Shown here one piece after another: positions 1 through 51,669 of a stretch of DNA of 51,669 nucleotides (within the stretch, counting starts at the first letter, position 1; the number at the start of each line of letters is the position of its first letter). Source of the DNA: Solirubrobacterales bacterium (lineage in GTDB: Bacteria; Actinomycetota; Thermoleophilia; Solirubrobacterales; Solirubrobacteraceae); contig JAFAWR010000009.1 of assembly GCA_019241635.1 (NCBI GenBank), positions 1 through 51,669 on the forward strand, in the 5' to 3' direction. The notes beneath the pieces were generated by a model. It saw nothing but the letters and a program-made list of their open reading frames with translations, ran no database searches and was not told the DNA's origin. Both the position numbers and the translations under genes were made by a program.

Positions 1-134
1 CAGAGCCGCGCCGGGTCCGGGTCGAGCCCGAGCACGAGCTGCGACTGGCGTGCCGCCACCCGAGCGGCCAACCGGTCGCCAAAGCTCGGGGCCCCCTCGC
101 TTCCAACTTGGTCCTCGATGGACGCCACGGCCAC
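1..134 (-). CDS. pyrF: Orotidine 5'-phosphate decarboxylase, N-terminal fragment (runs off the left edge)
   Basis: Reading leftwards from a GTG at 134 gives 44 codons that stay open to the window edge. The fragment contains SFGDRLAARVAARQSQ followed by LVLGLDPDP, the N-terminal signature of OMP decarboxylase (the G-hDP strand that starts the TIM barrel and binds the substrate). The enzyme makes UMP in the last step of pyrimidine synthesis. Only the amino end is visible; catalytic Lys and Asp residues lie outside the window. The GTG at 134 is the likeliest start but another in-frame GTG at 173 cannot be excluded. It lies just downstream of the HU gene on the same strand, so the two may be co-transcribed. 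The assignment rests on motif recognition over a short stretch. Confidence 0.72.
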   Translation of the reverse strand, partial: MAVASIEDQVGSEGAPSFGDRLAARVAARQSQLVLGLDPDPARL

Positions 135-177
135 GGCATCCCGCTCGCGACCGCAGCATCCAGCGTTCGGCACGGTC

Positions 178-450
178 CTACTTCACCGCCTTCTTAAGGC
201 CGGCGCCGGCGGTGAACCGCGGCACCTTGGAGGCCGCGATTTGGATCCGCTCGCCGGTCGCGGGATTGCGTCCCTCACGAGCGCTGCGCTGGGAGACGCT
301 GAACTTGCCAAAGCCAGAGAACGACACCTCACTACCTCGCTTGAGCGCGTCCTCGACCGTCTCCAGGAAAGCGTCGACTGCACCCCCCGCGTCCTTCTTG
401 CTCAGTCCGGCGCGATCGGCAACCTGGTCGACGAATTCTTGCTTGGTCAC
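178..450 (-). CDS. hup: HU-family histone-like DNA-binding protein
   Basis: This 90-residue protein has the full HU/IHF layout. An N-terminal helical dimer region (MTKQEFVDQVADRAGLSK) leads to the G-FGKF turn (SFSGFGKFSVSQR), and the beta-arm contains the RNPATGE motif that intercalates into DNA, followed by a basic C-terminus ending KKAVK. HU compacts and bends nucleoid DNA. The start is GTG at 450, supported by a strong Shine-Dalgarno block (AGGAGG) about 7 bases upstream. A possible -10 (TTAGCT) sits around 484-489 on this strand. It is of normal length for short-form HU and lacks the Lys/Ala-rich tail of the long actinobacterial HU proteins. pyrF lies downstream. Confidence 0.95.
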   Translation of the reverse strand: MTKQEFVDQVADRAGLSKKDAGGAVDAFLETVEDALKRGSEVSFSGFGKFSVSQRSAREGRNPATGERIQIAASKVPRFTAGAGLKKAVK

Positions 451-590
451 TTGCTCCCTCCTTCGAGGTGGTAGGAATTCCCGAAGCTAACACGAGCCGC
501 GGACGGCTGGCTGTACCGTAGCCCGAGCCGAGGAATTCTCCCCGGTGGGCCGGACACCCCGCAGGATCGCATAGCTCAGTTTTTCGGAAT

Positions 591-845
591 TTGCGTACTT
601 CACCGGAGATCATCAGGCAGATCGACGCCGCCGGCGCGCGCGAGGCGGAGTCCCCCGCCGTCGCGGACGACGAGGCCGTCGGGGACGGCGAGCAGAATAC
701 GGTCGTGAACCTGGGTCGCCTCGCCTGGCTGGGCACGGTCGGCGCATGCCTGATCGCGGTGCTGATCCTCGTGATCGAGGGCTATTACGGCTACGCGGGC
801 GTCACCTTCGCGGTGGCGGTCGCGGCCTTCATCAACCTGCTCTAG
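591..845 (+). CDS. Small membrane protein, unknown function
   Basis: An 84-residue reading frame beginning at TTG 591. The first 40 residues are acidic and polar; the second half is strongly hydrophobic, with one or two membrane segments (about residues 45-62 and 66-82: GTVGACLIAVLILVIEG and YAGVTFAVAVAAFINLL). I do not recognise a family. No Shine-Dalgarno sequence is visible before the TTG, and the start may be wrong. It stands alone, divergent from HU (140 bp apart) and facing the CDF transporter gene. The composition and the clean hydrophobic pattern argue for a real gene, but this is a modest-confidence call. Confidence 0.55.
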   Translation: MRTSPEIIRQIDAAGAREAESPAVADDEAVGDGEQNTVVNLGRLAWLGTVGACLIAVLILVIEGYYGYAGVTFAVAVAAFINLL

Positions 846-1164
846 CTCGCGGCCTCAGGTGCCGCACGCGTCGGGTCGGGCGCGAGCGCCGCTCGCGGAC
901 GTGGTGCAGCAGGTTGCCGACCGCGGACGTGCGCCGACTCCAGCGATGGTGCCGCGTACCGGCTCAGACGACCGCGAGTTTCCCGCCACTCGCGCCCTCC
1001 AGAAACGTGAAAGGCAGTTCAGTCGCGCATAGCGCAGCCGATCCGCCACTCGCGGCGCGCCGCTTCGCGAGTGGCAGATTCGTCGCTACTGGAAAGAGGT
1101 GCATTGGCCGCCGGCCGACCTACGCCGGGTCGTCCGCCCCCGCGATCGAACACCGCGCACTCAC
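846..1164. other. Intergenic stretch with hairpins and a short direct repeat
   Basis: No gene is supported here. The stretch lies between the ends of two convergent genes. It holds a perfect 10-bp stem at 1045-1054/1066-1075 (GCCACTCGCG with an 11-nt loop), a weaker hairpin of the same family at 974-979/988-993 (GCGAGT/ACTCGC), and one copy of a 24-bp direct repeat (1118-1141) whose other copy covers the 3' end of the CDF gene. Without a T-tract the hairpins are not textbook terminators, although they lie where a bidirectional terminator would be expected. Confidence 0.6.
1045..1075. terminator. Hairpin between convergent genes, possible terminator
   Basis: Perfect 10-bp stem (1045-1054 with 1066-1075) around an 11-nt loop in the gap between the small membrane protein gene and the CDF gene. 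Its position between convergent genes fits termination, but there is no run of T on either side. Confidence 0.4.
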
Positions 1165-1186
1165 CTACGCCGGGTCGTCCGCCCCC
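1118..1186. repeat. Direct repeat, two 24-bp copies 45 bp apart
   Basis: Identical 24-bp copies lie at 1118-1141 and 1163-1186, each containing TACGCCGGGTCGTCCGCC. The second copy supplies the last codons and the stop codon of the CDF transporter gene on the minus strand; the first is outside the gene. The flanks differ, so this is not a simple tandem duplication of a longer unit. Confidence 0.85.
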
Positions 1187-2139
1187 CCAGGACGAAACGC
1201 GCCGGCCGCCGCCCGACGGAGCTCCTCCCCCGGCCGGACCCGGTCCTCGGGCTCCAGGTGGATCAGCACGTCCGCGCCCCCGAGCCGGGTGCCGATCACG
1301 TCCTGGAGCTCGTGGGCCGTGCGGTGGGCATCCTCCAGCGAGGTACCGCTCCGGAACTGGACGTGCAGGTCGACGTAGCGCCGCGCCCCGGCCTGGCGCG
1401 TGCGCAGCTCGTGGTAGCCGACCACCCCGCGACCCGCGAACTCCTCGATCGCGCCCCGGATCAACGCCACCTGGTCGGGCGGGAGGGCCTCGTCGACCAG
1501 CACGCGGGATGACCCGAGGAGCAGGCGCACACCGGTGACCACGATCGCGGCGGCGACGACCAGGGCCACCACCGGGTCGAGCCACTGGGCCCCGGTGATC
1601 TGGACCAGGGCGAGCCCGATGAGCACCGCCAGCGAGGTGAGGGCGTCGGTGCGCAGATGGGCGGCGTCGCCCTCGAGCGCGGGCGAGGAGGTGGCGCGAG
1701 CGGTGCGCGCGATCACCGTGGAGACGATCACGTTGGCGATGAGCGAGAACGCCACGACCGCGATGCCCACCCCGAGCCGCTGCACGCGCCCGCCGCCGGT
1801 GAGGTGGCGGACGGCCTGGAAGGCGATGGCGGCGGATCCAACCAGGATCAGGATGCCCTCGATCGCCGCGGCCAGGTTCTCGAGCTTCTCGTGGCCGTAA
1901 CGGTGGCTCTCGTCGGCCGGCTCGCCGGCCTTCCGCACCGAGAAGAAGGCGACCATCGAGGCGACCAGGTCGATGCTCGAATGCACGGCCTCGGTCAGGA
2001 TGGCCACCGAGCCCGTGATCGACCCGGCCACGACCTTCAGCAGGATCAGGCAGGAGTTCGAGACGACCGACAGGGCCGCCGTGCGGAGCTTGACCTGAGG
2101 GGTGGCGGGGGCCCCGTCGGTGTTCAGAGACGGATCCAT
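1165..2139 (-). CDS. Cation diffusion facilitator (CDF) family metal transporter
   Basis: A 324-residue membrane protein that exports divalent metal ions (Zn, Fe, Co or Mn) from the cytoplasm in exchange for protons. Two HxxxD metal sites typical of CDF transporters are visible: HSSID in TM2 (about residue 53) and HLRTD in TM5 (about residue 161). Six hydrophobic segments fill residues 20-220, and the cytoplasmic ferredoxin-like domain follows, with the expected histidines in VDLHVQF, AHELQ and VLIHLEPE. The start ATG at 2139 lies inside the end of rdgB (16-bp overlap), making it the last gene of murI-rph-rdgB-CDF. The stop codon falls inside a 24-bp direct repeat. The metal cannot be told from sequence; HxxxD at both sites fits Fe/Mn/Co as well as Zn. 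Confidence 0.93.
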   Translation of the reverse strand: MDPSLNTDGAPATPQVKLRTAALSVVSNSCLILLKVVAGSITGSVAILTEAVHSSIDLVASMVAFFSVRKAGEPADESHRYGHEKLENLAAAIEGILILVGSAAIAFQAVRHLTGGGRVQRLGVGIAVVAFSLIANVIVSTVIARTARATSSPALEGDAAHLRTDALTSLAVLIGLALVQITGAQWLDPVVALVVAAAIVVTGVRLLLGSSRVLVDEALPPDQVALIRGAIEEFAGRGVVGYHELRTRQAGARRYVDLHVQFRSGTSLEDAHRTAHELQDVIGTRLGGADVLIHLEPEDRVRPGEELRRAAAGAFRPGGADDPA

Positions 2140-2726
2140 CGGAGCAGCGCCCGCACCGCGTGGCCGCGATGGCTGATCGCGTCCTTCTCGGCGTCTGTGA
2201 GCTCGGCCATGGTTCGATTCTCCCCGGTGGCGTCGGGTACGAACACCGGGTCGTAGCCGAAGCCGCCCGAGCCCGCCTGCGCATGGGCCATCCGGCCCCG
2301 GCAGTCACCGAAGAACACGCGCTCCTCGCCCGTCTCCGGGTTCACATAGGCCAGCGCGCACACGTAGCGCAGGCGGCTGTCCGGCGGCACCTCGTCGACG
2401 AACTTGGCCAGGTTCTCCTCGTCGCTCGCGCCGTCGCCCGCGTAGCGCGCCGAGTGCACCCCGGGCGCGCCGCCGAGCGCCGCGGCCTCGATCCCGGAGT
2501 CGTCGGCGATCGCCGCCCGGCCCGTGGCCGCGGCGGCGGCCAGGGCCTTGGGAAGCGCGTTGTCGGCAAACGTGACGCCGTCCTCGGGCGGCAGCTCGAC
2601 GTCGTCGGGTAACGGCTCCACACTGATGCCGGCCGGCTCGAGCAGGCGGCGCATCTCCACCACCTTGTGGGGATTGCGCGTCGCCAGCATCAGCGAGCGC
2701 TCGGGCGTTCCGTTCTCGTCGGCCAT
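2124..2726 (-). CDS. rdgB: RdgB/HAM1 family dITP/XTP pyrophosphatase
   Basis: A 200-residue house-cleaning enzyme that hydrolyses non-canonical purine nucleotides (ITP, dITP, XTP) to monophosphates. The family signature is clear: MLATRNPHKVVEMRRLL near the N-terminus (substrate-binding T/SxN-K), then TFADNALPKA, AIADDSGIEAAAL with the catalytic acidic residues, GAPGVHSARYAG, GSGGFGYDPVF, and the C-terminal SHRGHA motif. The start ATG at 2726 is followed by 12 extra residues before the conserved block, so a slightly later start is possible. It begins 9 bp after rph; this rph-rdgB order is common in Firmicutes and Actinobacteria. Confidence 0.96.
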   Translation of the reverse strand: MADENGTPERSLMLATRNPHKVVEMRRLLEPAGISVEPLPDDVELPPEDGVTFADNALPKALAAAAATGRAAIADDSGIEAAALGGAPGVHSARYAGDGASDEENLAKFVDEVPPDSRLRYVCALAYVNPETGEERVFFGDCRGRMAHAQAGSGGFGYDPVFVPDATGENRTMAELTDAEKDAISHRGHAVRALLRWIRL

Positions 2727-2735
2727 GCTCAGCCC

Positions 2736-3506
2736 TCAGCCCGGGGCGGCGCCGGCCACCGCGGCGTCCTGCAGGGCGCGCAGCTCCAAGATTCCGCCGG
2801 CGGCGAGCGCGAGAAGATCATCGAGATGGGCGCGGGACAGGGGCGTGCGCTCGGCGGTCGCCTGCACCTCGACCAGCCCTCCGTCTCCGGTCATCACCAC
2901 GTTGGCGTCGACCTCGGCGGTCGAGTCCTCCTTGTAGTCGAGGTCGAGGAGCGGCACGCCGCCCACGATCCCGCACGACACGGCCGCGACCGTGCTGGTC
3001 AGCGGCAACGCACTCAAAGCGCCCTCGGCCATCAACCGCGCGAACGCGAGCTGGAGCGCCACCATGCCCCCGGTGATCGACGCGCAGCGGGTGCCGCCGT
3101 CGGCCTGGAGCACATCGCAGTCCACGTACACGGTCCGCTCGCCCAACGACGCGAAATCGACCACACCGCGCAGCGAGCGGCCGATTAGCCGCTGGATCTC
3201 GACCGTGCGCCCGTCCGGCCGGCCGCGGCTGACGTCGCGCTGCTTACGCTCACCGGTCGAGGCGGGCAGCATGCCGTACTCGGCGGTGACCCAGCCGCGC
3301 CCCGATCCGGACAGCCAGCGGGGCACGCTGTCCTGCACCGAGGCGGTGCAGATCACTCGGGTCTCGCCGATCGAGATCAGCGCCGAGCCGGTGGCCGTGC
3401 GCACGAACCCGGCCTCGATCGCCATCGGCCGCAGCTGATCCGGCCCACGGCCGTAGCTGCGAGCGGGCACCGCACCCGGACCCGGACCCGGGCCCGAAGT
3501 GCTCAT
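2736..3506 (-). CDS. rph: Ribonuclease PH
   Basis: A 256-residue phosphorolytic 3'-5' exoribonuclease that trims tRNA 3' ends. Conserved features: the RPMAIEAGFV block, RETRV-like GETRVICTASV, the GWVTAEYGMLPAST motif, RGRPDGRTVEIQRLIGRSLR (phosphate-binding), DCDVLQADGGTR and the DLDYKEDS motif. A Gly-Pro-rich N-terminal extension of about 20 residues precedes the conserved domain. The start ATG (3504-3506) overlaps the murI stop TGA (3503-3505) as ATGA, which settles the start and implies translational coupling. A longer upstream reading frame continues through murI but is a shadow. Confidence 0.97.
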   Translation of the reverse strand: MSTSGPGPGPGAVPARSYGRGPDQLRPMAIEAGFVRTATGSALISIGETRVICTASVQDSVPRWLSGSGRGWVTAEYGMLPASTGERKQRDVSRGRPDGRTVEIQRLIGRSLRGVVDFASLGERTVYVDCDVLQADGGTRCASITGGMVALQLAFARLMAEGALSALPLTSTVAAVSCGIVGGVPLLDLDYKEDSTAEVDANVVMTGDGGLVEVQATAERTPLSRAHLDDLLALAAGGILELRALQDAAVAGAAPG

Positions 3507-4351
3507 GCCGCCACCCTCGCCGACAGGTCCACGTGCGCCACCTCGCCGAGCGGCATCTGCAAAAAGCGCGTCCCGACCGCGCGGAACGACTCGACATCGG
3601 CCGTACACATGAACCGATAGGCCCCCTCGCCGGATTGCGGGTTCAGCAGCCCGCGCGAGGCCAGGGCCCGCTCCACGCTCCGCGCGACGCCCGCGCCCGA
3701 GGTCACGAGCGCCACGCCCCGGCCGAGCGAGCGCTGCAGCATCGGCGCGACCAGCGGGTAGTGCGTGCACCCCAGGATGACCGTGTCGACCTCCGCCGAG
3801 CGGAGCGGCACGCAATAGGAACGCACGGTCTCCACCACGCGCTCGTCGAACGGGAAGCCGCCCTGGATGATCGGGGCGAGGTCGGGGCACGCCACGCTCT
3901 CCAGGTGGACGTGCGGATCGGCGCCGAGGACCGCCCGCTCATAAGCCTGCGAAGCCACCGTAGCCGGCGTGGCCAGCAACCCGATGCGCCCGCTGCGGCT
4001 GCCGGCCACGGCAAGCTGGGTGGCCGGACCGACTACGCCGATCACGTCGATCTGGGCTCCCGAGCGCATGGTGCGCCGGATCATCGACTCGACCGCCCCC
4101 AGCGCGGCCGAGCTGGCCGCATTGCAGGCGATCACCAGCAGCTTGGCCCCGGCGGAGAGCAGGTAGTCGGCGATCTGTAGGGCGAACGCCTCGAGCTCGG
4201 CCTGACTGCGCTCGCCGTAGGGAAAGCGCGCGGTGTCTCCCAGGTACAGGTAATCCTCGCCGGGCAGCGACACGAGCAGCTCGTGCAGGACGGTCAGTCC
4301 GCCGACCCCGGAGTCGAACACGCCGACGGGCTGGTTGGCGATGGGCGCCAT
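3503..4351 (-). CDS. murI: Glutamate racemase
   Basis: A 282-residue enzyme converting L- to D-glutamate for peptidoglycan. It opens with VGVFDSGVGGLTV (catalytic-site Asp) and shows YLGDTARFPYG, the first catalytic cysteine in VIACNAASS (Cys76) and the second in ILGCTHYPL (Cys195). The length is normal. ATG at 4351 is chosen because it leaves only a few residues before the first strand. It is the first gene of the murI-rph-rdgB-CDF operon and is divergent from the glycosyltransferase gene with 45 bp between starts. Confidence 0.97.
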   Translation of the reverse strand: MAPIANQPVGVFDSGVGGLTVLHELLVSLPGEDYLYLGDTARFPYGERSQAELEAFALQIADYLLSAGAKLLVIACNAASSAALGAVESMIRRTMRSGAQIDVIGVVGPATQLAVAGSRSGRIGLLATPATVASQAYERAVLGADPHVHLESVACPDLAPIIQGGFPFDERVVETVRSYCVPLRSAEVDTVILGCTHYPLVAPMLQRSLGRGVALVTSGAGVARSVERALASRGLLNPQSGEGAYRFMCTADVESFRAVGTRFLQMPLGEVAHVDLSARVAA

Positions 4352-4382
4352 CGTGCGAGATGGTGCCAGAGGTGGCCGCCGG

Positions 4383-4388
4383 TACGCT
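4383..4388 (+). promoter_or_regulatory. -10 box (TACGCT) for the glycosyltransferase gene
   Basis: A TAnnnT hexamer 8 nt before the ATG at 4397 with no Shine-Dalgarno sequence between, so the transcript probably starts at or next to the start codon. Confidence 0.5.
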
Positions 4389-4396
4389 CGCCCCGC

Positions 4397-5326
4397 ATGC
4401 GCGCGCTGATCGTCACGAACATGTACCCCACCCCGGAGCGCCCCGCGCTCGGCAGCTTCGTGCGCGATCAGGTCGAGGCCCTGAGACGGATCGACGAGCT
4501 GCAAATCGACGTGTTCGCGTTCGCGCCGGGCGGCGGGCGCGCGTACCTCGATGCCGCCCGCGACCTCGGCCGCGACCACCGCGACCAGCGCTACGACGTC
4601 GTGCACGCCCACTTCGGGCTCACCGCGTGGCCCGCCCTGGCCGCGCGCGCCGCAGCCCACGCGGTCACGCTGCACGGCACCGACCTTGTCCATCCGCGCT
4701 CGCGCGCGATCACCCTGGCCGCGCTGCCCTTCCAGGCTCTCGTCGCGACGGTGTCCGAGCCGCTCGCCGCGCAGCTCCCCCGGCGCGTCGTCCGCGGACA
4801 GACCGCGATCCTCCCCACGGGCGTCGACACCCGGCGCTTCAAGCCCACCCCCCGCGCCGAGGCCCGCGCCGCCGTGAACCTCGAGCCGACCGGACGCTAC
4901 CTCCTGTTCCCCGCCGACCCGAAACGCCCCGAGAAGCGCCACGATCGCGCCCTCGCACTGGCCGCCGACACCCAAGCCGAGCTCCTCACGCTCGGGAGCA
5001 CTGCGCCCGAGCAGGTCCCCCTGTACGTCAACGCGGCCAACGCGGTGCTCGTCCCGTCCGAGCGCGAGAGCTTCGGCCTGGCCGTGCTCGAGGCGCTGGC
5101 CTGCGACGTGCCGGTGCTGGCCACGCCGGTTGGGATCGCGCCGACCGCGCTCGAACACGTTCCCGGCACCCTGTGCGCGCCCTTCGACGCACCCACCTGG
5201 CGCGCCGCGCTGAAGCCGCACCTGGGCAGCGCCGACCCACCCCGGATCGACGGCCGCGCCCGCGCCGAGCCCTACAGCACCGACCGCATGGCGGCACGTG
5301 TGCTCGCCGCGTGGCGGAGCCTCTAA
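4397..5326 (+). CDS. Glycosyltransferase family 4/GT-B fold
   Basis: A 309-residue protein with the two-Rossmann GT-B fold. The N-terminus, MRALIVTNMYPTPERPALGS, is typical of GT4 enzymes (YP.....G.FV.....L), and VVHAHFGLTAWPA and HGTDL follow. The C-terminal domain has ILPTGVDTRRF, LLFPADPKRPEKRHDRAL (phosphate-binding), the ESFGLAVLEALACDVPVLATPVG stretch with the E-x7-E motif, and a short helical tail. It transfers a sugar from an NDP-sugar; the acceptor is unknown. At about 310 residues it is shorter than most GT4 enzymes (350-400). Its stop overlaps the stop of the convergent ABC permease gene by two bases. The start follows a TACGCT -10 box with no ribosome binding site. Confidence 0.9.
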   Translation: MRALIVTNMYPTPERPALGSFVRDQVEALRRIDELQIDVFAFAPGGGRAYLDAARDLGRDHRDQRYDVVHAHFGLTAWPALAARAAAHAVTLHGTDLVHPRSRAITLAALPFQALVATVSEPLAAQLPRRVVRGQTAILPTGVDTRRFKPTPRAEARAAVNLEPTGRYLLFPADPKRPEKRHDRALALAADTQAELLTLGSTAPEQVPLYVNAANAVLVPSERESFGLAVLEALACDVPVLATPVGIAPTALEHVPGTLCAPFDAPTWRAALKPHLGSADPPRIDGRARAEPYSTDRMAARVLAAWRSL

Positions 5327-6111
5327 ACGATCAACCGCGTCCGCGTCCGCCACACGGCCAGCCGCCAGGCCAGGACCGCGAACACGATGAGCGCGCCCAC
5401 GTGCAGCACATCCGCCCCGGGACGCAGACCGAACGCGCAATGACGCACGAGCTCCACGCAGTGATAAAGCGGGTTGAACTGCGCGGCCGTGCGCAGCCAT
5501 CCGGGAAGCCGGTTCAGGGGAAAGAACGTGCCGGCGACCAGGAACAGTGGCGTGATCACCCCGCTGATCACGTAGCTCAGGTCATCGAACGTGGTGGCCG
5601 CCGCGGAGAACAGCATTCCCAGCGAGGCGAAACCGATGCCGGTCAAAACGCCGACCAGGGGCACCAAGACCATCGCCGGCGCCGGCGGCAGCCCGAAGCA
5701 GAAGGCGACCAGCAGCGGCGCCACGCCGTAGACGCCGGCGCGCATGCCCAGGAACAGCACCTCGCCGGTGACGATCTCCTCCACGTCGACCGGCGCGGCC
5801 AGCATCGCGTCGTACACGCGCTGATAGCGGCGCTTGTACAGCGAGTCGAACATCGCCGAGAACGCCGCGCTGAACAGCACCGCGGTGGCCACCGCGCCCG
5901 TGCCGACGAACTGGATGTACGGGATTCCCTCGACGTGCGAGACCAGCTTCCCGAACCCGAAGCCGAACGCGACGAGCATGATCACCGGCTCGACCACCGC
6001 GGCGAACGTGCGCGTGCGCCAGTAGTAGACGAACACGATCCATTCGCGGATCCACACCGCGGCCAGCGACACCGGCTCGATCCGCCTCACCGTGGAGCTC
6101 ACGCCGGTCAT
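5323..6111 (-). CDS. ABC-2 type exporter permease
   Basis: A 262-residue membrane protein with six hydrophobic segments and the ABC2_membrane signature (LSYVISGVITPLFLVAGTFFPLNRLPGWLR, then FNPLYHCVELVRHCAFG). This C-terminal arrangement matches NodJ/DrrB-type permeases that export small lipophilic molecules such as lipo-oligosaccharides, anthracyclines or lipids. Its ATG overlaps the stop of the upstream ATPase gene as ATGA (6108-6111), so the two form one transporter. The substrate cannot be read from sequence. The 3' end overlaps the end of the convergent glycosyltransferase gene. Confidence 0.94.
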   Translation of the reverse strand: MTGVSSTVRRIEPVSLAAVWIREWIVFVYYWRTRTFAAVVEPVIMLVAFGFGFGKLVSHVEGIPYIQFVGTGAVATAVLFSAAFSAMFDSLYKRRYQRVYDAMLAAPVDVEEIVTGEVLFLGMRAGVYGVAPLLVAFCFGLPPAPAMVLVPLVGVLTGIGFASLGMLFSAAATTFDDLSYVISGVITPLFLVAGTFFPLNRLPGWLRTAAQFNPLYHCVELVRHCAFGLRPGADVLHVGALIVFAVLAWRLAVWRTRTRLIV

Positions 6112-7049
6112 TCGACGTAGTCCCCGGTCAGGTTCACGAACACGTCCTCGAGCGTGGCCCTCCGCCGCCGCCCGGCGGGCAGCCGGCCGTCGGCCTCATC
6201 CGCGTGCAGGTAGGTCAGAGCGGGGCCCGATTGACGCGTGGCCAGCCCGTCAGCCCGCGCGCGATCAGCCAACGATCGGAGCTCGGCGACCGAGCCGTGG
6301 ACGTCGAGCACCTCGCGCCCGGCATGAGCGCGGATCAGCTCGTCCGGCGTGCCCTCGGCCACCACCCGGCCGCTCGCCACGATCGCCACGCGGTCGGCCA
6401 GCCGCTCGGCCTCCTCGATGTAGTGGGTCGACATGAGCACGGTGGCGCCGTGCTCGCGCAGCGACAGGATCAGCGACCACAGCTCGTGTCGCACCTGGGG
6501 ATCCAGGCCGACCGTCGGCTCGTCGAGCAGGACCAGGTCGGGGTCGTGAATGAGCGCCCGCGCAATTAGCAGCCGGCGCTGCATCCCGCCGGAAAGCGTG
6601 ACCGCTCGATCCTGCGCTCGCGCCGACAGCCCGGCCAGCACGAGCGCCCGCTCGACCGCGCCCGCGCGGTCGCCGGCCGGCACCCGGTAAAGGCGCGCGA
6701 ACACCGACAGCACGTCGCGCACGCGCAGGTCGACATCCAAATTGCTGTCCTGGGGGGAGACGCCCATGCGGGCGCGGGCCAGCTTCGACTCCGCCGGTAA
6801 TTGGTGACCGAGCACCTCGACACTCCCGGCGTCGGCCACCGCCTGGCCGGTGAGGATCCGCATCGCGGTCGACTTGCCGGCGCCGTTGGGCCCGAGCAGG
6901 CCGTAACAGATCCCGCTCGGCACGACCAGGTCGAGCCCGTCGAGCGCGCGCACCGCGCCAAACGCCTTGACCACGCCGCGCATCGAGATCGCGACACCCG
7001 GCAAATCGGGCACCAACGTGGGGCTACGGCTGGTTGAGAGAAACGACAA
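6108..7049 (-). CDS. ABC exporter ATP-binding protein (NodI/DrrA type)
   Basis: A 313-residue ATPase for the adjacent permease. Walker A is GPNGAGKST, the Q-loop is SPQDSNLD, the signature is LSGGMQRR, Walker B is LVLLDEP and the switch histidine lies in STHYIEEAE. The extra C-terminal domain of about 90 residues is the DUF4162-like extension of DrrA/NodI proteins and ends TLEDVFVNLTGD. The start is TTG 7049, supported by a GGAGG sequence 4 nt upstream; the conserved domain begins about 22 residues later, so an internal start (ATG 6983) is possible but lacks a ribosome binding site. A 9-codon open frame with its own -10 box lies just upstream. Confidence 0.95.
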   Translation of the reverse strand: MSFLSTSRSPTLVPDLPGVAISMRGVVKAFGAVRALDGLDLVVPSGICYGLLGPNGAGKSTAMRILTGQAVADAGSVEVLGHQLPAESKLARARMGVSPQDSNLDVDLRVRDVLSVFARLYRVPAGDRAGAVERALVLAGLSARAQDRAVTLSGGMQRRLLIARALIHDPDLVLLDEPTVGLDPQVRHELWSLILSLREHGATVLMSTHYIEEAERLADRVAIVASGRVVAEGTPDELIRAHAGREVLDVHGSVAELRSLADRARADGLATRQSGPALTYLHADEADGRLPAGRRRRATLEDVFVNLTGDYVE

Positions 7050-7082
7050 AGGACCTCCAGGGAACGACGAAGAAGAGCGGCG

Positions 7083-7099
7083 CCGTCGCAGAGCGACGG
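7083..7099 (-). promoter_or_regulatory. Hairpin between leader ORF and ABC exporter genes
   Basis: A 7-bp perfect stem (7083-7089 with 7093-7099) and a 3-nt loop, sitting between the stop of the 9-codon leader frame (7107) and the ribosome binding site of the ATPase gene (7054-7058). It could be part of an attenuator; no competing stem covering the ribosome binding site is obvious. Confidence 0.4.
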
Positions 7100-7106
7100 G
7101 CGAGAG

Positions 7107-7136
7107 TCAGCGCAGCTTCAAAACCCTGGGATCCAT
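7107..7136 (-). CDS. Possible 9-residue leader peptide (MDPRVLKLR)
   Basis: A very short frame, ATG at 7136 to TGA at 7107, lies 57 bp upstream of the ABC exporter ATPase. A TAnnnT -10 box (TACAGT, 7145-7150) sits 8 nt before its ATG, the same spacing as the leaderless genes elsewhere in this window, so its start would be the first codon of the transcript. The peptide ends KLR, a basic-x-basic tripeptide. Basic-x-basic motifs are known to stall ribosomes bound by macrolides. That this peptide acts as a sensor for the exporter is inference only. Confidence 0.4.
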   Translation of the reverse strand: MDPRVLKLR

Positions 7137-7144
7137 CTCGTCCA

Positions 7145-7150
7145 ACTGTA
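7145..7150 (-). promoter_or_regulatory. -10 box (TACAGT) for the ABC exporter operon
   Basis: Hexamer on the minus strand just after the HDAC-family gene stop (7157), 8 nt before the leader-peptide ATG and about 95 nt before the ATPase start. It gives the exporter its own promoter. Confidence 0.5.
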
Positions 7151-7156
7151 CAGCAC

Positions 7157-8194
7157 TCAGGAAAGCGCCGGCCACCATTCTGAGAGCCGCTCGAGCGCCG
7201 CACCGACCTCCGGCGGAGTCGCCCGACCGGCGCCGTGATCCGCGCCATGACCAACCGTCACCGGCTCCTGCAGCGCGGCGAGCGTGGCGGCGACCGAGCG
7301 ACCCAGTGCGCCGAGCCCATACCCGCCCTCGAGCACGCACCCCACGGGCGCCTCGAGCTCGGACGCCAACCGCCGCATCGAGCGCGTCATCGCGGCGTAT
7401 CCCTCGTCGCTCACGTCGCACTGCCCGAGCGGGTCCTCGGCGTGGGCGTCGTACCCGGCCGAGATCAGCACGAGCTGCGGCGCGAACGCGTGGGCCAGCG
7501 GAACCGCGATCCGATCGACCAGCGCGCAGAACACCTGATCGCCGGAACCGGGCCGGACCGGGAGGTTGACCGTGAATCCGCGGCCGGCTCCCGAGCCGAC
7601 GTCCGACGCCGGGCCCGTCCCCGGGTACAGCGGCGACTGGTGGATCGACACGAACAGCACCTGGTCGGAGTCGTGGAAGATGTCGTTGGTCCCGTTGCCG
7701 TGGTGTACGTCCCAGTCGAGGACGAGCACTCGCGAAAGCCCGCGCCGATCGAGCGCATACCGCGCGGCCACGGCCACGCTGTTGAACAGGCAGAACCCCA
7801 TGGCGCGGGCGCGCTCGGCATGGTGGCCCGGCGGCCGGTGCGCGCTGAACCCATACGGCGCGGCGCCGTCGAGCAGCAGCTCGACCATGCGCACGGCTCC
7901 TCCCGCGCCGTGCACGGCAGCCTCGAACGAGTCCCGACTGATCACCGTGTCCATGTCCAGGAAGCCGCCGCCGTTCGCGCAGGCCTGCTCGATCGACGCC
8001 ACGTAATCTCGCGGATGAACCGCCTCGAGCACGGCGCGATCGACCTCCGGCGACTCGACCCGTTCGAACCCGCACCAGTCGCGGGCGGATAGCTCGCGCT
8101 CGATCGCCTCCATGCGCGCGGCCCGCTCCGGATGGGCGCCGGTGTCGTGGCGCAGCGAGGAGGGATGCTCGAGCCACACGGGCGCGGAAGCCAT
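7157..8194 (-). CDS. Histone deacetylase superfamily (AcuC-like) zinc hydrolase
   Basis: A 345-residue member of the arginase/HDAC fold that removes acyl groups from lysine or acetylpolyamines. Catalytic motifs are intact: the His pair in RPPGHHAERARAMGFC, zinc ligands Asp and His in LDWDVHHGNGT, the second Asp ligand in ISAGYDAHAEDPLG, and the conserved LEGGY near the C-terminus. The start ATG at 8194 gives the usual N-terminus (HPSSLRHDTGAHPERAARM). The gene is divergent from nadB with 21 bp between the start codons; the -10 boxes overlap. Substrate is unknown. Confidence 0.93.
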   Translation of the reverse strand: MASAPVWLEHPSSLRHDTGAHPERAARMEAIERELSARDWCGFERVESPEVDRAVLEAVHPRDYVASIEQACANGGGFLDMDTVISRDSFEAAVHGAGGAVRMVELLLDGAAPYGFSAHRPPGHHAERARAMGFCLFNSVAVAARYALDRRGLSRVLVLDWDVHHGNGTNDIFHDSDQVLFVSIHQSPLYPGTGPASDVGSGAGRGFTVNLPVRPGSGDQVFCALVDRIAVPLAHAFAPQLVLISAGYDAHAEDPLGQCDVSDEGYAAMTRSMRRLASELEAPVGCVLEGGYGLGALGRSVAATLAALQEPVTVGHGADHGAGRATPPEVGAALERLSEWWPALS

Positions 8195-8199
8195 CGGGG

Positions 8200-8206
8200 T
8201 ACGGTA
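8200..8206. promoter_or_regulatory. Overlapping back-to-back -10 boxes for HDAC gene and nadB
   Basis: The palindrome-like TACGGTA reads TACGGT on the plus strand (10 nt before the nadB GTG at 8216) and TACCGT on the minus strand (6 nt before the HDAC ATG at 8194). One 7-bp sequence can therefore serve as the -10 element in both directions, and both transcripts would be leaderless. Confidence 0.5.
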
Positions 8207-8215
8207 TCTGTCCAG

Positions 8216-9682
8216 GTGCAGCTTCTCAGTGCGGATGTCACGGTCGTGGGCGCCGGCGCGGCCGGGCTGTACACGGCGCTGTGCGCCTCGCGTCTCGGCG
8301 CGAGCGTCACGCTGGTGTCGGCCACGGCGCTGGCCGAGTCCTCGAGCTGGTGGGCCCAGGGCGGGCTGGCCGCCGCGGTGTCCGCGCAGGACAGCCCTGA
8401 GCGCCATCTGCGCGACACGGTCGCCGCCGGCCGCGACGCCGTGCGCGAGTCAGCGGCCCGGGTCCTGTGCGACGAGGCCCCGGAGGCGGTGAGCGACCTG
8501 ACCCGGCTCGGCGTCCGGTTCGACGCAGACCGAGAAGGCCGCCTGGCCCTCGGGCTCGAAGGTGGCCACACGGTCAGGCGGATCGTCCACGCCGGCGGCG
8601 CGGCCACCGGACGGCGTCTGGTCCGCCAGCTGAGCGCGGTGGCGGCCGAGGATCCGGGAATCGACGTTGTGGAGGGCCGGCGCGTGGTCGAGCTGCTCGT
8701 GGCCGACGGGCGCTGCGTTGGCGTTCGCCTCGACGACGAGCGCGTCATCGCCAGCGGCGCGGTCGTGCTGGCCACCGGGGGGGCGGCGGCGCTGTGGTCG
8801 CGGACCACCAATCCGGCCGGCGCCCAGGGGGGCGGGCTCCTGCTCGCCTACGGCGCCGGCGCGACGCTGGCCGACCTCGAGCTCGTGCAGTTTCACCCCA
8901 CCGCGGTGGTCGGGGACGACGGCGGCGACGGGCTGCTGGTCACCGAGGCGGTCCGCGGCGAGGGCGCCCGGCTCTTCGACTCCCGCGGCGAGCGGTTCGT
9001 CGACGAGCTCGCACCCCGCGACGAGGTGGCCCGGGCGGTTCAGCAGCGCATGCTCTCCACCGGCACGGCGTCGGTCGGACTGGACATGCGCGAGGTCGAC
9101 CCGGCGCTCTTCCCGAATGTGGTCAGCGCGCTCCGCGAGGCCGGGATCGAGCCCGAACGCGATCTCGTCCCCGTCGCACCGGCCGCCCACTACGTGATGG
9201 GCGGGATCGCCACCGACGTGCACGGCCGCGCTTCGCTGGCCGGGCTCTATGCGGTGGGCGAGTGCTCGTGCACGGGCCTGCACGGAGCCAACCGCCTGGC
9301 CTCGAACTCGCTGAGCGAATGCTTCGTGTTCGGAGCTCGGGCGGCCCGCTCGGCCGTCGCGGAGCCGGCGCCGGACCCGGTCGCGGTGAGCGCGCTCGGC
9401 GCCGCCGGCGCCGCCCGGGCGGAGTTCCCGCAATCGATCTCACCGGCCAGCCGCGAGTCGCTGTGGCGGCATGCCGGGCTCGAGCGCGACCGCGCCGGCC
9501 TCGAGCGCCTGGCCCGCGACGAGCACCCCCTGGTCCGCCTGGTCGCCGCCGGCGCGCTGACCCGCACCGAGAGCCGGGGCGCCCACCAGCGCCGCGACTT
9601 CCCGGCGCGCGACCCCGAGTTCGACGGTTGTCACGTGACGATCCGGGCGGGGCGCGAACCGGCGGTTGAGCACTGGATGTGA
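8216..9682 (+). CDS. nadB: L-aspartate oxidase
   Basis: A 488-residue FAD enzyme that oxidises L-aspartate to iminoaspartate, the first step of de novo NAD synthesis. It has the FAD-binding GAGAAGL, SSWWAQGGLAAA, the HAGGAATG loop, TNPAGAQGGG, LVQFHPTAV, TEAVRGEGA with the active-site Arg, HYVMGGI, and GECSCTGLHGANRLASNSL near residue 350. The C-terminal helical domain is shorter than in E. coli NadB. GTG 8216 is chosen because it lies 10 nt after the -10 box and directly before the first strand; earlier in-frame codons would overlap the HDAC gene. nadA and nadC, often adjacent, are not in this window. Confidence 0.95.
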   Translation: MQLLSADVTVVGAGAAGLYTALCASRLGASVTLVSATALAESSSWWAQGGLAAAVSAQDSPERHLRDTVAAGRDAVRESAARVLCDEAPEAVSDLTRLGVRFDADREGRLALGLEGGHTVRRIVHAGGAATGRRLVRQLSAVAAEDPGIDVVEGRRVVELLVADGRCVGVRLDDERVIASGAVVLATGGAAALWSRTTNPAGAQGGGLLLAYGAGATLADLELVQFHPTAVVGDDGGDGLLVTEAVRGEGARLFDSRGERFVDELAPRDEVARAVQQRMLSTGTASVGLDMREVDPALFPNVVSALREAGIEPERDLVPVAPAAHYVMGGIATDVHGRASLAGLYAVGECSCTGLHGANRLASNSLSECFVFGARAARSAVAEPAPDPVAVSALGAAGAARAEFPQSISPASRESLWRHAGLERDRAGLERLARDEHPLVRLVAAGALTRTESRGAHQRRDFPARDPEFDGCHVTIRAGREPAVEHWM

Positions 9683-9746
9683 ACGCTCTCAACGCACCGT
9701 CTTTCCGATAAACCGACCGGGCCGGGGAATACTCGTCAGTAGCGAC

Positions 9747-9761
9747 TTAACATCAAGTTAA
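9747..9761. promoter_or_regulatory. AT-rich inverted repeat upstream of the CxxH-type small protein gene
   Basis: TTAAC (9747-9751) and GTTAA (9757-9761) form 5-bp arms around a 5-nt spacer in an unusually AT-rich patch. It may be an operator or promoter element for the gene at 9864; nothing further can be said. Confidence 0.3.
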
Positions 9762-9863
9762 TAATTGCTGCGGCTGGAACTTCATACACCCCGGGTAGCC
9801 ACGCTTCGCGCTAATCGGACGCCCCGCGGCAGGGGCGACGGGAACATAGGAGTGGTGTGTTGC

Positions 9864-10295
9864 ATGTACCGGTTCAGTCGAGCCATCTATCGCGAACTTG
9901 CTGACGACATCGTCTCGGATCCCTACGAGGGTCCGCTGATCAATCACGAGCGAGTTCTCCGTGCCTGTGAATCAGCCGTCGAGCGCCTCGCGACCGACCG
10001 GCATTACTTCGCGCATCCCGCGCGGACGTTGTTCAAGGACATCCGGATCTACTTCCCGATGACCGCGCAGCTGCGGGTGCTCCGCGTGATCCAGCGCTAC
10101 CTCGGGCTGGCCGACGAGTTCCTGCGGCGGCTACCGCAGAACGGCTTCGATGCGTACGGCAACCCGTTGCAATGCCGGGCCAGCACCCGCAAGGGCACCC
10201 CGTGCCAGCGGATGCCGCTGCCCCACAACGGCTACTGCCCGTCGCATCAGCACCTGGCCGAGACCGAAGAGATCGAGCCGCTCGTCGCGGCCTAG
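9864..10295 (+). CDS. Small protein with C-terminal CxxxT-G-PC...YCxxH zinc-like motif
   Basis: A 143-residue protein. The first 95 residues look helical (YRFSRAIYRELADDIV; LRVLRVIQRYLGLADEFLRRL). The end carries CRASTRKGTPCQRMPL, then YCPSHQH. The four ligands C-x8-C-x11-C-x2-H resemble the short zinc motif found in DUF5763-like and phage-associated proteins. ATG 9864 is chosen for the GGAG sequence about 10 nt upstream. It is monocistronic, with a strong terminator immediately downstream. Function is unknown; nucleic-acid binding would be a guess based on the motif. Confidence 0.8.
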   Translation: MYRFSRAIYRELADDIVSDPYEGPLINHERVLRACESAVERLATDRHYFAHPARTLFKDIRIYFPMTAQLRVLRVIQRYLGLADEFLRRLPQNGFDAYGNPLQCRASTRKGTPCQRMPLPHNGYCPSHQHLAETEEIEPLVAA

Positions 10296-10311
10296 GCTTT
10301 CTGCAGTTTCG

Positions 10312-10350
10312 GGGTCCGCGGCCGCGGGAGGGTCGCGGACCCTTTTCTTT
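10312..10350 (+). terminator. Rho-independent terminator
   Basis: A 9-bp GC stem (GGGTCCGCG at 10312-10320 with CGCGGACCC at 10334-10342), a 13-nt loop and a TTTTCTTT tail at 10343-10350. It ends the transcript of the small protein gene and insulates hyuA. Confidence 0.9.
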
Positions 10351-10423
10351 GTGGGGCCGGGCTGCGCCCGGCATCCCTGGGGCCGGTTGCGCCGGGCGTC
10401 CTTGCCCGGCCCCGCGTCTGGAG

Positions 10424-10429
10424 TAGGTT
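10424..10429 (+). promoter_or_regulatory. -10 box (TAGGTT) for hyuAB
   Basis: Hexamer 6 nt before the hyuA ATG, with no Shine-Dalgarno sequence, so the hyuAB mRNA is probably leaderless. Confidence 0.5.
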
Positions 10430-10435
10430 GCCGCC

Positions 10436-12433
10436 ATGCTGATCGGCGTCGACGTGGGCGGCACCTTCACCGACGCCGTCCTCGCGCTCGACGGCCGGTT
10501 GATCACCGCCAAGGCGCCGACCACCCCCGAGGACCAGTCCGAGGGCGTGATGGCCGCGATCTCCGCAGCACTGGAGAAGGCCGGCGCATCGGCCGCTGAC
10601 ATCGAGGAGTTCTCCCACGGGATGACCGTGGCGACCAACGCCCTGCTCGAGGGGCGCGGTGCCCGCACGGCCTTCGTGGCCACCGAGGGGTTCACCGACC
10701 TCATCGCGCTCGGCCGGCAGGACCGCCCGCAGCTCTACCGCCTGTGCGCGGGCCGGCCGGCGCCGCTCGCGCCTCCCGACCTGCGCTTCGGGGCGCCCGA
10801 GCGGATGACCCCCGAGGGACCCCTCACCGAGCTCACCGGCGGGGCGGCGCGCGAGCTGGCCGAGCGCATCGCCGCGGCCGAGCCCGAGTCGGTGGCGGTC
10901 ACGCTGCTCCATTCCTACCGCCACCCCGAGCACGAGCAGGCCATCGGCCAGGCGCTCAGCGACGCGCTCGGCGACGATGTGCACGTCTCGCTGTCCCACG
11001 AGGTCGTGGGCACGTTCCGCGAGTTCGAGCGCGCGGCCACCACCGAGATCGACGCCGCGCTCTCGCCGCTGCTGGCGCGCTACCTGCGCGCGCTGGTCAA
11101 GCGCGCGGGCGAGGAGGGCATCCCCGAGCCGGCCATCATGCAATCGAACGGCGGGCTGATCGACGTCACCGCGGCGGCCGGGCACGCCTCGTGGACGGTG
11201 CTCTCGGGGCCAGCCGGGGGCGCCGCGGGAGCGGCGTTCGTGGCCCGCCGCGCCGGGGCCGAGAACGCGCTCTGCCTGGACATGGGCGGCACGTCGTGCG
11301 ACGTGTGCGTGGTCGATGACGGCGCCGTGCAGGAACGCTCGAGCGGCGAGGTGGCCGGTCGCCCGCTGGCGCTGCCGACGCTCGCCGTGCACACCGTCGG
11401 CGCGGGCGGCGGTTCGATCGCCTGGCGCGACGGCGGCGGTGCGCTGCGCGTCGGACCGCGCTCGGCGGGCGCCGATCCCGGTCCCGCCTGTTACGGGCGC
11501 GGCGGGACCGAGCCGACGGTGACCGACGCCAACCTGCTGCTCGGCTACCTGTCCTCGGACTCACCTCTGGGCGGCGGGGTCGAGCTCGACCGCGACGCCG
11601 CCCACGACGCGATCAAGCAACTCGCCGACGCGCTCGGGCTCGAGCTGCCCGCCTGCGCCGAGGGCATCCGACGCGTCGCCGGGGCCGAGATGATCCGCGC
11701 GCTGCGCGTGGTTACCGTCCAGCGCGGGATCGATCCTCGGCGCTATGCGCTGATGGCCTTCGGCGGGGCGGGACCGTTGCACGCGGCGCAGATCGCCGAC
11801 GAGCTCGGGATCGAGACGATCCTCTGCCCCCGTGCCTCCGGCGTGCTCGCCGCCCTCGGGTTGGTCGTCTCCCCCCGCCGGCGCGACGTCCAGCGCAGCG
11901 TCCTGTGGAGCGGCGACTCGCTCACCGCCGAGGCGATCACGGAGGCGGTGGACGAGCTGGGCGAGCGCGCGCGCGAGGCGATGCACGACCCCGAGGCCGA
12001 GCTGCACGTGGTCTACGAGCTCCGCTACCGGGGGCAGTCGTTCGAGCTGCCGATCCCGGCCGGCCTTCAGGCGACGCCCGAGGAGCTCCGCGAGGGGTTC
12101 GAGTCCGAGCACGAGGAGCGCTACGGCTACCGCGACTCCGAGCAGGAGCTCGAGCTCGTCACGATCCGGGTGACCGCGACCGCGCAGGGAACCGACGTCG
12201 AGCTGGCCGGCGGCGACGAGGGCCCGGACTCGGGCCTGGAACGTTCCACGCGTGAGGCGACGATCGACGGCGAGCAGGTCGAGCTTCAGGTCCTGCGCGG
12301 GATCCCCGGGCCGGGCACGGAGCTCGATGGACCGGGCGTGATTGAGCTGCCCGAGTCCACTATGCTCATCCCACCCGGCTGGTCCGCCGAGGTCGACGAG
12401 ACGGGGTCGATCAAGATGGCGCGGTCGGGATGA
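10436..12433 (+). CDS. hyuA: Hydantoinase/oxoprolinase subunit A
   Basis: A 665-residue ATP-dependent hydantoinase A subunit with an ASKHA ATPase fold. It opens with MLIGVDVGGTFTDAVL (phosphate 1), then HGMTVATNALLEGRGA, LLHSYRHPEHE, EIDAALSPLLARYL, IMQSNGGL, SGPAGGAAGA, LDMGGTSCDVCVV, GAGGGSIAW and MAFGGAGPLHA. The complex opens a cyclic amide (N-methylhydantoin, 5-oxoproline or similar) at the cost of ATP. The stop overlaps the hyuB start as ATGA. The actual substrate cannot be read from the sequence. Confidence 0.95.
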   Translation: MLIGVDVGGTFTDAVLALDGRLITAKAPTTPEDQSEGVMAAISAALEKAGASAADIEEFSHGMTVATNALLEGRGARTAFVATEGFTDLIALGRQDRPQLYRLCAGRPAPLAPPDLRFGAPERMTPEGPLTELTGGAARELAERIAAAEPESVAVTLLHSYRHPEHEQAIGQALSDALGDDVHVSLSHEVVGTFREFERAATTEIDAALSPLLARYLRALVKRAGEEGIPEPAIMQSNGGLIDVTAAAGHASWTVLSGPAGGAAGAAFVARRAGAENALCLDMGGTSCDVCVVDDGAVQERSSGEVAGRPLALPTLAVHTVGAGGGSIAWRDGGGALRVGPRSAGADPGPACYGRGGTEPTVTDANLLLGYLSSDSPLGGGVELDRDAAHDAIKQLADALGLELPACAEGIRRVAGAEMIRALRVVTVQRGIDPRRYALMAFGGAGPLHAAQIADELGIETILCPRASGVLAALGLVVSPRRRDVQRSVLWSGDSLTAEAITEAVDELGERAREAMHDPEAELHVVYELRYRGQSFELPIPAGLQATPEELREGFESEHEERYGYRDSEQELELVTIRVTATAQGTDVELAGGDEGPDSGLERSTREATIDGEQVELQVLRGIPGPGTELDGPGVIELPESTMLIPPGWSAEVDETGSIKMARSG

Positions 12434-13911
12434 GCATCGACCCGGTCGAGCTCCAGGTCCTGACCGGCGCGCTCCGCGCGGTCTGCGAGGAGATGGGCGC
12501 CGTGCTCATCCGCTCGGCGCACTCGGCCAACATCAAGGAGCGCCGCGACGCCTCGACCGCGCTGTTCGACTCGGACGGCGAGATGGTCATGCAGGCCGAG
12601 CACATCCCCGTGCACCTCGGCGCGATGCCGGCCGCCGTGGCCGCCGTGCTCGACCGCGACCACGCACCCGACCGCAGCTGGATCCTCAACGATCCCTACG
12701 CCGGGGGCACGCACCTGCCCGACATCACGGTGATCACGCCGCTGTTCGCCGGCGACGAGCTGCTCGCCTTCGCGGCCAGTCGAGCTCACCATGCCGACGT
12801 CGGCGGACCCACGCCGGGCTCGATGCCGGCCGACAGCCGCACCCTGGACGATGAGGGCGTGGTGATCTCGCCGCGCGTGCTCGACGACGAGGCGATCGCC
12901 GAGCTCGCCCAGCAGATGCGCCAACCCGAGCAGCGCCGCGCCGACCTGCGCGCGCAACTGGCCGCCGGGCGGGTGGGCGGGCGCCGGCTGCTCGAGCTGC
13001 ACGAGCGCTTCGGCGCCGAGAAGCTCAAGCAGGCGTTCGCCGAGGTCCTCGACTACGCCGAGCGCCGCACCCGGGCCTGCATCGAGGAGCTCGACGACGG
13101 GATCTACGAGGCCCGCGACGTGCTCGAAGCGCGCGACGGAGACCTGGGGATCGTGCTGAAGGCGACCATCGAGGGCGACCGCATGACGCTCGACTTCTCC
13201 GACACCGACCCCCAGCACGAGGGCAACCTCAACTGTCCGCTGGCCGTCACCCGCTCGGCCTGCTACTTCGCGATTCGCGTGCTCACCGATCCAGATATCC
13301 CGCCCAGTGCCGGCGCCTATCGGCCGATCGAGGTGATCGCGCCCGAGGGTTGCCTGCTCAACGCGCGCTCGCCGGCGGCGGTGGTGGGCGGCAACGTCGA
13401 GACCTCTTCCCGAGTGGCCGACGTGGTGCTCCGCGCTTTCGGCCGGGCCCTCGGCCAGGGAACCATGAACAACGTGACGCTCGGCTCAGACGACGTCGTG
13501 TACTACGAGACCATCGGCGGCGGCCAGGGCGCGTGCCCCGACGCCGACGGGCCGAGCGGCGTGCACGTGGCGATGAGCAACACGCTCAACACCCCGATCG
13601 AGGCGCTCGAGCTCGAGTTCCCGATGCGCATGGTCCGCTACGCGCTGCGCCGCGACTCCGGCGGCGCCGGCCAGCATCATGGCGGCGACGGCGTGATCCG
13701 TGAGCTCGAGGCGCTCGCCCCCCTGCGCTACTCGCTGATCACCGAGCGCCGGCGCCACGCCCCCTCCGGCGCCGACGGCGGAGAGGACGGCGCGCCCGGG
13801 CGCAACCTGCTCGACGGCGACGAGCTCCCCCCCAAGGCCATCGGCAAGCTAGAGCCCGGCCAGCGCCTCCGCATCGAAACTCCGGGTGGAGGAGGGCACG
13901 GAAAGCTCTAG
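12430..13911 (+). CDS. hyuB: Hydantoinase/oxoprolinase subunit B
   Basis: A 493-residue hydantoinase B subunit, partner of HyuA. Characteristic blocks are VELQVLTGALRAVCEEMG, LIRSAHSANIKERRD, HIPVHLGAMP, LNDPYAGGTHLPDIT, RAHHADVGG-TPGSMP, DFSDTDPQHEGNLNCP and the C-terminal RDSGGAGQHHGGDG with GGGGHGKL at the end. It is slightly shorter than the usual 520-580 residues but no motif is missing. Its ATG overlaps the hyuA stop. A very long hairpin begins 4 bp after its stop. Confidence 0.95.
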   Translation: MSIDPVELQVLTGALRAVCEEMGAVLIRSAHSANIKERRDASTALFDSDGEMVMQAEHIPVHLGAMPAAVAAVLDRDHAPDRSWILNDPYAGGTHLPDITVITPLFAGDELLAFAASRAHHADVGGPTPGSMPADSRTLDDEGVVISPRVLDDEAIAELAQQMRQPEQRRADLRAQLAAGRVGGRRLLELHERFGAEKLKQAFAEVLDYAERRTRACIEELDDGIYEARDVLEARDGDLGIVLKATIEGDRMTLDFSDTDPQHEGNLNCPLAVTRSACYFAIRVLTDPDIPPSAGAYRPIEVIAPEGCLLNARSPAAVVGGNVETSSRVADVVLRAFGRALGQGTMNNVTLGSDDVVYYETIGGGQGACPDADGPSGVHVAMSNTLNTPIEALELEFPMRMVRYALRRDSGGAGQHHGGDGVIRELEALAPLRYSLITERRRHAPSGADGGEDGAPGRNLLDGDELPPKAIGKLEPGQRLRIETPGGGGHGKL

Positions 13912-13915
13912 GGGC

Positions 13916-13979
13916 ATCGCCTGGATGTCCTCCTGACGGCGCCTTGCCGTTGAGCGCCGTCAGGAGGACATCAGGCGAT
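13916..13979. terminator. Very long hairpin (26-bp stem, one bulged G) after hyuB
   Basis: The arms 13916-13942 and 13954-13979 pair over 26 bp with a single bulged G at 13924 and an 11-nt loop. It starts 4 bp after the hyuB stop and is followed by no T-tract. Probably it stops or stabilises the hyuAB transcript, but the length is far beyond a normal terminator stem. Confidence 0.75.
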
Positions 13980-14321
13980 CCACCGCTGTACGCATACCGA
14001 ATAAGAGTTCGGCAGCCGGTTTGAGGCGGTCCTGGACCGGATAGCAGCAGCAAGTTGTCGCCGCCTGCCTGTATGTGTCGATCCGCACGCTCGCGCGTGC
14101 TTTCACCGAGGAAATCGTGGCGTTTCGCACAGGTTGGACGTGATTCGCGCAGGCCCAGCATCGCTTCGGGCGGACTCCTCGTGGCAAACCCACCGATTTG
14201 CGGTGACATTTGGCGATTTGCGATCTCTCGCGTACAATTGCCCCTTCCCGTGCTGCCGTTGCACTTCGTGCCTCGCACGGGAGTTTGTTTCGTTTCTAAC
14301 CCCCCTTCCCTCAACTTCTAA
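13980..14321 (+). other. Intergenic and leader region upstream of the DUF1802 gene
   Basis: About 340 bp without a supported gene, visibly less GC-rich than its surroundings. It holds a promoter at 14210-14238. With a start near 14245 the downstream gene would have a leader of about 75 nt. I see no recognisable riboswitch in it. Confidence 0.5.
14210..14238 (+). promoter_or_regulatory. Sigma-70-like promoter for the DUF1802 gene
   Basis: TTGGCG (14210-14215) and TACAAT (14233-14238) separated by exactly 17 bp. This is the best canonical -35/-10 pair in the window; most other genes here show only a -10 box. Confidence 0.7.
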
Positions 14322-14951
14322 ATGCCGATTGCTTTCAAAGAATGGGCCGTGACCGTGCGGGCCCTTGCCGAGGGCGAGCAGTTGCTCACGCTCCGCAAGG
14401 GCGGCATTCGCGAGCCCGACAAGCACTTCAAGCTCGATTACGAGCGGTTCTTCCTCTACCCCACGTTCGATCATCAGTGCGCCGACCTGGTGCGCGAATC
14501 GCATCAACCCGAGCTCTCACGCGCCCTCGAAGAAGGCGTGTGGAGTGACGGCGAGCCTCCCCCCCATGCCCTGCGCCGCGGGACCGAGATCCCCCAGCCG
14601 GATCGCGTTCGGATCCGGGCCTGGGCTGAGGTGGCCGCCCACTACACGATCACCGACCGGCGTGCGGTCGACGCTCTGTCGCCGTTCTACGTCTGGACCA
14701 CCGACTACGCGGAGAAGCGACTGGCGTGGAAGCGCCGTCATCCGCTGCACGTGATCCTGCTGCGGACCTACCGGATCCCGCGGCCGGTCACCGTGAAGGT
14801 GCGCGACGAGTACGGCGGATGCCGGTCGTGGCTGGAGCTCACCCGCGAACTTCCGTTCGAAGGCACCCCGGTGCTGTCGGACGAGGAGTTCGAGCGGGCC
14901 TCCGAGGAGATCGCATCGATCGCCTCGGACCGCGTGCCCGTACTGGTCTGA
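14322..14951 (+). CDS. DUF1802 family protein
   Basis: A 209-residue protein matching the DUF1802 layout: AFKEWAVTVRALAEGEQLLTLRKGGIREPDKHF, then FFLYPTFDHQCADLVR, and a C-terminal half with DYAEKRLAWKRRHPLHVILLRTYRIPRP. The family is widespread in cyanobacteria and actinobacteria and has no established function. The gene has its own promoter about 80 bp upstream and is followed 22 bp later by an unrelated-looking gene on the same strand. No membrane segments or signal peptide. Confidence 0.85.
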   Translation: MPIAFKEWAVTVRALAEGEQLLTLRKGGIREPDKHFKLDYERFFLYPTFDHQCADLVRESHQPELSRALEEGVWSDGEPPPHALRRGTEIPQPDRVRIRAWAEVAAHYTITDRRAVDALSPFYVWTTDYAEKRLAWKRRHPLHVILLRTYRIPRPVTVKVRDEYGGCRSWLELTRELPFEGTPVLSDEEFERASEEIASIASDRVPVLV

Positions 14952-14973
14952 CCCGGCGAGAACGTATACGTCA

Positions 14974-15732
14974 GTGGCATGGGTCGAGTCGGCTTCGCCG
15001 TCGTTCACGGCGCGCCACCACTCGACCCATGCCGATGACGCCGACCGCGTGCTGCACTCCCTGGAGCGCACACGTGAGTACCTGGCCCAGTACTTTCCTC
15101 AGACGGTCGAGGGCATCTCGGTGGTGCTCCATCCGAGCGTCGCCTCACTGTCGATCGCGCACCCACGCCTGCCGCTGAGCTGGGCGGCCGCATCGCCGGC
15201 CGGCCGCCGCTACATCGCGGGCTGCTGGGCCGGACCGCAGGAAATGCACGTCCTGCTGCCCCACGCGCTCGAGGCACGTGCCTCGACCGTCCCGGGCTCG
15301 CGCGAGATGCTCGATCGAGCCGTGCCGGCGCTCTACGCCCGGCGGGTCATCGCCGAGAACAACCACGACCTGCCGAGGCGGCTCAGCCCCCGCCGCCCGG
15401 GGATCGCGCTGCGCTGGGCATGGCTGCTCGAGGGAGCGGCCCGCTGGTTCGGCGGCCAGACCGCGCACGCTCGGCCCGCCATCGCCCGGCGGCTGCGCGA
15501 CGGACGCCGGCCGGCCTTTCCGCCCGGCCTGCGCGACGCGCCGCTGCTGGGCGGCACCGTGATCGATTTGCTGGTGCGCGAGCGCGGGGAGCCGCCGGCC
15601 GCCGAGCTGGCCTGCCGCCTGGATCCCCACGGACCGCGCGCCGCCTTGCGCGACGCGTTCGGCGGCCGCGCGCCGGCGCGCACCGAGGAGGCGTGGCGCG
15701 AGCATCTTGCGCGCATGGTCTCCGCGGCTTAG
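14974..15732 (+). CDS. Hypothetical protein, possible degenerate gluzincin-like fold
   Basis: A 252-residue protein starting at GTG 14974. I do not recognise a family with certainty. Around residue 150 it has WAWLLEGAARWFGGQ, which resembles the third-ligand helix (WLxEGxAxxxxG) of gluzincin metallopeptidases, but the expected upstream HExxH is absent; the equivalent region reads VIAENNHDLPRRL. It may therefore be a catalytically dead relative, or the likeness may be chance. No signal peptide. It follows DUF1802 by 22 bp and ends 3 bp before the convergent DUF2007 gene. Confidence 0.65.
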   Translation: MAWVESASPSFTARHHSTHADDADRVLHSLERTREYLAQYFPQTVEGISVVLHPSVASLSIAHPRLPLSWAAASPAGRRYIAGCWAGPQEMHVLLPHALEARASTVPGSREMLDRAVPALYARRVIAENNHDLPRRLSPRRPGIALRWAWLLEGAARWFGGQTAHARPAIARRLRDGRRPAFPPGLRDAPLLGGTVIDLLVRERGEPPAAELACRLDPHGPRAALRDAFGGRAPARTEEAWREHLARMVSAA

Positions 15733-15735
15733 ACC

Positions 15736-16233
15736 CTAGACCCGGCTCAGGAGCAGCACGACCACCGCGCCCAGGGCCAGCGCGAGCAGCAGTCCGGCCA
15801 GGAGCCGGCCGGGTGCGACGACCATTGCCGGCGGCTCGTCGGAGATCAGCTCGCCCTGGAGGAGCACCTCGCGTGCCGTCGTGAGCGCCGCCTCGGGCAC
15901 GAGCACATCGCGGGGCCCGGCGGCCAGGAAGTCGGGCACATCGAAGCCGGCGCTCCGCCGCAGCAGGCTCGGGACGCCCTCCTCGAGCAGCAGCCCCTGG
16001 ATGAACTCCGCCTCGGCCTGGTTGCGCGCGCCGGCGACGCGCACCAGTCGCCCCTCGGTGAACTGCGGCTTTACCTTCCGGGCCCGCTGGTGGCGCTCAC
16101 CGACTGACTCGATCACGCCCTCGGCGCGAACCAGCGGCAACTTGCAGTCGGGACAGAAGCGCTCCGAGGTGGCGTAGGCCGAGCCGCAGGCGGGGCAGTG
16201 GAGCTCACCCTCTGCGGTGGGTGGCTCGGCCAT
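15736..16233 (-). CDS. Zinc-ribbon plus DUF2007 protein with C-terminal membrane anchor
   Basis: A 165-residue protein. An N-terminal zinc ribbon (CPACGSAYATSERFCPDC, residues 13-30) is followed by a DUF2007-like putative signal-transducing domain (RLVRVAGARNQAEAEFIQGLLLEEGVPSLLRR ... VPDFLAAGPRDVLVPE) and a C-terminal membrane segment (LLAGLLLALALGAVVVLLL). The start is 3 bp after the stop of the JAMM protease gene, so it is the last gene of the cysM operon. Function is unknown; a regulatory or adaptor role is inference. Confidence 0.85.
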   Translation of the reverse strand: MAEPPTAEGELHCPACGSAYATSERFCPDCKLPLVRAEGVIESVGERHQRARKVKPQFTEGRLVRVAGARNQAEAEFIQGLLLEEGVPSLLRRSAGFDVPDFLAAGPRDVLVPEAALTTAREVLLQGELISDEPPAMVVAPGRLLAGLLLALALGAVVVLLLSRV

Positions 16234-16236
16234 CGC

Positions 16237-16632
16237 TCATTCCACGACCAACTCGGCGTCCGAGACCTCTCCGTCGTCGATCCGCCAGGTCTGCACGTCG
16301 ACCTCGTCCCCGCTCAGGCCGACGATGATCCAGAGCACCCCGGGCCACAGCTTGGCGAAGTTGATGTCGGTCTGAGACGGCCGCGGCGCCGTGCGGGTGT
16401 GCGAGTGGTAGATCGCGCCGAGGTCGTGACCTGCGTCGTCGATCCGGCTGTGGAGCTGGAGCTGCTCCTCGGGGGCGATCCGGAAGCGCAACGGGCTCGC
16501 CTCGGCATTGACCGCGCGAAAGACCGCCACGGCCTGGCCGTCGCTCGAGGCGACCATCCCGCAGCACTCGTTGGGCGCCTCCTCCCGAGCATGCGCCACC
16601 ATCTCCTCGACCAGCTCCCGCGCGATCCGCAT
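16237..16632 (-). CDS. mec: JAMM/MPN metalloprotease, Mec-like (CysO-cysteine hydrolase)
   Basis: A 131-residue stand-alone MPN domain with all JAMM residues: Glu22 (NECCG), His76 and His78 (HSHTRTAPRPSQTD), Ser86 and Asp89. In Mycobacterium tuberculosis the homologue Mec releases cysteine from the CysO-cysteine adduct. Here it lies in one operon with cysM and close to cysO and moeZ, which supports the same role. It may also trim the five-residue tail of CysO, as QbsD does for QbsE in Pseudomonas; this is inference. It follows the second ferritin-like gene by 24 bp. Confidence 0.88.
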   Translation of the reverse strand: MRIARELVEEMVAHAREEAPNECCGMVASSDGQAVAVFRAVNAEASPLRFRIAPEEQLQLHSRIDDAGHDLGAIYHSHTRTAPRPSQTDINFAKLWPGVLWIIVGLSGDEVDVQTWRIDDGEVSDAELVVE

Positions 16633-16656
16633 AGCCGCGTCGAGCCTACCAGCCGT

Positions 16657-17256
16657 TCATTTCGACCCGTACACGTACGGCCACGGGACCGCCTTCACGT
16701 ACTGACCCGGATTGCGCAGACCGCTCAGCGACGTCCAATGCTGAGCCTCGCAGGCCATGATTTCGACGCTCAGGCGCTGCAGCCCGGGGCTGCGCAGGTC
16801 CTTCAGTGCCGTGAAATGGATGCCCTCGGCCACCGACTCGAGGTCGACGAGCAGCTTCAGGCACGCGTCCTGGGTGTGCAGGTCGCTCAGGCTGTCGGAA
16901 ACGTGGTACTTGGCCATCGTCGCGCTGGCCGTCTCTGGATCGAGCGGCCCGGTGGGGGCCGGGGCGCCCAGCGCCCTGAGTCGGGCCGCCAGCGCCTCAA
17001 CGTGTGAAATCTCGTGGCCGAGATGGGGCGCGATCACCCGCTGCAGGTCTCCGGCGAGCAGGCCGGTGGCAAATACACGGCGGTAGGCGAGCACCAACAC
17101 CCGCTCCACCGCAAGCGAGTTTCCCAGCAGTTCGGCGTCGCTGGGTGCCGGTGCGTCGGCCGACGCGGCTCCAGCGTCGAGCCCGGCCCCGGCCACCAAG
17201 CCGGCCGCGGCGAGCGCGCCCGCCATCAGCTGTCGTCGGGTCGCTACCGGGTCCAT
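16657..17256 (-). CDS. Tat-exported ferritin-like protein (downstream copy)
   Basis: A 199-residue protein with a twin-arginine signal (TRRQLMAGALAAAGLVAGAG, cleavage probably after SADA near residue 35) and a ferritin-like four-helix domain. Candidate metal ligands appear as spaced Glu/His residues: NSLAVERVLVLAYR, HLGHEISHVEALAARL, and IMACEAQHWTSLSG. Ferritin-like domains bind di-iron or act as scaffolds. The function of this secreted type is not established. It starts 6 bp after the upstream paralogue and precedes mec by 24 bp, an unexpected guest in a cysteine operon. Confidence 0.85.
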   Translation of the reverse strand: MDPVATRRQLMAGALAAAGLVAGAGLDAGAASADAPAPSDAELLGNSLAVERVLVLAYRRVFATGLLAGDLQRVIAPHLGHEISHVEALAARLRALGAPAPTGPLDPETASATMAKYHVSDSLSDLHTQDACLKLLVDLESVAEGIHFTALKDLRSPGLQRLSVEIMACEAQHWTSLSGLRNPGQYVKAVPWPYVYGSK

Positions 17257-17262
17257 GTCCCC

Positions 17263-17841
17263 TCACTCCTGGCCGGACACGAACGCCGATGGGATCGCCG
17301 GCTGCCCGAGCGCCGCTCGCACCACCGCCACGTGTTGGGCGTCGTTGGCCAGTATCGCGGCCACGGATTGCTTCACCGAGAAGGGCTCGAGACGCGGCAC
17401 CGCGTCGAGATAGGCGGTGAGCTGCGCGGCTTCAACCCGGTGGAGGAGCTCAAGCACCTCCCGGCTGCCCTGGGGCGGGCGACCGAGGTCGTAGCTCGGC
17501 GCCGGCTTGTTCGGTGTGCCGCCGGCCGCTTTGATCCAGCCGGCCAGCGCACCGGCGTGGGCCAGCTCATCGTTGAGGAACAGCTGCCCGGCCTTGACCA
17601 TGGCCGATGACAGCAAAGGAGTCCCGGCGGTATAGGCGACGATCGCCATGTGCTCGAGGTCGAGCAGGTGCTGGAGCAGCGCGACGTCAGTGTTGAGGAT
17701 CGGCTCGGAGTTCTGGACCTGGGCGCGAAGCGAGGTCTTGCCGCAACCGGCCGCCACCACCGCGCCGGCGAGGCCCACGCCCGCCGCGCGGAGCCACCCT
17801 CTCCGAGATGAGGCGTCGGGCTCCGAGGAGTCCCCGCTCAC
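17263..17841 (-). CDS. Tat-type lipoprotein with ferritin-like domain (upstream copy)
   Basis: A 192-residue protein with RRGWLRAAGVGLAGAVVAAGC at its N-terminus: a twin-arginine signal joined to a lipobox (VAAG-C), so it should be a Tat-exported lipoprotein. The ferritin-like domain has LLQHLLDLEHMAIVAYTAG, FLNDELAHAGALAGWI, VLELLHRVEAAQLTAYLD and ILANDAQHVAVVRAALG, giving the paired E/ExxH-like pattern of the fold. GTG at 17841 overlaps the cysM stop TGA as GTGA (a second GTG three bases earlier is also possible), so it is translationally coupled to cysM. Confidence 0.85.
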   Translation of the reverse strand: MSGDSSEPDASSRRGWLRAAGVGLAGAVVAAGCGKTSLRAQVQNSEPILNTDVALLQHLLDLEHMAIVAYTAGTPLLSSAMVKAGQLFLNDELAHAGALAGWIKAAGGTPNKPAPSYDLGRPPQGSREVLELLHRVEAAQLTAYLDAVPRLEPFSVKQSVAAILANDAQHVAVVRAALGQPAIPSAFVSGQE

Positions 17842-18809
17842 CACCAGACGGTGGAGTCCAGGTTCTCGATCTCCTCGAGCGGCCGCGTGTAGATGCCCGA
17901 CGACAGGTACTTCCAGCCGTCGTCGGCGACCAGGAACACGACGTTGCCCTCGTCGAGCTCGCCGGCGATGCGCACCGCGACCCGGGCGATCGCTCCCGAC
18001 GAGACGCCCACGAACAGGCCCTCCTCGTCGAGCAGCCGCCGGGTGAACACGATCGCGTCGCTGTTGGTCACGAAGATCTTGCGGTCGAGCAGCGAGAGGT
18101 CGATGATCGGCGGGATGAAGCCGTCCTCGAGCGAGCGCAGCCCCTGCACGGGCTCGCCCTGCATCGGCTCGGCGGCGACGATCTTGACCTGATCGCCGAG
18201 CTCCTCCTTGAGCCGGCGTCCGTTGCCCATCAGCGTCCCGCCCGTGCCCAGTCCGGCGACGAAGGCGGAGACCTCGTCGAGCTCCTCGAGGATCTCGAGC
18301 GCGGTCCCGTTGTAGTGGGCCAGCGGGTTGGCCTGGTTGCCGTACTGATACGGCATGTAGTACGAGGCGTCCTTCTCGGCCATGTCCAGGGCCAGCTCGA
18401 CCGCGCCGTTCGAGCCCTTGCTCCCCTCGGAGTAGACGATCTCGGCGCCATACATGCGGAGCAGCTCGGTGCGCTCGCGGGTCACGTTCTCGGGCATGAC
18501 CACCTTGAGGGGATAGCCCTTGCGGCTGCAGATCATGGCCAGCGAGATGCCGGTGTTCCCCGACGTCGGCTCGAGGATGGTCTGGCCGGGACGGATCAGG
18601 CCCTTCTCCTCGGCGTCCTCGATCATCGCGCGCGCCACCCGGTCCTTCACCGAGCCGGTCGGATTGCGGGACTCGAGCTTGGCCCACAGCCGGACCCCCG
18701 GCTTGGGGCTCAGGCGCTTGAGCTCGACCAGCGGGGTGTGGCCGATCGCCTGAACGATGTCGCCGTAGCGACCCCCGCAGGGCTTGTTCTCGAGGCGCTC
18801 CGCGGCCAT
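17838..18809 (-). CDS. cysM: Cysteine synthase, CysM-type (PLP enzyme)
   Basis: A 323-residue fold-type II PLP enzyme. The PLP lysine is in NPTGSVKDRVA (about residue 54), the substrate loop is PTSGNTGISLA, and the PLP-phosphate cradle is GLGTGGTLMG; SSGA near residue 273 binds the pyridine nitrogen. Mtb CysM uses O-phosphoserine and CysO-thiocarboxylate as sulfur donor; the C-terminal end (LDSTVWW) resembles actinobacterial CysM. The neighbouring mec, cysO and moeZ genes support this donor over free sulfide. A -10 box 10 nt before the ATG suggests a leaderless transcript. First gene of the operon cysM, ferritin-like x2, mec, DUF2007. Confidence 0.93.
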   Translation of the reverse strand: MAAERLENKPCGGRYGDIVQAIGHTPLVELKRLSPKPGVRLWAKLESRNPTGSVKDRVARAMIEDAEEKGLIRPGQTILEPTSGNTGISLAMICSRKGYPLKVVMPENVTRERTELLRMYGAEIVYSEGSKGSNGAVELALDMAEKDASYYMPYQYGNQANPLAHYNGTALEILEELDEVSAFVAGLGTGGTLMGNGRRLKEELGDQVKIVAAEPMQGEPVQGLRSLEDGFIPPIIDLSLLDRKIFVTNSDAIVFTRRLLDEEGLFVGVSSGAIARVAVRIAGELDEGNVVFLVADDGWKYLSSGIYTRPLEEIENLDSTVWW

Positions 18810-18811
18810 TG

Positions 18812-18830
18812 CTTCACGAAGTATAGCGAG
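18812..18830 (-). promoter_or_regulatory. cysM promoter, 19-bp element shared with moeZ
   Basis: On the minus strand this reads CTCGCTATACT, three variable bases, then TGAAG. Sixteen of 19 positions match the moeZ promoter at 22467-22485. TATACT (18820-18825) is the -10 hexamer; the start ATG is 10 nt beyond it. Confidence 0.65.
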
Positions 18831-18875
18831 GCGGGCCGGGTGGGAGTGGCCCCATTCCGGCCCGCCGCGGCGGGT

Positions 18876-19490
18876 CTACCCCCAGGTCGGGGACGGGCTC
18901 GTCGAGGTCGACGTGGTCGGCATCGGGGCCGGCTGGCTCGACTTCGTCGATGCACTCGCGGCCTTCACGATGTGCCAGATCGAGCCAAACGTCTTGAGCT
19001 CGTCACCGGTCGCCTCGTGCTTGTTCTTGGCGGTGATGTCGGGCGTGAAGTAGTACAGCGGCTGCCCGTTCAGGGTCAGCTGGGTCACGCCGTGGTTCTT
19101 GAACGTCCCGAGCTTTCCGCTGATGCCGGATTGCTTGCTCACCGCACCGCTCCCGGACGGCGACACCGGCGGCCAGAACGCCCAGCAGTTCGTGCTCTGG
19201 CTGGTCGTCTTCTTGCAGATGATGTGGTGGGTGGTCTCACCCTGGAAGGTGTAGACCGCGAAGCCGGACGGTCCGACCGCCACCGCCTCGTTCACATTGA
19301 CCGCCTTCACCCGGAAGGCCTTGGTGGGGGTGTTGGTGACCTGCACGTTCTTGGTCACCCTGAGCGTGAACGACTTGGCGGCCGCCATCCCGGCCACCGC
19401 GATCACGATGATGGCCGCGGCGCCCCCGATCGCCGCGGCGGACGACCGGCGCCTGTGGCTGGCGACGGCCTTGACGAGTCGGTTGAGCAT
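18876..19490 (-). CDS. Secreted COG4315-type repeat protein (Lipoprotein_15 family)
   Basis: A 204-residue exported protein. An N-terminal membrane/signal segment (AAIGGAAAIIVIAVAGMAAA) is followed by two copies of the Yx(F/W)-type repeat: FAVYTFQGET with CKKTTSQSTNCWAFWPP, and QPLYYFTPDITAKNKHEATGDEL with WHIV. This matches the secreted repeat of unknown function annotated as Lipoprotein_15. The tail is Ser/Thr/Pro-rich. ATG 19490 is preferred over an earlier in-frame codon because GGGAG lies about 11 nt upstream. Function is unknown; no lipobox Cys is visible here. It is not closely linked to the cysM operon (66-bp gap). Confidence 0.85.
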   Translation of the reverse strand: MLNRLVKAVASHRRRSSAAAIGGAAAIIVIAVAGMAAAKSFTLRVTKNVQVTNTPTKAFRVKAVNVNEAVAVGPSGFAVYTFQGETTHHIICKKTTSQSTNCWAFWPPVSPSGSGAVSKQSGISGKLGTFKNHGVTQLTLNGQPLYYFTPDITAKNKHEATGDELKTFGSIWHIVKAASASTKSSQPAPMPTTSTSTSPSPTWG

Positions 19491-19544
19491 CGCTCTGACT
19501 CCCTTCGATTGTGGAGAGTGGGTCCCGGCCACTACGCAAAGGGA

Positions 19545-19577
19545 CGCCCGGCGGGGCCTAAGCCTTCCCGCCGGGCG
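19545..19577 (-). terminator. GC-rich hairpin upstream of the COG4315 gene
   Basis: An 11-bp perfect stem (19545-19555 with 19567-19577) and an 11-nt loop between the stop of the small basic protein (19611) and the start of the COG4315 gene. On the minus strand it is followed by TCCCTTTGC, a weak T-run, so it may be a terminator or attenuator. Confidence 0.55.
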
Positions 19578-19610
19578 ATCAGGGGCCAGCGATGTAGTTG
19601 TGGTGGTGGC

Positions 19611-19793
19611 TCAGGCGTGGCTGATCCGCCGGCGCACGCCGAGGGCACCGAGGCGGCGGCGCTGTGGGCGCGTGCGCCCGCGGGGCCGCTCGTATTCGCT
19701 CGCCTCGGCCGCGGCCTGTTTAAGCAGCCGGCGCGTCGCGGCGTAGCGAAGCCATTCGTCGTGGTTCACGCGGAGCATCTGCTGTGAGTACAT
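19611..19793 (-). CDS. Small basic protein, unknown
   Basis: A 60-residue frame beginning MYSQQMLRVNHDEWLRYAATR and ending in an arginine-rich region. An AGGAGA Shine-Dalgarno sequence lies about 12 nt before the ATG, and a hairpin follows the stop. No family is recognised. The amino-terminal half looks like a real amphipathic helix; the Arg-rich end could be partly compositional. It may be a small nucleic-acid-binding protein, but nothing proves that. Confidence 0.5.
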   Translation of the reverse strand: MYSQQMLRVNHDEWLRYAATRRLLKQAAAEASEYERPRGRTRPQRRRLGALGVRRRISHA

Positions 19794-19937
19794 GAGGGGG
19801 GGTTCTCCTGGGGGACTTGGGGATCGGACTGGTGAGGGGGATTGGACCGGTGAGCGCTCGGGCGGTTGCGGTTTCAGGGGTTGAGACCGTCGGTGCCCGC
19901 GGATCTCATCGCTCCCCCGGCCAGGTTCAAATAGATG

Positions 19938-19943
19938 TAGCGT
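19938..19943 (+). promoter_or_regulatory. -10 box (TAGCGT) inside a small inverted repeat
   Basis: TAGCGT lies 8 nt before the ATG at 19952. The sequence TAGC-GTGCA-GCTA (19938-19950) is an inverted repeat overlapping the -10 box, so the ArsR-type regulator may bind its own promoter. Confidence 0.45.
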
Positions 19944-19951
19944 GCAGCTAA

Positions 19952-20959
19952 ATGGTCAGGTTCGAGCTCGGCGTCGAGGACCTTGCCCGCACCCGCTTCG
20001 GGATCTCGCCGCTGGCCGAGACGGTGCGCAGCCTGCGAGCCCTCTCAGACCCGAGCCGGCACACGCTGTATCTGCCGTGGCTGCGCTCGATCCGGCGCGA
20101 CCTCGACGGGCTCGACCTCGACCTGCTGCTCGCGCTCGTCGGTCCTCCGCGCGGCGGCGAGCGCTTCGTGAGCGCGGCCAGCCAGGCGCTTCCGGATTTC
20201 CTCACGCCGGTTCCCGACCGGTTCATCGCTCGCTTCGACGAGGAGCTCGAGCGAGCGAGCGCGACGACGACGGAGACCGCGCGCCGACATCTGCTGGCCA
20301 CCCACGCGCCGGACCCCGTGCCCGGGCCTCTCGTCGCGGTCATGGGTCCCGCTGAGCGCCCCGTGCGCTCGCTGGTGGGGAGCATCTGCGACGCGCTCGA
20401 GCGTTACCACGAGCTCGCGCTGGCGCCCACGTGGCCTGACATGCGGCTCGTGCTCGAGGCCGACACCACGTACCGGGCGCGTCAGCTGGCCGTCGGCGGG
20501 GCGCGCCAGCTGTTCGCCGACATGCATCCCAACCTGCGCTGGCACGACGGAGCGCTGGACATCGACGAGATGATCAGCGAGCACACGGTCGCCGCGAACG
20601 GTCGCGGCCTCCTGCTGATGCCGTCGATCTTCGCGGTCAAGCCGGTGCCCCCGATGCTGGCCGACGAGGCGCCGTCGCTCGCCTATCCCAGCCGCGGGAT
20701 CGGCACCCTCTGGGCCCCGCCGCCGCCCCGGCCGGCCGCTGCCCTCGCGTCGCTGATCGGCGCCCCGCGGGCCCAGCTGCTCGACATGCTGGCCGAGCCG
20801 CTGCCGACGATCGAGATCGCCCGGCGCCTGCGGGTCACGCCAAGCGCGGTCTCACAGCACCTCAAGGTGCTGTACACGGGCGGGCTGGTCACTCGCGCCC
20901 GCGACGGGCGACAGGTGCTCTACCGCCGCACCGGGCTCGGCGATCAGCTCGCCGGGTGA
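19952..20959 (+). CDS. ArsR-family winged-helix regulator with DUF5937-type N-terminal domain
   Basis: A 335-residue regulator. The first 240 residues are the DUF5937-like region (VRFELGVEDLARTRFGISPLAETVRSLRAL), and the C-terminus is an ArsR/HTH_20 winged helix (LPTIEIARRLRVTPSAVSQHLKVLYTGGLVTRARDGRQVLYRRT). No CxC metal motif is visible. Members of this type often sit beside transporter genes; none is adjacent here. A TAGCGT -10 box 8 nt before the ATG, inside a short inverted repeat, suggests autoregulation and a leaderless transcript. The gene is convergent with cysO, and their last 16 bp overlap. Confidence 0.9.
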   Translation: MVRFELGVEDLARTRFGISPLAETVRSLRALSDPSRHTLYLPWLRSIRRDLDGLDLDLLLALVGPPRGGERFVSAASQALPDFLTPVPDRFIARFDEELERASATTTETARRHLLATHAPDPVPGPLVAVMGPAERPVRSLVGSICDALERYHELALAPTWPDMRLVLEADTTYRARQLAVGGARQLFADMHPNLRWHDGALDIDEMISEHTVAANGRGLLLMPSIFAVKPVPPMLADEAPSLAYPSRGIGTLWAPPPPRPAAALASLIGAPRAQLLDMLAEPLPTIEIARRLRVTPSAVSQHLKVLYTGGLVTRARDGRQVLYRRTGLGDQLAG

Positions 20960-21231
20960 GCGCCGCCGGCCATGGCCGGCAGTATTACGAGCGTGTCGCC
21001 CTCTCCGACGTTCGTGTCGAGCCCGTCGAGGACCCGCACGTCTTCGTCGTTCAGGTAGACGTTCACGTAGCGGTTCAGACCGCCGTCAGCCGAGAACAGC
21101 TGGGACTGGGTGTCGGGATGGGCCTCGGCGACCGAGCGCAGGATCTCGCCGACCGAGGACCCGGAGGCGCTCAGCTCCTTCTCGCCGCCGACCGCGGCTC
21201 GCAGCACGGGTGGGATTCGAATCGTCGCCAT
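20944..21231 (-). CDS. cysO: CysO/MoaD-family sulfur carrier protein with a 5-residue C-terminal tail
   Basis: A 95-residue ubiquitin-fold protein close to Mtb CysO: ATIRIPPVLRAAVGG, then YVNVYLNDEDVRVLDGLDTNV and DGDTLVILPAMAGG-like GEGDTLVILPAMAGG. In CysO the C-terminal Gly-Gly is adenylated by MoeZ and turned into a thiocarboxylate that CysM uses. Here the Gly-Gly (residues 89-90) is followed by AHPAS, so maturation would be needed. The JAMM protease 4 kb away is the obvious candidate. The tail codons lie almost exactly in the 16-bp overlap with the convergent ArsR gene. It follows moeZ by 17 bp on the same strand. Confidence 0.93.
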   Translation of the reverse strand: MATIRIPPVLRAAVGGEKELSASGSSVGEILRSVAEAHPDTQSQLFSADGGLNRYVNVYLNDEDVRVLDGLDTNVGEGDTLVILPAMAGGAHPAS

Positions 21232-21248
21232 TCTCGACACGGGGAACC

Positions 21249-22430
21249 CTAGTGGGCGCCGGCGCAGAACGCCTCGTAGTCGGGGAAGACCCCGAGCTCC
21301 TCGTCGGAGATCTCCTCGGGATGGCGCGAGCAGATCGGGCAGTCCGGATCGCGCCGGACCTTGACCTCGGTGGCCGTCGCGGCCAGCGCGTCGTACATGA
21401 GCAGGCGGCCGATCAGCGGGTCGCCCTCGCCGAGGATCAGCTTGATCACCTCGGTGGCCTGGAGCAGGCCCATCGTGCCGGGCAGGACGCCGAGCACGCC
21501 GTTGGCGCCGCACGAGGGCGCCAGCTCGGCCGGCGGCGGCACCGGGAACAGGCAGCGGTAGCACGGCCCGTCGTAGGGCTTGAACACCGACAGCTGACCC
21601 TCGAAGCCGAGAATCGCCGCCGACACGACCGGGATGCCCAGCCGCACCGACGCATCGTTGAGCAGGTAGCGGGTGGGGAAGTTGTCCAGGCCGTCGACGA
21701 TCACGTCGTAGCCCTTGATGATCTCCACGATGTTCTCGGCGCCGAGCCGGACCGGGTACTTCTCGACCTTGACGTCCGGGTTGAGCGCGGTGATCGTCTG
21801 CTCGGCCGAGTCGACCTTGGGCACGCCGATCCGCTCGCTCGAGTGGATCACCTGGCGCTGCAGGTTCGACAGGTCGACCTGGTCGTTGTCGACGATCCCG
21901 AGCGTGCCGACGCCGGCGGCGGCCAGGTACAGGGCGGCCGGGGAACCCAGGCCGCCGGCGCCCAGCAGCAGGACCTTCGCGTCGAGCAGCTTCTGCTGTC
22001 CGTCGGGGCCGACCTCGGGAAGCAGCAGGTGGCGGGAGTAACGCTCGCGCTGCTCGGCGGTCAGCGTGCGAGGCGTCTCGACCTCGTAACCGCGATCCTT
22101 CCAGAGCGTGAAGCCACCGGTCATCGACTCGACGTGCTCATAGCCCAGATCCTCGATCAGCGTCCGGGCCGCCCAGGCCGAGCGATTCCCCGACGCGCAG
22201 TACAGGACGACGTGCTTCTCGCGATCGGGGACCGCGCCCTCGATCCGCGACTCGAGATAGCTCTTGGGGACGTGGATCGCACCGGGGATGTGCCCGGCGC
22301 CCCACTCTTCGGGCTCGCGAACGTCGACGATGACCGCGCCGTTGCCGACCTGCTCGCGCACGGCGGCCGGATCGACCTCGTCGATCCTGCTCTTGATGTT
22401 GCGGAGAACTTCGGCTCCGGACGGGCTCAT
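21249..22430 (-). CDS. moeZ: Rhodanese-ThiF fusion, CysO adenylyltransferase/sulfurtransferase (MoeZ-like)
   Basis: A 393-residue protein. Residues 15-115 are a rhodanese domain with the persulfide cysteine Cys78 (YCASGNRS). Residues 125-390 are a ThiF/MoeB E1-like domain: GAGGLGSP (ATP), DNDQVDLSNLQRQ, the catalytic Cys307 in SCGANGVLG, and zinc cysteines Cys290/293 and Cys364/367. It should adenylate the CysO C-terminus and load sulfur on it. Mtb MoeZ has the same domains in the opposite order. The ATG at 22430 has a GAGGAG ribosome site and a leader of about 38 nt behind the shared promoter element. It forms an operon with cysO and is divergent from the acyl-CoA synthetase. Confidence 0.93.
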   Translation of the reverse strand: MSPSGAEVLRNIKSRIDEVDPAAVREQVGNGAVIVDVREPEEWGAGHIPGAIHVPKSYLESRIEGAVPDREKHVVLYCASGNRSAWAARTLIEDLGYEHVESMTGGFTLWKDRGYEVETPRTLTAEQRERYSRHLLLPEVGPDGQQKLLDAKVLLLGAGGLGSPAALYLAAAGVGTLGIVDNDQVDLSNLQRQVIHSSERIGVPKVDSAEQTITALNPDVKVEKYPVRLGAENIVEIIKGYDVIVDGLDNFPTRYLLNDASVRLGIPVVSAAILGFEGQLSVFKPYDGPCYRCLFPVPPPAELAPSCGANGVLGVLPGTMGLLQATEVIKLILGEGDPLIGRLLMYDALAATATEVKVRRDPDCPICSRHPEEISDEELGVFPDYEAFCAGAH

Positions 22431-22466
22431 CAGGAAAAACTCCTCAAATGCGGTAGAGATTCAATA

Positions 22467-22485
22467 CTTCAGAGAGTATAGCGAG
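22467..22485 (-). promoter_or_regulatory. moeZ promoter, 19-bp element shared with cysM
   Basis: Minus-strand CTCGCTATACT, three variable bases, TGAAG, matching the cysM promoter at 16 of 19 positions. TATACT at 22475-22480 is the -10. The plus strand here reads TATAGC, a possible weak -10 for the divergent acyl-CoA synthetase gene starting at 22495. Confidence 0.65.
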
Positions 22486-22494
22486 CGATCAGCG

Positions 22495-23934
22495 ATGAGT
22501 GAGGCTCTTTTTCCACCCCTTGAGACCCCCGACGATCGCGAGGCGATCCGGATCGGCGACGGGGCGCTGAGCTACCGGGAGCTGGCCGGCGCGGCCAGCG
22601 CGGTGGCGTCCCGTCTGGAGGGCGCCAGCCGGGTCGCCGTGTGGGCCGAACCGACGGTCGAGCTGTGCGTCGCGGTGCTCGGCGCGCTTGAAGCCAGGGC
22701 TTCGATCGTCCCGCTCAACCCGGGGCTGGGCACCCGGGAGCTCGGGCACATCGTCGAGGACAGCGCGCCGGAGAAGCTGCTGGCCTGGCCCGGGGTCGAG
22801 GCGCCGCCTGAGCTGGCCGGCCTCGACCGGATCGACGTCGACCGAGACGGCCGTTCCGAGGCAGCGGTCGGCGGCCCGGCGGACGACGAGGACGTCGCGT
22901 TCGTCATGTACACGTCGGGCACGACCGGACCCCCCAAGGGAGTCCAGATCCCCCGCCGGGCGATCGCCTCGAACCTCGACGCGCTGGCCGAGATCTGGCG
23001 GTGGACGGCCGAGGACCGCGTGACCCACGCCCTGCCGGTGTTCCACGTCCACGGCCTGATCCTCGGCCTACTCGGCCCGCTGCGCCGCGGCGGCTCGGTC
23101 GAGCACGTCGGCCGCTTCTCGCCGGAGGCGTTGGCCCGCGCGGTGAGCCGCGGGGCGACGATGGTCTTCGGGGTGCCCACGATGTACACGCGGATCGCCC
23201 GCCAGGCGGCCGAGGACCGCGAGATCGCGGAGGCTTTCTCTCACGCGCGCGTCCTGATCTCGGGCTCGGCCGCGCTCCCAGTGAGCGTCCACGAGCAAAT
23301 TCGCGAGCTCACCGGCCAGTCGATCCTCGAGCGCTACGGGCTGACCGAGACGCTGATGAACGCCGGCGCGCGGCTGGGTGACCAGGTGGCGCCGGGGCGG
23401 GTCGGCCCGCCGCTCCCCGGCGTCGAGGTCCAATTGCTCGACGAGGAGGGCGCTGCCATAGACGCCACCGATGACGAGACGATCGGCGAGATCGCCGTGC
23501 GCGGCCCCAACCTGTTCACGGGCTACCTGAACCGCCCCGACGCCACCGAGGAGGCGATGCGCGACGGGTGGTTCATGACCGGCGACATGGCCACCCGGGA
23601 CGCCGCCGGCTCGCTGCGGATCGTCGGCCGCAAGAGCACCGACCTGATCAAGTCCGGCGGCTACCGGATCGGCGCCGGCGAGATCGAGGGAGCCCTGCTG
23701 GAGCACCCGGCCGTGGCCGAGGTGGCGGTCACGGCCAAGCCCGACGAGGACCTGGGGGAGCGGATCGTCGCCTGGGTGGTCCTGGAGGACGGCGGCGAGG
23801 CCACGCCCGACGAGCTGATCGACCACGTCGCGAGGCTCCTCACCAAGCACAAGCGTCCCCGGGAGGTCCATTTCGTCGACGAGCTCCCCCGTAACGCCAT
23901 GGGCAAGGTCATGAAGCGAGAGCTTGGGATGTAA
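22495..23934 (+). CDS. Acyl-CoA synthetase (AMP-forming), malonyl-CoA synthetase-like
   Basis: A 479-residue ANL-superfamily enzyme. Core motifs: A3 MYTSGTTGPPKGV (P-loop), A4 LPVFHVHGLI, A5 ERYGLTETLMNAG, A7 GWFMTGDMA, A8 GRKSTDLIKSGGYRIGAGEIE and the A10 lysine in RNAMGKVMKREL. Its compact size and the HVHGL segment resemble MatB/ACSF3 malonyl- or short-chain dicarboxyl-CoA synthetases. It activates a carboxylic acid through an acyl-AMP to a CoA thioester; the exact acid is unproven. The ATG at 22495 is the first plausible start, 64 bp from the divergent moeZ gene. A small hairpin follows the stop directly. Confidence 0.93.
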   Translation: MSEALFPPLETPDDREAIRIGDGALSYRELAGAASAVASRLEGASRVAVWAEPTVELCVAVLGALEARASIVPLNPGLGTRELGHIVEDSAPEKLLAWPGVEAPPELAGLDRIDVDRDGRSEAAVGGPADDEDVAFVMYTSGTTGPPKGVQIPRRAIASNLDALAEIWRWTAEDRVTHALPVFHVHGLILGLLGPLRRGGSVEHVGRFSPEALARAVSRGATMVFGVPTMYTRIARQAAEDREIAEAFSHARVLISGSAALPVSVHEQIRELTGQSILERYGLTETLMNAGARLGDQVAPGRVGPPLPGVEVQLLDEEGAAIDATDDETIGEIAVRGPNLFTGYLNRPDATEEAMRDGWFMTGDMATRDAAGSLRIVGRKSTDLIKSGGYRIGAGEIEGALLEHPAVAEVAVTAKPDEDLGERIVAWVVLEDGGEATPDELIDHVARLLTKHKRPREVHFVDELPRNAMGKVMKRELGM

Positions 23935-23951
23935 GTCGGAATTATTCCGAC
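23935..23951 (+). terminator. Short palindromic hairpin after the acyl-CoA synthetase gene
   Basis: GTCGGAAT (23935-23942) and ATTCCGAC (23944-23951) form a palindrome directly behind the stop codon, followed by CTTCTTCCC. A second, 13-bp stem follows at 23972-23984/23995-24007. Confidence 0.6.
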
Positions 23952-23971
23952 CTTCTTCCCAAACGCCGGGG

Positions 23972-24007
23972 GCGGGGCGTTCCGAAACCCCTAACGGAAC
24001 GCCCCGC
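23972..24007. terminator. 13-bp GC hairpin between acyl-CoA synthetase and histidine kinase genes
   Basis: Perfect pairing of 23972-23984 with 23995-24007 around a 10-nt loop (AAACCCCTAA). Together with the palindrome just before it, it insulates the two-component genes from the upstream transcript. There is no T-tract. Confidence 0.6.
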
Positions 24008-24123
24008 ACAAGTTCAGACCCAATTCGCAGTCTCAACGCTTGTGGAGAGCTTGCAGTAGCGATTATCGGCCTGGGGCAAACGCGTCGATATCGGGCCAAG
24101 ACCCCATCTTGGGGGATACGCCT

Positions 24124-25080
24124 ATGAAATCCCGCTCGCTGCTCGTCCAAGTCCTGTCGGTGAACCTGCTCCTGGTGGCGGGCACCACGCTGGTGGCCGG
24201 AATCGCGCTGAACCACCACATCGGCGGCGCGCTCGGTGGTCCCCCGATGCTCGTGCTCGGCCTGGCCCTGGTGGCCACGTTGCTTGGCAACTGGCTGCTC
24301 CTGCACCGCCGGTTCGTCCCCCTGGACCGCCTGATATCGGGCATGGAGCAGATCGACCTGTCGGCGCCCGACAAGCAGCTGGTGGCCTGCGACCGGATCG
24401 ACAGCTCCGAGGCCCACCGGCTCGAGGCCGCGATCAACCGCATGCTGGCCCGGCTCGAAGCTTCCCGCCGCGAGGCCGGCCGCGCCGCCGTCCAGGCGCA
24501 GGAGCGCGAGCGCCGGCGGATCGCCCAGGACCTCCACGACGAGGTCAACCAGGCGCTCACCGCGGTCTCCCTGCGCCTCCAGGCCTCGATCGAGCACGCC
24601 CCCGAAGACCTCCGCCGCGAGCTCACCGAGACCAAGCGCCTGGCCGGCCAGGCCATGGAGGAGCTGCTCGCGCTGGCTCGCCAGCTCCGCCCCGCCGTGC
24701 TCGACGATCTCGGTCTCCTCCCCGCGCTCAAGACCCAGGTGCGCGATTTCGCCGACCAGACCGGCATCCAGGCCGCCTTCAACGTGCGCGGCGCGGTGGC
24801 CGAGCTGGCGCCCGAGCAGCAGCTGGTCGTCTACCGGGTGACCCAGGAGAGCCTGTCGAACGTCGCCCAGCACTCGGGCGCGGCCAGGGTGGAAGTGGAG
24901 CTGTCCTTCGACGGCGCAACGTGCCTGAAGATCGCCGACGACGGGTGCGGGTTTACCGAGCGGCGCGAGGGCGGGCTGGGGCTGTCGGGCATGCGCGAGC
25001 GTGCGCTGCTGGCCGGCGGCCATCTATCGATCTTCTCCAGCCGGGACCAGGGAACGCGAGTGGAGCTCACGCTCGCATGA
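24124..25080 (+). CDS. NarL-type sensor histidine kinase
   Basis: A 318-residue kinase. Two membrane segments (about 8-28 and 41-60) are separated by only a dozen residues, so it has almost no extracellular sensor. A HAMP-like linker follows, then a HisKA_3 domain with the phosphoacceptor His138 in ERRRIAQDLHDEVNQALT, and a HATPase with N-box QESLSNVAQHS, G1 DDGCGF and GLGLSGMRERALLAGG. This is the LiaS/DegS/NarX class. ATG 24124 is preferred over an upstream in-frame codon because it starts at the first membrane helix. The response regulator gene follows after 17 bp. Confidence 0.94.
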   Translation: MKSRSLLVQVLSVNLLLVAGTTLVAGIALNHHIGGALGGPPMLVLGLALVATLLGNWLLLHRRFVPLDRLISGMEQIDLSAPDKQLVACDRIDSSEAHRLEAAINRMLARLEASRREAGRAAVQAQERERRRIAQDLHDEVNQALTAVSLRLQASIEHAPEDLRRELTETKRLAGQAMEELLALARQLRPAVLDDLGLLPALKTQVRDFADQTGIQAAFNVRGAVAELAPEQQLVVYRVTQESLSNVAQHSGAARVEVELSFDGATCLKIADDGCGFTERREGGLGLSGMRERALLAGGHLSIFSSRDQGTRVELTLA

Positions 25081-25097
25081 ACACGAAAGGACTCTGA

Positions 25098-25730
25098 ATG
25101 CGCATATTGGTGGCCGACGATCACGGGATCGTCCGATCGGGGATCAGGCTGCTGCTCGAACGCCAGGCCGGCATGGACGTGGTGGCCGAGGCGTGCGACG
25201 GCGTGGACGCGGTGGAGCAGGCGCTGTCCACGCGTCCCGACCTGTGCATCCTCGACGTCGGCATGCCCCGCATGACCGGCCTGCAGGCCGCCCGCGAGAT
25301 CCGCTCGCACCTCAAGGACGTGCTCGTGCTGATGCTCTCGATGCACGACGACGAGCACTATCTGTTCGAGGCGCTCAAGGCGGGCGCGTCCGGCTACGTG
25401 CTCAAGCGCGAGGCCGACCAGGACCTGGTCGGCGCGGTCCAGGCGGTCGGGCGCGGCGAGGCGTTCCTGACCAATGCGGCCGAGCGCGAGATCATCCGCC
25501 GCTGGATGGAGGACGGCGACGGCGGCCCCGCGGTGTCGCTCACCCCGCGCGAGGAGGAGGTGGTCAAGCTGATCGCCGAGGCCTACACCAACGCCCAGAT
25601 CGCCCAGATCCTCCACCTGGCCGAGAAGACCGTCGAGTCGCACCGGGCCAACGTGCTGCGCAAGCTCGGGATGCGCGACCGGGTCGAACTGGTCCGCTAC
25701 GCGATCCGCCGTGGGCTGGTGGAAGCCTAG
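25098..25730 (+). CDS. NarL/LuxR-family response regulator
   Basis: A 210-residue regulator with an N-terminal receiver (acidic DD at 7-8, phosphoacceptor Asp53 in CILDVGMP, switch Ser and Lys in MLSMH and YVLKRE) and a C-terminal GerE helix-turn-helix (LTPREEEVVKLIAEAYTNAQIAQILHLAEKTVESHRANVLRKLG). An AAAGGA ribosome site precedes the ATG. It is the partner of the kinase 17 bp upstream. Targets are unknown. Confidence 0.96.
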   Translation: MRILVADDHGIVRSGIRLLLERQAGMDVVAEACDGVDAVEQALSTRPDLCILDVGMPRMTGLQAAREIRSHLKDVLVLMLSMHDDEHYLFEALKAGASGYVLKREADQDLVGAVQAVGRGEAFLTNAAEREIIRRWMEDGDGGPAVSLTPREEEVVKLIAEAYTNAQIAQILHLAEKTVESHRANVLRKLGMRDRVELVRYAIRRGLVEA

Positions 25731-25734
25731 GCCG

Positions 25735-25740
25735 TAGCAT
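25735..25740 (+). promoter_or_regulatory. -10 box (TAGCAT) for the redoxin gene
   Basis: Hexamer just after the response regulator stop and 9 nt before the GTG at 25750; no Shine-Dalgarno sequence. Confidence 0.45.
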
Positions 25741-25749
25741 CGGGGCGCG

Positions 25750-26487
25750 GTGCGCGCCCCGGTCGACCACATCGCCGCTCCTCCGTTCGCGAGGGACCTC
25801 TCCTGGATCAACGCCAGGCCGCAGCAGCTGAAGCTCGGGCAGCCGATGCTGGTGGAGTTCTGGGACTTCTGCCGCCCTCAGTCGATCCGCACGCTGCCCT
25901 ACGTCAAGGCCTGGCAGGAGCGCTATCCGGATCTCCGGGTGATCGGCGTGCATGCCGCGGGCTTCCCGCCGTCGGCCGATCCTGACGCCGTGCGTGCCGC
26001 CGTGACCCGCCTGGGCATCCCCTACCCGGTGGCCATCGACGCGGAGTACGAGATGTGGAACCTGTACGGCAACCTGGGCTGGCCCGCCCGATACCTGTTC
26101 GACCAGCGCGGGATGCTGGTGCACTATCACTACGGCGAAGGCGCCTACGCCGAGACCGAGGAGACGATCCAGGAGCTGCTGGGCATCGAGCAGCCGCTGC
26201 TCGAGCCGCTCCGCCCCGAGGAGGCGCCCGACGCGCGCCTCGAGCCTCAGACAGACGACGTCGAGGGTATCTACAGCGGTCCGTACCTGGCCGGCGCGGT
26301 GTGGGCGGTGCTCGACGGCTCCGGCACGGTCACCGCCAACGGGCAAGCCGTGGCGGTCGATCATCCGGGTTGCTACGAGCTGATCGTCCACGACCGATCG
26401 ACGGCGGGCCACCTGGAGCTCGAGACCGGCCCCGGCGTGAGCTGTCACGCCGTGTGCTTCACGCCCGGTCTCAGCCCAGCAGGTTGA
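25750..26487 (+). CDS. TlpA/redoxin-like thioredoxin-fold protein lacking CxxC
   Basis: A 245-residue protein with a thioredoxin fold: MLVEFWDFCRPQSIRTLPYVKAWQERY, VIGVHAAGFP, and the cis-Pro region GWPARYLFDQRG. In DipZ/TlpA relatives the motif is W-T-x-x-CxNCxRTLPY; here the two cysteine positions are Arg and Ser and a single Cys lies one residue earlier, so ordinary disulfide chemistry is not possible. The C-terminal 90 residues resemble the extra domain of DipZ-like proteins. GTG 25750 follows a TAGCAT box. The last 17 bp overlap the convergent phosphoesterase gene. No signal peptide is visible. Confidence 0.85.
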   Translation: MRAPVDHIAAPPFARDLSWINARPQQLKLGQPMLVEFWDFCRPQSIRTLPYVKAWQERYPDLRVIGVHAAGFPPSADPDAVRAAVTRLGIPYPVAIDAEYEMWNLYGNLGWPARYLFDQRGMLVHYHYGEGAYAETEETIQELLGIEQPLLEPLRPEEAPDARLEPQTDDVEGIYSGPYLAGAVWAVLDGSGTVTANGQAVAVDHPGCYELIVHDRSTAGHLELETGPGVSCHAVCFTPGLSPAG

Positions 26488-27520
26488 CCAGCTCGGGCGG
26501 GCCGGACTCGCCGAGGACCGCGGCGAAGCCGGCGCGGTAGGGACTGTCGCCGGGGTGGTCTCCGACCCAGGCGGGGTCATGCACCCAGCTGCCGGTATTG
26601 GTGAGCCGCCCCCACTCGCCCCGGTCGTCCGAGGGCAGCGGACCGGCGCGATGGGTATGACCGAAGATCACGTGTGCGCCCGCGAGAACCTCGAGTCGAT
26701 CCAGCACCTCACTCAACGCCCGCAGGCCGGCCCGGCGGAGCGCCACGGCCGAGACATCGGCCTGCAGCGGGCCGAAGCCGGCGCGGTTCAGCCCCGCCAC
26801 CACGAGCGGGAACGCGACCGCCATCCCCCGCCGGCGCAGCCCGCCGCTCCCGCCGGTCCGCGTCAACGCACGCCACGCCCGCACCTGGAAGCTCCCGTCG
26901 CCGCCCGACCCGCGCAGCCCGCCGTACTGGGCGACGGCATCGATCCACGCGTACATCGGCGCGAGCGCCGCCTCATAGTCCTCGGCCCGGCGCGGCCCGC
27001 CGGAGGGCTCGCCGGTGACGCGCAGCGTGAGCCCGGCCCCGAGCCGCTCGATGATCGGCACGGTGTGGTGGCGATCGAGGTAGTGGCCGTGCGTCGCGTA
27101 GACGTCGTCGCGCAGCCACACGCCCGGATAGGCCATGCGGACCCGCGCCGGAGCCAGCGCATCGGCCACCGCGCCGAGCGCCTCGCGGGCATCCCAGGCG
27201 ACGGCGCTCTCCAGGCCGAGCGGCGCGGAATCCCGCCGCTCGAACCATCCCCGGAGCAGCCCGTGGTCGTGGTTGCCCGCGACCACCACCACCTCGCGCT
27301 CGGGCCCGAGCGCCGCTCCCAGCGAACCGAGCACCGGCCGTGCGACGGCGAGCGCGTCGCGCAGCGGACCGTGACGAAGCTCGAGCACGTCGCCGAGCAG
27401 CACGAGGCGGTCGACCCCGGCCAGCGCGTCGATCAGCGTCGCGAGCTCCGGCTCCCGGCGCAGGACATCCTTGCCCCCGCGGGCACCCAGGTGAAGGTCC
27501 GAGATGACGAGGGTACGCAG
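26471..27520 (-). CDS. Metallophosphoesterase (calcineurin-like), probable CTG start
   Basis: A 349-residue protein if translation begins at CTG 27520. The metal motifs are all there only with this start: TLVISDLHLG (Asp, His), LLGDVLE (Asp), VAGNHDHG (Asn-His), ATHGHYLD and IFGHTHRAG (His pairs). The first ordinary start codon in frame is GTG 27403, which would remove the DLH motif. There is no in-frame ATG, GTG or TTG between the upstream stop (27560-27562) and 27403. CTG 27520 is 7 nt beyond the ispH stop, so translational coupling is likely. The enzyme hydrolyses a phosphoester; the substrate is unknown. Confidence 0.85.
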   Translation of the reverse strand: MRTLVISDLHLGARGGKDVLRREPELATLIDALAGVDRLVLLGDVLELRHGPLRDALAVARPVLGSLGAALGPEREVVVVAGNHDHGLLRGWFERRDSAPLGLESAVAWDAREALGAVADALAPARVRMAYPGVWLRDDVYATHGHYLDRHHTVPIIERLGAGLTLRVTGEPSGGPRRAEDYEAALAPMYAWIDAVAQYGGLRGSGGDGSFQVRAWRALTRTGGSGGLRRRGMAVAFPLVVAGLNRAGFGPLQADVSAVALRRAGLRALSEVLDRLEVLAGAHVIFGHTHRAGPLPSDDRGEWGRLTNTGSWVHDPAWVGDHPGDSPYRAGFAAVLGESGPPELVNLLG

Positions 27521-27527
27521 CGGACCG

Positions 27528-28487
27528 CTACGCCGAGCTGGTCGCCAGGCCCTGGCGGATCACCTTGGGAAGCATGAAGCGGACGTCCTCCTGGACCACC
27601 TCGAGCTCCTGCACATCACTGGTGCCGCGGGCGCGGAAGAAGTCGACCAGGCGCTGGACGAGGGACTCGGGCGCGCTGGCCCCCGAGGTGATGCCCACCA
27701 CGCGCTTGCCCTCGAGCCAGTCCTCGCGCACCTCGCCCTCGGAGTCGATCAGGTGCGAGGCGGCGCCGTGCTCGCGCGCGACCTCGACCAGGCGGTTGGA
27801 GTTCGAGGAGTTGCGCGAGCCGATGACCAGCACCAGGTCGCACTGCTCGGCGAGCTGCTTGACCGCGGCCTGGCGGTTCGTGGTGGCGTAGCAGATGTCA
27901 TCGGTGCGCGGGCCGATGATGGCCGGATAGCGCCGGCGCAGCCGCTCGATGATCGCCCGCGTCTCGTCCACCGACAGCGTGGTCTGCGAGATGTAGGCGA
28001 CCCGCTCCGGGTCCGGCACCTCGAGCTCCTCGACGTCCTCCTCGGTCTGGACCAGGACGATGTTCTCAGGCGCCTCCCCCATCGTGCCCTCGACCTCCTC
28101 GTGGCCGGCGTGGCCGATCAGGACGATGGTGTAGCCGTCGGCGGCGAACTTCTTGGCCTCGACGTGGACCTTGGTGACCAGCGGGCAGGTCGCGTCGATC
28201 GTGGCCAGCGACCGAGCCGCCGCCTTGGCGTGGACGCTGGGGGACACGCCGTGGGCGGAGAACACGACGGTGGCGCCTTCGGGGATGTCGGCGACCGACT
28301 CCACGAACACCGCGCCGCGCTCGCGCAACTGCTCGACCACGGTCTTGTTGTGGACGATCTCCTTGCGCACGTAGACCGGTGCGCCGTACAGCTCGAGCGC
28401 GCGCTCGACCGTCTGAACCGCCCGGTCGACGCCCGCGCAGTAACCGCGCGGCGCCGCGAGCAGGAGCTTTTCTGGCGTTGACCCCAC
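27528..28487 (-). CDS. ispH: 4-hydroxy-3-methylbut-2-enyl diphosphate reductase
   Basis: A 319-residue [4Fe-4S] enzyme that makes IPP and DMAPP in the last step of the MEP pathway. The three cluster cysteines are in AAPRGYCAGVDRAV, ATCPLVTKVH and DICYATTNRQ; the catalytic Glu is in the ISQTTLS/GHAGHEE region and substrate-binding SAHG and GSRNSSNSNRL are present. GTG 28487 is chosen because it lies 7 nt after a TACACT -10 box; an in-frame GTG at 28514 would lie upstream of that promoter. The gene is divergent from WS/DGAT and followed by a phosphoesterase gene. Confidence 0.96.
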   Translation of the reverse strand: MGSTPEKLLLAAPRGYCAGVDRAVQTVERALELYGAPVYVRKEIVHNKTVVEQLRERGAVFVESVADIPEGATVVFSAHGVSPSVHAKAAARSLATIDATCPLVTKVHVEAKKFAADGYTIVLIGHAGHEEVEGTMGEAPENIVLVQTEEDVEELEVPDPERVAYISQTTLSVDETRAIIERLRRRYPAIIGPRTDDICYATTNRQAAVKQLAEQCDLVLVIGSRNSSNSNRLVEVAREHGAASHLIDSEGEVREDWLEGKRVVGITSGASAPESLVQRLVDFFRARGTSDVQELEVVQEDVRFMLPKVIRQGLATSSA

Positions 28488-28494
28488 CGCCCGG

Positions 28495-28504
28495 AGTGTA
28501 GCCT
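28495..28504. promoter_or_regulatory. Overlapping divergent -10 boxes for ispH and WS/DGAT
   Basis: AGTGTAGCCT contains TACACT on the minus strand (28495-28500, 7 nt before the ispH GTG) and TAGCCT on the plus strand (28499-28504, 12 nt before the WS/DGAT GTG). They share the TA at 28499-28500, so the two promoters cannot be occupied at the same time. Confidence 0.5.
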
Positions 28505-28516
28505 TGGCCTGCACCC

Positions 28517-30085
28517 GTGCCGCAGCGCCATCTCGACCGCCTCAGCTCGACCGACGCCTCGTTTCTGCACCAGGAGGGGCCGACCTCGCACATGCACATC
28601 GGCGGGGTGCTGGTGTTCGACGGGCCGCCACCCGACTTCACCGACTACCTCGATCACGTCCGCGGCCGGCTGCACCTGGTCCCGCGCTACCGCCAGAAGC
28701 TGACCACCCCGCCGCTCGAGACCGGCCGCCCGCTGTGGGTCGACGACCCGGACTTCAACCTCGACTACCACGTCCGCCACACCGCCTTGCCGGCGCCGGG
28801 CACCGAGCAGCAGCTGTTCCTGCTCGCCGGGCGGATCGCCTCCCAGCCGTTGGACCGCTCCAAGCCACTGTGGGAGAACTGGTTGATCGAGGGCCTCGAG
28901 GGCGACCGCTTCGCGCTGATCTCCAAGACCCATCATGCGCTGGTCGACGGGGTCTCCGGCGTCGACCTCGCCTCGGTCCTGCTCGACCTCGAACCTTCTC
29001 CCCAGCCGCCGTCCGGGGACCTCGAGCCGTGGCAGCCCAGGCCCGAGCCCTCGCCGGTCGAGCTGGTTACCGCGGGCGTGCGCGGGATGGTCGGCGTGGC
29101 CGGCGGGCTCCTCACTCGCGCCGTCGACGCGGCCAGCCGGCCGGCCAGCTCGCTCGGCGCGCTGCGCGACGCGGCCGAGGGCGTCGGCGAGATCGTCTGG
29201 GCCGGCCTGAACCCGGCGCCGGAGACCCCGCTCAACGTCGAGATCGGCCCGCACCGCCGCTACGCGGTGGTCCGCCATCAGCTCGAGGACTACAAGACGG
29301 TCAAGAACGCCTTCGGGGGAACGGTCAACGACGTCGTGCTCACGGTGGTCTCGGGAGCCCTGGCCCGGTGGCTGCAGTCCCGTGGGGTCCGGACCGAGGG
29401 GCTCGAGATGCGCGCACTCGTGCCGGTTTCCGTGCGCACGGCCGACCAGAAGAACACCCTGGGCAACCAGCTCGCCGCGATGCGCGGCCCGCTGCCGGTC
29501 TACATCCACGACCCGGTGGCGCGCCTGCGCTTCGTGCGCCGCGCGATGGACGGGCTGAAGGAGTCAAAGCAGGCCGTCGGCGCGGCCACGCTGGCCGCGG
29601 TCAACAACCTCGCGCCGCCGACCATCCTCGCCCAGGCCTCGCGCCTGAACTTCTCGACCCGGCTTTTCAACCTGATCGTGACGAACATCCCTGGCCCCCA
29701 GTTCCCGCTCTATGTCCTGGGCCGCCGGCTCGAGGATCTCTTCCCGCTCGCCTTCCTGCCTAAGAACCACGCGCTGGCCGTGGCGATCATGTCCTACGAC
29801 GGCGGAATCGACTACGGGCTGCTCGCCGATTACGACGCGCTGCCCGACATCGACGTGATCGCCGAGGGGATCGAAGCCGCCCTGCACGAGCTACTCGACG
29901 CGGTACCCCGCGAGCGGCCGAAGGCACCCGAGCGAAAGGCCGGCCGGCTGGGCGGCGGTGAGCCGAACGGGGGAGCGGTGCCGATCCTGCCGAGCGCGAG
30001 CGCGCGGCCGAAACGCGGTCCCGCGGCCGACATGCGGGCCAAGCGGACCGGATCGGGCTCATCGCGCAAGCGGCGCGAGAGCTGA
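28517..30085 (+). CDS. Wax ester synthase/diacylglycerol acyltransferase (WS/DGAT)
   Basis: A 522-residue acyltransferase that makes triacylglycerol or wax esters as storage lipid. The active-site HHxxxDG is HHALVDG (His139, His140, Asp144). Other family blocks are LSSTDASFLHQE at the N-terminus, PLDRSKPLWENWLIEGL, the GGTVNDVVLTVVSGALARWL motif, and NLIVTNIPGPQFPLYVLG. A 50-residue basic, Pro-rich tail (residues 470-522) extends beyond the fold. GTG 28517 gives a start directly before the conserved N-terminal block. It is divergent from ispH. Confidence 0.94.
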   Translation: MPQRHLDRLSSTDASFLHQEGPTSHMHIGGVLVFDGPPPDFTDYLDHVRGRLHLVPRYRQKLTTPPLETGRPLWVDDPDFNLDYHVRHTALPAPGTEQQLFLLAGRIASQPLDRSKPLWENWLIEGLEGDRFALISKTHHALVDGVSGVDLASVLLDLEPSPQPPSGDLEPWQPRPEPSPVELVTAGVRGMVGVAGGLLTRAVDAASRPASSLGALRDAAEGVGEIVWAGLNPAPETPLNVEIGPHRRYAVVRHQLEDYKTVKNAFGGTVNDVVLTVVSGALARWLQSRGVRTEGLEMRALVPVSVRTADQKNTLGNQLAAMRGPLPVYIHDPVARLRFVRRAMDGLKESKQAVGAATLAAVNNLAPPTILAQASRLNFSTRLFNLIVTNIPGPQFPLYVLGRRLEDLFPLAFLPKNHALAVAIMSYDGGIDYGLLADYDALPDIDVIAEGIEAALHELLDAVPRERPKAPERKAGRLGGGEPNGGAVPILPSASARPKRGPAADMRAKRTGSGSSRKRRES

Positions 30086-30123
30086 CCGCCAGCCGGGCGC
30101 TTGCCGTTTGGCCTGCACAGGGC

Positions 30124-30129
30124 TACCGT
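30124..30129 (+). promoter_or_regulatory. -10 box (TACCGT) for the small protein at 30140
   Basis: Hexamer 10 nt before the GTG start; a GAGGTGAA sequence overlaps the start region and could serve as ribosome site if transcription begins far enough upstream. Confidence 0.4.
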
Positions 30130-30139
30130 TTGAGGTGAA

Positions 30140-30364
30140 GTGGCCGACCTGATCGCACCCGGCGAGACCGCCTTCCGGCTCGAGCTCACCGCGGCTCAGC
30201 TGAAGATCGTGCACACCGCGCTGAAGTCGCTGTTCGACGACCTCGGCCACGAGGAGCGCGACGTCAAGCGGGTCGTGCAGGCGGTGCTGGCCAAGCTTCC
30301 CGGCGAGCACGAGATCCGGGCGATCGACCTCGAGCGCGAGCTGCGCCGGACGCCGCCGGCCTGA
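30140..30364 (+). CDS. Small conserved-looking hypothetical protein
   Basis: A 74-residue protein (MADLIAPGETAFRLELTAAQLKIVHTALKS...) starting at GTG 30140. It is mostly helical by eye, with a basic middle (HEERDVKRVVQAVLAKLP). I do not recognise a family. The TACCGT box, balanced composition and lack of competing frames support it as a real gene. It lies after WS/DGAT and is convergent with the DUF59 gene (15-bp gap). Confidence 0.65.
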   Translation: MADLIAPGETAFRLELTAAQLKIVHTALKSLFDDLGHEERDVKRVVQAVLAKLPGEHEIRAIDLERELRRTPPA

Positions 30365-30379
30365 GCCACCGCTACCGGC

Positions 30380-30676
30380 TCAGAAGCCGAGCGCGAACTT
30401 GGCGTCCTCGCTCATCAGCTCGGGCGTCCACGGCGGCGAGAAGGTCATCACCGGCTGGACGTCCTCGACGCCCTCGAGCTCTGAGACGAACTCCTCGATC
30501 TGCTCGGACACCTGGGGCCCGATCGGGCAGCCGGGACTGGTCAGCGTGTAGGTGACCCGCACCGTCGGACCCTCGACCTCGACCTCGTAGATCAGCCCCA
30601 GCTCCACGAAGTCCAGCCCCAGCTCGGGGTCGATCACGTCGCGCAGGACATCGGTCACATCTTCGACAGTTGCCAT
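30380..30676 (-). CDS. DUF59/MIP18 family Fe-S assembly factor (SufT/PaaD-like)
   Basis: A 98-residue DUF59 domain: VTDVLRDVIDPELGLDFVELGLIYEVEVEG, YTLTSPGCPIGPQVSEQIEEFV, and the end FSPPWTPELMSEDAKFALG. The conserved cysteine lies in TSPGCPIG. Such proteins help maturation of iron-sulfur proteins or, in PaaD, insert clusters into an oxygenase. It stands alone and is divergent from a STAS gene. A TAAACT -10 box 9 nt upstream of the ATG suggests a leaderless transcript. Some ispH-type Fe-S enzymes in the window could be clients, but that is speculation. Confidence 0.92.
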   Translation of the reverse strand: MATVEDVTDVLRDVIDPELGLDFVELGLIYEVEVEGPTVRVTYTLTSPGCPIGPQVSEQIEEFVSELEGVEDVQPVMTFSPPWTPELMSEDAKFALGF

Positions 30677-30685
30677 CGTGCGATC

Positions 30686-30691
30686 AGTTTA
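30686..30691 (-). promoter_or_regulatory. -10 box (TAAACT) for the DUF59 gene
   Basis: Minus-strand hexamer 9 nt before the ATG at 30676, no ribosome site. Confidence 0.5.
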
Positions 30692-30723
30692 GGGAGTCTG
30701 CGGTGGTTCCCCCTTGCGCCCAG

Positions 30724-30739
30724 TACACCATTTTGTGTA
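30724..30739. promoter_or_regulatory. Inverted repeat TACAC-N6-GTGTA upstream of the STAS gene
   Basis: Arms 30724-30728 and 30735-30739 flank a 6-nt AT-rich spacer, ending five bases before the TTG start used below. It may be an operator; a TAGGTT sequence (30738-30743) overlaps it and could be the -10. Confidence 0.3.
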
Positions 30740-30743
30740 GGTT

Positions 30744-31064
30744 TTGGAGATCGTCGACTTCGATGAACACTCCGCGATCCTGCGTTGCTGCGGAGACGAG
30801 GACCGGTCCACGCAGGGGTGCCGGCGACGCGCCATGATTCGCGCCCTGCGCTCGCAGACCAACGTCGTCGTCGATCTCACCGAGCTGGCGTTCGCCGATT
30901 CCTCGGTGATGCTCGATCTCGCCGTCCTGGCCCGCCGCCTGCGCGCCCGCGGCCGCGAGATCCTCGTGCGCGGCGCCCAACCTCAGGTGATGGCGCTGAT
31001 CAAGCAGGTCGGGCTGCATCGCCTCCCGGCGATCCGGCTCGAGCCGGCTGCCGCGCTCGCCTGA
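30744..31064 (+). CDS. STAS-domain protein
   Basis: A 106-residue single STAS domain with the usual core: a beta strand, NVVVDLTELAFADSSVMLDLAVLARRLRARGREILVRGAQPQVMALIKQVGL. In anti-anti-sigma factors the phosphorylated serine lies in DSSG; here it reads ADSSVMLDL, so the Gly is lost but a serine remains. Start TTG 30744 is tentative, because the nearest -10-like sequence is directly adjacent. It is divergent from DUF59 and convergent with the DivIVA-like gene. A role in partner switching with the STAS-HATPase/PP2C system 5 kb away is inference. Confidence 0.8.
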   Translation: MEIVDFDEHSAILRCCGDEDRSTQGCRRRAMIRALRSQTNVVVDLTELAFADSSVMLDLAVLARRLRARGREILVRGAQPQVMALIKQVGLHRLPAIRLEPAAALA

Positions 31065-31099
31065 CCGGTCGCAGCGGCGTCCGACTTAGTGGCCGCCCC

Positions 31100-32119
31100 T
31101 TAGCTGACGACCTCCGCGTTGCCGTTGGACGGGTCCCGGGCCACCGCCTTGTCCTGGAGCAGCCCGGCCGCCACCTTCGCGCCCGGGTCTCGGAGCAGCT
31201 CGGCCACCTCGGAGCCCTCCTCGCCGAAGCGGGGGAAGCGCTTGCCCTCGGCCTCGCCGATCGCCACGAGCTGCTCGCCGACCGCGCGCATGTCGTCGAT
31301 CAGCCGGCGACGCTCGCGCCAGATCGTCTCGGCGCTGCGGGCTAGCTCGCGTGCCCGCGTGTCGGCGGCCTCGATTGTCTCCTGGGCGTCGCGATGGGCC
31401 TCGCCCCGGAGCTCGTCGGTCTCGCGCTGGGCCTTCGCCCGCAGTTGCTGGGTCTCGCGTTCGGCCGTCTCGCGCAGCTCGGCGACCTCGCGAGCGTTGA
31501 TCTCGCGCAAGTCCGCCACTTCCCGAGCGACGTTCTCGCGCAACTCCGCCACTTCCCGAGCGGCGTTCTCGCGCAACTCCGCCACCTCCCGAGCGGCACC
31601 CTCGCGCAGCCGGCTCGCTTCCTGGCGGGCCGCATCGCGCGCCTCGGAGGCCTGCTGCTCGGCCGTCTCGCGCAGCTCCTGGCTCTCGCGCTCGGCGGTC
31701 TGCAGGCGGTCGTCAGCCTTGGCGCGCGAGCGCGCGGTGATCTCCTCCGCGGTCTGGTGCGCCCGCTGGAGGATGTCGCGGGTCTCGTCGCTGACCTCGT
31801 CGAGGGCATGGCGCACGGCCGCCTCGGGCGAGGAGGACATCTCGAGCTCGGTGATCAGGCGGCTCATCTTCTCGACGTAGCGATCGACCTGGTCACGGTC
31901 GTAGCCGCGCAGAGCCACCGAGAACTCGACGGTGCGCGCGTCCTCGAGGATCCGGTCGCGATCAGCCGCGGACAGTACCCGGCTGGCCCCGAACCGCCGG
32001 CCGGGACGCTCATCCTCGTGGCCTCGTCCCCCGACCAGCTCCGCCGCCTGGCTCTCCACCTCCGGCGAGATCTCGGCGCTCGCGCCGCTCCCGGTCTCGT
32101 TCCTGTCCGAACGCCCCAT
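31100..32119 (-). CDS. DivIVA-like coiled-coil protein with 11-residue repeats
   Basis: A 339-residue acidic protein. Residues 60-95 carry a DivIVA-type membrane-binding motif (VEFSVALRGYDRDQVDRYVEKMSRLITELE). After that comes a long coiled coil, including four near-identical 11-residue repeats (AREVAELREN type, encoded at 31469-31600), and an alpha-helical end. DivIVA proteins sense membrane curvature and organise polar growth or division. The ATG at 32119 has a GGGAG site. The stop is close to the convergent STAS gene. Which process it organises is unknown. Confidence 0.85.
   Translation of the reverse strand: MGRSDRNETGSGASAEISPEVESQAAELVGGRGHEDERPGRRFGASRVLSAADRDRILEDARTVEFSVALRGYDRDQVDRYVEKMSRLITELEMSSSPEAAVRHALDEVSDETRDILQRAHQTAEEITARSRAKADDRLQTAERESQELRETAEQQASEARDAARQEASRLREGAAREVAELRENAAREVAELRENVAREVADLREINAREVAELRETAERETQQLRAKAQRETDELRGEAHRDAQETIEAADTRARELARSAETIWRERRRLIDDMRAVGEQLVAIGEAEGKRFPRFGEEGSEVAELLRDPGAKVAAGLLQDKAVARDPSNGNAEVVS
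31469..31600. repeat. Four 33-bp tandem repeats within the DivIVA-like gene
   Basis: Units begin at 31469, 31502, 31535 and 31568 and differ by a few bases. Each encodes 11 residues of the coiled coil (register of 3 helical turns). Such repeats can expand or contract by slippage. Confidence 0.9.
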
Positions 32120-32240
32120 CGGTGAGCTCCCTTCCTCGCTTGTGGCTGGTCGCGCCCGCCCGTGGCAGATGACACGAGCTCCCAGCTTGAAGCTAGCGCC
32201 TTGGTCAAGTCGCGCGAAGCTGCATAAATCGCCCGGGAGC

Positions 32241-32246
32241 TAGGCT
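32241..32246 (+). promoter_or_regulatory. -10 box (TAGGCT) for the fxsA operon
   Basis: Hexamer 8 nt before the GTG at 32255; leaderless transcript expected. Confidence 0.5.
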
Positions 32247-32254
32247 TTCTTGCT

Positions 32255-32701
32255 GTGGCGCTGGTCCTCATTCCGATCGTCTGGCTGCTCGCCGAAGTGT
32301 TCGTGGCCATCAAGGTCGCGGAGGCGATCGGGGTGCTCGCGATGCTCCTGGCACTGGTCGTGAGCTGGCCGATCGGAGGGTGGGCTCTGCGCTCGCAGGG
32401 ACGCGCCGCCTGGCGCCGCCTGAGCGTCGCGGTGTCCGAGGGCCGCTCGCCCGGGCGCGAGGTCCTCGACGGCGTGCTGATCCTCATCGGCGGCGTGCTG
32501 CTGATCATTCCGGGCTTCCTCTCGGACGTCGTCGCGGTGTGCGCGCTGCTCCCGCCGACCCGGGCACTCCTGCGCCGCCAGCTGGCCGGTAACCTCCACC
32601 GCCGCTTCATCGTGACGTCCACGCGCTTCACGGCCCCGCCCCAGACCTACGACGTCGATTCGACCGCGACCGACGTCGACCAGCCGCATCTGCCGGCATG
32701 A
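32255..32701 (+). CDS. fxsA: FxsA family membrane protein
   Basis: A 148-residue membrane protein with the FxsA layout: N-terminal helix ALVLIPIVWLLAEVFVAIKVAEAIG, a second helix (VLAMLLALVVSWPIGGWALR), the basic loop, then LILIGGVLLIIPGFLSDVVAVCALLPPTR, the most conserved block. FxsA suppresses F-plasmid exclusion of phage T7 in E. coli; its normal function is unclear. The stop overlaps the next start as ATGA. The two genes after it are also coupled, giving a tightly packed plus-strand operon running to 37090. Confidence 0.9.
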   Translation: MALVLIPIVWLLAEVFVAIKVAEAIGVLAMLLALVVSWPIGGWALRSQGRAAWRRLSVAVSEGRSPGREVLDGVLILIGGVLLIIPGFLSDVVAVCALLPPTRALLRRQLAGNLHRRFIVTSTRFTAPPQTYDVDSTATDVDQPHLPA

Positions 32702-33441
32702 CCGCGCTGCGAACCCTGAGCTTCGGCAATGGCTCGCTATGGGGCGCGAGCTGGTCGGCGGGCTCGCCCGAGACGTCGCTGTGCGCGCTCGGCGCCGGCG
32801 CAGAGACCGTGATCCTGCCCGGCGTCCGCCCCTCCGAGAACGGCACGGGCGACGGCGACTGGCGCCTGGACGGCGACGGCGTCGCGCTGATCGCTTCGCC
32901 GGCGGGCCAGCTCGTCGACGTGCCGGCCGTCCAGGACACCGTCTCGGGTTGGGATCAGCTCTGCCGCGTGACCGGCAGTTTCGGCGAGCATGAGGTCGAC
33001 TGCCTGGGGCTTCGGAGCGCATGGGCGGACGGCGTCGAGCTGAGCCGGTTCGAGTCGATCCGCGCCGTCTCGGTGTGGTTCGATCCCGACGAGGCACTCG
33101 CGCTCACCGCGTTCCGTCCGCGCAAGGGAAAGGGCCACGAGGCTGACCTGCTCGCCGCGTCGGTGATCGCCGCCGATCGCTCGGCGGCGGCCGAGGATCC
33201 GCGCCTGTCGACGACGTACGGCGCCGACGGCTGGCCGTCGCGCGCTGGTCTCGAGCTGTGGCTGAGCGCGGGCGAGGACGCAGATTCCGAGCGGCAGTTT
33301 CCGCGCCGGGCCTCCGGCGAGGCGATCGGCGCCCGCGCCCAGGCCCTAGCCGGCGAGCTCGAGCTTCGGGCCGAGCCGTTCCGCTGGCACAGCCGCTCGC
33401 GCGACGGCGCCGGGATGTACATCCTGGCCCGCCGGCAATGA
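32698..33441 (+). CDS. Hypothetical protein, translationally coupled between fxsA and the HAD gene
   Basis: A 247-residue protein that I do not recognise. It looks like a mostly beta soluble protein: LRTLSFGNGSLWGASWSAGS, then SWDQLCRVTG-like SGWDQLCRVTGSFGEHEVDCLGLRS and VSVWFDPDEALALTAFRPRKGKGHEADLLAA. The beta-rich pattern with WD...GDGVALIASP is reminiscent of lipocalin-like or AttH-like proteins, but that is a weak impression. ATGA overlaps at both ends tie its translation to fxsA and the HAD gene, so it is surely expressed. Confidence 0.8.
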   Translation: MTALRTLSFGNGSLWGASWSAGSPETSLCALGAGAETVILPGVRPSENGTGDGDWRLDGDGVALIASPAGQLVDVPAVQDTVSGWDQLCRVTGSFGEHEVDCLGLRSAWADGVELSRFESIRAVSVWFDPDEALALTAFRPRKGKGHEADLLAASVIAADRSAAAEDPRLSTTYGADGWPSRAGLELWLSAGEDADSERQFPRRASGEAIGARAQALAGELELRAEPFRWHSRSRDGAGMYILARRQ

Positions 33442-34103
33442 GCGCGGAGGCTCCCGCCCCTTCCCCCAACCCGCGGATCGAGGCCATCATCTCGGACTTC
33501 GGCGGCGTGCTCACCTCCGCCCTGGTCGACTCGTTCGTCGGTGTTCTCGACTCCTCGGGGGTCTCGCTCGAGGAGCTCGGCAAGGCAATGGCCGCGCTGG
33601 CCGAGCGCGAGGGCTCGAACCCGCTGTTCGAGCTCGAGACCGGCCGCCTGTCGGAGGCCCGGTTCATGGGCTCGCTGGCCGACGAGCTCTCGGCCCGGCG
33701 CGGCAGTCGGGTCGAGCTCGACGGGTTCGGCGAGCGCTACTTCCGCCACCTTGAACCCAATCAACGCCTGATCGACTACATGCGCGAGCTCCGCGCGCGC
33801 GGCTACAAGCTGGCCATCTGCACCAACAACGTCCGCGAGTGGGAGGCGCGGTGGCGCGCGATGCTCCCGGTCGACGAGATCTTCGACGTGGTCGTGGACT
33901 CCGCGTTCGTTGGGAGCCGCAAGCCCGAGCCGCGGATCTACGAGATCACGCTCGAGCGTCTCGGGACGGATGCCGCGGCCACGCTGTTCATCGACGACGT
34001 CGACATCAACTGCCAGGCCGCCCGGGAGCTCGGGATGCAGGCCATCCACTTCCGCTCGACCGACCAGGCGATCGAGGCGATCGAGGCGGCGCTCGGCTCG
34101 TGA
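33438..34103 (+). CDS. HAD-superfamily hydrolase (subfamily IA)
   Basis: A 221-residue HAD hydrolase. Motif I is IISDFGGVLTS (nucleophile Asp), motif II ICTNN, motif III the Lys in GSRKPEPRIYE, and motif IV FIDDVDIN. The cap resembles epoxide-hydrolase N-terminal/haloacid phosphatases. ATG 33438 overlaps the previous stop (ATGA), and its stop overlaps the GTG of the phosphatase gene (GTGA). The reaction is a phosphatase-type hydrolysis; the substrate is unknown. An upstream in-frame extension overlaps the previous gene and is not used. Confidence 0.92.
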   Translation: MSAEAPAPSPNPRIEAIISDFGGVLTSALVDSFVGVLDSSGVSLEELGKAMAALAEREGSNPLFELETGRLSEARFMGSLADELSARRGSRVELDGFGERYFRHLEPNQRLIDYMRELRARGYKLAICTNNVREWEARWRAMLPVDEIFDVVVDSAFVGSRKPEPRIYEITLERLGTDAAATLFIDDVDINCQAARELGMQAIHFRSTDQAIEAIEAALGS

Positions 34104-36205
34104 GGCCCGAGTCGATACAGGCGGTCCTCGGGATCGCGCGCAACGGCTTCGTGTCGCTCGACGGGGCGGGCCGGGTGCTCGAATGGAATGCCCGGGCCGA
34201 GGAGCTGTTCGGGTTCTCGCGCCAGGAGGCGATCGGCGCGGATCTCGCCGTCCTGATCGTGCCCGAGCGCTACCACGAGCAGCATCGCGCCGGCCTGCGG
34301 CGGGCGGCCGAGACGCCGGGCCCGCTCGGGCGGCGCCTCGTCGTCGAAGCCAGGCGACGCGACGGGAGCGAGTTCCCGGTCGAGGTGTCGATCACCTCCC
34401 TCACCTCCAGCCCCGAGGACGGGGCGCCCGAGTTCCATGCCTGGATCCAGGATGTGTCCGAGCGCGCTCAGCTGCTCGGGGCGCTCGAGGCGCAGCTACG
34501 CGGCCAGGGCCCGGGGTTCGGAGAGATCCTCGACGCGCTGGCCGAGGCCGTGACCATCCGCGACGCCCACGATCACATCCTCTACGCCAACCGGGCCGCG
34601 CTCGGGCAGATGGGGTTCTCGTCCCTGGCCGAAATCCAACGCACGCCGCCCCAGCGAATCTTCGAGGACTACCTCGTACAGGACGAGGAGGGCAATGAGG
34701 TGACCATGGACCGGATCCCGTCGGTGCGGCTGCACGCCGGCCAGTCGGCCGAACCACTCGTTCTGCGCTCGATCCACCGCGCCACCGGCGCGCTGCGCTG
34801 GGAGCTGCTCAAGGCGTCCCCGATCCACGACGCGAACGGCCGCTTGGTCGCCACCGCGATGATCATCGAGGACATCACCCGCGAGCGGGTGGCCGAGCTC
34901 CGCGACCGGTTCATGGCCGACGCCTCCGAGACCTTGATGTCCTCGCTCGACTATGAGGAGACGCTGCGCAACGTGGCCTGGCTGGCCGTGCCGCGGATCG
35001 CCGACTGGTGCGCGGTCGAGCTGGTCGACGAGCGCGGATCGCGCCAGCGGATCGTCGTCGCTCATCGCGATCCGGCCAAGCTCGAGCTCGCCGAGCGCCT
35101 GCGCCAGTATCAGCCCGACGAGCTGCGCTCCGACCGCGGTGTGGGCCGGGTCCTGGCGACCGGCGCCTCGGAGCTCTACCAGGACATCTCCGACGACGTG
35201 CTGGCCGCCGCCGCGGTCAACCAGGAGCACCTGACCCTCCTGCGCTCGGTGGGCTTTCGCTCGGTCGTGCTGGCGCCGCTCAAGGTCGGCGGTCGCTCCC
35301 TGGGCGTGATGACGCTGGTCAACGCGGAATCGCTTCGCCGCTTCGACGACGACGACCGGGAGTTCGCCGAGCAGGTCGCGGCGCGGGCGGCGATCGCGGT
35401 CGAGAACGCCAGGCTGGCCACGGCGCGCCGGCAAACCGCCTCGACCCTGCAGCGCAGCCTGCTCCCCGATGTCGTTCCCGAGATCGAGGGCTGGACGGTC
35501 GCCACGCTCTACCGCGCCGCCCGCGGGGCGGCCGAGGTCGAGGTGGGGGGCGACTTCTACGACTTCTACCGCAGCGACGACGCCTGGGTCGTGCTCATGG
35601 GCGACGTCACCGGAAAGGGTGTCGAGGCCGCCGCGCTCACCTCGCTGGTACGCCATGGGGGCCGGTTCCTCAGCCGCTACGAGCGCAGTCCGAGCCGGAT
35701 CCTCGCGGGGCTCAACGAGGCGCTGCGCGAGCAGCCGGGCCTTTGGCTGTGCACCGCCCTGTGCGCGCGGCTGCACCGGGGCGAGGCGGTGATCGCCTCG
35801 GCCGGGCACCCGCCCGCGCTGGTCGTCCGCGACGACGGCCGGGTGCGTGAGCTCGGCGCCGTGGGACCGATCCTGGGTGGGTGGGCCGGCCAGCGCTCGG
35901 CCGACCGCGCGGTTCCGATCGCCGCCGACGAGACGCTTTTCCTCTACACCGACGGGGTCATCGACGCCCACGGCGAGAGCGGGCGCTTCGGCGCCGCGCG
36001 GCTGAAGCGCGTGCTCCGCGACGCCGCCGGCGCATCACCGGAGGCCCTACTGGCCCAGCTCGAGGCGGCGCTCGATCGCTTTCAGGTGGGCCCCCAGGCC
36101 GACGACACGGCGGCGCTCGCGCTGCGACCGGTGTCGCCGGCCGAACAACTCAGGCCGGAGCCCGCGCATCCGGGTGAGCGAGGCCGTACCCTTCCGGTGT
36201 ACTGA
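34100..36205 (+). CDS. PAS-PAS-GAF-PP2C (SpoIIE/RsbU-type) serine phosphatase
   Basis: A 701-residue signalling phosphatase. PAS1 spans about 5-120 (FVSLDGAGRVLEWNARAEELFGFSRQEAIG), PAS2 about 140-265, GAF about 285-440 and the SpoIIE-type PP2C domain about 460-685, with metal residues in VGGDFYDFY, MGDVTGKG, LYTDGV and DDTAAL. Such phosphatases dephosphorylate STAS-type anti-anti-sigma factors in response to a sensory input. GTG 34100 overlaps the HAD stop. The STAS-HATPase fusion gene follows 12 bp later, and is probably its substrate. The signal sensed is unknown. Confidence 0.93.
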   Translation: MRPESIQAVLGIARNGFVSLDGAGRVLEWNARAEELFGFSRQEAIGADLAVLIVPERYHEQHRAGLRRAAETPGPLGRRLVVEARRRDGSEFPVEVSITSLTSSPEDGAPEFHAWIQDVSERAQLLGALEAQLRGQGPGFGEILDALAEAVTIRDAHDHILYANRAALGQMGFSSLAEIQRTPPQRIFEDYLVQDEEGNEVTMDRIPSVRLHAGQSAEPLVLRSIHRATGALRWELLKASPIHDANGRLVATAMIIEDITRERVAELRDRFMADASETLMSSLDYEETLRNVAWLAVPRIADWCAVELVDERGSRQRIVVAHRDPAKLELAERLRQYQPDELRSDRGVGRVLATGASELYQDISDDVLAAAAVNQEHLTLLRSVGFRSVVLAPLKVGGRSLGVMTLVNAESLRRFDDDDREFAEQVAARAAIAVENARLATARRQTASTLQRSLLPDVVPEIEGWTVATLYRAARGAAEVEVGGDFYDFYRSDDAWVVLMGDVTGKGVEAAALTSLVRHGGRFLSRYERSPSRILAGLNEALREQPGLWLCTALCARLHRGEAVIASAGHPPALVVRDDGRVRELGAVGPILGGWAGQRSADRAVPIAADETLFLYTDGVIDAHGESGRFGAARLKRVLRDAAGASPEALLAQLEAALDRFQVGPQADDTAALALRPVSPAEQLRPEPAHPGERGRTLPVY

Positions 36206-36217
36206 CAGGAGGCTCAC

Positions 36218-37090
36218 CTGGCCGAGCTGCCCAACTTCCGGATCGACATCGCGTCCACTGGATCCGGCACCACGATGAAGCTGGCGGGGGAACTCGACAG
36301 CGCCGTATGCCATGAACTGATCGAGGGCTTCGACGCCGCGGTCGCCCGCGGCCCGGCCGCGGTCATCCTCGACCTCGAACAGGTCACGTTCATGGACTCC
36401 GCCGGGCTGCGGGCGATCGTCGTGATCGAGCGCGCCGCCCGCGAGCGCGAGATCGCGCTGAGAATCGAGTCCCCGGCGGGGCCCGTGGCCGACCTGCTCC
36501 GGGTCACCGGCATCGACGAGCACGTGCCGCTCACGCCGCGCGTCGACGAGCCGCCGCCGGGACTGCCGTTCACCGAGCGGGTCGAGCTCGAGCTTCTCCG
36601 CGAGCCGACCGCCCCGGGCCGGGCTCGACGCGAGCTGCGCGAAGCGGTCGGCGGGCATCTCGCCGAAGCTGATCTGGCCACCCTGACCCTGCTCACCTCC
36701 GAGCTCGTGACCAACGCGGTGATCCATCCGGGCGAGGACATCGGCGGGACCGTCGGGCTGCGCATCAGCGCATACCCGGACCGCGTGCGGATCGAGGTGA
36801 CCGATACCGGCCCCGGGTTCGACATCGAGAACCTGCCACCCCGTCCCCGCGACTTCGGCGGGCATGGCCTGGTCGTGGTCGAAGGCCTCTCGAGCCGGTG
36901 GGGAACCACCCGCACGGGGCCTGATCAGGGCTTCCGCGTGTGGTTCGAGCTCGACGTGACAGCGCCCGAAGTCGCCGGGGCGGTCGAGGCACCGGCCGAG
37001 AGCGCGGCGACGGCCGAGAGCGCCGCGACGGCCGAGGGCGCGGCGACGGCCGAGGCGGCGGCGGAGAGTTCGGTGGCGACCGAGGGCTGA
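36218..37090 (+). CDS. STAS-HATPase fusion (anti-anti-sigma/anti-sigma kinase), CTG start
   Basis: A 290-residue protein if started at CTG 36218, which lies 5 nt behind a perfect AGGAGG ribosome site and 12 nt after the upstream stop. The first ATG (36275) would remove the first strand of the STAS domain. Residues 1-115 are STAS with the phosphorylatable serine in VTFMDSAGLRA; residues 125-250 are a RsbW/SpoIIAB-type HATPase with N-box ELVTNAVIH, G1 DTGPGF and G2 GGHGLVVV. The tail is an Ala/Glu-rich low-complexity region made of 18-bp repeats (36998-37051). In partner switching the kinase phosphorylates the STAS and the PP2C reverses it; here substrate and kinase are one chain. Confidence 0.92.
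   Translation: MAELPNFRIDIASTGSGTTMKLAGELDSAVCHELIEGFDAAVARGPAAVILDLEQVTFMDSAGLRAIVVIERAAREREIALRIESPAGPVADLLRVTGIDEHVPLTPRVDEPPPGLPFTERVELELLREPTAPGRARRELREAVGGHLAEADLATLTLLTSELVTNAVIHPGEDIGGTVGLRISAYPDRVRIEVTDTGPGFDIENLPPRPRDFGGHGLVVVEGLSSRWGTTRTGPDQGFRVWFELDVTAPEVAGAVEAPAESAATAESAATAEGAATAEAAAESSVATEG
36998..37051. repeat. Three 18-bp tandem repeats in the STAS-HATPase tail
   Basis: Units start at 36998, 37016 and 37034 and encode the hexapeptide series ESAATA/EGAATA. The repeat lies outside both folded domains. Confidence 0.9.
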
Positions 37091-37103
37091 CCCCCGGAAC
37101 CGG

Positions 37104-37559
37104 TCAGTTCTCGACGCCCAGCCGATCCCAGCAGTAGAGCTCGAGGCACTCCTTGGCCAGCTCGACGCACCGCGCTTCGGACAGCCACGGCAGGACGGTG
37201 TCGAACGCCTGGTCCTCCCCCACGCCGGCCTCGAAGGCCTCCTCGCCGCGGAATCCGGCCGCGATCTTCAGCGCCTCGCGCCGGTTCTCGCCGAGCGATG
37301 GGAACACGTTGACCAGGAACTCGCGGTTGGGCAGTGGGTGGCCCACCTCGAGCGATGCGTGCCAGGCCGCCAGCAGCGACAGGTCGTGCTCATCGAGGTC
37401 GGCGAGCGCCTTGGCGTAATGCGACTCGAGCTCGGAATCGGGAATCTCGTCCACCCACGCGCGAACCACCTCTCCGAGGATTTGGCGGCGTGCCTCGCGG
37501 CCCACCGACTCCGCGATCACGCGGATGGCGTCCTGAGGTTCGATGAAGCAGAGTGACAT
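37104..37559 (-). CDS. Hypothetical protein, TorD/molecular-chaperone-like helical
   Basis: A 151-residue acidic, all-helical protein starting MSLCFIEPQDAIRVIAESVGREARRQIL and ending CWDRLGVEN. I do not recognise a family; the pattern of helices and the sequence LSEARCVELAKECLELY are not diagnostic. ATG 37559 has a GGAG ribosome site. The upstream region carries direct repeats (37609-37626, 37648-37691) and a TACCTT -10 (37593-37598). It is convergent with the STAS-HATPase gene (13-bp gap). I named the TorD resemblance only for its helical composition and give it no weight. Confidence 0.7.
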   Translation of the reverse strand: MSLCFIEPQDAIRVIAESVGREARRQILGEVVRAWVDEIPDSELESHYAKALADLDEHDLSLLAAWHASLEVGHPLPNREFLVNVFPSLGENRREALKIAAGFRGEEAFEAGVGEDQAFDTVLPWLSEARCVELAKECLELYCWDRLGVEN

Positions 37560-37608
37560 TGCAGCTCCGGTTCGGGTATGCGAACGCCGCAGAAGGTAGG
37601 CGGTCCAC

Positions 37609-37691
37609 CGGACGTAACGGACGTAACGGCCATCACGCTGCCACCACGAGGCCGCTATGAAGCCGCCACGAAGCCGCTGCGAGGCCGTCAA
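37609..37691. repeat. Tandem repeats upstream of the helical hypothetical gene
   Basis: A 9-bp unit (CGGACGTAA) occurs twice in tandem at 37609-37626, and an 11-bp unit (GARGCCGCTAT-like) four times imperfectly at 37648-37691. The first pair lies about 11 bp upstream of a TACCTT -10 box for the gene starting at 37559 and may be an operator. Confidence 0.6.
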
Positions 37692-37718
37692 CCGGCGGGC
37701 CCAGCCTCGCGCAACCGG

Positions 37719-38582
37719 CTAGGACTTGACGGTTAGCTTGAGCGTGCTCGAGGTCGACCGCTGGTTGCGGCTGTCGCTCTGAAGGACGACTCTGAGCTTG
37801 ACCGCGCCCGGCGTGGCGAAGCTGTGGGATACCGAGTAGCTCGAGCCGTGAGTGAGCCGCGGACGCGCGATCACCCGCCAGGTGCCGGCCCGGCTGATCT
37901 CGATCAGCACCCGCTCTCCGGCGTGGGACGGCGTCACGTGCCCGTGGAGCACGACCGCCCGCCCGACCACGGTCGAGTGGGCTGAGGAGGCCAGGCCGAG
38001 GACCGCCTCGACCTCCTGCGCGAGCGTGGCGCTCTGCGCCCCGTTCGAGGTGACGTACCACTGCTGGTCGGTCATCACGGTCCCGCGTTTCAGCGTGAAC
38101 GTGTACTTGCCCGCGCTGTCGGCGGTCGTCGTGGAGACCTGGCTGAAGCTCGTCTGGCCCGGGAGCTTTCGCCACAGCGCCACCTGGGCGCCCGACGTGC
38201 CGGTACCGGAGACCACGACCTTCTGCCCGGCCTTGGACGGCCACGGGGACGAGGTGATGCTGGGCGCGCCGGGGCCACACGCCGTCGGCGTGCAGCAGGT
38301 CGGGGACCCGGCCGTCGGGCAGCAGGTGGTCGTGCAGCATGTCGTCGGGGTGGTCGTGCAGCACTGGGCGGTCTGGCAGCAAACCGCCTGCGCGGGGGAA
38401 GCGTTGCCATCGCCGGCGGGCGGCAGCGGACAGCACGGCGGCACGACGTGGGAGCGCTCCTGCGGGCAGATGAAATGCGCGATCCGCGGCGCCGCCCCGG
38501 CCGGGCCGGGCACGGTCAGGGCCCAGATCGCGGCCACGGAGGCGGCGATGAGCAGGAGGGTGGGAACGATCGAGCGTCGCAT
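37719..38582 (-). CDS. Secreted Cys-pair-rich protein with Ig-like C-terminal domain
   Basis: A 287-residue exported protein. The signal peptide is MRRSIVPTLLLIAASVAAIW...GPAGAA (cleavage near residue 31). Residues 38-105 contain 14 cysteines, six as CC pairs, in a Thr/Pro background (VCCQTAQCCTTTPTTCC and following). Residues 110-200 look like a bacterial Ig-like fold (SKAGQKVVVSGTGTSGAQVALWRK ... KYTFTLKRG), and a second similar beta domain ends the protein. The start ATG 38582 fits the signal peptide. The Cys-rich stretch could bind metal or cross-link in the cell envelope. I know no named family for it. Confidence 0.8.
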   Translation of the reverse strand: MRRSIVPTLLLIAASVAAIWALTVPGPAGAAPRIAHFICPQERSHVVPPCCPLPPAGDGNASPAQAVCCQTAQCCTTTPTTCCTTTCCPTAGSPTCCTPTACGPGAPSITSSPWPSKAGQKVVVSGTGTSGAQVALWRKLPGQTSFSQVSTTTADSAGKYTFTLKRGTVMTDQQWYVTSNGAQSATLAQEVEAVLGLASSAHSTVVGRAVVLHGHVTPSHAGERVLIEISRAGTWRVIARPRLTHGSSYSVSHSFATPGAVKLRVVLQSDSRNQRSTSSTLKLTVKS

Positions 38583-38631
38583 CGTGCTTACGAGCGGTGG
38601 CGAGACCGGATTAGCGAAGGCTAACGCTTTT

Positions 38632-39624
38632 TCACAATTCAAGCGCCGCCTGCACCGGCGCGAGCGTCTCGGGGTCGGGCTCGGCGCCAGGACCGAGCCC
38701 GAGCGTGGCCCGCTCGGCGCGCTGCCAGTTGTGCAGGCCGAGGTCGAGCGCCTCGAGCGATACGCCGGTCGCCTGCACGAGATCGGACGCGCGTCGCTCG
38801 AGCAGCAGCTGGTCGCCGATCCCGAACGCGCGCTTGGCCCCAACGGTCACGTCACCCGTGCCGCCGAGCGCGAGCGAGGCCGCCCGCAGGTCGTACACGC
38901 CGAGACGGCCCAGCGTGACCAGCAGATCGAATCGGGCGTCACGGTGCAGCCCCGGCAGCGAGAGCCGCTCGAACGCCCGCGCGAAGCGGCGCTCCGGAGT
39001 CCAGGCGGCGTCGCCGGTGAACGCGTCCGCCTGAGAGCCGGCCCGAGCCGCCCACATGCGGTAGGCCTCGAGTGTGCGAGCGCCGCGGCTCGGGTCGTGC
39101 GCGGTGCGCGGGCCGGTGCGAACCTCGTCGAGATCCGGGACCTCGCCGGAGGCCCAGGTCGTTCGCACGCGGGCGATCTCCGCAAACGGGTCCTCCTCCT
39201 CGAGCGGGCAAAGGTAAGCGATCAGGAAGGCGAGCCAGCTCCGCTCCTGGAGATCGCCGGCGGGATCCGCGACCTCACGGTAGAGCCCGGGCGGATCGCG
39301 CTCGAGCACGGCCAGGCGATGCTCGGCGAACGCGATCTCCTCGGCCAGCCGCCCCGCGTCCAGGCTCGACTTCAGGCCGAGCACGAGCGGACTGCGGTAC
39401 CCGTCATCGCCGCCGCGAGCCACGCGGCGCACGACGACGCCGCCACCGCCGCGCGAGCTCGACGCGGCTGTGCGCGGGCGCCCCGGCCGGGCCGGGGCGG
39501 GCTCGCGGGGCTGCGTCGTCCGCGGAGCGCTCGAGGTGACGACCGGGCGCATCTCGACTGCCTGCTCACGCGCGCAGATCGGGCAGTTCTGGACCAGCCG
39601 GTTGTGTCTGCAGAAGGTCGGCAC
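38632..39624 (-). CDS. Hypothetical protein with N-terminal CRHN...CPIC motif
   Basis: A 330-residue protein. Start GTG 39624 is chosen because a TAGTCT -10 box lies 10 nt upstream and because it begins directly at VPTFCRHNRLVQNCPICAREQ, a possible metal-binding motif (C-x9-C-x2-C with His). After a Pro/Ser-rich linker, the C-terminal 230 residues are helical with segments PPGLYREVADP and ERSWLAFLIAYLCPLEEEDPF. This is vaguely like the thymine-pyrophosphorylase families with an HhH-type fold, but I am not sure of the relationship. Divergent from the PHP gene, 62 bp between starts. Confidence 0.75.
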   Translation of the reverse strand: MPTFCRHNRLVQNCPICAREQAVEMRPVVTSSAPRTTQPREPAPARPGRPRTAASSSRGGGGVVVRRVARGGDDGYRSPLVLGLKSSLDAGRLAEEIAFAEHRLAVLERDPPGLYREVADPAGDLQERSWLAFLIAYLCPLEEEDPFAEIARVRTTWASGEVPDLDEVRTGPRTAHDPSRGARTLEAYRMWAARAGSQADAFTGDAAWTPERRFARAFERLSLPGLHRDARFDLLVTLGRLGVYDLRAASLALGGTGDVTVGAKRAFGIGDQLLLERRASDLVQATGVSLEALDLGLHNWQRAERATLGLGPGAEPDPETLAPVQAALEL

Positions 39625-39634
39625 GCTGCTTCTC

Positions 39635-39640
39635 AGACTA
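39635..39640 (-). promoter_or_regulatory. -10 box (TAGTCT) for the CRHN-CPIC protein gene
   Basis: Minus-strand hexamer 10 nt before GTG 39624. Confidence 0.45.
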
Positions 39641-39672
39641 GTGGCCTCGGCGCGCAGGCGAGTCGCAGCCAC

Positions 39673-39678
39673 TACCCT
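39673..39678 (+). promoter_or_regulatory. -10 box (TACCCT) for the PHP gene
   Basis: Hexamer 8 nt before the TTG at 39687; leaderless transcript expected. Confidence 0.5.
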
Positions 39679-39686
39679 CTCGGCGC

Positions 39687-40562
39687 TTGAGCGTCGAACC
39701 GCCCGCCTTCGATCTGCAAAGCCACTCGCTGCACTCCGACGGGTCGCTCGAGCCCCGCGAGGTCGTGGCGGCCGCCGCCGAGGCCGGCGTCGAGCTGCTC
39801 GCGCTGAGCGACCACGACAGCGTCGATGGGGTCGAGGCAGCGGCAGAGGCCGCGGTCGCGCTCGGGGTGCGACTGGCGCCGGCGGTCGAGATCTCCTCGG
39901 TCGACGGCACCCAACAGGATCTGCATGTGCTCGGCTATATGGTCGATCACCACGATCCGGCGCTGCGGGAGCGGCTGCGCTCCTGGCGCGAGGATCGTGA
40001 GCACCGGGCCGAGGCGATGGCCGGCGCGCTGCGCGAGCTGGGCTACGAGCTCGACGACACCGAGCTCGCCCGCCGCCGGGCCAAGGGCCAGTCGATCGGA
40101 CGCCCGCACCTGGCCGATGCCGTCGTGAACCATCCCGCCAACGCCGAGCGCCTGAGCTCGGAGGGGCTCGCCGAGCGCTCCGCGTTCCTCGAGGCTTACC
40201 TGATCGACGGCCGCCCGGCCTTCCGTCCCCGGACCAAGCCGGCCGTGGCCGAGTCGATCGAGACCATCCACGCCGCCGGTGGGGTGGCAGTCTGGGCCCA
40301 CCCGTTCTGGGACGTCTCCGATCCCGACGCCGTGCTCGCAGCCATCGACCGCTTCCGCGCCTGGGGCCTGGACGGCGTGGAGTGCTTCTACGCCACCCAC
40401 ACCCGCGAGCAGGCCGAGCTGCTGGCCGACCGCTGCGCCGAGCTGGGGCTGCTCAGCACCGGTTCCGCGGACTTCCACGGCCCCGGCCACCGGCTGTTCT
40501 CGCGCTTCCGCGCGTTCAGCACGTACGGCCGCACGCCGGATCTCGGGCCGATCGCCGGCTGA
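39687..40562 (+). CDS. PHP-domain phosphoesterase (TrpH/RNase AM-like)
   Basis: A 291-residue PHP protein. Metal motifs: SHSLHSDGSLEP (HxH), LSDHDSVDG, the Glu in APAVEIS, the histidine in HVLGY, GVAVWAHPFWD, ECFYATHT and GSADFHGPGH. E. coli RNase AM (YciV, TrpH) degrades short RNAs and 3',5'-nucleoside bisphosphates with the same layout; a role in recycling pAp, the by-product of sulfate assimilation, is possible because cysNC is the convergent neighbour, but this is inference. Start is TTG 39687, 8 nt behind a TACCCT box. Confidence 0.9.
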   Translation: MSVEPPAFDLQSHSLHSDGSLEPREVVAAAAEAGVELLALSDHDSVDGVEAAAEAAVALGVRLAPAVEISSVDGTQQDLHVLGYMVDHHDPALRERLRSWREDREHRAEAMAGALRELGYELDDTELARRRAKGQSIGRPHLADAVVNHPANAERLSSEGLAERSAFLEAYLIDGRPAFRPRTKPAVAESIETIHAAGGVAVWAHPFWDVSDPDAVLAAIDRFRAWGLDGVECFYATHTREQAELLADRCAELGLLSTGSADFHGPGHRLFSRFRAFSTYGRTPDLGPIAG

Positions 40563-40574
40563 CCCTCCCGCTAC

Positions 40575-40598
40575 CGCGCGGCCCCCCCACCGCGCGGC
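40575..40598. terminator. Hairpin between PHP gene and cysNC
   Basis: Self-complementary CCGCGCGG occurs at 40575-40582 and 40591-40598 with a C-rich loop, in the 39-bp gap between two convergent genes. It could stop transcription in both directions; there is no T-tract. Confidence 0.4.
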
Positions 40599-40601
40599 CG
40601 G

Positions 40602-42611
40602 CTACCGCGGCGCGCCGAGGATCCCGCGCGCCCGCAGCTCGACCACCAGCACCTCGACCAGCTCGTCGAGCTTCTGCTGGAGCGGGCGGAGCGCCAAGTC
40701 AGGCTCGCGCGGCGCCTCGTATGGCGCGTCGACGCCGGTGAAGCCGTGGATCTTGCCGGCGCGGGCCCGGGCATACATTCCCTTGGGGTCGCGCCGCTCA
40801 CACTCCTTAAGCGGCGTGTCGACGAACACCTCCAGGAACTCGAGCTCGCTGCGCTCGTGCACGCTGCGCGCCAGGGCGCGGTCGACCGCATACGGGCTGA
40901 TCGTGCTGACGATCGCCACCGTGCCGGAGTCCGCGAACAGGCTGGCCACGTGCGCGACCCGCCGGATGTTCTCCGCCCGGTCGCCCGGGTCGAAGCCGAG
41001 GTCGCTGTTCAGCCCGTGGCGCACGTTGTCTCCGTCCAACCGGTACGCGCGGTAGCCGTCGCGGGCCAGGCGCTCCTCGAGCGCCGCCGCGATGGTCGAC
41101 TTACCGGCGGCCGGCAGGCCGGTCAGCCACAGGGTGGCGCCCCGCTGGCCGAGGAGCGCCCAGCGGGCCACACGGGCCATGCCACCGCGATCCCAGGTCA
41201 CCTCGGAGGCCTGCGGACCCTCGGGCCGCTCGATGTGCGCCTCGATGATCATGCCGGCGCCCACCGTCCCGCTGGTCGTCTCGTCGATCAGGATGAAGCT
41301 GCCCGTGGTCCGGTTGCGCCGGTATTCGTCGAAGATCAGCGGCACCGTCGTGCGCAGGCGGATGCGCCCGATGTCGTTGAGCCCGAGCTGGCGTGCGTTC
41401 TCGTCGCGGTGCAGCGAGTTGACGTCGATCCGGTAGCGGATGTCTTCGACGACCGCCCGCGCCGAGCGCGTGGTGTGCTTGAGCGCGTAGACGGCGCCGG
41501 CGACCACCGGCGCGTCGGCCATCCAGCAAACCGTGGCCTCGATGTGGCGGTCGACGGTCGGGCGATTGTGGGGCCGGCAGATCATGTCGCCGCGCGAGAT
41601 GTCGAGATCGTCCTCCAGGCGCAGCGCGATCGACATCGGAGCGCACGCCTCGGTCAGCGGCCCGTCGAAGCTGTCGACCGAGGCGACCCGGGTTTCCTCG
41701 CCGGAGGGCAGCACGAGCACGCGATCCCCAGCGCGGAACACCCCGGCGGCGATCTGCCCCGCGTAGGCGCGGTAATCGTGGTCATCGTCGGGTTGCTTGG
41801 ACCGGGCGCCCAGCCCTGCCCCCGGCCACACCGCGGGGCCGGCCGCCCGGCCCGATCCCGACCCCGGCCTGATCACCCACTGCACGGGGAGCCGGCAGTC
41901 GATCAGGTTGCGGTCAGAGGCGATGTGGACGTGCTCGAGGTGGTACAGCAGCGCCGGCCCCTGGTACCAGTCCATGCGCTCGGAGCGCTCGACCACGTTC
42001 TCCCCGTGCATCGCCGAGATCGGGACGAAGGTCACGTCGGTCGTCTCGAGTCGGGCGCAGAACTCGCGGAAGTCCTGCTCGACCCGGTCGAACGCGCCCT
42101 GCGCGTAGTCGACCAGATCCATCTTGTTGACGCACACCACGAGGTGACGGATCCCGAGCAGCGACGCGATGAACGCGTGCCGGCGGGTCTGCTCGACCAC
42201 GCCCTGGCGCGCGTCGATCAGGATCACCGCGAGATCGGCCGTCGAGGCACCGGTGACCATGTTGCGCGTGTAGCGCTCGTGGCCCGGGGTGTCGGCGATG
42301 ATGAACTTGCGGTGAGCGGTCTGGAAGTAGCGATAGGCGACGTCGATCGTGATGCCCTGCTCGCGCTCGGCCCGCAGGCCGTCGGTGAGCAGCGACAGGT
42401 CCAGCGCGTGCATGCCGTTGCGCCGCTCGGACGCCGCCTTCAGCGCCTCGAGCTGATCGGTGAGGATCTGCTTGGAGTCATAGAGCAGCCGCCCGATCAG
42501 CGTGCTCTTGCCGTCGTCGACCGAGCCGGTGATGACCAGGCGCAGCAGCGCGCTCGCCTGCGTCTGCTCGGCGATCGCCGCGATCGTCTGCCCCGCGCTG
42601 GTCGACCTCAT
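40602..42611 (-). CDS. cysNC: Bifunctional sulfate adenylyltransferase subunit 1/APS kinase
   Basis: A 669-residue fusion. Residues 20-470 are the CysN GTPase (P-loop GSVDDGKST at 29-37, switch DTPGHERYTRN, NKMD) and residues 498-669 are the APS kinase (P-loop GLPAAGKST, LDGDNVRHGLN, the TISPYAVDR segment and KGMYARARAGKIHGFTG). CysN drives sulfate adenylylation by CysD; CysC makes PAPS. A low-complexity insertion (GSGSGRAAGPAVWPGAGLGA, near residue 250) interrupts CysN domain 2. No cysD is seen next to it; the upstream gene is a monooxygenase. A TACGGT box lies 7 nt before the ATG. Confidence 0.93.
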   Translation of the reverse strand: MRSTSAGQTIAAIAEQTQASALLRLVITGSVDDGKSTLIGRLLYDSKQILTDQLEALKAASERRNGMHALDLSLLTDGLRAEREQGITIDVAYRYFQTAHRKFIIADTPGHERYTRNMVTGASTADLAVILIDARQGVVEQTRRHAFIASLLGIRHLVVCVNKMDLVDYAQGAFDRVEQDFREFCARLETTDVTFVPISAMHGENVVERSERMDWYQGPALLYHLEHVHIASDRNLIDCRLPVQWVIRPGSGSGRAAGPAVWPGAGLGARSKQPDDDHDYRAYAGQIAAGVFRAGDRVLVLPSGEETRVASVDSFDGPLTEACAPMSIALRLEDDLDISRGDMICRPHNRPTVDRHIEATVCWMADAPVVAGAVYALKHTTRSARAVVEDIRYRIDVNSLHRDENARQLGLNDIGRIRLRTTVPLIFDEYRRNRTTGSFILIDETTSGTVGAGMIIEAHIERPEGPQASEVTWDRGGMARVARWALLGQRGATLWLTGLPAAGKSTIAAALEERLARDGYRAYRLDGDNVRHGLNSDLGFDPGDRAENIRRVAHVASLFADSGTVAIVSTISPYAVDRALARSVHERSELEFLEVFVDTPLKECERRDPKGMYARARAGKIHGFTGVDAPYEAPREPDLALRPLQQKLDELVEVLVVELRARGILGAPR

Positions 42612-42618
42612 GTCGCCG

Positions 42619-42624
42619 ACCGTA
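42619..42624 (-). promoter_or_regulatory. -10 box (TACGGT) for cysNC
   Basis: Minus-strand hexamer 7 nt before ATG 42611, next to a second TAnnnT-like sequence (TACGCT) five bases upstream. Confidence 0.45.
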
Positions 42625-42651
42625 GCGTAGGAAACGGATGCGGGACGCGGA

Positions 42652-44031
42652 TCATGCCGGGGCGGCCGGCACGCCCAGGGCCTGCGCCCGGGGGCCCACG
42701 GGCAGCCGGAAGCCGGCCTCGCGAGCTCGCCGCGCGCCGGCCTTCAGCTCACGGCGCAGGGCGAACAGGTAGTCGTCGAAATCGACCTCCATCGTGTGTC
42801 GCTTGGAGGCCACGTAGCGCCGGCGCATCCGCTCCTGCTCGCGCCGCATGTCGGCCTCCATCACCGCACGCGGGGGCAGGCGATAGTCGCCGCGCAGATA
42901 CGCCGCCACCCAGCGCCCCTGCGCCTCGGCCAACGGCATGAGCGCGCCCAGCGGTTGCAGCAGGCCGATGAAGAACAGGTTGTCCACGCCCGGCTTAAAC
43001 ACCCGCCGGTAGAGCAAAAGCTCGTTGTCCGGAGCGGAGATGAACTCCGGCGCGAAGAACGGGAAGCTCACCTTGTATCCCGTGGCCCACACGATCACGT
43101 CGATCGACTCGATGGTCCCGTCGGTAAAGCGGACACGCTCGCCCTCCAGCGCGGCGATCTCCGGCTTCCAGATCACCTCTCCCTGGGCGACCCGGCCGAG
43201 GAAGTCGGCCGACAGCGTCGGGTGCGATTCGAGCAGGCGGTGGTCGGGCCGGGGCAGGCCATAGTCCTCCACCCGCCCCACGACGAGCCGGTACACGGCG
43301 CGGAAGAACGCGTGACGAACCGGGAAGGGCACCAGCGGAGTCAGCGGGCTGACCGCGATCCGGTCGACCGGTCGTCCGAGCACGTACTTCGGGACGACGT
43401 GCTGGCCACGCCGCCCGGAGACGAACGTGCGGCTGGCCACGAAGCTCGACTCGACCGCGATGTCCGTCGCGCTGTTGCCCATCCCCACCACCAGCACGCT
43501 CTTGTCGCGGAAGTCGCTCGCGTCGACGAACCAGTGCGAATGCATCTCGATGCCGTCGAAGGCGCCCGGATACGCCGGCTCGGGCCAGCGCGGATCCCAA
43601 TGATGGCCGTTGGCCACGAGCAGAGCGTCGTAGCGGCGGGTCTCCCCGCTGTCCAACCGGACCGTCCACACCCCGTCGGCGGGATCCCGCACCGCACGCT
43701 CAACGCCGGTCCCGAAGGTGATCCGCTCAAGCAGCCCGAAATGCCGGGCGTACTCGTGGAAGTAGTCGGCGATCTGGGTGTGATGTGGGAAGTCCGGATA
43801 GGACGCCGGCATCGGGAAGTCCGAGTACGCCATCCGACGGCGCGAGGTGTTGGTGTGCAGCGAGCGATAGGCCGAGGACATCCCGTTCCGGTTGGCGAAC
43901 ACCCAGTTGCCGCCGACCCGGTCTGAGCATTCGAAGCAGTCGACCGGGATCCCCCGCTCGGCCAGTCCCTTGAGCGCCGCGATGCCCGACGAGCCGGCCC
44001 CGATCACGCATGCGCTCGGTAGGGAATTCAC
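42652..44031 (-). CDS. Flavin-containing monooxygenase
   Basis: A 459-residue class B FMO-type enzyme. FAD site ACVIGAGSSGIAALKGL, the second FAD block ECSDRVGGNWVF, FMO-like segment FPHHTQIADYFHEYARHFG (FxGxxxH-type), NADPH site VVGMGNSATDIA and ATGYKVSFPF near residue 350. It oxidises a soft nucleophile (N or S) or a ketone; the substrate is not known. GTG 44031 has a TACCGT box 6 nt upstream, and the FAD motif begins about seven residues in. A longer frame to 44172 overlaps the flippase gene and is not needed. Confidence 0.93.
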   Translation of the reverse strand: MNSLPSACVIGAGSSGIAALKGLAERGIPVDCFECSDRVGGNWVFANRNGMSSAYRSLHTNTSRRRMAYSDFPMPASYPDFPHHTQIADYFHEYARHFGLLERITFGTGVERAVRDPADGVWTVRLDSGETRRYDALLVANGHHWDPRWPEPAYPGAFDGIEMHSHWFVDASDFRDKSVLVVGMGNSATDIAVESSFVASRTFVSGRRGQHVVPKYVLGRPVDRIAVSPLTPLVPFPVRHAFFRAVYRLVVGRVEDYGLPRPDHRLLESHPTLSADFLGRVAQGEVIWKPEIAALEGERVRFTDGTIESIDVIVWATGYKVSFPFFAPEFISAPDNELLLYRRVFKPGVDNLFFIGLLQPLGALMPLAEAQGRWVAAYLRGDYRLPPRAVMEADMRREQERMRRRYVASKRHTMEVDFDDYLFALRRELKAGARRAREAGFRLPVGPRAQALGVPAAPA

Positions 44032-44037
44032 CGGGCG

Positions 44038-44043
44038 ACGGTA
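44038..44043 (-). promoter_or_regulatory. -10 box (TACCGT) for the monooxygenase gene
   Basis: Minus-strand hexamer 6 nt before GTG 44031; leaderless transcript expected. It lies just beyond the stop of the flippase-like gene. Confidence 0.45.
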
Positions 44044-44063
44044 ACAAGCCGCAGTCGGTCCGG

Positions 44064-45095
44064 TCATGCCCGCGCCACTGCGCCCGCGTCGCGCCGGTCC
44101 GCCCGGCCGCGGGCGATCACCTCCCGGAAGCTCCGGAAGCGGAAGATCAGCACCAGGGCGGCGAACCCACACGCCGTGGTGAGCACCGCCGTGGCGATCT
44201 GCTGCCCGACCGAGAACGACGCCACGTAGGGGCTGTGGGCGAAGATGGTCAGCAGCAGCGCCTGCTGGACGCCGGCTCCCCCCGGGGTGAACGGGAACAC
44301 CGAGGCGACCACCTGAACGCCGAGCACAAGCAGCGCACCCTGCACCGAGCCTCCGATGTGAAACGCGTCGAGCAGCGCCCAGTAGGCAGCGAACCGCGCG
44401 ATCCAGCTGGCCAGCTGCCAGCGAGCCATCTCGCGGCGGTAGCGCGGGAAGTCATGCACGATGGTCAGGCCCTGGCGGACGCGCTCCCAGAACGCCTTCA
44501 CCCGCGCGGAGAGCAGCGCGAAGGCCACCAGGAAGGTGATCCCGGCCACGGTGAGCGCGAACAGCGTGAAGCGCATGTTCGAGGCGAAGAAGCTGATGTC
44601 GAAGGCGGGCAGCTTGGAGAAGTCCGGCGGCTTGGGAAACACCCCCTGGGTGAACGCGAAGCCCATCACCAGAAGGCCCATGAACCAGTCGAAGATCACC
44701 CCGGTCGACAGCCCCGCCGCCACCGCCGGATAGCTGGCCGGCGGGATCGCCACCCGGGTCAGGAAGAGCTGCGCGATGTTCCCGCCGCCGAGCGGGAACA
44801 CGTTGTTGATCGCATAGCCGACCATGTAGGCGCCCCAGACGTCACGCCAGCGGATCCGCTCCGATGGGTACGCCGCGCGCAGCGCGTGGAACAGCGCCCG
44901 CGAGCGCAGCAGCAGGTACACCGCATACAGCGCCAGCCCCAGCCCCAGCGAGAACCAGCTCAGGTTGGCCAGCTGCGACAGGAACGTCCCGACCGAGTCG
45001 AGCAGGCTGTCGACGGTCGAGCCGATCGACGAGCCGTGATGGCTCGCCGCCGGCACCGTAGCGATCGCGAGCCCTGGCATGCCACCCATCGACAC
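44064..45095 (-). CDS. UPF0104/LPG-synthase-like flippase membrane protein
   Basis: A 343-residue membrane protein with at least seven segments. Family blocks are GYAINNVFPLGGGNIAQLFL and VVASVFPFTPGGAGVQQALLL, the signature of the lysylphosphatidylglycerol synthase transmembrane region (PF03706-type) found in flippases and in dolichol-phosphate-type transporters. No aminoacyl-transferase domain follows, so it is the stand-alone membrane type. GTG 45095 or ATG 45089 are both possible starts. The 5' leader on this strand (45096 to about 45262) is highly structured. It precedes the monooxygenase gene by 32 bp on the same strand. Confidence 0.85.
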   Translation of the reverse strand: MSMGGMPGLAIATVPAASHHGSSIGSTVDSLLDSVGTFLSQLANLSWFSLGLGLALYAVYLLLRSRALFHALRAAYPSERIRWRDVWGAYMVGYAINNVFPLGGGNIAQLFLTRVAIPPASYPAVAAGLSTGVIFDWFMGLLVMGFAFTQGVFPKPPDFSKLPAFDISFFASNMRFTLFALTVAGITFLVAFALLSARVKAFWERVRQGLTIVHDFPRYRREMARWQLASWIARFAAYWALLDAFHIGGSVQGALLVLGVQVVASVFPFTPGGAGVQQALLLTIFAHSPYVASFSVGQQIATAVLTTACGFAALVLIFRFRSFREVIARGRADRRDAGAVARA

Positions 45096-45107
45096 GCATT
45101 AAATAGC

Positions 45108-45230
45108 CCGGGGGGCCCTGATCCATCAGGACCCCCCGGAGAGTCAGGGAAGTGGGGGCGCAGTTCCCTGACCGACAGGGGCGAGTTTCCCCGTCCCAAG
45201 CTGACTCTAAACCCAAAAGTTTCTCGCCCG
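45108..45230 (-). ncRNA. Structured leader region with mutually exclusive stems
   Basis: Three consecutive hairpins occur: 45108-45122/45125-45139 (15-bp, one mismatch), 45143-45151/45164-45172 (9-bp perfect) and 45174-45181/45189-45195 (7-bp, one bulge). Two long-range pairings exclude some of these: 45140-45147 with 45201-45208 (8 bp) and 45179-45185 with 45223-45229 (7 bp). The arrangement looks like a riboswitch or attenuator in the 5' leader of the flippase-like gene, or a terminator for gltD. No known class is recognised. Confidence 0.45.
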
Positions 45231-45268
45231 GTCCTCGGCAGGCCGCTCCGCCCCCGAATCCCGGCGCA

Positions 45269-45274
45269 AGCCTA
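45269..45274 (-). promoter_or_regulatory. -10 box (TAGGCT) for the flippase-like gene leader
   Basis: Minus-strand hexamer between gltD and the flippase-like gene. A start near 45262 would give a leader of about 165 nt that includes the structured region. Confidence 0.35.
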
Positions 45275-45417
45275 GCATTCCCACGCCGATCGCGGAGCAA
45301 ACTTCAGCAGCATTTGCACGACTTCTGTGGGCCAACGGGTGGGCCTACGGAAGTCGCGTTCGCGGCTTCAGAGCACGTTGGTTTTGAACGTGTACCCGGC
45401 GCTTGTGAAAGCCCGCG

Positions 45418-46992
45418 TCAGCGGCCCTGCGCGCCCGGACCCGTGAAGAACTCCTCACCGGCCCGCACCGTCCCGGCCGCCTCGGCCTCGTGGCGAAGCG
45501 TGCGATCAGCCTCGCCACTCCAGGCGCCGATGGCCAGCATCTCGCGATCGGCGTCCATCGGGCTGCCCCCCAGGTCCCGGTTGACCACGCGCGCGCACTT
45601 GCGGCCCTCGGCGATCGCGGTGACCACCAGCGACTGGCCGATCCGGGCGTCGCCGCAGGCGTACACGCCGGGGGTGGAGCTGCGGTAGGTCTGCTCGGTG
45701 CGGATGTTGCCGCGGTGGTCGAGCTCGAGATCGAGCTGCTCGATCGCGCCGGCCCGCTCCGGCCCCTCGAACCCGATCGCGATCAGCACGAGGTCGGCCT
45801 CGAGCACGAACTCCGAGCCGGGCACCGGCGTCAGGTCGCGCGAGGAGGTTCCGGTCACCTTCCGCGCGTAGACGTGGCTGACGTGCCCGTCGCGGCCGCC
45901 GAAGCCGGTCACCTCGGTGCCCCATCGCCGCCGGCCGCCCTCGTCGAGCGCGTACGTCGACAGGGTGCGCTTGGGCGGGAGCGGCCACGGATGGCGCGCG
46001 TCGCGCCCGGTCTCGGGCAGCTCGGCGTACACGTCGAGCATCACGACCTTCTCGGCGCCTTCGCGGTGCGAGTTCGAGATGCAGTCCATGCCCGTGTCGC
46101 CGCCCCCGATCACGATCACCTTCTTGCCCGCGGCGATGATCTCGGTTCCGGGCTCCGGGGGCCGCGAAGGGCGCCCTTCCGTGGCGGCCACCCACCGGTT
46201 TCTCTGGTACAGGTAGTCCATCGCGTAATGAATTCCGGCCAGACTCCGGCCCGGGGCGTCGAGGTCACGGTGCACGCGCGACCCGGTGGCGACCACGAGC
46301 GCGTCGTGCCGGTCCTTGACTTCCTGAACGGTCACCGCGCCGCCCACGTCGGTGTCGTAGACGAACTCGATCCCCTCGGCGGCGAGGATGTCCACCCGCC
46401 GGTCGATCACCTGCTTCTCGAGCTTGGCGTCGGGGACGCCGAAGCGCATCATCCCGCCCGGGCCTTCGTCGCGCTCGTACACGGTCACCGTGTGGCCACA
46501 GCGGTTGAGCTCGTCGGCGACCGCGAGCCCGGCCGGCCCGGACCCGATCACCGCGACGGTCTTGCCGGTCCGCCGGGGCGGAGGGCTCGGGACGACCCAG
46601 CCCTCGTCGAACGCGCGCTCGGCGATCGCCATCTCGATCTGCTCGATGGTCACCGGATCGTCGTTGATGGCCAGTACGCAGGCCGACTCGCACGGCGCCG
46701 GGCAGATGCGCCCGGTGAACTCCGGGAAGTTGTTGGTGGCGTGCAGCTGGTCGATCGCCTCGCGCCACTTGCCGCGGTACACCAGGTCGTTCCAGTCCGG
46801 GATCAGGTTGCCGAGCGGGCAGCCTTCGTGGCAGAACGGAATGCCGCAGTCCATGCACCGGGCGCCCTGGCGGCGCAGCTCGCTCTCCGGCTGCAGCTCG
46901 AAGTAGCGCTCGTGGTCGTGCACGCGCTGCTGCGGATCGCGCTTGTCGAAGCCGACCCGGTGGATCTTCAGGAACGCGCCGAGCTCGCCCAT
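45418..46992 (-). CDS. gltD: Glutamate synthase small subunit
   Basis: A 524-residue NADPH-dependent flavoprotein subunit of GOGAT. N-terminal Fe-S cysteines are in CMDCGIPFCHEGCPLGNLIPDWNDLV and CPAPCESAC; FAD site VAVIGSGPAGLAVADEL; MRFGVPDAKLEK; NADPH site VIVIGGGDTGMDC; FAD 2 PGVYACGDARIGQSLVV near residue 450. The start ATG 46992 has a TACGCT box 9 nt upstream. gltB, normally adjacent, is 1.7 kb upstream and separated by a plus-strand two-gene cassette, so gltD must use its own promoter. Confidence 0.96.
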   Translation of the reverse strand: MGELGAFLKIHRVGFDKRDPQQRVHDHERYFELQPESELRRQGARCMDCGIPFCHEGCPLGNLIPDWNDLVYRGKWREAIDQLHATNNFPEFTGRICPAPCESACVLAINDDPVTIEQIEMAIAERAFDEGWVVPSPPPRRTGKTVAVIGSGPAGLAVADELNRCGHTVTVYERDEGPGGMMRFGVPDAKLEKQVIDRRVDILAAEGIEFVYDTDVGGAVTVQEVKDRHDALVVATGSRVHRDLDAPGRSLAGIHYAMDYLYQRNRWVAATEGRPSRPPEPGTEIIAAGKKVIVIGGGDTGMDCISNSHREGAEKVVMLDVYAELPETGRDARHPWPLPPKRTLSTYALDEGGRRRWGTEVTGFGGRDGHVSHVYARKVTGTSSRDLTPVPGSEFVLEADLVLIAIGFEGPERAGAIEQLDLELDHRGNIRTEQTYRSSTPGVYACGDARIGQSLVVTAIAEGRKCARVVNRDLGGSPMDADREMLAIGAWSGEADRTLRHEAEAAGTVRAGEEFFTGPGAQGR

Positions 46993-47001
46993 GGGCGGCG
47001 G

Positions 47002-47007
47002 AGCGTA
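47002..47007 (-). promoter_or_regulatory. -10 box (TACGCT) for gltD
   Basis: Minus-strand hexamer 9 nt before ATG 46992. It is divergent from the -10 box of the toxin-like gene at 47029-47034. Confidence 0.5.
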
Positions 47008-47028
47008 GCAGTGGCGTGAGCGCGGGCT

Positions 47029-47034
47029 TAAGCT
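47029..47034 (+). promoter_or_regulatory. -10 box (TAAGCT) for the toxin-like gene
   Basis: Hexamer 8 nt before ATG 47043, no ribosome site; leaderless transcript expected. Confidence 0.5.
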
Positions 47035-47042
47035 GTCCCGCG

Positions 47043-48272
47043 ATGGCTGCTGTTCGCTGGGTGCGGGGAGGTCGGCGCTTAGGGCGGGCCTGGGCGTGGA
47101 TGCTCCGGGACAGCGGCCAGGCGACGCTCGAGTACGGCGGATTGCTGGTCCTAATCGTCGCGACGCTCGCCGTGGTGAGCTCAATCGGGATTCCCACGAC
47201 GATCGCGAATGCCGTGACCTGCGAGGTTCAACGAATCGAACTCGATCCCTGCGCCGGCGGTTCGACCCGAGCGGGTGCGCCTTCCGGCGCGGCCGCCAGC
47301 CCGATCGGGACAGCTGGAACTGGCCGAGCCGCCCTAGAGCAAGCGCTCGGTTCAAGGAGCCTGATCGACGCATGCGCCGGTGGCAGTAGCCCGAACGCGT
47401 TGGCCGAGCAGCAGGCTCCCGACAGCGCTGCGTGTAAGCAGCAACTCGCGCAGCTGAGCCCGAGATCCCTGGCCACGATGGCATTGCTGGCCGCGGCGCT
47501 CCAGGCCCAGCAGCCCGGGAACCGCGGGAACTTCGGGGTGCTACTGCAGAGCTACCTGCAGCATCCGGGCTGGGCCGTGATCGCCCTCTCGCCGATTGCC
47601 CAGGCGCAACAGGAGTCAGGCAACACGCTGCTGCAGAAGCTTGCCAGCAGCCCAGGCGACCTGGCCGACGGGCTGCTCGGGTCGCTGTGTGGCGGCTACG
47701 GCATCTGCCTGGGGGGAAACGTCGATACCCAGGCCTACCAGCAGGCGTGGCACGAATCGGCCCAGATCAACAAGATCACGACCCCGATCCTGCTGGCCAC
47801 CGGCCTTGGCGGTGTGCTCAAGGACGCCGCCGCCGGCGGCTTCAAGGCGATCCTCGCGCGTCTCGCCCCCCAGGAGGCGAAGACCGTCGAGCAGTCAGCC
47901 GGCGAGCTCGAGACCGGCTCCGGGGAGCTGCCGACGATCGCTGGCGGTTCCAACCCGCTTCCATTCACGATGGATGATGCTCAGTTCGGTGCCAAGGCCG
48001 GCAGGCACGCCCGCGAGTTCGGCCTCGACCCGAGCATTCCCGCCGACCGGGCCCAACTCCGCCAGAAGATCATCGACATCGCCGAGCATCCCGATGAGGT
48101 GGTCAGCGGGACGTTCCGCGGCCAAGGACCAGGAGGTACCCGCGGCCCGGTCGAGTTCAGGATCAAGGGATCGGACGTCGTGGTGACGACCCCCGACGGC
48201 CACTTTGTGACCGTACTGCCGGACGGAATCAACAACCCGTCGGTCCAGGCCGCCCTGGACAACACGCGATGA
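47043..48272 (+). CDS. Prepilin-leader polymorphic toxin candidate
   Basis: A 409-residue protein. Residues 1-48 form a type IVb prepilin signature: basic MAAVRWVRGGRRLGRAWAWMLRDSG, cleavage site after Gly25, then QATLEY with Glu at +5 and a hydrophobic helix (GGLLVLIVATLAVV). This is as in Flp and TadE pilins. A Cys-containing middle (residues 60-130) and a helical part (140-300) follow. The last 100 residues (from about MDDAQFGAKAGRHAREFGLDP) resemble C-terminal toxin domains of polymorphic toxins, with a beta-hairpin-rich end RGPVEFRIKGSDVVVTTPDG. The next gene overlaps by ATGA and looks like an immunity gene. The base composition seems lower in GC than gltB and gltD. The nuclease-type guess is unproven. 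Confidence 0.6.
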   Translation: MAAVRWVRGGRRLGRAWAWMLRDSGQATLEYGGLLVLIVATLAVVSSIGIPTTIANAVTCEVQRIELDPCAGGSTRAGAPSGAAASPIGTAGTGRAALEQALGSRSLIDACAGGSSPNALAEQQAPDSAACKQQLAQLSPRSLATMALLAAALQAQQPGNRGNFGVLLQSYLQHPGWAVIALSPIAQAQQESGNTLLQKLASSPGDLADGLLGSLCGGYGICLGGNVDTQAYQQAWHESAQINKITTPILLATGLGGVLKDAAAGGFKAILARLAPQEAKTVEQSAGELETGSGELPTIAGGSNPLPFTMDDAQFGAKAGRHAREFGLDPSIPADRAQLRQKIIDIAEHPDEVVSGTFRGQGPGGTRGPVEFRIKGSDVVVTTPDGHFVTVLPDGINNPSVQAALDNTR

Positions 48273-48703
48273 CCCCCCCGGATTCGATCGAGCGCCTGTG
48301 CGGCGCGCACATCGACGCGATCAGCGTCGAAGAACATGTGGCCGGTACGCAGCGCTCGCTGCTCTCGATCTACCTGCAGCTGCACAACCGCTCCAGCCTG
48401 AGGATCCGAGGCGGCCCGGGCGGTTGGGGGCTGTCGGTGGGCAGCGACCCACCCCGGGCCTATGACATGGAGCAATACGGACGGGTGGAGATCCGGCCGG
48501 CCGACCGCATCCTTGCCCGAGCCGTCGGCCAGGCCGCGACGGTGTGGACAGCTCACTCTCCAGAGGATGCGACTCCGGTCGGCTTCCGCTGGCGGAACTC
48601 GACGGGCACGGACATCGTTGTGTACTGCTACGACGACACCTTGCTGGTGGCACCGCCGGACGAGCTCGAGCTCGACGACGTGACGTACAGCGAGATCTGC
48701 TGA
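48269..48703 (+). CDS. Candidate immunity protein for the toxin-like gene
   Basis: A 144-residue soluble protein without signal or membrane segments, overlapping the upstream stop as ATGA (48269-48272). It has a beta-rich pattern (HVAGTQRSLLSIYLQLHNRSSLRIRGG, DIVVYCYDDTLLVAPPDELELDDV). No family is recognised. Small cytosolic protein directly behind and coupled to a toxin-like gene is the classical layout of an immunity gene in polymorphic toxin systems. The role is inferred from position only. Confidence 0.6.
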   Translation: MTPPDSIERLCGAHIDAISVEEHVAGTQRSLLSIYLQLHNRSSLRIRGGPGGWGLSVGSDPPRAYDMEQYGRVEIRPADRILARAVGQAATVWTAHSPEDATPVGFRWRNSTGTDIVVYCYDDTLLVAPPDELELDDVTYSEIC

Positions 48704-48707
48704 GTAG

Positions 48708-48725
48708 CTACGCCTACGCCTACGC
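48708..48725. repeat. Triplicated CTACGC hexamer at the gltB end
   Basis: Three tandem copies. On the minus strand they read GCGTAG three times, so gltB meets three in-frame TAG stops in a row. Confidence 0.9.
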
Positions 48726-51669
48726 CTCGACCGTCTCGCCGGCACCGGCGGCCGCGGCGGCCAGCGCATGCTTGTAGTCGCGTGGCATCACCTTGACGAA
48801 CCGCTCGCGCGCGCCGCGGTCCCAGGAGGCCAGCACGTTGCGCGCGACCAGCGACCCGGTGCGCGCCGCGTGCTCCGAGATCAGGTCGCGGACCTCGGTC
48901 TCGTCCTCGTCGGTGAGCTCGTCCAGGTCGACCAGTTCGAGGTTGCAGCGCCCCTCGAAGCGGCGGTCGACGTCGTAGACGTAGGCGATTCCACCGCTCA
49001 TCCCCGCCGCGAAGTTGCGCCCCGTGCGTCCGAGCACGACGACCCGGCCGCCGGTCATGTATTCGCAGCCGTGGTCGCCGACTCCCTCGACCACCGCGCA
49101 GGCGCCGGAGTTGCGCACGGCGAAGCGCTCGCCGGCCAGGCCGCGGAAGAACGCCCGGCCCGCGGTGGCGCCGTAGAGCACGGTGTTGCCGACGATCATG
49201 TTCTCCTCGGCTCGGAAGCGATGGCGCTCGGGCGGGCGCACAGACACGACCCCGCCGGACAGGCCCTTGCCGGCGTAGTCGTTGGTCTCGCCGCGCAGCG
49301 AGAAGGTCATCCCGGGGGCGAGCCAGGCGGCGAAGCTCTGCCCGGCCGAGCCGGTGAACGAGATCTCGATCGTCCCCTCCGGCAGGCCGCCCGCGCCGTG
49401 GCGGCGCGCGATCTCGCCGCTCAGGATGCCGCCGACGGTTCGGTTCACGTTGCGTACCGGGATCGGGCCTAGCTTGACCGCCTCGCGGCGCTCCACCCCG
49501 GCCGCGCACCGGCGCAGGAGCTCCCAGTCGAGCGCGTCATCGAGCACTGGCTGCTGGGCGCGGGTCCGCCTCCGCGGCGTGTCCGGCGGCAGGTCGGGCG
49601 AGGACAGGACCATCGACAGATCGACCCGGCTGGCCTTCCAGTGATCGATCGCCTCGTCCATGTCGAGCAGCTCGGTGCGGCCGATCATCTCGGCGAAATG
49701 GCGGATGCCGAGCGAGGCCATGATCCGCCGGACGTCCTCGGCCACCAGCATCAGGTAGTTGACCACCTGCTCGGGGGTGCCGCGGAAACGCCGGCGCAGC
49801 TCGGGATCCTGGGTGGCGATCCCCACCGGGCAGGTGTTCAGGTGGCAGACGCGCATCATGATGCAGCCCATCGCGATCAACGGCGCGGTCGAGAACCCGA
49901 ACTCGTCGGCGCCGAGCAGCGCCGCGACCACGACGTCGCGCCCGGTCCGCATCCCGCCGTCCACCTCGACCACGATCCGCGAGCGCAGGTCGTTGAGCAG
50001 GAGCGTCTGCTGGGTCTCGGCCAGGCCGATTTCCCAGGGAATCCCGGCCCCCTGGACGGAGGACTGCGGCGAGGCGCCGGTCCCGCCGTCGTGGCCGGCG
50101 ATCGTGACGTGGTCGGCGTTGGCCTTGGCCACCCCGGCGGCCACAGTCCCGACCCCGACCTCGGAGACCAGCTTGACCGACACCGAGCTGGTGGGGTTGG
50201 CGCACCGCAGGTCGTAGATGAGCTGCTTCAGATCCTCGATCGAGTAGATGTCGTGGTGCGGCGGCGGCGAGATCAGACCGACGCCCGGGGTCGAGTTGCG
50301 CAACCACGCGATGTAGTCGTCGACCTTGTGGCCGGGCAGCTGGCCGCCCTCGCCGGGCTTGGCCCCCTGGGCCATCTTGATCTGCAGCTGGTCGGCGTTG
50401 ACCAGGTAGTGGACGGTGACGCCGAAGCGCCCGGAGGCGACCTGCTTGATCGCCGATCGGCGCAGATCGCCGTTCGGATCCTTCTCGTAGCGACTCGCAT
50501 CCTCGCCGCCCTCGCCGGTGTTGGAGCGGGCGCCGAGCCGGTTCATGGCGATGGCCAGCGTCTCGTGGGCTTCGCGACCGAGCGCGCCGAGGCTCATCGC
50601 CCCGGTGGTGAACCGCTTGACGAGTTGCGTGGCCGGCTCGACCTCGTCGAGCGGGATCGGGTCCCCCGCCGGCTTGAACTTCATCAGACCCCGGAGCAGT
50701 GCGTGGCGGACCGATTCCTGGTTGGCCATGCGGGCGTATTCGGCGTAGGTCTCGGACGGGTCGCCGTTGCGGCCCTCGACCGCGTGCTGGAGCGTGGCGA
50801 TCGTGTCCGGGTTCCACACGTGCCGCTCGCCGTGGCGGCGCCACTGGAGCACGCCGCCGACCGGCAGCACCTCGCGGTCGGTGCGCGGATAGGCGCGGAA
50901 GTGGCGCTCGATCGCCTCCTGGGCCAGCTGCTTTAGCCCCACCCCGCCGATCCGCGACGCCGTGCCCGTGAAGTACTTGTTGATCAGGTCGGGCTCGAGC
51001 CCCACCGCCTCGAAGATCTGCGCGCCGCCATAGGACTGGATGGTCGAGATCCCCATCTTGGAGATCGTCTTCAACAGGCCCTTGCCGATCGCCTTGACGA
51101 TTCGCTTCTCCGCCTCCTCGCGGGTCAAATCCACGGGCAACAGGCTGCGGTCCGCGAGCTCATCGAGCGACTCGAACATCACGTACGGGTTGATCGCGGC
51201 CGCCCCGTAGCCGATCAGGGTCGCCATGTGGTGGATGTCGCGCGGCTCCCCGGACTCGATCACCAAGCCGGTACGCAGCCGCGTTCCGCGCCGCACCAGG
51301 TGGTGGTGGACCGCCGCCACGGCGAGCAGCGACGGCGTCGCCACGCGCTCGGCGCCCAGGTTGCGGTCGGACAGGATCAGGATGTTCGCGCCGTTGTCGA
51401 CGTAGCGCGCGGCCTCCTCGCACAGCGCATCGAGGCGGGCGTCCATCCCGTCGTGCCCCTGCTCGATGGGCCAGGTGATGTCGAGCGTTGCCGCGTCGAA
51501 GATCTCGTGCGAGACCTGGCGGAGCTTCTCGAGCTCGTGGTTGCGCAGGATCGGGGTGTCCATGACCAGCTGGTGGGCGTGCTCGGGACTCTCGGAGAGC
51601 AAATTGACCTCGGCGCCGACGCCGGCCGAGAGCGACATCACGACGTTCTCGCGGATCGGGTCGATCGGC
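48720..51669 (-). CDS. gltB: Glutamate synthase large subunit (5' end outside the window)
   Basis: The C-terminal 983 residues of GOGAT alpha. The frame stays open to the right edge; upstream of a possible GTG at 51641 it still reads [16 protein letters not shown], the usual GltB core, so the true start lies outside. Visible are the central domain, the FMN-binding synthase domain ([31 protein letters not shown]), the 3Fe-4S cluster cysteines ([19 protein letters not shown]) and the C-terminal glycine-rich beta helix. The N-terminal glutaminase domain is missing from view. It ends in three tandem TAG stops and is separated from gltD by the toxin-like cassette. Confidence 0.96.

Follow-up and report, generated by a model that had tools for sequence, protein, structure and literature searches.

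What a plus-strand gene pair lying between the minus-strand genes gltB and gltD of a Solirubrobacterales bacterium encodes, and how its product might leave the cell, are the questions raised by the locus described here. The window, meaning the whole stretch of 51,669 nucleotides that was analyzed, is contig C183 of the draft genome G000, a 4.42 Mb assembly that is 75% complete and 4.7% contaminated. An earlier, sequence-only reading had proposed a toxin gene with a prepilin leader and a small gene coupled to it by ATGA, together forming a mobile cassette. Both open reading frames (ORFs) lie where that reading placed them, and the coupling is as described: the toxin coding region runs from 47043 to 48269, its stop codon ends at 48272, and the bases shared by the two frames (48269–48272) are ATGA. 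Pfam matches bear out the minus-strand flanks on both sides (Table 1). The gltD and toxin genes start divergently, 50 bases apart. We consider it likely that the pair encodes an antibacterial polymorphic toxin made as a prepilin, with a proposed pilus-linked delivery, together with its immunity protein.

Table 1. Features of the gltD–gltB locus, with positions in the window
Feature	Position	Strand	Evidence
gltD, left flank	45418..46992	-	Pfam Fer4_20 and Pyr_redox_2; gltB adjacency in relatives
Putative prepilin-leader polymorphic toxin, 409 aa	47043..48272	+	ORF; tip profile E 1.6e-37
Leader peptide M1-G25; predicted prepilin-peptidase site G25/Q26	47043..47117	+	Sequence; Flp-pilin profile E 1.6e-11
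Pilin-type hydrophobic N-terminus, residues 26-73; E30 at +5; Cys pair C60/C70	47118..47261	+	Leader alignment A2
Conserved middle part; 54% identity to G062 homologue bearing another tip	47454..47912	+	Alignment A1
Toxin tip, predicted BECR fold, colicin D-like; conserved K318, H322	47955..48269	+	Alignment A5, model, fold search, colicin D profile match
Putative cognate immunity protein, 144 aa, ATGA-coupled, all-beta model	48269..48703	+	Immunity profile, alignment A6, model
gltB, 3' part in window, right flank	48720..51669 (window end)	-	Pfam Glu_synthase and GXGXG

The gltB-gltD junction in related genomes

The two flanking genes had been said to sit normally side by side, and this is what we find in most relatives. 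Among 22 congeneric genomes with the 3' end of gltB, gltD is directly next to it (within about 0.2 kb) in 15, and the toxin is present at none of the 22 loci (E ≤ 0.01), so that the pair is not a conserved occupant of this position. Three of the other seven have another gene between gltB and gltD, two have another gene and no gltD inside the 1.5 kb fetched, one has no gltD in the 0.9 kb up to the contig end, and in the last the contig ends at gltB. The junction evidently accepts insertions, because another gene sits there in congeneric genomes. Of the mobile-cassette proposal, the insertion itself is upheld for this genome, but strict mobility is not: the cassette carries no mobility gene, and its ends show no clear or terminal repeats. 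The GC3 of the pair is lower than that of its flanks.

Two observations concern the junction itself. In three congeneric genomes (L134:475–1458, L142:448–1452 and L136:564–1484) a gene on the opposite strand lies beside gltB; it looks DNA-glycosylase-like by eye, has no Pfam match at 1e-5, and stands between gltB and gltD in two of the three. Contig C160 of the window genome (locus L152) carries another, divergent gltB-gltD pair, whose genes are adjacent, without an insertion.

A probable colicin D-like toxin tip

Single-sequence scans of the window proteins against Pfam, NCBIfam and PHROGs gave only chance-level rows (best E 0.057). A profile of the C-terminal tip built without the window sequence recovers the window tip at E 1.6e-37 among 1538 ORFs. 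A search of genome contigs located the same tip family at 41 loci, of which 29 were aligned with the window (A5) after 12 fragments, broken tips or near-copies had been dropped.

The model of the tip (pLDDT 90.9) predicts two helices followed by a four-stranded sheet. With this model the top five Foldseek rows are all colicin D (prob 0.95–0.99, TM 0.55–0.56), and a fold search ranked by Z places colicin D first (8.3; 90 residues; 2.8 Å), followed by the CdiA-CT and colicin E5 nucleases. The tip profile also matches the colicin D sequence at E 2.3e-8 with the conserved lysine and histidine aligned; the colicin D residue is His611, which we take to be catalytic, and the codon for H322 of the tip lies at 48006–48008. 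A Pfam scan of 30 tip sequences at E ≤ 0.1 finds PBECR3 in nine (best 0.0068) and Colicin_D in five (best 2.3e-4), along with the unrelated RsgI_N in seven (best 0.058).

By its predicted fold and the aligned Lys and His the tip is a colicin D-like BECR-fold nuclease domain, sharing this predicted fold with colicin D, PBECR3, colicin E5 and RelE. Its identity to colicin D itself is just 15–20%. The toxin-like C-terminal region surmised from the sequence thus resolves into a nuclease fold rather than a structural, non-toxic domain. By comparison with these nucleases the tip probably cuts RNA, most likely a tRNA.

The downstream gene encodes a putative immunity protein

In all 25 tip loci tested an ORF of 110 aa or more begins −20 to +160 bases from the tip stop, these 25 of the 41 having been chosen after the larger downstream gene had been seen. 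Twenty-three of the downstream proteins align with the second protein of the window at identities of 13–27% and form, with the window, alignment A6. An immunity profile made from tip-chosen loci without the window finds the second protein at E 1.2e-10 among 1538 ORFs. The remaining 16 loci comprise 11 clostridial or Treponema loci with another gene of about 80–100 aa, two that were left out (L045 and L066), and three with broken tips that show no downstream gene. The predicted structure of the immunity protein is all-beta (pLDDT 92.4), and a fold search returned no clear match among solved structures, a further point, beside the low identity of the tip, at which the pair departs from colicin D.

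A homologue of the second protein follows the tip in many genomes, which supports the earlier proposal of a toxin with its immunity protein. Judged by this conservation, the second gene is the cognate immunity gene of the tip, and its product would protect the producing cell and its kin by neutralizing the tip. We regard it as almost certain that the two are a nuclease tip and its immunity partner. The suggestion that the protein is instead a structural or adhesive minor pilin, with an accidental likeness of its C-terminus to toxins, has a precedent in the adhesive modular pilins on record (PMC10191384), but is scarcely credible in the face of the tip and immunity profile matches and the alignment of Lys and His with colicin D.

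In Clostridia and Treponema, MuF-like phage head proteins end in the same tip (L053, L058, L059, L062 and L064; by eye). These loci pair the tip with a different immunity-like gene of about 80–100 aa, also identified by eye.

Tips and immunity genes are shared between delivery modules

Read by eye, the contexts of the tip include CdiA-like 3' ends, RHS, HINT and MuF-like proteins. CdiA-like frames ending in the tip occur in Acinetobacter, Pseudomonas and Enterobacterales, and in Pantoea the tip lies in an orphan array beside an annotated VENN pretoxin, cdiI and Imm genes. The window pair and the CdiA-CT/CdiI pairs, most of their contexts read by eye, have in common the tip family, the immunity family and close coupling of the two genes. 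However, neither a TPS domain nor filamentous repeats are recognized in the window toxin (409 aa, no Pfam family), which instead has a prepilin leader and occurs in an actinobacterium. We do not class it as a CdiA protein, though its tip is of the CdiA type.

The leader-bearing part is associated with a different tip in another genome of the same genus. G062 encodes a homologous leader and middle part, with 54% identity over the aligned middle, and the C-terminus differs, giving a weak Col-Pyo_DNase (HNH) match (E 0.006, under the cut-off). A different coupled gene follows, its start overlapping the stop of the toxin gene; the gene copy there has a frame break, and its pieces were handled separately. 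The middle part was found in two of the 232 genomes of the order, the window genome and G062. By these comparisons the N-terminal part is conserved with exchangeable tips, one swap having been seen, and tip and immunity gene pass together from one delivery module to another.

In two Rubrobacter genomes the tip and immunity gene stand without any trafficking part, the tip being shortened in one of them. This arrangement would suit a toxin-antitoxin module that works inside the cell, or a domesticated one, the leader being a leftover. For the window pair we hold such a role to be very improbable, as its leader is intact and is followed by an intact 409-aa frame, and as leaders with other toxin tips recur across the order and the phylum (see below).

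A class III prepilin leader

The N-terminus of the toxin reads MAAVRWVRGGRRLGRAWAWMLRDSG up to the predicted cleavage site and QATLEYGGLLVLIVATLAVV after it. The residues named in the sequence-only reading as a class III leader are in place: the site (RDSG25/QATLE30Y) has Gly25, then the QATLEY segment with Glu at +5, and a hydrophobic stretch follows. A profile of 16 short Flp-like pilins, from which the window was excluded, matches the toxin ORF at E 1.6e-11, with the runner-up among 637 window ORFs at E 3.2. The match is beyond chance given this gap, in a test that is not fully independent, the loci of the 16 pilins having come from likeness to the toxin or to the leader alignment. No Pfam family matches the 409-aa toxin at E up to 10, the curated Flp_Fap and Class_IIIsignal models included; the curated pilin models also miss the Flp-like pilin on contig C366 of the same genome at E 0.01.

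We conclude that the leader is very probably of prepilin nature. The positively charged leader, the Gly-Gln site, the Glu at +5 and the hydrophobic pilin helix would together put what follows them on the outer side of the membrane. Once a prepilin peptidase had cut off the leader, the helix would allow the toxin to lodge in the membrane or to join, as a modular minor pilin, a filament of type IVc (Flp/Tad) or of a related type IV kind.

Similar leaders precede other toxins

The leader is far from restricted to this locus. At E ≤ 0.001 its alignment finds matches, ordinary Flp pilins among them, in 175 of the order's 232 genomes, with 10 matches each in G062 and G130 and 14 in G207, and in a sample of the phylum 33 of 396 genomes match at E ≤ 1e-7. 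For the order we inspected leader ORFs in 20 fetched stretches, and for the phylum sample in 16; of the latter, L165 holds just a short pilin and L170 no match.

Pfam was run on a non-random sample of 33 long leader proteins or pieces; its nine phylum-sample scans were picked after the ORF ends had been viewed, from 8 of the 14 loci with a long leader ORF, plus L163. Toxin modules or RHS exceed the curated cut-off in five of the 33: PT-HINT with Ntox24 (G062), TSP3 with Endonuclea_NS_2 (G130), PT-HINT with RNAse_A_bac (G483), Tox-REase-5 (G336) and RHS repeats (G502). A further eight carry M4, calpain-type or DUF6782 peptidase domains or Abhydrolase_8 or GDSL lipase domains, and in the others Pfam finds nothing above the cut-off, or just TSP3 repeats.

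The NS_2 endonuclease toxin gene overlaps the next gene by four bases, and the product of that next gene is SUKH-like (E 1.7e-5), scoring 25.8 bits where the cut-off is 27. By a rough count, 26 of 41 leader ORFs have a coupled small gene behind them, compared with 33 of 298 other gene-like ORFs at the same loci, the 41 being pattern matches of which at least one is false (an enolase, L173) and the controls being gene-like by base composition only.

These data point to related bacteria putting many other toxins behind a like leader, and so to a little-noticed route of toxin delivery. Polymorphic toxins are sorted by their mode of delivery. In a broader proposal, whose chances we judge to be even, class III prepilin leaders serve such toxins throughout the Actinomycetota as a general means of trafficking, on a par with LXG (type VII), PAAR/VgrG (type VI) and CdiA. 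Tad-type filaments or a Tad-derived machine would display or inject interchangeable toxins (nucleases, proteases, lipases and RHS proteins), every one accompanied by its immunity gene.

Association with Tad machinery

A physical link is seen in G207. On its contig C13 a tad operon (CpaE, TadE, TadA, TadB and TadC) ends at about 97 kb, and leader-protein genes, two Flp-like pilin copies among them, extend from about 99 to 129 kb. Two genes that look sensor-kinase-like and response-regulator-like by eye lie between the operon and this array. In G070, a member of the window's genus, CpaE, TadA, TadB, TadC and an Flp-like pilin are encoded on one contig. Across the genus a TadB/TadC-type pair, judged by E-value and pairing, is present in 8 of the 10 genomes with a leader match versus 6 of the 18 without, a contrast that is in part expected, as ordinary Flp pilins are matched by the leader profile too. 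The two leader-match genomes without such a pair are the window genome and G068, both 73–75% complete.

In the window genome, contig C366 encodes an Flp-like pilin, a second prepilin peptidase, a ParA/MinD-type ATPase and another leader protein. No TadA, TadB or TadC was found in this 75%-complete assembly, and what it has in the way of T2SSE and T2SSF matches resembles the PilB/PilT/PilC type. For the class as a whole an export route by way of a Tad machine is plausible; for the window toxin it is no more than a possible one.

The leader could be a mere membrane anchor, with Sec threading the toxin, prepilin peptidase perhaps cutting it, and the protein being displayed on the surface or shed without any pilus. 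The lack of a Tad assembly ATPase and platform protein in the incomplete assembly would fit such an anchor, as would the leader-protein genes that lie away from tad genes, such as those on contigs C1 and C9 of G207, and the large passengers, up to RHS shells, that may pack poorly in a filament. However, the leader keeps the pilin rule (Gly, and Glu at +5) and matches the Flp-like pilin profile, and the array in G207 adjoins the tad operon; the distribution of TadB/TadC-type pairs within the genus also speaks against a simple anchor, in so far as it exceeds what Flp pilin matches would produce. We find this alternative somewhat unlikely. Filament- or Tad-dependent delivery we place at about the midpoint between doubtful and probable. 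If the toxin is delivered in this way, its C-terminal tip would, at contact, reach a neighboring cell and cut RNA there, most likely a tRNA as colicin D does.

Relation to known systems

A functional parallel is Kil, a Tad-like apparatus of Myxococcus xanthus that is needed for contact-dependent killing and whose toxin, as of 2021, "remains to be discovered" (PMC8460266). Kil belongs to another phylum than the window toxin, and the available text describes no pilin-leader toxin there. The same text leaves toxin secretion, for example by a type II-like route, unsettled, which would accommodate a device in which the leader toxin acts as a pseudopilin, in the manner of a piston, within Tad-like or type II-like machinery and is released into the medium with no display on a pilus. 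We think this distinctly improbable.

Fusion of a functional domain to a pilin N-terminus is seen likewise in the PilB/PilC-type pilins of Streptococcus sanguinis (PMC10191384), and modular pilins are reported to be widespread, with hundreds of domain architectures (PMC6916266). However, in the portions of these two papers available to us the grafts are adhesive and the examples type IVa, whereas the window protein has an Flp/Tad-like leader and a grafted toxin with its own immunity gene.

Our searches of open-licence literature turned up no account of pilin-leader toxins as a class. In the accessible text of a 2012 survey of trafficking modes the words pilin, pilus, pili, prepilin, fimbria, TadE and Flp are absent, and the four occurrences of "Tad" are all deaminase names (PMC3482391). 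Flp pilins are named among the elements fused to the ARC (CD38-like; ADP-ribosyl cyclase) toxin domain in a 2025 paper in J Biol Chem (PMC12605009); this is one line on a toxin domain different from that of the window, and the section on fusions gives no account of a class, a leader, machinery or immunity genes. The remark in the sequence-only reading that no such class is well described was fair, but this one mention is in print, and the class is far larger than one gene. What the locus holds is a well-supported polymorphic toxin-immunity pair with a kind of N-terminal trafficking signal of which our searches found no description.

If pilin-type leaders deliver toxins, actinobacterial Tad/Flp loci become candidate weapons, and the toxin cargo of a Tad-like killing machine could be tested through named genes, tips and antidotes. 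Should the leader prove to be a general trafficking module, Tad systems would be contact-killing devices in monoderm bacteria.

Further families of leader proteins

The window's own genome encodes another leader protein with a GDSL-type lipase passenger (L003:529–1713, contig C104), without a coupled small gene. The leader protein on contig C366 (L021:5628–7121) represents a second family, whose members have related passengers and occur in ten genomes of the phylum (further loci L020, L023, L112, L115:16902–18650, L122, L128, L166:13484–15280, L173 and L175). None of the three members scanned matches a Pfam family (E 0.01–0.1). In several cases a lipoprotein-like gene comes next and Flp pilin or tad genes lie nearby. 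We regard this family as a candidate for a conserved, modular pilin or tip protein of Tad systems.

A third family has a passenger of about 500–600 aa (L114, L125, L126 and L127), related across G062, G137 and G019. L117, L167, L169, L171, L172 and L174 encode leader proteins whose passengers are lipase-like (Abhydrolase_8) or peptidases; the genes that come next overlap them and look lipoprotein-like by eye, as if the antidote were placed outside the membrane, where the enzyme acts.
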